A stretch of DNA of 34,398 bases from Pseudomonadota bacterium (GTDB taxonomy: Bacteria; Pseudomonadota; Gammaproteobacteria; Burkholderiales; Burkholderiaceae_C). Position numbers and translations under genes: made by a program. The notes under the pieces are model-generated. The model ran no database searches. It had not been told where the DNA came from and worked only from the letters and a program-made list of their open reading frames with translations. Below, in pieces: positions 1 through 34,398 of the stretch. The DNA is taken from assembly GCA_019351955.1 (NCBI GenBank), contig JABBOE010000026.1, forward strand, positions 1 through 34,398. Reading direction: 5' to 3'. How positions within the stretch are numbered: the stretch's first letter is position 1; each line of letters opens with the position of its first letter.

Positions 1-569
1 GCGGCATCGCGCCCGGAAGGCGCTCGTCATCGTACAGGTTGGGCTCGCGCTGGTTTCTTCGTTGCAGTTGCCATTGTGATTCTCCTTGATCAAGTGTTAT
101 GAATGCCAATCCGCATCAGCAGCATCCAAAGCTCCTCATGGCCCCGCCTCCCGGCGGTTTCCGATACGGGACATTTGCAGACGCGCTCATGGGTAAAACC
201 CCGGACCAACCAGCGCTGGTTGGCCAAGAGCCACTCACGAAGCGCGATATAGGGTTTTGCGCTTCGATGAATGTTGCAACACCCGCGATCCGGATTATGG
301 AGATTCCGAACGTCGCGGGACTTTGAACCATGCCAAGCTCGTATCCCGCAACTGGGATATTCAGGCCTGGATGATCACGATCAGGGTGCAAACAAAGGGT
401 AAAACCACCTTTGGACGCGGCTGAAACGAGGGAGCGGAGCCTGCTCCACGGTGCAGATGCGGCTCGGCACGCGTGCATTGATTCGTGGTTTCCGCACTGC
501 TTCAAGAGACGGATCCTGGGAAATTGAAGAACATGTGATTGGATTTGCCTGCCAATTGCAAATTGAGGA

Positions 570-1814
570 TTATTCCCAGGACAGCGACCCGCCCGATTGG
601 TATTCAATCACGCGGGTCTCAAAGAAATTGCGTTCCTTCTTGAGGTCGATCATCTCGCTCATCCAGGGGAATGGATTTTCCTCACTCGGGAAGATGGCAT
701 CCAGTCCGATTTGCTGCGCTCGGCGATTGGCAATGAAGCGCAAATATCCTTTGAACATCGAGGCGTTGAGGCCCAGGACGCCTCGGGGCATGGTGTCTTC
801 TGCATACGCATACTCGAGTTCAACCGCCTTATGGAACAGCGCCGTGATTTCCTCCCTGAATGCGCGGGTCCACAGCTGAGGGTTTTCGAGCTTGATTTGG
901 TTGACGAGATCGATGCCGAAGTTGCAGTGCATGGATTCATCACGCAGGATGTATTGATACTGTTCAGCCGCGCCCGTCATTTTGTTCTGACGACCCATGG
1001 ACAGAATCTGGGCGAACCCGACGTAAAAGAACAATCCTTCCATCAGGCATGCAAAAACGATGATCGATCGCAGGAGTTCCTGATCGTTGCGCTCAGTACC
1101 GCCGAACGCCGACGTGCGGAACTCGGGATTGGTGAGGGTGTCGATGAAGGGAATGAGAAATTCATCCTTGTTCCGAATCGACGGAATTTCGTGGTACGCG
1201 TTGAAAATTTCCCCTTCATCCAAGCCCAGGGATTCGACGATGTATTGGTAGGCGTGGGTGTGGATCGCCTCTTCAAAACCTTGGCGGAGCAAAAACTGCC
1301 GACACTCGGGGTTTGTGATGTGCCTGTAGGTGCCCAGAACGATATTGTTGGCCGCCAACGAATCAGCCGTGACAAAGAAGCCGAGATTGCGTTTGACAAT
1401 TCGACGTTCGTCGTCGGTCAGACCGCTCGGATCTTTCCACAGCGCGATGTCACGGGACATATTGATTTCCTGCGGCATCCAATGGTTTGCGCAGGACGCC
1501 AAATATTTGTCCCAGGCCCACTTGTATTTGAATGGGACGAGCTGGTTGACATCAGCACGGCAATTGATGATGCGCTTGTCTTCGGCATTCACCCGACTGG
1601 TGGATGCCGACCGTTGGCTATATGCAGTGGCGACGTCGGTGGCGTGCGACCCACCCAATACTTCCGCCATGGTGCCCGTCTGGCGAACTGTTGATGCGGA
1701 AGCGGCGGGATGGAGAAAATCAGAGGGGGAGGTAAAAGACGACGGCGAAAAGTCCGCCGGCTTGCCTGCAGAAGGCGCGCTTGGGTTTACGGTATTTTCT
1801 TCCCAACTCAGCAT
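570..1814 (-). CDS. nrdB: Class Ia ribonucleoside-diphosphate reductase beta subunit
   Basis: Translation carries R2-type motifs ([53 protein letters not shown]). Start taken at [10 protein letters not shown] rather than the longest ORF start at 1832. Confidence 0.95.
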
Positions 1815-1975
1815 GTCTGTTCCTTCGGTCAATTATCAATTGTTTATGAAGCACATTCAATATGCTGTGCATCAATCATTCGCAAATCGGGAGATCGTGG
1901 ATCGCACTCTGATGCGCAAAACCAACGATCAGCCGTGTATGCAGGTAAAGGGCCAAGTATCCCGAGGCCGCGCGG

Positions 1976-4912
1976 TTATTGGCAGGCCTCACAACCAGGA
2001 TCGTCAATTGCGCAGAACTTGATGTCGGTTGCAGCCGTGGGCGGTACAACTGACTGTTGTGCTGCAGGGGCAGCGGACATGGGCGAGCCCCCCGCGGGTT
2101 GCTGCACGGCATTGAGTTTGCTGGATTTCACCGTGGATTTCTCCGCGTGCGTCGCACTCATTGTGCGCAGGTAATACGTGGTCTTGAGACCGCGCAGCCA
2201 AGCGAGTTTGTAGGTGTCGTCGAGCTTCTTGCCCGAAGCGCCGGCCATGTAGATGTTGAGCGACTGTGCTTGGTCGATCCACTTGCTGCGTCGGGCTGCG
2301 GCCTCGATGATCCATTGCGTGTCGACCTCGAATGCGGTGGCGTAGAGGGCCTTCAGATCGGCGGGGATGCGATCAATGGGCTGGACACTGCCGTCGAAAT
2401 ACTTGAGATCGGCGACCATGACCTGGTCCCAAAGGTCGCGCGCTTTGAGGTCGCGGACCAGGTACTGGTTGGCGACGGTGAACTCACCCGACAGGTTGGA
2501 CTTGACATAAAGGTTCTGGAAGGTGGGCTCGATGCAGGCGTCAACGCCAATGATGTTGGAGATCGTGGCAGTCGGCGCAATGGCGACGCAGTTGGAGTTG
2601 CGCATGCCATGGGTGCGCACGCGCTCGCGCAGCGCATCCCAGTTCAGGCTCGTGGAAAGATCGATGTCGACGTAGCCACCTCGCTGATCCGCCAGAAGCT
2701 TGAGCGTGTCATGCGGCAGGATGCCCTGGTCCCAAAGTGAGCCCGGATAGCTGCTGTAGCGGCCACGCTCCTGCGCCAGTTCCGTGGATGCCCAGTAGGC
2801 CTGGTAGCACACCGCTTCCATTGAACGATCGGCGAACTCCACAGCAGCCTGCGACCCATAGGGGATGCGCGCCAGATGGAGGCAATCCTGAAAGCCCATG
2901 ATGCCCAGGCCGACGGGACGGTGCTTGAGGTTGGAGTTACGCGCCTTGGCGACAGCGTAATAATTGATGTCGATGACGTTGTCCAGCATGCGCATGGCCA
3001 CCGACACAGTGCGCTTGAGTTTGTCGTGATCCAACACATAGGCGCCATCCCCCTGCTGTTTGAGATGCGCGACAAGGTTGACTGATCCGAGGTTGCATAC
3101 GGCAATTTCAGTGCCACTGGTATTGAGGGTGATTTCCGTGCATAGATTACTTGAGTGCACCACGCCCACGTGTTGCTGCGGACTACGCACGTTGCAGGCA
3201 TCTTTGAAGGTGATCCAGGGATGGCCAGTTTCGAACAGCATGGTGAGCATCTTGCGCCAGAGTTGCGCGGCGGGAACCGTCTTGTGCAGCTTGATCTCGC
3301 CGTGAGCAGCCCTTTCCTCGTAGCTCAGATAGGCATCTTCGAATGCCCTGCCGAATTTGTCGTGAAGATCGGGCACGTCAGATGGTGAAAACAGAGTCCA
3401 GTTGCCACCTTCCATCACGCGCTTCATGAACAGATCGGGCACCCAGTTGGCAGTGTTCATGTCATGGGTGCGGCGCCGGTCGTCGCCGGTGTTCTTGCGC
3501 AGTTCCAGGAACTCTTCGATGTCGAGGTGCCAGGTCTCCAGGTAGGCGCAGACAGCTCCCTTGCGCTTGCCACCTTGATTCACGGCGACTGCAGTGTCAT
3601 TCACGACCTTCAGAAATGGCACCACACCCTGGCTCTTGCCGTTGGTGCCTTTGATGTGGCTGCCCAGAGCCCGCACCTGGGTCCAGTCGTTGCCCAAGCC
3701 GCCTGCGAACTTCGAAAGCAGCGCGTTTTCCTTGATCGCCTCGTAAATCCCGTCGAGGTCGTCGGCAACCGTGGTGAGATAGCAGCTCGACAGCTGTGAG
3801 CGGCGCGTTCCGGCGTTGAACAGAGTAGGCGTGCTGGACATGAAGTCGAAGCTCGAAAGGATCTCGTAAAACTCGATGGCTCGGGTTTCGCGGTCGATCT
3901 CGTTGAGAGCCAAGCCCATGGCCACGCGCATGAAAAACGCCTGCGGCAACTCGATGCGCCGGCCATCCTTGTTATGACGGGTGTCGGCGCGATTGGCCAG
4001 GAAGTAACGGTCATACAGCGTCTGCAGGCCAAGGTAATCGAACTGCAAATCGCGCTCCGGCTTGAGCGCGGCGCCCAGGCGTGCCAAATCGTATTGAGCC
4101 AATCGATCGTCAAGCAGCTCGAGTTCAACGCCCTCCTTGATGAAATCGGGAAAGTATTGGGGGTAGCGGGTTGTCATGAGCTCCTGCACAACGTCCTCGC
4201 CGAGCACGTCCTTGCGAATGGTGTGAAGCAATAGACGGGCGGTGGCCTTCGCATAGCCTGGGTCGCTCTCAATGAGGGTCCGGGCCGCCAAGATGGCAGC
4301 TTTGTACACCTCTGCCATCGGGACGCCGTCATAGAGATTGCGCTGGGTCTCGGCGAGAATCGGCTCCGGTTTGACATCGGCCCCGAGGTCCGCGCAGCAC
4401 GAACGCACCAGAGCTTCCAGCGCTGCCGCATCCAGCGGCCTGCGCACGCCCTCGTCGGTGACATGCAGAGCATGTGGCGCCGGTGTCGTGGCACCCTGCT
4501 TTTGTTTTGCGCGCTCCTGTGCGCGTCTCTCCCGATAGAGCACATAGGCACGCGCCACCTCATGCTGGCCGGCGCGCATGAGCGCAAGCTCCGCATGGTC
4601 CTGGATGTCTTCGATGTGGAACGTGCCGCCGCCCGGGCGGCTGCGCATCAGGGCGCGCACCACGGCTTGCGTCAGATCTTCCACCTGCTCGCGCATGCTG
4701 GCGGAGACAGCGCTTTGCCCGCCTTGTACGGCGAGGAAGGCCTTGGTCAGCGCAATGTGAATCTTGGCCGGCTCGAAACCCACAACCGCCCCGTTGCGAC
4801 GGATGATCTTGTAATCGCCATAGACCTGCGGTTGGGATGCGTCGGGGCCATGAGCTTGCATGGGCATCGCAGCGGGTGCATCGGCGGCGGCGGGTGTGGA
4901 ATCGAGGTTCAT
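1976..4912 (-). CDS. nrdA: Class Ia ribonucleoside-diphosphate reductase alpha subunit, with N-terminal ATP-cone
   Basis: ATP-cone-like N-terminus (YKIIRRNGAVVGFEPAKIHIALTKAFL), NrdA core (SSCYLTTVADDLDGIYEAIKENALLSKFAGGLGND, NLCTEITLNTSGTEIAVCNLGSVNL), C-terminal CEACQ. ATG at 4912 preceded by AAGGAGA on the minus strand. Confidence 0.95.
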   Translation of the reverse strand: MNLDSTPAAADAPAAMPMQAHGPDASQPQVYGDYKIIRRNGAVVGFEPAKIHIALTKAFLAVQGGQSAVSASMREQVEDLTQAVVRALMRSRPGGGTFHIEDIQDHAELALMRAGQHEVARAYVLYRERRAQERAKQKQGATTPAPHALHVTDEGVRRPLDAAALEALVRSCCADLGADVKPEPILAETQRNLYDGVPMAEVYKAAILAARTLIESDPGYAKATARLLLHTIRKDVLGEDVVQELMTTRYPQYFPDFIKEGVELELLDDRLAQYDLARLGAALKPERDLQFDYLGLQTLYDRYFLANRADTRHNKDGRRIELPQAFFMRVAMGLALNEIDRETRAIEFYEILSSFDFMSSTPTLFNAGTRRSQLSSCYLTTVADDLDGIYEAIKENALLSKFAGGLGNDWTQVRALGSHIKGTNGKSQGVVPFLKVVNDTAVAVNQGGKRKGAVCAYLETWHLDIEEFLELRKNTGDDRRRTHDMNTANWVPDLFMKRVMEGGNWTLFSPSDVPDLHDKFGRAFEDAYLSYEERAAHGEIKLHKTVPAAQLWRKMLTMLFETGHPWITFKDACNVRSPQQHVGVVHSSNLCTEITLNTSGTEIAVCNLGSVNLVAHLKQQGDGAYVLDHDKLKRTVSVAMRMLDNVIDINYYAVAKARNSNLKHRPVGLGIMGFQDCLHLARIPYGSQAAVEFADRSMEAVCYQAYWASTELAQERGRYSSYPGSLWDQGILPHDTLKLLADQRGGYVDIDLSTSLNWDALRERVRTHGMRNSNCVAIAPTATISNIIGVDACIEPTFQNLYVKSNLSGEFTVANQYLVRDLKARDLWDQVMVADLKYFDGSVQPIDRIPADLKALYATAFEVDTQWIIEAAARRSKWIDQAQSLNIYMAGASGKKLDDTYKLAWLRGLKTTYYLRTMSATHAEKSTVKSSKLNAVQQPAGGSPMSAAPAAQQSVVPPTAATDIKFCAIDDPGCEACQ

Positions 4913-5143
4913 GCAAGGTCTCCTTGAATCTTGGTCAGGCATCGGGGGCGCTGCCGAATGAACAGGCGGCAGCGGGATGAAGGGGCATGTGAGGCGCGTG
5001 CATCGGGGGCGAAGGTCGTGCTGGGTTGTCGGGCGGATGCACAGGTATGTCTCGTGGATCAGGGCCGGGCTCTTCTCGGGCCCGAACGTTGTCGATTCAG
5101 CTCGGAAGAGCTGATCGGCCGCCATGCGGGATGCACTCGTTTC

Positions 5144-5192
5144 GCACTATATCTAGCGTTGTAAGGGATAGCAAGACCCCATAGCTAGTGCA
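5144..5192 (-). promoter_or_regulatory. Putative paired NrdR boxes upstream of nrdA
   Basis: CTATATCTAG at 5147-5156 and weaker CCATAGCTAG at 5179-5188, spaced 32 bp, compared by eye with the NrdR-box core CwAtATaTwG. Confidence 0.6.
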
Positions 5193-5242
5193 CAGCATTT
5201 TCACAACTTGTCCACATCGCAGCCGCCCGCAAAACGGGAAAA

Positions 5243-5860
5243 TCAGGCTTTGACTAAGGGAAAACCTGTGGAAGCGAGGCCGCTTGCGCGACGCAGCGCG
5301 GTCCAGTCAAAGCAAGGACCGGGGTCCGTCTTACGCCCTGGCGCAACATCGCTGTGACCCACGATGAAACGGATGGGATAGGCCTCGATCAATGCGCCTA
5401 CCAAGGCCGCGAGCGTGTCATATTGCGCCGCTTCAAACGGGATGGTGTCGCTGCCTTCCAGCTCAACGCCCAGGCTGTAGTCGTTGCACCGACTACGGCC
5501 TTGGAACGAGGATGCGCCGGCATGCCAGGCACGCTGCTCGCACCCGACGTATTGCACAAGCGTTCCATCGCGCCGCACCAGAAAATGGGCCGATACACGC
5601 AGGCCTTCCAGCGCGGCGAAGCTGGCGTGTGCGCGGCTGTCGAGCGTGCCAAGAAACAGAGCGTCGATGAAATTGCCCCCGAACTGGCCTGCGGGCAAGG
5701 AGATGTTGTGCAGCACCACCAGATCCAGTGTCGTGCCAAAGGGCCGCGCATCGCAATGCGGTGAAGGCCGGTGCTGCGCGTGGCGATACCAGCCATGGTC
5801 GAACAGCGCCGAGGCTGGTGGCTGCGCACGCGCTGCGGGGTCAGAACGCCTCGGGGCCAT
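5243..5860 (-). CDS. ampD: 1,6-anhydro-N-acetylmuramyl-L-alanine amidase AmpD
   Basis: LVVLHNISLPAGQFGG, VSAHFLVRRDGTLVQYV, AWHAGASSFQGRSRCNDYSLGVELEG, GHSDVAPGRKTDPGPCFDW are typical of AmpD. Confidence 0.93.
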   Translation of the reverse strand: MAPRRSDPAARAQPPASALFDHGWYRHAQHRPSPHCDARPFGTTLDLVVLHNISLPAGQFGGNFIDALFLGTLDSRAHASFAALEGLRVSAHFLVRRDGTLVQYVGCEQRAWHAGASSFQGRSRCNDYSLGVELEGSDTIPFEAAQYDTLAALVGALIEAYPIRFIVGHSDVAPGRKTDPGPCFDWTALRRASGLASTGFPLVKA

Positions 5861-7316
5861 CGTCGCGTATGTTGAGACGCTCCATGCGGTAGCGCATCTG
5901 GCGCAGATTCAACCCGAGCAGCAGGCCGGCGGCCGTGCGGTTGAAACGGGTTCGGCGCAGGGCTTCGAGAAGGATGCCACGCTCGATCTGATCGAGGTAG
6001 GTGGACAAATCCAGCGGTAGGACGGGTGCCCGCCAGTTCGTCGGTGCCGCTGCGGCTGAGCGTGGCGCAACCGCAGCCGACCAGGGTCCCGGTACCGGGA
6101 AGTCCACGGCGGGCGCACGGGTTGGCGGGGCGCTGCGTCCAGCGGAATGATCATCAGGTGGGGGATCAAGATCCTGCGGGCCGATGATGTCGGATGTGGA
6201 CAGCGCGGTCGCCCGGTGCAGAAGATTTTCCAGTTCGCGCACATTGCCTGGAAAGGCATGCATTCGCAGCTGCAGCAAGGCCTCCGGGCTGAGACGCAGC
6301 TCCGGACGCTCGTGGTCGGAGCGGATGCGGCGAAGCAGTGCGTCGACGAGCAAGGGAAGATCGTCCAGTCGTTCGCGCAGCGGTGGCAGGGCCACGCCGA
6401 TGACGTTGAGCCTGTAATACAGGTCCTGCCTGAACAGCCCCTCTGCCACGCAACGTTGAAGGTCTCGGTGGGTGGCGCTGACGAGACGCACGTCGACCGG
6501 TGTTTCGGCGGTTTCGCCCAATGCACGGATCTTGCGTTCCTGAACGGCCCGCAGCAGTTTAGCCTGCATCGACAGGGGAAGCTCGCCGATTTCATCAAGG
6601 AAGAGCGTGCCGCCACCGGCGGCGGCGAAAAATCCGTCGTGCGAGGCCATGGCTCCAGTGAACGCCCCCTTGCGGTAGCCAAAGAATTCGGCCTCCAACA
6701 TCTGTTCGGGAATTGCGCTGCAATTCACTGGCACGAACGGCCCCGCAGCGCGATTGCTAAGTTCATGCACGGCGCGGGCCGCCAACTCCTTTCCAGTTCC
6801 CGATTCGCCGTGGATCAACACCGGGGCCATGCCGCGGGCCGAGCGGCGAAGCGTGTCCTTGACCGCCTGCATCGGCGCTGATTCGCCCACCATGGCCTGC
6901 AGCGCCGCTGTCTGCTTTTCCGGGGTTCCGGCAACCGCGCCCTGCACGATGGCCGAGCGCACCACTTGACGCAATTGGCGCAAGTCCACGGGTTTGGTGA
7001 GGTAGTCGAAGGCGCCCATCTTCAGGGCCTGCACGGCGGTGGAGGCGCTGCCGTAGGCTGTGGCCATGATGATGCGCTCACCGCGCTTCTGAGCGGCCGA
7101 CCAAGCCAGGATGTCGAGCCCTTCGCCATCGGGCAGTCGCATGTCAACGATGGCGACGTCGAAGCGGTGTTGATTCATGCGCGCGCGCGCCTCAGCGACG
7201 CTCTCGGCTTCTTCGACCTGCCAGCCTTCACGCACCAGGGTCAACGTATAGAGCTCGCGCAAATCAGGCTCATCATCGACGATGAGGATGCGAATTGGGG
7301 CTACTGCTTCGGACAT
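5841..7316 (-). CDS. pilR: Sigma-54-dependent response regulator, PilR-like (receiver + AAA+ + Fis-type HTH)
   Basis: Receiver domain (ILIVDDEPDLRELY), GESGTGKE, GAFTGA, C-terminal RTRFNRTAAGLLLGLNLRQMRYRMERL; adjacent sensor kinase. Confidence 0.88.
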   Translation of the reverse strand: MSEAVAPIRILIVDDEPDLRELYTLTLVREGWQVEEAESVAEARARMNQHRFDVAIVDMRLPDGEGLDILAWSAAQKRGERIIMATAYGSASTAVQALKMGAFDYLTKPVDLRQLRQVVRSAIVQGAVAGTPEKQTAALQAMVGESAPMQAVKDTLRRSARGMAPVLIHGESGTGKELAARAVHELSNRAAGPFVPVNCSAIPEQMLEAEFFGYRKGAFTGAMASHDGFFAAAGGGTLFLDEIGELPLSMQAKLLRAVQERKIRALGETAETPVDVRLVSATHRDLQRCVAEGLFRQDLYYRLNVIGVALPPLRERLDDLPLLVDALLRRIRSDHERPELRLSPEALLQLRMHAFPGNVRELENLLHRATALSTSDIIGPQDLDPPPDDHSAGRSAPPTRAPAVDFPVPGPWSAAVAPRSAAAAPTNWRAPVLPLDLSTYLDQIERGILLEALRRTRFNRTAAGLLLGLNLRQMRYRMERLNIRDDGPEAF

Positions 7317-7334
7317 GGATCGGGCTGCTTTGGG

Positions 7335-9059
7335 TCAGGGCCGGCTTTCAATTGCGGCAGTGGTAATGATGACGAACTCTCCGAAGGCCTTCGGGTCATG
7401 CGCGCGCCTGACGCGGTACTCCAGTCGGGCGCCGTAGCGCGAACACAATTCCTGGGAAATATACAAACCCAGGCCCGTGCCGCGGCTGTCGGTGGTAAAA
7501 AAAGGCTCAAACATCTGCGCGCGCTTTTCAGGGGCTACGACCGGGCCGTCATTGGCCACGCTGAGTTCGCGCACTCGTCCAATGCCGCGCAGGCGCACGC
7601 GGATGGCTCCTGCGCGGGTGCTGGCGAAGCGGCGTGCGTTGCCGAGCAGATTCACCAGCACACGGCGCAGGTGCTGCGGATCAAAATGCAGGATCGCCGC
7701 CTCGTCGTCAGCCAGCAGTGCGACGCGCCCTTGCCCGTCGTGGTCAAACTCTGTGACCAATTCGCGCAGCATGCGCATGGGTTGCAGATCGATGCCTTCG
7801 CGCGCGGTGGATCGTCCGAGGTCAAGCACGTCTTCCACGATGCGGTTGAGCCGGTCCACATTCTGTGCAATCAACGCGGACATGCGCTCGCGCTGAACGT
7901 CATTCAGTCCGGGTTCGGTCGAGAGCTGGTTCGCCTGGGCAATGGCACTCAAGGGGTTGCGAATCTCGTGCGCGACACCGGCGACAAGACGCCCAAGCGC
8001 CGCAAGTTTGTCCTGCTGGATCTGATGGCTGATCTCCCGCAGATCCTGGACAAACACGACGTACCCTGGCTCGCCTGGCAATTGGCGCAAAAGTTGCACG
8101 CGCGCCTGCAGGCGCAGTCCGCTTGGCCCCTCGAAGGTGACCGGTGCAGGGGGAAAGCCTAATGCGGCATGCTGGCGCACTGCGTCGGCCAGCACGCGGG
8201 CGCCGGGGTGGCCGGTCAGGAGCACAGGCTCCGCCTCCGCGGTGTTAGGGTCGCTCAAGCCAAGCATGCGCACGGCTGCAGGGTTCGCCGTTTCCACCCG
8301 CAACGTCGCGTCGAGCACCATCACGCCGTCGGGCTGTTCAAGGAGCACATGGCGGTTGATGGCGAGCTGGCGCTTGGCTCGCATTTCACTGGCACGGGCT
8401 CGCTCCTCTTGGCGCACCAGCCGCTGCGATAGTTGCCAGGCCAGCACGCCGATGGCGAAATAGGCAGCCCCGACGAAGCCCGCGCCGAGGAATTGGGGGT
8501 CGGCGAAACGGCCGTTGCCTGCGAGCATCCAAAGGGCCTGCGCGAGAAGAATGAGCGACACGGCAGCGGCTGTGGCGAGCGTAAAGCGCAGGGTTCCATA
8601 TACGCCGGCTGCCAACACGGGTAGCGTGTAGCTGAGAATGAACTCCCGCGAGGGCTGGCCCGCCAAAAATTGCAGCGTGGCATAACCGGCCAAATCGGTC
8701 AGCACGGCCGCCAGGATCTGCCATGCAAAGCCGCGCGAAGTGCTGTGGCTCAACACGAACTGCAGCGTAACCACCACGGCATAACCCAGGGCGATCCACA
8801 ACCCCAGACGATGGCTCGCATGAGCCGGTGCCATCTCCGTCAGCAAAAACCACCCCAGCAAAATTCCACTCATCATCAGGCGCGCGGCGCCGAGCACGCG
8901 GAAGGAGCGCAGACGTTCCCGGCTAGGCGCCACACCCGAGATCATGCGGTCGAGCAGTGCGGAAGGGTGGGCGTTGGCTTGGTGTTCAGGTTGGAAGGCA
9001 AAGCCGCTGTCGGGCCTGCCTTCAGCGTCGCCTTGGCGCAATTCAGCCCAGGCGGGCAT
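7335..9059 (-). CDS. pilS: Membrane sensor histidine kinase, PilS-like
   Basis: N-terminal TM segments, PAS-like domain, VAGVAHEIRNPLSAI H-box, HATPase motif RGTGLGLYISQELCSRYGARL. Start uncertain (M at 9059 or longer ORF to 9182). Confidence 0.82.
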   Translation of the reverse strand: MPAWAELRQGDAEGRPDSGFAFQPEHQANAHPSALLDRMISGVAPSRERLRSFRVLGAARLMMSGILLGWFLLTEMAPAHASHRLGLWIALGYAVVVTLQFVLSHSTSRGFAWQILAAVLTDLAGYATLQFLAGQPSREFILSYTLPVLAAGVYGTLRFTLATAAAVSLILLAQALWMLAGNGRFADPQFLGAGFVGAAYFAIGVLAWQLSQRLVRQEERARASEMRAKRQLAINRHVLLEQPDGVMVLDATLRVETANPAAVRMLGLSDPNTAEAEPVLLTGHPGARVLADAVRQHAALGFPPAPVTFEGPSGLRLQARVQLLRQLPGEPGYVVFVQDLREISHQIQQDKLAALGRLVAGVAHEIRNPLSAIAQANQLSTEPGLNDVQRERMSALIAQNVDRLNRIVEDVLDLGRSTAREGIDLQPMRMLRELVTEFDHDGQGRVALLADDEAAILHFDPQHLRRVLVNLLGNARRFASTRAGAIRVRLRGIGRVRELSVANDGPVVAPEKRAQMFEPFFTTDSRGTGLGLYISQELCSRYGARLEYRVRRAHDPKAFGEFVIITTAAIESRP

Positions 9060-9264
9060 GTTCGGAGCAGCAGTAGGGGTTGTCGCCCTTCCAAACGCAG
9101 CGACTTTGCGGCGCGTGCACGCCGCAATGGCTGCAGGCGTACATGTGTTCCGGAGGAGCAGGCTTGGGGGGTTTGCGCGCACCGGGAATCTCGCGGTGCT
9201 GGTGGCTCTTCTTCAACAGAGTCAGTCCCACGATCACAACCACGAAAACGAGCAGGTATTTCAT
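9043..9264 (-). CDS. PP0621-family small protein (single TM plus Cys-rich C-terminal domain)
   Basis: MKYLLVFVVVIVGLTLLKKSHQHREIPGARKPPKPAPPEHMYACSHCGVHAPQSRCVWKGDNPYCCSEHARLG; TM helix followed by a Cys-rich segment. Confidence 0.75.
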   Translation of the reverse strand: MKYLLVFVVVIVGLTLLKKSHQHREIPGARKPPKPAPPEHMYACSHCGVHAPQSRCVWKGDNPYCCSEHARLG

Positions 9265-10088
9265 CGGTGCAGGATGACCTGAAGTACGAAGCGCGAACCG
9301 ACATAGCTCAGCAACAGCAGGGCTGAACCGGAGAACAACCAGCGCAATGCCTGCCGCCCGCGCCAGCCCAGGACGCCTCGGCCTAGAAGTAGAACTGCAA
9401 ATAGCAGCCATGCCGCTACGGCGAACACCGTTTGGTGGTTCAGTTCGAAGGCGTGCCCGAACAGTCGTTCGCTAAAGCTGATGGCGAAGATCAGGGAAGC
9501 GGTGAGCAAGGCGAAGCCGAGCGCGGCCAACCGGTAGGTCAGCTTTTCAAGGGTCAGCAGAGGAAGGGCCGGCCCGAGTCCCGCCAAAGTCGGCTGGCGT
9601 CGATGCAATGCGCGATCGGCGGACCAAAGCATGAACCCATGCAGCACCGCCGTACCGAATAGGCCATAAGCCGCAATGCCCATGGCCCAATGCAGTGAAA
9701 ACGCGATGCCCGCACCCGGTGGAGCCAGGCGGTCCCCTGGAAAGAACCAGGTCAATAGCAGGGAGATCGCCGCCAGCAGACAGATCCATGACCGCAGCCC
9801 CTGTAAGGGGTAATAAAGGCTTTCCACCCAGTACACGGCTGCAACCAGCCAAAACGTGAGCGACAGTGCCGGGGCAAACCCGAAATCTGGATCATGCAGA
9901 CCCTGAAGGACGAGGACAAAGCTGCTGGCATGGGCAAGCCACGCCAGCAGCATGGCTACGGTGGCAGCATCGCGATAGGGATGCGCCGGTGAGGCTTGGG
10001 TCGCGCGCGCTCGCCCACCACGCGGACGGGCAAGCAACGAAGCCAGCAGGTAGAGTACGAAGGCTGAGCCGTTGACTAAAATCCACAT
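9261..10088 (-). CDS. Cytochrome c biogenesis / CcsA-HemX-like inner-membrane protein
   Basis: Multi-TM protein with FSLHWAMGIAAYGLFGTAVLHGFMLW and SFSERLFGHAFELNHQTVFAVAAWLLFAVLLLGRGVLGWRGRQALRW. Confidence 0.8.
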   Translation of the reverse strand: MWILVNGSAFVLYLLASLLARPRGGRARATQASPAHPYRDAATVAMLLAWLAHASSFVLVLQGLHDPDFGFAPALSLTFWLVAAVYWVESLYYPLQGLRSWICLLAAISLLLTWFFPGDRLAPPGAGIAFSLHWAMGIAAYGLFGTAVLHGFMLWSADRALHRRQPTLAGLGPALPLLTLEKLTYRLAALGFALLTASLIFAISFSERLFGHAFELNHQTVFAVAAWLLFAVLLLGRGVLGWRGRQALRWLFSGSALLLLSYVGSRFVLQVILHR

Positions 10089-10270
10089 GTTTTGAGTTTA
10101 ACCGAGGGCCTTGCCGATTTTTGCCGCCGTGCGAGGAGGCCCATTGTCTCGCATCCGAGAACCGGGGTGCCGTCCCGGTTGGATGACACCTCAGCAAGTC
10201 CGGTCAGGCGCGCCTGCTCGCCATCCGGTTTACACCGTCCGTTGCCCCTGCAGATGGACACGCCAGACTA

Positions 10271-10300
10271 CCGCAGACCACCGCAGACCACCGCAGACCA
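10271..10300. repeat. Three perfect 10-bp tandem repeats (ccgcagacca x3)
   Basis: Read directly; ends 4 nt before the ffh ATG at 10305. Confidence 0.95.
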
Positions 10301-10304
10301 CTCT

Positions 10305-11660
10305 ATGCTCAATAACCTGACCCAGCGCCTGTCCCGAGTCGTCAAGACCATGCGAGGCGAGGCACGCATCACCGAGTCCAATATCGCCGACATGATGCGT
10401 GAGGTGCGGCTGGCCTTGCTGGAGGCGGACGTCGCGCTGTCTGTGGTGCGCGAATTCACCGCGCGCGTGAAGGAGAAAGCACTCGGGCAGGAGGTGGTGG
10501 GGTCGCTCTCGCCCGGACAGGCGCTGGTCGCCGTGGTGCACAAAGAGCTGGCGGCCCTGATGGGGCCCGAGGCCGTTGGCCTGAACCTCGCGGTGCAGCC
10601 GCCAGCGGTTGTACTCATGGCCGGCCTACAGGGCGCGGGCAAGACCACGACCACGGCGAAGTTGGCAAAGTGGCTGACCGAGCGTCAAAAGAAAAAGGTT
10701 CTCACGGTGTCGTGCGACGTGTACCGCCCAGCTGCCATCGCGCAGCTACAGACCGTCACACAACAGGCCGGGGCCGAATTTTTGCCCTCATCCCCCAGCG
10801 AAAAGCCGCTGGACATCGCGAAGCGGGCCGTGGAATATGCTCGCGCCCACCACTTCGATGTGCTGTTGGTGGACACCGCGGGCCGCCTGGCGGTGGATGC
10901 GGACATGATGCGCGAGATCGCCGAACTGCATGGCCTGCTCAAGCCGATTGAGACGCTTTTCGTAGTCGACGCGATGCAGGGCCAGGATGCGCTGGTCACG
11001 GCGCGAGCGTTCCACGATGCACTGCCGTTGACGGGAATCGTGTTGACCAAGCTCGATGGCGACGCGCGCGGCGGCGCGGCGCTTTCTGTCCACCACGTCA
11101 CGGGCGCTCCCGTGAAGTTCGCTGGTGTGTCGGAAAAAATTGACGGACTAGAGGCCTTCGACCCGTCGCGCATGGCGGATCGCATCCTTGGCATGGGCGA
11201 CGTGCTGGCGCTGGTGGAGGAGGCGCAGCGCAGCGTGGACATTCAGGCGGCGCAGCAGCTCGCACAGAAGGTGAAGTCGGGTGAACAATTTGACCTCAAT
11301 GACTTCCTCATGCAGCTGCAGCAGATGAACAAGATGGGGGGGCTGCAAGGGCTGATGGACAAACTCCCGGCGGAAATGCAGGCGCGCGCGGGTCAGGCCG
11401 ACATGGACAAGGCCGCGCGCGACGTGCGCCGCATGCAGGGCATCATCTGCGCGATGACCCCGCAGGAACGCCGCAAGCCGGACGTCATCAAAGCATCCCG
11501 AAAGCGTCGAATTGCCGCTGGTGCTGGCGTGCAGGTCCAGGAAGTCAACCGAATGCTCGGCCAGTTCGAGCAAATGCGCGACATGATGAAAAAGATGAAG
11601 GGTGGCAAGATGTTCAAGATGATGCAGCGCATGGGTGGCGCCGGATTGATGCGGCGCTGA
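10305..11660 (+). CDS. ffh: Signal recognition particle protein Ffh
   Basis: MLNNLTQRLSRVVKTMRGEARITESNIADMMREVRLALLEADV, GLQGAGKTTTTAKLA, DTAGRLAVDADMM, Met-rich M domain at the C-terminus. Confidence 0.96.
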   Translation: MLNNLTQRLSRVVKTMRGEARITESNIADMMREVRLALLEADVALSVVREFTARVKEKALGQEVVGSLSPGQALVAVVHKELAALMGPEAVGLNLAVQPPAVVLMAGLQGAGKTTTTAKLAKWLTERQKKKVLTVSCDVYRPAAIAQLQTVTQQAGAEFLPSSPSEKPLDIAKRAVEYARAHHFDVLLVDTAGRLAVDADMMREIAELHGLLKPIETLFVVDAMQGQDALVTARAFHDALPLTGIVLTKLDGDARGGAALSVHHVTGAPVKFAGVSEKIDGLEAFDPSRMADRILGMGDVLALVEEAQRSVDIQAAQQLAQKVKSGEQFDLNDFLMQLQQMNKMGGLQGLMDKLPAEMQARAGQADMDKAARDVRRMQGIICAMTPQERRKPDVIKASRKRRIAAGAGVQVQEVNRMLGQFEQMRDMMKKMKGGKMFKMMQRMGGAGLMRR

Positions 11661-11667
11661 ATGCAGG

Positions 11668-12336
11668 TCACCGCGCGGGACTGCGGCTGGCGAGCTGTTC
11701 GCTTGACGAGTTCACCACCCACTCTCGGCGCGCCCCAAGCACTGCATCGGGATAGGCAGCCTGACTGCGCGAGCCGTTGTAGCGTCCCAGCGCCATGAAA
11801 AGGTCGCCATGCTCCTCGTTGAGGTAATGCCTCAAGATGACACAACCGTAGCGCAAGTTCACTTGCATGCGAAACATAGCCAACTTGTCGCCATTGCCAA
11901 TCTGCTTGGTCCAGAACGGCATGACTTGCATCAGGCCCATGGCACCGACCGGTGAAATGGCGTATTTTTTGAAGCCGCTTTCCACCTGAATCAGCCCGAG
12001 CACAAGCGCCGGCTCAAGCCCTGCACGGCGTGCCTCATACCAAACGGTGCGCAGAAACGCCTCGCGCACAACACGGTTGGGCATACGCGCGCGTAGCCGA
12101 GTCGATTCCGTGGCCAGCCACAGCAGGTAGGTCACAAGGTGATTCGGATTTCGAAAATCGGGCGTCCGTACCGTGGAGTCTGCAATCTGGCCCGCGAGCG
12201 CTAGGCGTACCGCGTCCGAGAGCTGTTCTTCCTTTTGGTCACCGGCCCACGCAAGCGCCGCGCTCCCGGCCAACATGCCCATCAGCACGGCAAACGTGGC
12301 GAGGCGGCGCAGCCAAACCCATCGGTGCAGATTCAC
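11668..12336 (-). CDS. Lytic transglycosylase (SLT domain)
   Basis: LGLIQVESGFKKYAISPVGAMGLMQVMPFW and LRYGCVILRHYLNEEHGDLFMALGRYNGS. Start uncertain (GTG near 12336, or longer ORF to 12411). Confidence 0.85.
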   Translation of the reverse strand: MNLHRWVWLRRLATFAVLMGMLAGSAALAWAGDQKEEQLSDAVRLALAGQIADSTVRTPDFRNPNHLVTYLLWLATESTRLRARMPNRVVREAFLRTVWYEARRAGLEPALVLGLIQVESGFKKYAISPVGAMGLMQVMPFWTKQIGNGDKLAMFRMQVNLRYGCVILRHYLNEEHGDLFMALGRYNGSRSQAAYPDAVLGARREWVVNSSSEQLASRSPAR

Positions 12337-12370
12337 GGTGCGTATGTCGTGCGTTTGCAGGCGGCGCAAC

Positions 12371-14110
12371 TCAGGCGGCGCTGCGAGTGCGCAGATGCGC
12401 CAGCACCGCATCCAGCGCTATGGCGGTGGCCTGCGCATCGCGTCGGTGCTGGTATTCCAGCGTGCCAGCACTGAGTCCACGCTCAGAGACCACCAATCGG
12501 TGGGGTACCCCGATGAGTTCCCAGTCGGCAAACATCGCTCCCGGGCGCTCGCCGCGGTCGTCGAGGGCGACGTCCGCACCCGCGTCCAACAGTTGCAGGT
12601 ACAGCCGGTCCGCCGCCTCACGCACGGCGGCGCTGCGGTCGTACGCGATCGGGCAGATCACCACGGTGAACGGTGCGATCGCTTCGGGCCATATCATGCC
12701 GCGCGCGTCGTGATTCTGTTCAATGCACGCGCCGAGGATGCGGGTGATGCCGATGCCGTAGCAGCCCATTTCCAGCGTTTTGGACTTTCCGTTCTCGTCA
12801 AGGAACGTTGCGCCCATTGGGGCCGAATACTTGGTGCCGAGGTAGAACACATGGCCCACCTCAATCCCGCGGCAAATGGCAAGTTGACCGTTGCCATCAG
12901 GGCTCGGATCGCCAGCGACCACGTTGCGGATGTCAGCAACCTCGGGCTCTGGAAGATCACGGTCCCAATTCACGCCGGTGTAGTGGAAATCCTGGGCATT
13001 GGCGCCGACCACGAAATCGTGCATGGCGGCCACAGTGCGGTCGGCCACGATCCGCACTGCACGTGCGGTCCCGATCGGTCCAAGGTAGCCGGGGCTGCAT
13101 CCAAAATGTTCGATGATTTCAGCCTCTGTGGCCATGCGTGCGTCCTTCATACAAGGCAATTTTCTGACCTTGATGTCGTTCACCGCGTGGTCGCCACGCA
13201 CCAGCAGAAGCACGATGGCCGTCGACGCGACGCCGGACTCGCCGATCGGAGCCTCCACGGCCATGACCACCGACTTGACCGTGTGCTCAAGCGGGATGCC
13301 AAGCAGGGCGGCGACGTCTTCGCATTTCGCCGCGCCTGGCGTAGGTGTCTTGCGCAGCGGGGCTACGGCGGCTGCACGTCGGGCAATCAGTGGCAGCGCC
13401 TCGGCCAATTCCACGTTGGCGGCGAAGTCGGACTGCGGGCAGTAGGCAATCGAGTCCTCGCCCGTCTCGGCGATGACATGGAACTCGTGGCTCATCGAGC
13501 CCCCGATCGCACCGGAATCGGCCGCCACGGCGCGGAACTCGAATCCAAAACGCTGGAAGATGCGCTGATATGCCGCATACATGGTCTGGTAGCTCTGCTG
13601 GGCACCGGCGTAATCCCGGTCGAAGGAGTAGGCGTCCTTCATTGTGAACTCCCGCGCGCGCATCACGCCGAAGCGTGGCCGGCGCTCGTCGCGGAATTTG
13701 GTCTGAATATGAAAGAAATTCAAGGGAAGTTGCCGCCAGGAGCGAATCTCGCCGCGCGCGATGTCGGTGACCACCTCCTCGGACGTGGGCTGAACGACGA
13801 AGTCACGGTGGTGGCGGTCTTTGATGCGCAGGAGTTCCGGGCCATAGTGTTCCCAGCGTTCGGTTTCCTGCCAGAGTTCAGCCGGTTGCACCACGGGCAT
13901 CAGCAATTCAATGGCCCCGGCACGCGTCATTTCCTCGCGCACGATGGCCTCCACCTTGCGGATGCTGCGCAGACCCAGCGGCATGTAGGTGTACAGGCCA
14001 GCTGCGAGCTTTCTGATCATCCCGGCACGCAACATCAGGGCTTGGCTGGCGACTTCGGCATCGGCCGGGGCTTCTTTCTGGGTCGAAATGAAAAAGCGTG
14101 AAACGCGCAT
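12371..14110 (-). CDS. proS: Prolyl-tRNA synthetase
   Basis: [112 protein letters not shown]. Confidence 0.96.
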
Positions 14111-14255
14111 GAAGGGTTTGCCTGGAGACAGTGGGGAAGGGGATGCTGCAGTGTCCGACCTTGCCGGTCTTGCGGAAAGGGCCAGAGGGGGTCGGCAGCG
14201 CGCAAGCCGGTGCCTATAATCAAAGCATGATTCTAAAAGATGAAGGATATTGGCC

Positions 14256-14816
14256 ATGTTGGATCGCGAAGGCTATCGTCCCAACGTCGGCATCATCCTG
14301 CTAAACACCAAAAATCAGGTGTTTTGGGGCAAGCGGGTGAGTGCACATTCCTGGCAATTCCCGCAAGGTGGCATCAACGCCGGAGAAAACCCCGAGCAGG
14401 CGATGTACCGCGAACTGTTCGAGGAGGTCGGGCTGAAGCCCTGCCATGTACATGTGCTGGGGCGCACCCGCAACTGGTTGCGCTATGACGTCCCGCAGCA
14501 ATACCTGCGGCGCGACAGCCGAGGCATTTACAAAGGCCAGAAGCAGATCTGGTTTCTTCTCAAGCTTACCGGGCGTGATTGTGATGTGTGCCTGCGTGCG
14601 ACCAGCCACCCGGAGTTTGACGCTTGGCGCTGGAATGACTACTGGATTGCACTGGATAGCGTGATCGAGTTCAAGCGCGACGTCTATCAGCAGGCCCTGT
14701 CGGAGCTTTCGCACTTGCTGCCGCGACTGGAGCAGCGCACACGCTATTTGCGGGCCAATCTACGCCATGGGCGTCCTTTGCATAGCGCCTTCACTCACGA
14801 ACCGGTTCCCGAATGA
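14256..14816 (+). CDS. rppH: RNA pyrophosphohydrolase (Nudix)
   Basis: [27 protein letters not shown]; Nudix box [23 protein letters not shown]. Confidence 0.95.
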
Positions 14817-15373
14817 TCCACTCGTTCCCATTGCGGCAGGCCGCGCGTGCGCTGGCGTGCTGCCTGTTGCTTTGCTCGGCCACAAGTCTTGCCTTTGCCC
14901 AACGCTCGGAAAATCAAGTGGGCTTGTTCGGGCCATTGAAACCCCCTGCAAGCGCCGTCGCCGTTCAGTTTCCCAAAGCTCCGCAAGAGGCCGCGCTGGA
15001 AAAAGTCTCCGTCACTGGCGGCTCGACGATGGGATTTCTGGTTGACCTGTCCAGTATCAGCGTCGCCAGCGACACCGAGGTGCGTTACGTCCTGGTGGCG
15101 CAAAGCGCGCAAGGCGTGCGCAATGTCAGCTATGAGGGCCTGGATTGCGCGCAAAACGCTTGGCATGTTTACGGGGTTTGGAGTGCGGGTGGACAACGGT
15201 GGGTTCGGAACCCGCAGACGGATTGGATCGCCGTGAACGTGGGCGGATTCACACGCATTCATGGGGTGCTTGCCTCGGATTACCTTTGCGAAAATGGGCG
15301 CGCAGCGGGGTCCGCTGAGACCATCGTGGAAAACCTCAAGGAGGGTTTGCATGGCCCCCAGCCCACGCCTTGA
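14813..15373 (+). CDS. CNP1-like family exported protein
   Basis: Signal-peptide-like N-terminus ([20 protein letters not shown]); overlaps the rppH stop by 4 nt (ATGA); context typical of Burkholderiales. Confidence 0.7.
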
Positions 15374-15405
15374 TGGAGTGGGCTGAGCGTCCTCCCAGAT
15401 GCTCG

Positions 15406-15442
15406 GCGACAAGCCCGGGCCGTGCGGCGTGTGGCTTGTCGC
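15406..15442. terminator. Inverted repeat in the convergent rppH-CNP1 / proB region
   Basis: Perfect 10-bp arms GCGACAAGCC / GGCTTGTCGC separated by 17 nt. Confidence 0.55.
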
Positions 15443-15447
15443 AGCGG

Positions 15448-17734
<2,287 letters not shown>

Positions 17735-17775
17735 CTACCAGTGAAGGCGCCGGGAGGCCCCGGCACCAGCCAAAT

Positions 17776-18048
17776 TCAGGCCTCGGCCGTGTTCAGCGGG
17801 GTGATGTTGACGTACTGGCGGTTGTGCTCGCCCTTACGGCCAAATTGCACTTGCCCGTCGACCAGCGCGAATAGCGTGTGATCCTTGCCCATACCCACGT
17901 TGACACCTGCATGAAAGCGTGTGCCGCGCTGGCGCACGATGATCGAGCCGGCCGGGATGGCCTCGCCACCGAAGGCCTTGACCCCCAGCCGCTTGGCTTC
18001 GGAGTCACGCCCGTTGCGGGTTGAACCGCCACCTTTTTTCTGTGCCAT
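17776..18048 (-). CDS. rpmA: 50S ribosomal protein L27
   Basis: [61 protein letters not shown]. Confidence 0.98.
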
Positions 18049-18060
18049 GTTTCTTGCTCC

Positions 18061-18372
18061 TCAAGCAGCAATGCTTTCGATCTGCAGCTCGGTATAGTTC
18101 TGCCGGTGTCCTTGCCGCTTCTGATAGTGCTTGCGACGGCGCATTTTGAAAATATGCACCTTCTCGCCTCGCCCATGCGCCAAGACTTTGGCCTTCACCG
18201 CCGCACCCGCCAATAGCGGGGTGCCGATACGGGTATCCGCGCCATCAAAGACGGCGAGCACCTGATCGATCACGATGTCTTGGCCAATGTCTGCGGATAA
18301 CTGTTCTACCTTGATCTTTTCGCCGGCGCAGACTTTGTACTGCTTGCCACCGGTTTTTATGACCGCATACAT
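18061..18372 (-). CDS. rplU: 50S ribosomal protein L21
   Basis: [25 protein letters not shown] and [23 protein letters not shown]. Confidence 0.97.
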
Positions 18373-18787
18373 ATGACAACTCCTGAAATTGAATGTGCGT
18401 CGTTCAAGTCGTGCCTGAATGGGTTCGCCCGCTCGCATCAATCTATCGAGCGCCTGCGCCCCATGCGCAACTGACTTTTCCGCCAACACCGCTTATTGAC
18501 GTCGCTAAACGTCCGTACTTCGAGCACGGGTCCTCACCTGCGCTCGACGAGTCAGCGCATGGAGTACGCAAGTCCCCCATTGGCCGATCAACATTGCATC
18601 ATAGCAGAGCCCCACGGTTGCGTCATGTTCGCGCTCGCTGTCGTGTGCGAAACGGTTCAGCACCCTTGCCACCGTGTGGGTTCAAGCCGGCCGGCAGCCA
18701 TGGCGAGACCTATAAAATGCCACAGGCCTCCTTGGCCATGATCCGCGCCGCCATCTGCGCGAACCCATCCTTAGACCAGCGCACTTC

Positions 18788-19768
18788 GTGACCTCCTCGC
18801 ACTCGATCCAGTCGATACTTGCTCCAATTGCTTCAGACATGCTGGAGGTCGATGCGACCATCCGGCGCAATCTCTCGTCCGAGGTGCAGCTGATCAATGC
18901 GATCAGTGCCTACATCGTTTCTGCCGGAGGCAAGCGATTACGTCCGGCGCTGTTGCTGCTCATCGCCAAGGCGCATGGATATCAGGGACCGCACCATCAT
19001 CTGCTTGCGGCAGTGGTCGAGTTGATCCACACCGCCACACTGCTGCACGACGACGTGGTCGACGAGTCCGAATTGCGTCGCGGACGCAAGACCTCCAATG
19101 CGACTTTCGGCAACGCCGCCAGCGTTCTGGCCGGAGATTTTCTGTACTCGCGCGCTTTCCAGATGATGGTGAAAGCTGGCGACATGCGCATTTTGCAAAT
19201 TCTGGCTGACGCCACCAATGTCATCGCCGAAGGTGAAGTTCTGCAGTTGTTGAACATGCATGACCCGGATATCGGCGATGAGCGTTATCTGCAGGTAATC
19301 AACTACAAGACCGCTACCTTGTTCGAGGCTGCCGCTCGCATTGGAGCCATGCTTGCGGGCACCGGCGCGGAGCATGAGGCGGCGGCCGCCAGCTATGGCC
19401 GGTGCATCGGCACAGCCTTTCAATTGATCGATGATGCACTGGATTACAGTGGCAAGGCGGCCGAGATGGGCAAAAACGTCGGTGATGATTTACGTGAGGG
19501 CAAACCCACTCTTCCGCTGATTGTCGCCATGCAACGCTGTTCAGCGTCCGAGCGCAAGGTCATTGAAGATGCCATCCGCGAAGGCCTGTCGGATGAGATG
19601 CCCCGAGTTCTGCAGATTGTTCAGAAATGCGGCGCACTCGACGTCGTCTACGCTAGTGCGCAGACCGAACTCAACCGCGCACGAAGCCTGATCGAGGGTC
19701 TCGCAGTCACTCCTGCTCGTGAGGCTCTGATAAACTTGTGTTCTTACTCTTTGGATCGCAATGCATGA
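18788..19768 (+). CDS. ispB: Polyprenyl (octaprenyl) diphosphate synthase
   Basis: GGKRLRPALLLL, LLHDDVVDESELRRG, AGDFLYSRAF, FQLIDDALDY (both Asp-rich motifs). Confidence 0.93.
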   Translation: MTSSHSIQSILAPIASDMLEVDATIRRNLSSEVQLINAISAYIVSAGGKRLRPALLLLIAKAHGYQGPHHHLLAAVVELIHTATLLHDDVVDESELRRGRKTSNATFGNAASVLAGDFLYSRAFQMMVKAGDMRILQILADATNVIAEGEVLQLLNMHDPDIGDERYLQVINYKTATLFEAAARIGAMLAGTGAEHEAAAASYGRCIGTAFQLIDDALDYSGKAAEMGKNVGDDLREGKPTLPLIVAMQRCSASERKVIEDAIREGLSDEMPRVLQIVQKCGALDVVYASAQTELNRARSLIEGLAVTPAREALINLCSYSLDRNA

Positions 19769-19798
19769 TCGGCATGCTGATATGCTGCGAATCCTCAT

Positions 19799-19875
19799 CG
19801 GGGTGTAGCTTAGCCTGGTAGAGCGCTACGTTCGGGACGTAGAGGCCGGAGGTTCGAATCCTCTCACCCCGACCA
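19799..19875 (+). tRNA. tRNA-Pro(CGG)
   Basis: 77 nt cloverleaf: acceptor CGGGGTG/CACCCCG, anticodon arm CTACG-TTCGGGA-CGTAG (anticodon CGG), TpsiC GGTTCGAATCC, encoded CCA. Confidence 0.95.
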
Positions 19876-19903
19876 AATTCTCTTGAGAAATCAAGAGGTT
19901 GCC

Positions 19904-19929
19904 AAAGCCGCAGACACTGCGGCTTTTGT
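19904..19929 (+). terminator. Rho-independent-like terminator after tRNA-Pro
   Basis: AAAGCCGCAG-ACA-CTGCGGCTTT followed by T-rich TGTG. Confidence 0.65.
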
Positions 19930-20045
19930 GTTTTCTGGGGTGCTGTTCCAATTCTGTTCCAAATCGGCGCAGTGGGTCAGCCTTTCCCGCTCCAGAAATA
20001 AACGCCGTGGCTACAGGAGTCTCCATTCATCATGCGGAGATATCC

Positions 20046-21635
20046 ATGGCAGACCTCACCAACCGCAGCCGCTTTCGCCTCACGGTCAAGAACAGTCCGG
20101 GGCGCACGCGCTACTTCCCCTTCAACAACGTCGAAGCCGTCCAGGCCGCCATGGACGCGCTGCGCGCGCAGGGTTTCAAGCCGCACGTCGAGCAGCTCGA
20201 CGAAAGCTGGCTCGTGCGTATCCGCGAGAAGGGCCATAAGCCGCTGCTGAGCACATTCAAGTCGAAGTCGGAGGCGCAAGCCTTCATCGCGCACAGCATG
20301 GAAGAGCGCAGCCGTGGGCTCTTTGTCGACTACACGGCCTCGCGCAAGGTGACCTTGGCACAGCTCTTCGTGCGCTACCTGCTCGAAGAAGCGCCAAGGC
20401 ACAAAAGCCACAAGGTTCTCGCATACTCGCTCGAGGGGTGGCTGGCCGACAGCGGGCCCGCGGGCGTTGCGCTGCTCGAGGGGTATCGTGAGGAGTTGCG
20501 GCGTCGAGGGCAAGTGGTGCGCCCTGCCAAGTTCCAGATGCGCCAAAGCAGCGGTGAGCTGAGCTGGATCCACAAGCCGCTGGCCGATGTGACGACGGTC
20601 GATATCGAACTGTTCATCAACGACCGGCTCGAGGCGGTCGAGCCGAGCACGGTGGACCGCGAAATTGACCGGCTGAAGAGCGTCCTCACGGTCGCCACGT
20701 CGGTCTGGGACTACCCGCTGCGCAAGAACCCCATGGTTGCCGTGCGCCGTCCCAAATACTTCAACGAAAGGGACCGGCGCATCTCGGCGGCCGAAGAGGC
20801 GCGATTGCTGGAGGCCTTGGCGCAATTGGATGGCGAGCAGGCGGTTGAGGCCCGCCTGTGTGAGCTCGCCCATGCGGCGATGCGCGACCAGGTGTTCTCC
20901 AGCCCCAGTGCGCGCAAGAAGGTGCTGGCTCAAACGCGCAGGCGGCTGCTGGCGTTGGCCGAGGAGAGCGCCCAGGTGGTGCCGTACTTGCAAGTCTTCT
21001 ATCTTTTCCAGGTCATGACAGCGGCCCGTCGCGGTGAGACCCTGGGGCTGACCTGGAACCGCATTGACTTCGAAGCCAAGACGGCCTTCCTGCCCGAGAC
21101 CAAGAACGGGCTGGCGCGCAAGTTGGCCTTGCGGCACGATTTGGTGGAGCTTCTGCAGGACCTTCCACGCGACACGGAGCGTGTGTTTGCAGTCGGCCTT
21201 GATGCTGTGGTCGGCGCCTGGACCAAGGCCTGCCTCATGGCTGGCGTCCACGATTTTCACATTCATGATGCACGTCACGAGGCCCTGTCACGTCTGGCGG
21301 AGAGTGGAAAATTTACGTTGCCGGAGATCCAGGTGTTCAGCGGCCACCAGGATCTGCGCATGCTGATGCGCTACGCCCATTTGTGCGCTTCGCGGTTGGC
21401 TCACAAGCTCGATGAGTGCTTCAAGGACGTCGAGAAGGTCCGCGTGCACCGGGGGGGGCGCCGCTTTCTCAACAAACGCGCCGGTGTCGCACCGGGCGCG
21501 CTGATGGACGGGGCGGAGCCTTTGACCTGTTCCCAGAGTGCCGCGGTCTCTGCGTGTGTGAGCGCGCTGCAGGAGCAAGAATCGACGCGCCTGGGCGCGA
21601 ACGTGATTGCATTTCGGCCTCGCCGAACAGCCTGA
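20046..21635 (+). CDS. Tyrosine recombinase / phage-type integrase
   Basis: C-terminal catalytic motifs TAARRGETLGLTWNRID, FHIHDARHEALSRLAE, FSGHQDLRMLMRYAHL (R, HxxR, H, Y). Start taken at MADLTNRSRF. Confidence 0.9.
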   Translation: MADLTNRSRFRLTVKNSPGRTRYFPFNNVEAVQAAMDALRAQGFKPHVEQLDESWLVRIREKGHKPLLSTFKSKSEAQAFIAHSMEERSRGLFVDYTASRKVTLAQLFVRYLLEEAPRHKSHKVLAYSLEGWLADSGPAGVALLEGYREELRRRGQVVRPAKFQMRQSSGELSWIHKPLADVTTVDIELFINDRLEAVEPSTVDREIDRLKSVLTVATSVWDYPLRKNPMVAVRRPKYFNERDRRISAAEEARLLEALAQLDGEQAVEARLCELAHAAMRDQVFSSPSARKKVLAQTRRRLLALAEESAQVVPYLQVFYLFQVMTAARRGETLGLTWNRIDFEAKTAFLPETKNGLARKLALRHDLVELLQDLPRDTERVFAVGLDAVVGAWTKACLMAGVHDFHIHDARHEALSRLAESGKFTLPEIQVFSGHQDLRMLMRYAHLCASRLAHKLDECFKDVEKVRVHRGGRRFLNKRAGVAPGALMDGAEPLTCSQSAAVSACVSALQEQESTRLGANVIAFRPRRTA

Positions 21636-21720
21636 AGGCTGACGCCGCGCCTGCGCCGGCTCCATCGTTGCGGATAAACCGCGTTTCTAGACAAAGGCCA
21701 CGTCACACGGACACTGCCCC

Positions 21721-22527
21721 ATGTCGAACTTCTCTCATCTCAAGCTGCTTACCAAGGCCGACGCTGCCGACATCTTCGGCGTATGCACCAAGACCATCGA
21801 CAACTACGTCCGGGAAGGCCTGTTGCCAGCGCCCGTTGCCTTCGCCAGCCGTGAATACTGGCACCCGACGGTCTTTCAGTCCTTCTTGGACCAGCGTTTC
21901 GGCCTTCCTGGCCCCCAGGCCTCGCCACAGCTGGATGCGGTGGGCGGCGCCGAGGCGCCCAATCGCGCGCCGCCCGGGGGAGCACTCGCATCGGCGAGAG
22001 TGACGCGCCGTCGGCCTGAAGCCCGACATCGGCCGATTGGGCATGTCAAACATCACGCCTTGCGGGTTCAAGTCAACGCAACCGCTTTTGCGCGTTCTGT
22101 GCGCATCATTGGCGGGTGGCTGTGGTCTTTCGATGCACCGGCGGGCGCGCTGGCCGTGGGCTTCGGCGAGCCGGCGTTCACCGCGGCAACCCGATGGCCA
22201 CATCGTGCGTGTTGTCCTGCAGCGCAGGTGTCGAGGCATTTGCAGAACGTGTTGAAAGCGACCTGCAAAGGCCGCATCCAGGCGGGCCGGGTGCGACCGC
22301 TCTTGGGTCCATCGTCATCAGCCTTGTCGCCCATGAGGCGGCCGGCTGAGCACGCGGCCGTTCAGGTACACAGCAGGCCGCCGTCGACCGCGATGGTCTG
22401 GCCGGTGATGAACTCCGAGCGGTCGCTGGCCAGCCAGGCGGCGAGTTCACCGAGGTCGCGCTTGTACGCCAGCCTGCCCAGCGGAATTCGTGCGCTGATC
22501 GCGCCGCGCACCGCTTCGGTCAGGTAG
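21721..22527 (+). CDS. AlpA/excisionase-like helix-turn-helix ORF; only the N-terminal ~65 aa is convincing
   Basis: LLTKADAADIFGVCTKTIDNYVREGLLPAPVAFASREYWHPTVFQSFLDQRF is an HTH_17/MerR-like domain. The C-terminal readthrough looks low-complexity and runs antisense into the SDR gene, so the true 3' end is not supported. Confidence 0.5.
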   Translation: MSNFSHLKLLTKADAADIFGVCTKTIDNYVREGLLPAPVAFASREYWHPTVFQSFLDQRFGLPGPQASPQLDAVGGAEAPNRAPPGGALASARVTRRRPEARHRPIGHVKHHALRVQVNATAFARSVRIIGGWLWSFDAPAGALAVGFGEPAFTAATRWPHRACCPAAQVSRHLQNVLKATCKGRIQAGRVRPLLGPSSSALSPMRRPAEHAAVQVHSRPPSTAMVWPVMNSERSLASQAASSPRSRLYASLPSGIRALIAPRTASVR

Positions 22528-23153
22528 GGCTTCATCATGTCGGTGTCGACCACCGCCGGCGCGATCGCGTTGACCCGGATCCCGCGGGGTCCGAGTTCGC
22601 GCGCCAAGCCCTGCGTGATGGCCACGACCCCGGCCTTGGTGGTTCCGTACCACACGTTGCCCACCGAGCCGCCGGCGCGGGCCGCCGACACCGACGCGAG
22701 GTTGAGGATGTGGCCGCGGCCCTTGGCGATCATCGAAGGCGCCACCGCCTGCACGCAGTTGTAGATCCCGGTCAGGTTGACCGCGACCAGGTCGTCCCAG
22801 GCCGCGCCGTCGGTCTGGTCGAAGGCGCCCTGCGCCAGCACGCCGGCGTTGTTGACCAGGATGTCGATGCGTCCGTGCGCGTCCAGCACGCGGCGCACCG
22901 TGTGGCCGGTCCCGGCGCGGTCGCGCACATCCATGCGCAGTGCGCTCGCCGTGCCGGCGATCGCGGCCGCGCCGCGTGCCGCGCCGTCGGCGTCGATGTC
23001 GGTCAGCACCACGGTGCAGCCGGAGCCGGCCAGGCGGGTGGCGATGTGCAGCCCGATGCCGCGGGCGGCTCCGGTGACCAGCGCGACGCGATCGCGCAGC
23101 TCCTGCTCCTGCGGTGGCGGCTGCGATGTGTCGTCCTTCGATCCGCGGTGCAT
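22362..23153 (-). CDS. Short-chain dehydrogenase/reductase (SDR)
   Basis: VALVTGAARGIGLHIA, ILVNNAGV, S...YGTTKAG (Ser and YxxxK), GLARELGPRGIRVNAIAPAVVDTDMM, FITGQTIAVDGG. Start overlaps the bioB stop (TGATG). Confidence 0.93.
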   Translation of the reverse strand: MHRGSKDDTSQPPPQEQELRDRVALVTGAARGIGLHIATRLAGSGCTVVLTDIDADGAARGAAAIAGTASALRMDVRDRAGTGHTVRRVLDAHGRIDILVNNAGVLAQGAFDQTDGAAWDDLVAVNLTGIYNCVQAVAPSMIAKGRGHILNLASVSAARAGGSVGNVWYGTTKAGVVAITQGLARELGPRGIRVNAIAPAVVDTDMMKPYLTEAVRGAISARIPLGRLAYKRDLGELAAWLASDRSEFITGQTIAVDGGLLCT

Positions 23154-24145
23154 CAATGGGTCTCCTGGGATGGCTGGGCCCGCATGCCCATGCGCTGCAG
23201 CAGCGCCAGGTCGGCCGAGGCCTGCGGGTTGGGCGTGGTCAACAGCGTATCGCCGAAAAAGATCGAGTTCGCGCCCGCCAGCAGGCACAGCGCCTGCAGC
23301 GAATCGTCCATGCTTTCGCGCCCGGCCGACAACCGCACCCTGGCGCGGGGCATGAGGATGCGCGCCACCGCGATGCTGCGCACGAATTCCAGCGGATCCA
23401 GCGGCGCCTGTTCGGCCAGCGGGGTGCCGGCCACGCGCACGAGGTTGTTGATCGGAACCGATTCGGGGTAGGGCTCCAGGTTCGCCAGCTGCACCAGCAG
23501 GCCGGCGCGCTGCGTGCGCGATTCGCCCATGCCGACGATGCCTCCGCAGCACACCTTGATGCCGGCCGAGCGCACCTGCTCCAGCGTGTCCAGCCGGTCC
23601 TCGTAGCAGCGGGTGCTGATGATGTTGCCGTAGAACTCGGGCGAGGTATCGAGGTTGTGGTTGTAGTAGTCCAGCCCGGCGTCGCGCAGCTGCTCGGCCT
23701 GCCCGGGCTGCAGCATGCCCAGGGTCACGCAGGTCTGCAGCCCCAGGGCCTTGACCTCGCTGACCATGCGGGCGACGGACTCGAGCTGCCGCGGCTTCGG
23801 GGAACGCCACGCGGCGCCCATGCAAAAGCGCGTCGCGCCGGCATCGCGGGCGCGCCTGGCGGCGTCGACCACGCTTTGCAGTTCGAGCAGCGCGCCGACC
23901 TTCAGCCCGGTGTCGTGATGCGCGGACTGCGGGCAGTACGCGCAGTCCTCCGGGCAGCCTCCCGTCTTGATCGACAGCAGCGTGGCCAGTTGGACCTCGG
24001 CGGGATCGAAGTGCTGCCGGTGCACCTGCTGTGCGCGGAACATCAGTTCGGGAAGCGGCAGTTCGAACAGATCCACGGCTTCGGCGACGCTCCAGCGGCG
24101 CTGCGCGACGCCGGACGCGGCCGGCGCAGTCTCGGGGGCGTTCAT
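23153..24145 (-). CDS. bioB: Biotin synthase (radical SAM)
   Basis: [24 protein letters not shown] (CxxxCxxC), [40 protein letters not shown]. Confidence 0.95.
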
Positions 24146-24159
24146 GGCATGCGGCTCCA

Positions 24160-24990
24160 TCAGGCGGCCTCGCGCAGGCCGAGGATGCGGCGCGCCTCGG
24201 CGGGCGTGGCGGGGCGTCGGTCGTGGCTGTCGCAGACGTCGACGATCTTGCGCACCAGTTCGGCGTTGCTGGCGGCCAGCCGGGTGTCGTCGTAGCGCAG
24301 GTTGTCCTCCAGGCCGGTGCGGCAATGCCCGCCCTCGGCCAGGCACCACTGGTTGAGCTCCCATTGCATGCGGCCGATTCCGGCGGCGACCCAGGTCGCT
24401 TCCGGCAGCACCTGCTGCAGCTCCGAGCGCAGGAAGTCGAAGATCGAGCGTCGCGCGGGCATCGCGTTCGGAACCCCCATGACGAACTGCACGTGGGCAC
24501 GCCGGTCCAGCAGCCCCGCCTTCACTAGTCGGGCGGCGCTGTAGAGCATCGCCAGGTCGAACACCTCGATCTCGGGCTTGATGTCGTACTCCTGCATCGA
24601 GCGCGCCAGGGCCTCGACGAAATCGGGAGGGTTCTCGTAGATGCCATTGGGAAAGTTCACCGAGCCGGTGGCCAGCGAGGCCATGTCCGGCCGCAGGTGC
24701 AGCATGGCGCCGCGCGCCGTCTGGTCGCGCCCGCGCCCGCCGGTGGAGAACTGGATGACCATGCCCGGGCAATACCTGCGCACCCCCTCCTGCACCCGGG
24801 CGTAGAGCTCGGGGTCCGAACTCGGCGACTCGTCGGGATTGCGCACGTGCACATGCACCAGCGAGGCCCCGGCCTCGAAGGCTTCGTGGGTCGATTCGAT
24901 CTGCTCCGCGGGGGTCACGGGGAGGGCCGGGCTGTCCTTCTTGCGGGGCAGGGCCCCGGTGATCGCGACGGTGATGATGACGGGCCGCAT
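24160..24990 (-). CDS. Beta-keto acid cleavage enzyme (BKACE, DUF849 family)
   Basis: [19 protein letters not shown] (HxH metal motif), [57 protein letters not shown]. Confidence 0.9.
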
Positions 24991-25018
24991 AGGGGTATCT
25001 CCTCAGGTTCCATGGTTC

Positions 25019-25091
25019 GAAATGAGCGATTTCATTATTGCAAGATGCGGCTCGCGGTGCAAGAATTGCATCCAGAGAAATGCAGCATTTC
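25019..25091. promoter_or_regulatory. Divergent promoter region with two GAAAT-N5-ATTTC palindromes (candidate operators)
   Basis: GAAATGAGCGATTTC at 25019-25033 and GAAATGCAGCATTTC at 25077-25091; TGCAA-GAA-TTGCA at 25058-25070 lies between them. Confidence 0.6.
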
Positions 25092-25180
25092 AGTGAACGG
25101 AATTTCAACGACGCAACGCGTCCATCGCGGGTGACGCATCGAGTCGGTGCGCTGCCGGGGAAATCTGGAGACTCCAACCT

Positions 25181-25768
25181 ATGACTGCTTCGAACGACCG
25201 AATGTCCTACAAGGATTTGCGAGAACTTGTAGAGCTGATCAATTCCTGCTCGCACTTCGGCGAATTTCATCTGAAGCTCGGCGAGCTCGAGCTCGACCTG
25301 CGGCGCGGCGACCCTGGCGCGGCACCGGCCGCCGCAGCGCTTGTCGCCCCAGCTGCCGCCGCGCTGCGCACGGCCGCCCAGGCCGTGGCGCCGGCGCCCG
25401 CTTCCCAGGAGTCGCCGGCGCGGCAGCGCCAGGGGCATGTCGGCGGCGGCGAACTCATTGTCGATGCCTCGCAGGGCCAGGCCTCGGCGCCGTCCGCGCA
25501 TTCGCCGGCGCTGGCCTTTCCTCCCGGCTCGGTGTTGGTCAAGTCGCCGATGGTCGGCAGCTGCTACCGCGCCCCCGAACCCGGCGCCAGGCCCTTCGTC
25601 GAGGTCGGGCAGACGGTGCAGGCCGACTCCACGGTTTGCATCATCGAAGTCATGAAGCTGATGAATTCGATCCCCGCGCCGGTCGCGGGGACGGTGACCC
25701 ACATCCTGGTGGGCGACGGCGAGGCCGTCGAGTACGGCCAGGTGCTGATGGTCGTGGACCCGGCCTGA
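25181..25768 (+). CDS. Stand-alone biotin carboxyl carrier protein (AccB-like)
   Basis: C-terminal biotinyl domain with [39 protein letters not shown]; AccB-like N-terminus and Ala/Pro linker. Confidence 0.9.
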
Positions 25769-25771
25769 GGC

Positions 25772-27190
<1,419 letters not shown>

Positions 27191-27202
27191 GAGGTGACCA
27201 CC

Positions 27203-28687
27203 ATGCAAGCTCCATCGGCCGGCGCGCAGCCGGCAAGCGCCCGCGACGAATTTCGCCTGGTCGACGTGACCCTGCGCGACGCCCACCAGTGCCTGTGGTC
27301 GACGCGCATGACCACCGAGATGATGGCGCCGATCGTCGGCACCATCGACCGCGTCGGATATGCCTTCATCAACATCCTCGGCGGCGCGGTGTTCGACGTC
27401 TGCGTGCGCTACCTGCACGAGGACCCCTTCGAGCGCGTGGGACTGCTGTGCGAGCGCTTCGAGACCCCCTGCGATGGACTCACCCGCGGCCAGAGCCTCT
27501 ACACCTTCGAGCTGTTCCCCGACGACATCGTCGAGCTCAACTCGAAGGCGCTGGCCAAGCGGGGCCTGAAGCTGCTGACGGTCTACGACGCGCTCAACGA
27601 CAACCGCAACATCGAGTCCTCGGTGCGCTCGGCGCACGAGCACGGGATGCAGGTCAACGCGATGATGACCTACACCCTCAGCCCGGTGCACACGGACGCC
27701 TACTACGTGCAGCGCGCGCGCGAGCTGGTGGCGCTGAAGGCCGACTACATCTCGATCAAGGATCCCACCGGGCTGCTGACGCCCGAGCGCGCGCGCACGC
27801 TGTTCCCGGCGGTGGTCGCCGCGGTCGGCGAGGTCCCGCTGCGCCTGCATTCGCACTGCCAGTCGGCGCTGTCGCCCGAGGTCTACCAGATCGCCATGCA
27901 AAGCGGCTTCTCTCTCGGCGACACCGCGGTGGAGCCGCTGGCCAACGGCGCCTCGCTGCCAGCGGCCGAGGAGATCGAGCGCCGCGCCCGCGCGCTGGGA
28001 ATCCGCACCGGACTCGACCTCGGCGCGCTGCAGGAGAGCTCCCAGTACTTCGACTGGCTGGCCGAGCGCGAGTCCAAGCCGCGTGGCGAGGTCGCCGCCT
28101 ACGACCCCGCGCTGTACGAGCACCAGGTGCCGGGCGGCATGATCTCCAACCTCAAATCCCAGTTGCAGACCATGGGCATGCAGTCGCGCCTGCCGGAGAT
28201 CCTGGTGGAGGCGGCGCAGGTGCGGCAGGACCTGGGTTATCCGATCCTGGTCAGTCCCTTCGCCCAGTACATCATCACCCAGGCGGTGCTCAACGTCGTG
28301 CAGGGCGAGCGCTACAGGACCGTCCCCGACGAGGTGCGCAAGTACGCGCTGGGCTACTACGGCAGGCTGGCCTCGCGTCCCAGCGACGAGTTCCTCGAGC
28401 GCGCTCGAATCCGCGACAGCGAGATCAGCGACGAGCGCCCGGCCGAGCTTTCGCGGGGCTGGGTCCCGCGCCTGCGCGCCGAACTCGGCTCGCAGGCCAG
28501 CGACGAGGAATTGCTGCTGCGCGCTTTCTACGACAAGGCGCTGGTCGCGCAGCTGCAGCCGAAGGGGCGCCGCTACGGCGACAAGACCACGCCGCTGCAC
28601 GAGCTGATCCGCTATCTGGGCAATCGCAAGGACATCCACTGCGCGCGCATCCGCTTCGCGGGAGTCGATCTGGCCGTATCGAGCTGA
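27203..28687 (+). CDS. HMGL/OadA-PycB-type carboxyltransferase subunit, no fused biotinyl domain
   Basis: [66 protein letters not shown]; ends without an MKxxN domain. Confidence 0.88.
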
Positions 28688-28939
28688 GCGCCACGAGCCG
28701 CCGGCCGCCATTCACAGTCGGGAGGAGAAGGAAGCCAACACGAGACGAACAGCGCCACGAACCAGAAGGCAGCAGGCAGACCGTGCCCAGCTGCACAGGG
28801 TGGTGGAGGGACCGGCGAGTGCCCTACGACGGAGCCTCGCAGGCGCAGATATCGGCGTCGACACCCGGGCGGCAACGCAGCACGCTCGGGAATCGGCGGG
28901 TCCGTCGTGCGGCATTCGACAAGCATGTAGGAGACAACC

Positions 28940-30382
28940 ATGTCAAGTACGACTTCAACGGATTTGTTTGCACAAGAGAATTTGCTCGCGCGCCTGGATC
29001 GCATGCCGATCAACGGCATCATCCTTTTGATCGTCGCCCTGCTCGGGCTGGTGTGGATCCTGGAGGCCTTCGACATCGGGATCATCGCGCCGGTGCTCCT
29101 GCTGTTGCGCTCGACCTGGCACCTGCAACCGCACGATGTCGGGCTGATCGGCAGCAGCGGAACGCTGGGCATCGTCATCGGCCTGTTGCCCGCCGGGCGC
29201 CTGGCGGACCGCTATGGTCGCAAGACCACGCTGATGGGCGGGATCGTGGTGTTCAGCGTGTTCACCTTCCTGAGCGCGTTTTCGCGTGACGTCAGCGAGC
29301 TGCTGATCTGCCGCTTCATCGCGGGTCTCGGCCAGGGCGCGGTGTTCCCGGTGCCCTACCTGCTGCTGTCGGAGTTCGTCAACAAGCACTGGCGCGGTAC
29401 GGCAGTCGGGCTGGCCAACTCCCTGCTGGGCTTCGCCTACGGCCTGAACACGCTCGCCGCCGCGCTGATCATAGGCCACGTGCCCGCCGACCAGGCGTGG
29501 CGCATGCTGCTGATGATCGGCGGCGCCGCCATCGTCATGATCCCGGTGATCATGATCTACCTTCCCGAGTCTCCGCGCTTTCTGCTCAGGATGGGCAAGA
29601 TGGACAAGGTGCGCGCGCTGGTCGAGCGGCTCGAGCGCCGCAGCGGCATTCCCCACGACGACAAGCTGAGCGATCCGCGCGCCCTGCAGGTGCTGCAGAT
29701 GGCGCGGGCGCGCCCGGCATCGTTTCGCACGCTGTTCGAGCCTCCGTACCTGGGACGGGTCGTGGTGTCCTACCTCGCGCTGCTGTCGCCGTTCATCCTG
29801 TTCTACGTGATCACCATCTACGGGCCCAGCATCCTGCATCGCATGGGTGCCAGCAAGTCCGACGCCCTCTACTACACCTCCGGCCTGCTGTTCCTCACCG
29901 TGGTGACTACCGCGATCGCCGGCAGCTTGGGCGACCGCTTCAGCCGGCGCATGGGCATCATCGTGCTGATGATCGGCACCGCGGTGGGTGCATCCGCGCT
30001 GGAGCAGCCGATTTCCAGGATCGGAGTGATCCTGGCGGCCGCGGCCACCTGGGGCTTCGTCTACGCCGTGTTCCCGCTGGCCAAGCTGTACATGGCCGAG
30101 CAGTTCCCGACGCGTCTTCGCGGTACCGGGGTGATGCTGGGCGAATGCGTGACCCGGTTTCTCGGCGGTGTCGTGCTGGTCTACCTGTTTCCCGTCCTGT
30201 CGGCCCGCATGGGCCAGGCCTCGCTGTTCACGCTGCTGGCCGTGCTCAGCCTGATCTGCATCCTGCCGATTTGGCTGTTCGGCACGCAGACCTCGGGACG
30301 AAGCGTCGAGGAGACGGGCACCGACCTCGGCGCCTACGCGCAGCCGGGTGCGGCGCGTGTGTCCGAGACGGCGGGCGGCTGA
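28940..30382 (+). CDS. MFS transporter
   Basis: About 12 hydrophobic segments; MFS motifs GRLADRYGRKTTLMGG and IYLPESPRFLLRMGKMDKV; preceded by GGAGA ribosome-binding site. Confidence 0.9.
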   Translation: MSSTTSTDLFAQENLLARLDRMPINGIILLIVALLGLVWILEAFDIGIIAPVLLLLRSTWHLQPHDVGLIGSSGTLGIVIGLLPAGRLADRYGRKTTLMGGIVVFSVFTFLSAFSRDVSELLICRFIAGLGQGAVFPVPYLLLSEFVNKHWRGTAVGLANSLLGFAYGLNTLAAALIIGHVPADQAWRMLLMIGGAAIVMIPVIMIYLPESPRFLLRMGKMDKVRALVERLERRSGIPHDDKLSDPRALQVLQMARARPASFRTLFEPPYLGRVVVSYLALLSPFILFYVITIYGPSILHRMGASKSDALYYTSGLLFLTVVTTAIAGSLGDRFSRRMGIIVLMIGTAVGASALEQPISRIGVILAAAATWGFVYAVFPLAKLYMAEQFPTRLRGTGVMLGECVTRFLGGVVLVYLFPVLSARMGQASLFTLLAVLSLICILPIWLFGTQTSGRSVEETGTDLGAYAQPGAARVSETAGG

Positions 30383-30397
30383 CGCAACGGAGCAGGC

Positions 30398-31600
30398 ATG
30401 GAAACGACGAGTCAGGATCATGGTCTGCTCGGTGCCCTGCGGTGCGAAGCGCACGCCGCGGGAGCTCTGAGCGGGCTCGACGTGGTGGTCAAGGACGTAT
30501 TCGACATCGCGGGCACGGTCACCGGATTCGGCAACCCGGACTGGGCCCGGCTGCATCCCGCCGCGACCGCGGATGCGGCGGTGGTCAGCCGGCTGCGCGA
30601 CGCCGGCGCCAGGATCACCGGCAAGACCACCACCGTCGAGTTCACCTTCGGGCTGGAGGGTACCAACCACTGGTACGGCACGCCGCTGAATCCGGCGGCT
30701 CCGGGGCGCCTGCCGGGAGGCTCGTCGTGCGGCTCGGCCAGCGCCGTGGCGGCGGGGCGGGCCACCGCCGGCCTGGGTTCCGATACCGGCGGCTCGGTGC
30801 GAATCCCGGCCAGTTACTGCGGGCTGTTCGGGATCCGCCCCAGCCTCGGCGCGATCAGCCTGCTGGGGGCGATGCCCTACGCGCCCAGCCTGGACGTGCC
30901 GGGCTGGCTGTGCCGCGACGTGCAAACCCTGCGGCGCGTGGGCGAGGAACTCCTGCCATGCGGGCCCGCGCTCGACGGGGGCCTGCTGCTGCTGCGCGAG
31001 GCCTTCGACAATGCCCGGCCCGAAGTCGCCGAAGCGCTTGGCAGGGTGTGCGAGCGACTGGCGAGTGCCGGATGGAATGTGCATGAGCTGGGGCTGGCCG
31101 GCCACGCGCTGGAGCCGGTGCGCTCGTGATCGCCGTGACGACGCGGCCGCGAGGTCTGGCAGTCGCTGGGGGCATGGATCGAGGCCAATGCCCCGGCGAT
31201 GGCCGAGCAAACCGCCCAGCGCATGCGCACCGCGTCTCGCGTGGAAGCCGCCATGGCGCGCTCGGCGCGCAGCCTGCGCGAAGCCTTTCGCGCCCGCATG
31301 CAGCGCCTGCTCGGCGCCGGCGCCGTGGTGGTGTTCCCGACCAGTCCTTGCGTGGCGCCGCCGCGCGATGCCGCGCCTGCCAGCCTGGACGAACTCAGGC
31401 GCCAGACACAACGCGTGACCGCCATCGCCGGGCTTGCCGGGCTGCCCGAGGTGAGCTTGCCCGTCGCGCGGATCGCCGGCTTGCCGGTGGGACTGTCGCT
31501 GGCCGCCGCCGCTGGGCGCGACCGCGCGCTGCTGGAACTGGCCGAGCGCCTGTGGCGCGACCTGGCCGACGCCGGCGGGCCTGAGCGGCCGGGCGGCTGA
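30398..31600 (+). pseudogene. Amidase-signature family protein, interrupted
   Basis: ORFs 30398-31129 and 31199-31600 are in the same frame, separated by TGA at 31127 and TGA at 31136. The catalytic Ser-Ser-Lys motifs (VVVKDVFD, GGSSCGSASAVAAG, GSDTGGSVRIPAS) lie in the first part and the amidase-like C-terminus in the second. Confidence 0.75.
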
Positions 31601-31618
31601 GCGCCGGGCGCCGAAGCC

Positions 31619-32338
31619 GTGGACTGGCAGTGGCTGGCCGTCGCGGGGGTCGCTGCGCTGGGCGGATTGATGCGCGGACTCACCGGCTTCGGCGGTGCAA
31701 TGGTCATGACCCCGATGCTCAGCCTGGCCTACGCGCCCAGGCGGGTCGTGCCCAGCGTCATGCTGCTCGAGGCGTTCATCGCCGCGCCGATGCTCGTCCC
31801 GGCCTTGCGTACGGCGCAACGACGGGTCGTCCTGGTGACCTGCCTGGCGGCCGTCGCCACGTTGCCGCTCGGAGCCTTCGTGTTGCTGCACACCCCGGCG
31901 CAGGCCTTGCGCCGCGGCATCGCTGCCGTGGTCATGGGCTTTTCGCTGCTGCTGTTATGCGGTGTGCGCTACCGGGGGCCGCGGCCGATGGCGTTGACGG
32001 CGGCGGTCGCCGCGGTCTGCGGCGTGCTGCTGGGTGCCAGCGGAATCGGCGGTCCGCCGCTGGTGGTCTACCTGCTGTCGGGGCCCGAGCCGATCGCGGT
32101 CACGCGCGCCAACATGACCGTGTATGCCAGCGTGATCTCGGTGGCGGGGCTGTGCCTGCTGTGGCTGCACGGGGCCTTGCAGCTGGGGGGCGCGCTGTCG
32201 CCCTGGCTGATGGCTCCGGCCTACGCCGCGGGCGTGCTGCTGGGCACGCACCTGCACGGCAGGACCCGCGAGGACGCGTTGCGGCGCGTCGCCGTGCTCA
32301 TGTTGATCGCCGTGTGCGCGGTGGCGCTGCTGCGTTGA
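31619..32338 (+). CDS. Sulfite exporter TauE/SafE-family permease
   Basis: Multi-TM; GGLMRGLTGFGGAMVMTPML and GVLLGASGIGGPPLVVYLL repeats typical of TauE/SafE; GTG start. Confidence 0.85.
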   Translation: MDWQWLAVAGVAALGGLMRGLTGFGGAMVMTPMLSLAYAPRRVVPSVMLLEAFIAAPMLVPALRTAQRRVVLVTCLAAVATLPLGAFVLLHTPAQALRRGIAAVVMGFSLLLLCGVRYRGPRPMALTAAVAAVCGVLLGASGIGGPPLVVYLLSGPEPIAVTRANMTVYASVISVAGLCLLWLHGALQLGGALSPWLMAPAYAAGVLLGTHLHGRTREDALRRVAVLMLIAVCAVALLR

Positions 32339-33167
32339 TCACGGGCTCAGAGGCGGCCTTGGCCGGCTTGCGGCGGCGCCCCCCCGGGGTTTCGGAGCCG
32401 CCGGCCGGCAGCAGGATCGCCGCGATCGCGTCGGCGGCGCGCCGCAGCGCCGGGGCGTGCTGCAAGGCCTGGTCGATGTTCATGCGCGCACTCGGCGCAT
32501 GCATCGCGACCGCCGCGTAGATACGGCCGGAGGAATCGGCGACCGGCACGGCCACCGCCACGGAGGCTTCGAACAGCTCGCTGTCGTGGGTCCCGATCCC
32601 GGTGCGCCGTACCAGCCGCAGGTGCTCGATCAGCTGGTCGACGTCGGTGATGGTTCGCTCGGTGTGGCGCTTGAGCTCGCCGTGGCCGAGCAGGCGCACG
32701 ATCTGCTCGCGCGACATGCGGCACAGGAACAGCTTGCCGCTGGCGGTGCAGTGCAGCGGCACACGTGTTCCGGGATCCAGGTGCAGGCGCAGCGGCAGCG
32801 TGGTCTCGACCCGGGCGACGTATAGCACCTCGTTGTCGTCGAGCATGGTCAGGTTGCAGCTTTCCTCGATTTCGTCGACCAGTTGCTGCAGCACCGTTTG
32901 GCACTGCGCGCGCAGCATCGAGTGCTGCATCGCGTCGATCGCCAGCTGCGACATGCGCGGGCCGATGACATAGCGCTTGCTCAGCGGGTCACGCTGCAGC
33001 AGGTCGGCTTCGTGCAGCATGCCGAGGATGCGGAACACGGTGGCCTTCGGCAGCGCGCAGGCCTGCGTCGCCTCGTCGAGCGACACCGGTGCGCCGGCCT
33101 TCACCACGTATTCGAGCACGCCGAATGCCCGGAGGGCGGTGGAACGAGCTTCTTTTTTGGATTGCAT
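32298..33167 (-). CDS. IclR-family transcriptional regulator
   Basis: N-terminal winged HTH (AFGVLEYVVKAGAPVSLDEATQACALPKATVFRILGMLHEADLLQRD) and IclR effector domain (LPLRLHLDPGTRVPLHCTASGKLFLCRM, IGTHDSELFEASVAVAVPVADSSGRIYAAVAMHAPSARM). Confidence 0.92.
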   Translation of the reverse strand: MQSKKEARSTALRAFGVLEYVVKAGAPVSLDEATQACALPKATVFRILGMLHEADLLQRDPLSKRYVIGPRMSQLAIDAMQHSMLRAQCQTVLQQLVDEIEESCNLTMLDDNEVLYVARVETTLPLRLHLDPGTRVPLHCTASGKLFLCRMSREQIVRLLGHGELKRHTERTITDVDQLIEHLRLVRRTGIGTHDSELFEASVAVAVPVADSSGRIYAAVAMHAPSARMNIDQALQHAPALRRAADAIAAILLPAGGSETPGGRRRKPAKAASEPVINAAAPPRTRRST

Positions 33168-33228
33168 GGGCTGCGCCGCGGGGAGTGCGAACGAATTATC
33201 GCAGCAGCCCGCAGCGCGCCGCATGGCG

Positions 33229-33749
33229 TCAACCCCCGAAGTAGTTCGGCAGGATGCGCTTGTGCACCGTGGCCGGGTTGTCGCGCAGCAGCTGCTTGTC
33301 GGTGGTGACGATGATCAGCCCGTCCATCGGGTCGCCGAATCCATGCACCGTCGGGCGTTTCTTCGGCTGCGTCACTCCGCCGGGTTCGACGGCCAGCTCG
33401 GCATGCACCGAGCAGTAGTAGTACTTCAGCCCCGGATGGCGGAAGCGGATGGTGTAGGTGTGCACCGGGTGCCCGGGGCCGGGGGTGCCGGCGACCGCGC
33501 CGTTGAAGCGCTGGTTCGTCTTGCCGGTGGCCGGGTCGTAGCCGACGATGGTGTGCGGGCCGGTATCCTCGTCCACGAACACCACCGCTTGCACGGGGCG
33601 CACGACGACCACGTTCTCGAGAAACTCGTTGGCCCCGTTCATATGCACGTACACGGGGGGAGCGGTGCCTGCTTGCCCCATGCGGCGGCGCTCAGCGCGA
33701 ACGGCGCGATGGCCGCGGCGAGCCCGCGGCCATACCTGGAATCGGACAT
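33229..33749 (-). pseudogene. Cupredoxin-like exported protein, signal peptide and mature domain in different frames
   Basis: Frame A: MSDSRYGRGLAAAIAPFALSAAAWGKQA. Frame B: PPVYVHMNGANEFLENVVVVRPVQAVVFVDEDTGPHTIVGYDP...KYYYCSVHAELAVEPGG...DGLIIVTTDKQLL. The frames meet at a G6 run (33655-33660). Confidence 0.65.
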
Positions 33750-33900
33750 CGACGAACTCCTGCGGGCGGCAAGGGCCGCCCTCGTGGCGCACCGTAGGCC
33801 GCGCCGACGCGCAGCGTCAATGCCGGAATACATCGGCTACCGCTGCAACCGCTGCTTGCGCACCGCAGCGGGCGTTTTGTGCGCGGCGCCTGCAGGTCGG

Positions 33901-33926
33901 CGGGCACGCCACATGCGGCGTGCCCG
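33901..33926. terminator. Strong hairpin between the orphan gene fragment and the cupredoxin
   Basis: CGGGCACGCC-ACATGC-GGCGTGCCCG, perfect 10-bp stem with 6-nt loop. Confidence 0.55.
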
Positions 33927-33935
33927 GGTTGCCCC

Positions 33936-34025
33936 TCAGAAAAAGCCCAGCGGCTTCTCCGAGTAGCTCACCAGCAGGTTCTTGGTCTGCTGGTCGTGGT
34001 CGAGCATCATGCAGTTGTTGACCCT
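33936..34025 (-). pseudogene. Orphan C-terminal coding fragment of an unidentified protein
   Basis: Minus-strand frame reads AAIVRVNNCMMLDHDQQTKNLLVSYSEKPLGFF* and is cut by an in-frame TAA just upstream. Confidence 0.45.
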
Positions 34026-34092
34026 GACGATGGCGGCTTACAACCTCACGCGACTGCGCTCCCTGGCCGCATTGCGTCCGCAGACGGCGTGA
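34018..34092 (+). mobile_element. Transposase C-terminal remnant (IS5/IS4-like DDE style)
   Basis: Plus-strand frame reads LTLTMAAYNLTRLRSLAALRPQTA*, resembling the C-terminus of DDE transposases (AAYNLxRLRxL); no upstream transposase body. Confidence 0.5.
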
Positions 34093-34398
34093 CGAGGGCG
34101 AAAACCATGGAAATCGCCATCCCGATCGCCCACAAGGATCCGATCCGGCTCGGAATTGGGGAGCCTGCACGAAAACCGAGCACTCGTTGAGCATCGCCAT
34201 GCGATTCCAGCGGTGGGAATTCGTCCGTTCGTCAGGTACTTCAACGGCCTGCTATAGCCGAAGAGGCTAAAAGCGCGCATCCGTAACGCAAGCCACGCTG
34301 CGCTCCTGGAAAGTAAAGGAATAGACGGAAACCGTCAAAGGAGAGTCTTGTCCAACGAGGTATGAGCCTGGGGACGGGGCCACGATTCCAACGAGATG

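Follow-up and report, generated by a model that had tools for sequence, protein, structure and literature searches.

An OadA/PycB-fold carboxyltransferase encoded in a biotin-dependent operon beside a BKACE gene: a candidate ketone carboxylase subunit with sulfoacetone as a possible substrate

The window, meaning the whole stretch of 34,398 nt that was analyzed, carries on its forward strand an operon in which the genes for a biotin carboxyl carrier protein (BCCP; 25181–25768) and a biotin carboxylase (BC; 25772–27190) are followed, as third gene, by that of a carboxyltransferase (CT) subunit (27203–28687). BCCP presented the biotinylation motif EVMKLMN, matched Pfam Biotin_lipoyl and scored 134 bits with TIGR00531 (cut-off 115), and BC was above the cut-offs of NCBIfam PRK08591/accC. 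The CT reading frame is open as the preliminary description had read it, with 495 uninterrupted codons counting the stop; an alternative in-frame GTG start is found at 27194, and residues were numbered from the ATG at 27203. On the reverse strand lie the gene of a β-keto acid cleavage enzyme (BKACE; 24160–24990; PF05853, 329.9 bits; NF053568, 467 bits with a cut-off of 350), a BioB-like biotin synthase with radical SAM and BATS domains (23153–24145), which probably supplies biotin to BCCP, and an SDR dehydrogenase (22362–23153), whose homologues recur among related CT loci and which is a candidate for forming the ketone substrate by oxidation of a secondary alcohol.

Downstream of CT, the forward strand encodes an MFS transporter of the aromatic-acid/H+ symporter type (28940–30382), a candidate substrate importer whose place is taken in relatives by Ssu/Tau-like ABC or TAXI-TRAP transporters, and a TauE/SafE family anion exporter (31619–32338; PF01925, 93.7 bits). 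The latter, a member of a broad family and a candidate exporter of sulfite or sulfonate, was present in 17 of the 27 well-flanked related loci (those whose flanks exceeded 3.5 kb upstream and 2.5 kb downstream). An IclR-family regulator of PcaR/BhcR-like type (32298–33224, reverse strand) faces the operon, is conserved in related loci and probably regulates the cluster. Between the two transporter genes, a PRK08310-like amidase (30398 to approximately 31600, forward strand) is apparently frameshifted; compared with the intact 400-aa copy of locus L023, it is split by one or more frameshifts (6 gap positions in 1206 aligned columns), and represents either a pseudogene or an assembly error.

Upstream of the cluster, a tRNA-Pro gene (19799–19875, forward strand) directly precedes a tyrosine integrase (19899–21635, forward strand), and the GC content climbs from about 0.63 to about 0.69 at this boundary. 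These features suggest that the cluster sits on a genomic island bounded by tRNA-Pro and the integrase, which is considered probable; a search of the window for another att copy of this tRNA-Pro end found none.

CT is a carboxyltransferase of the OadA/PycB fold with intact metal ligands (D26, K186, H216, and H218). It matched Pfam PYC_OADA at 106.8 bits and HMGL-like at 34.5 bits, and its AlphaFold model (pLDDT 86), which supplied the structure prediction proposed in the preliminary description, retrieved 5ks8, 2nx9, and the transcarboxylase 5S subunit 1rqh in Foldseek with E values from 1e-36 to 3e-34. The ordinary explanation for such a protein would be a two-subunit pyruvate carboxylase or an oxaloacetate decarboxylase whose motifs drifted neutrally, and this finds some ground in the shared fold, in the identity of about 38–39% to PycB-type proteins (bit score 304 with 5ks8) and in a score of 424.6 bits with the loose NCBIfam domain model of pyruvate carboxylase subunit B (PRK09282, cut-off 402). 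However, every equivalog cut-off for OadA and pyruvate carboxylase was missed by about 2-fold or more, as with TIGR01108 (377 against 756). Members of this CT branch match PycB-type pyruvate carboxylase models and can easily be mis-annotated as pyruvate carboxylases. Moreover, CT has no fused biotinyl domain, as had been noted, BCCP being encoded separately at 25181–25768, and OAD_beta (PF03977) was unmatched in the whole genome to which the window belongs, which extends beyond the window the earlier remark that no OadB-like subunit is visible. With an ATP-dependent BCCP-BC-CT operon and OAD_beta not found in that genome, the Na+-pumping decarboxylase that had been judged unlikely was ruled out.

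The metal-site elements said to be kept are indeed so in the 33 aligned CT sequences, whose members are 47–87% identical to the window CT. In this set, R25, D26, H28, Q29, R69 (the substrate Arg), K186, D187, G190, H216, and H218 are invariant, as is the segment V350-S351-P352-F353-A354-Q355-Y356, and P188 and C219 reach a conservation of 90% or more. The divergence claimed from the OadA/PycB consensus held for four motifs, in which CT differs from 8/8 OadA/PycB/PC references: KDPTGLL against KDM[AS]G[LIV][LC], LGGAVFDV against WGGATFD, VSPFAQY against VTP[TLS]S[QK], and RDAHQC against RD[AG][HQ]QS. The residue following H-x-H, on the other hand, varies in true OadA/PycB/PC proteins (A, S, or D), and Ilyobacter OadA reads HTHC, so that HSHC was dropped as a diagnostic motif.

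Two of the altered positions fall on residues of known enzymes. S351 aligns with the Thr of VTPTSQ, the established catalytic Thr of pyruvate carboxylase (T908 in S. aureus PC), and P188 corresponds to the KDM Met, M186 in the 5S subunit, the position of the 1u5j mutant. The 5S subunit (1rqb/1rqh), whose structure was solved with bound pyruvate, has the same fold and metal site as CT, but it is only 29% identical, retains the KDM motif and acts as a partner subunit of a transcarboxylase. Similarly, PycA/PycB (5ks8) and OadA (2nx9) have the fold of CT, the ligands of its metal, its RDAHQ motif and its substrate Arg, whereas CT reads KDPTG for KDMAG, has LGGAVFD and another sequence in place of VTPTSQIVGTQ, lacks the fused biotinyl domain, and belongs to a separate branch. 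Judged from the alignments, the motif changes are a signature of the subfamily, kept in beta-, alpha-, and gammaproteobacteria, and not random drift, and CT thus keeps its metal site and the Arg that binds the anion, whereas the pyruvate pocket has an altered wall that became fixed. As the metal ligands and RDAHQ are preserved together with the substrate Arg, and Ser replaces the catalytic Thr, a methyl-ketone carboxylation chemistry is plausible.

The comparison with characterized enzymes by phylogeny, which had also been proposed, was performed by maximum likelihood on 52 rows, and the 8 OadA/PycB/PC rows were separated from the remaining 44, including the window CT, with 100/100 support. 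KDM at the carbamylated-lysine motif was found in 8/8 of the former and 0/44 of the latter, so the possibility that the residues of CT are common in these enzymes, raised beforehand as a refutation, was answered by KDM and WGGATFD in all eight references and neither in CT or its clade. Within the 44-row branch, the window CT falls in a 29-row subclade (support 99/98) marked by [LVMI]GGAV[FW]D, KD[PA][TS]G[LM]L, and VSP[FT]AQ[YF]. The distribution of CT is sporadic, with at least 60% identity in only 4/300 genomes sampled from the order. A plain pyruvate carboxylase was ruled out by the tree and the motifs, and the drifted pyruvate enzyme set out above is highly improbable in view of the separate branch, the missed equivalog cut-offs, motifs fixed over three classes, the sporadic occurrence, and the lack of OAD_beta in the genome. 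The phylogeny, the motifs, and the gene context thus lend good support to the earlier suggestion that CT would act on a substrate other than pyruvate.

The nearest described precedents are HpeCBA from Rhodococcus rhodochrous GD02 and XccBCA from Aromatoleum aromaticum EbN1, ATP-dependent acetophenone-type carboxylases in which BCCP, BC, and CT are separate, as in the window; HpeCBA uses ATP and bicarbonate to carboxylate 4-phospho-acetophenones (PMC9618137). The CT encoded in Hpe/Xcc-like loci is of the OadA type, has a motif other than KDM and belongs to the same 44-row branch, whereas the window CT belongs to a distinct subclade there. One of them, locus L115 of Rhizobium leguminosarum, with two PEP-synthase-like genes, BCCP, BC, CT, and HAD in this order, is named Hpe/Xcc-like by its gene order. 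As the branch contains loci of this arrangement and HpeCBA is a ketone carboxylase, the branch, taken broadly, probably contains ketone carboxylases.

Such loci differ from the window in several respects: the CTs of the plasmid-borne ones are only about 32–39% identical to the window CT, PEP-synthase-like kinase and phosphatase genes are present, and no close BKACE of the window subtype is found. No kinase or phosphatase genes of the Hpe/Xcc type were seen beside CT in the window and in the mapped relatives. An aromatic ketone route, suggested by similar CTs on plasmid loci of bisphenol-A degraders, Rhodococcus, and Rhizobium, was rejected because these partners are missing.

BKACE enzymes (PF05853) convert a β-keto acid and acetyl-CoA into an acyl-CoA and acetoacetate, and a carboxylated methyl ketone is a β-keto acid. 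A BKACE at least 50% identical to that of the window was found in 25 of the 27 well-flanked loci, covering three classes, and the BKACEs beside CT in beta-, alpha-, and gammaproteobacteria were 57–96% identical to it. In betaproteobacteria, the gene is divergent to the carboxylase genes, as in the window, and in alpha- and gammaproteobacteria it is usually placed directly downstream of CT on the same strand; in most loci of these two classes, the conservation of BKACE (about 70%) exceeds that of CT (about 48%). This conserved neighborhood indicates that the most likely reaction of CT is the carboxylation of a methyl ketone to a β-keto acid for BKACE, and there is high confidence that it carboxylates a non-pyruvate ketone whose product is fed to this enzyme. 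By its score, the window BKACE is a full member of the NF053568 family, a subtype named 3-oxoadipate:acetyl-CoA acetyltransferase (460–480 bits in relatives); the known BKACE substrates come from other pathways, whereas here the β-keto acid is predicted from the carboxylase. As the subtype is named for a dianionic β-keto acid, it matches a substrate with a distal anionic group.

The name of this model also makes levulinate a serious candidate, since methyl carboxylation of 4-oxopentanoate would yield 3-oxoadipate itself, which BKACE would convert to succinyl-CoA and acetoacetate. The fit of BKACE to the 3-oxoadipate model (467 bits in the window), named for that compound and not for a sulfonate, counts for levulinate and against sulfoacetone, and the IclR regulator and the MFS transporter resemble those of β-ketoadipate and aromatic acid pathways. 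Nevertheless, no known levulinate catabolism genes were recognized at related CT loci, and no paper joining levulinate, 3-oxoadipate, and a carboxylase was found in the open-licence literature searched. A levulinate carboxylase would also leave unexplained why the loci encode acylating sulfoacetaldehyde dehydrogenase (SauS), Xsc, and TauE, as well as the genome-level association, and it is regarded as quite unlikely.

SauS was searched with model NF047625 (cut-off 600) and found in nine related CT loci (L025, L035, L036, L038, L047, L051, L052, L056, and L061), scoring 760 bits in L025 and 754 bits in L061, where it is placed directly downstream of CT. Xsc was near CT in L037 and L039, one contig carries CT, SauS, and Xsc in L120/L121, and a single run in L119 (genome G284) comprises GMC dehydrogenase, IclR, Xsc, SauS, AMP-ligase, 3-hydroxybutyrate dehydrogenase, SDR, CT, BCCP, and BKACE. 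Genes for 3-hydroxybutyrate dehydrogenase, TauE, and Ssu/Tau-like ABC proteins were recurrent at related CT loci, the Ssu-like ones scoring under the curated cut-offs. In most CT loci, SauS was not within the flank that was fetched. SauS and Xsc are likewise absent from the window; both are found above cut-off on other contigs of the same genome, SauS (774 bits) with an AMP-ligase on contig C122 and Xsc (1033 bits) with a phosphate acetyltransferase on contig C222. This genome also has a likely sulfoacetate ligase, which gives SauS and Xsc another obvious role there.

At the genome level, SauS was present in 32/37 CT-bearing genomes against 27/300 of the order sample, and Xsc in 28/37 against 35/300, counts that are uncorrected for kinship. 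In the order sample, CT reached 60% identity or more in four genomes, all of which carry both SauS and Xsc (Fisher p 5e-5 and 1.6e-4), and within the genus the association of SauS is weak (5/6 against 7/22, p 0.06). Both genes were also found in 4/5 order-sample genomes whose best CT is a distant paralogue (41–45%), which indicates that catabolic generalism contributes to the co-occurrence.

Some gammaproteobacterial loci (L058, L059, and L068, two of them from Arenicellales) present a different neighborhood, in which genes for GST, CaiB, a carnitine-dehydrogenase-like protein, and an acyl-CoA synthetase come after CT-BKACE, and a TAXI-TRAP transporter is present; therefore, the substrate may vary within the clade. 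The carnitine-dehydrogenase-like gene (400 bits, cut-off 414) would suit trimethylaminoacetone, carboxylated to dehydrocarnitine, as one of several other ketones that could be passed to BKACE, together with simple aliphatic ketones and the phosphorylated aryl methyl ketones of the HpeCBA/XccBCA type. The KDP-type motifs common to CT and Hpe/Xcc-type proteins and the activity of HpeCBA on 4-phospho-acetophenones (PMC9618137) argue for this group. Yet HpeCBA needs a phosphorylated substrate and CT has no adjoining kinase or phosphatase, the name of the BKACE subtype refers to a β-keto acid that is anionic, not cationic, and the recurring partner genes are sulfonate genes, so that a ketone of this group is rather unlikely.

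The neighborhood of BKACE, SauS, and Xsc points instead to a sulfonated methyl ketone. If the acyl-CoA released by BKACE is sulfoacetyl-CoA, the substrate of SauS, then the β-keto acid would be 3-oxo-4-sulfobutanoate and the ketone sulfoacetone (2-oxopropane-1-sulfonate). By a slight balance of probability, CT belongs to a ketone carboxylase of three parts that depends on ATP and biotin and for which sulfoacetone is the likeliest substrate, with a route via BKACE, SauS, and Xsc; for sulfoacetone in particular, the chances are about even. The analysis established the family and fold of CT, its position in the tree, the conservation of its motifs, the order of the genes, and their linkage and co-occurrence; from chemistry and gene context we infer the direction of carboxylation, all of the substrates and the order of the steps. 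BC would load CO2 onto the biotin of BCCP using bicarbonate and ATP, and CT would deprotonate the methyl group of the anionic methyl ketone at its metal site and then transfer CO2 to it, as pyruvate carboxylase does on pyruvate, so that sulfoacetone, HCO3–, and ATP would yield 3-oxo-4-sulfobutanoate. With acetyl-CoA, BKACE would cleave this product to sulfoacetyl-CoA and acetoacetate, SauS would convert sulfoacetyl-CoA to sulfoacetaldehyde, and Xsc would release sulfite and acetyl phosphate from it. TauE may carry the sulfite out, the 3-hydroxybutyrate dehydrogenase found in relatives would handle acetoacetate, and the SDR may form the ketone from the secondary alcohol.

The predicted downstream half of this route corresponds to the sulfoacetate pathway (SauT-SauS-Xsc-Pta), SauS and Xsc being found in the same genome and in the CT clusters of relatives; in that pathway, however, sulfoacetyl-CoA is formed by a CoA ligase, whereas here it would arise from BKACE cleavage. 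No paper on acetonesulfonate, on sulfoacetone, or on Xsc together with a biotin carboxylase was found in the open-licence literature searched, whose titles and abstracts describe no 2-oxo- or hydroxypropane-1-sulfonate pathway. It is conceivable, though held with somewhat less than even confidence, that a hitherto undescribed CO2-dependent sulfonate catabolism occurs in soil and marine proteobacteria, in which the biotin enzyme and BKACE join methyl-ketone sulfonates to SauS-Xsc. If so, organosulfonates would have a new entry to central metabolism by carboxylation followed by acetyl-CoA-dependent cleavage, and the combination of biotin-dependent ketone carboxylation with BKACE cleavage would represent a general logic for methyl ketone degradation. 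The whole CT subfamily would also need a new name, and sulfoacetone or its alcohol would be predicted to occur as a sulfonate in the environment, neither compound being found discussed as a bacterial growth substrate in the open-licence literature.

Several further observations concern the composition of CT loci. In eight of them (L024, L029, L034, L037, L039, L046, L055, and L119), BC was not recognized between or beside BCCP and CT, which speaks against the reading preferred above, although the role of biotin carboxylase may fall there to the housekeeping AccC. Second or third CT paralogues occur in the same locus in L034 (at 0.3 kb) and L041 (at 0.6 and 5.8 kb), with the variant motifs IGGAVWDV and SPTAQFMVTQ, and possibly act on sister substrates. 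Plasmid pNK84 of Caballeronia sp. NK8 (L071) carries at 8974–12386 another CT-BCCP-BC set, with a CT 44% identical to that of the window; this set adjoins genes for acetoacetate decarboxylase, carbonic anhydrase, and biotin synthesis and is perhaps a further ketone carboxylase. Finally, a Sulfitobacter faviae plasmid (L114, 5142–8452) and locus L008 (genome G048) encode divergent CTs, FVPVVIKKMIRD and LAPSFIGKCVRD, which are devoid of the GGA motif and form a deep branch of their own.
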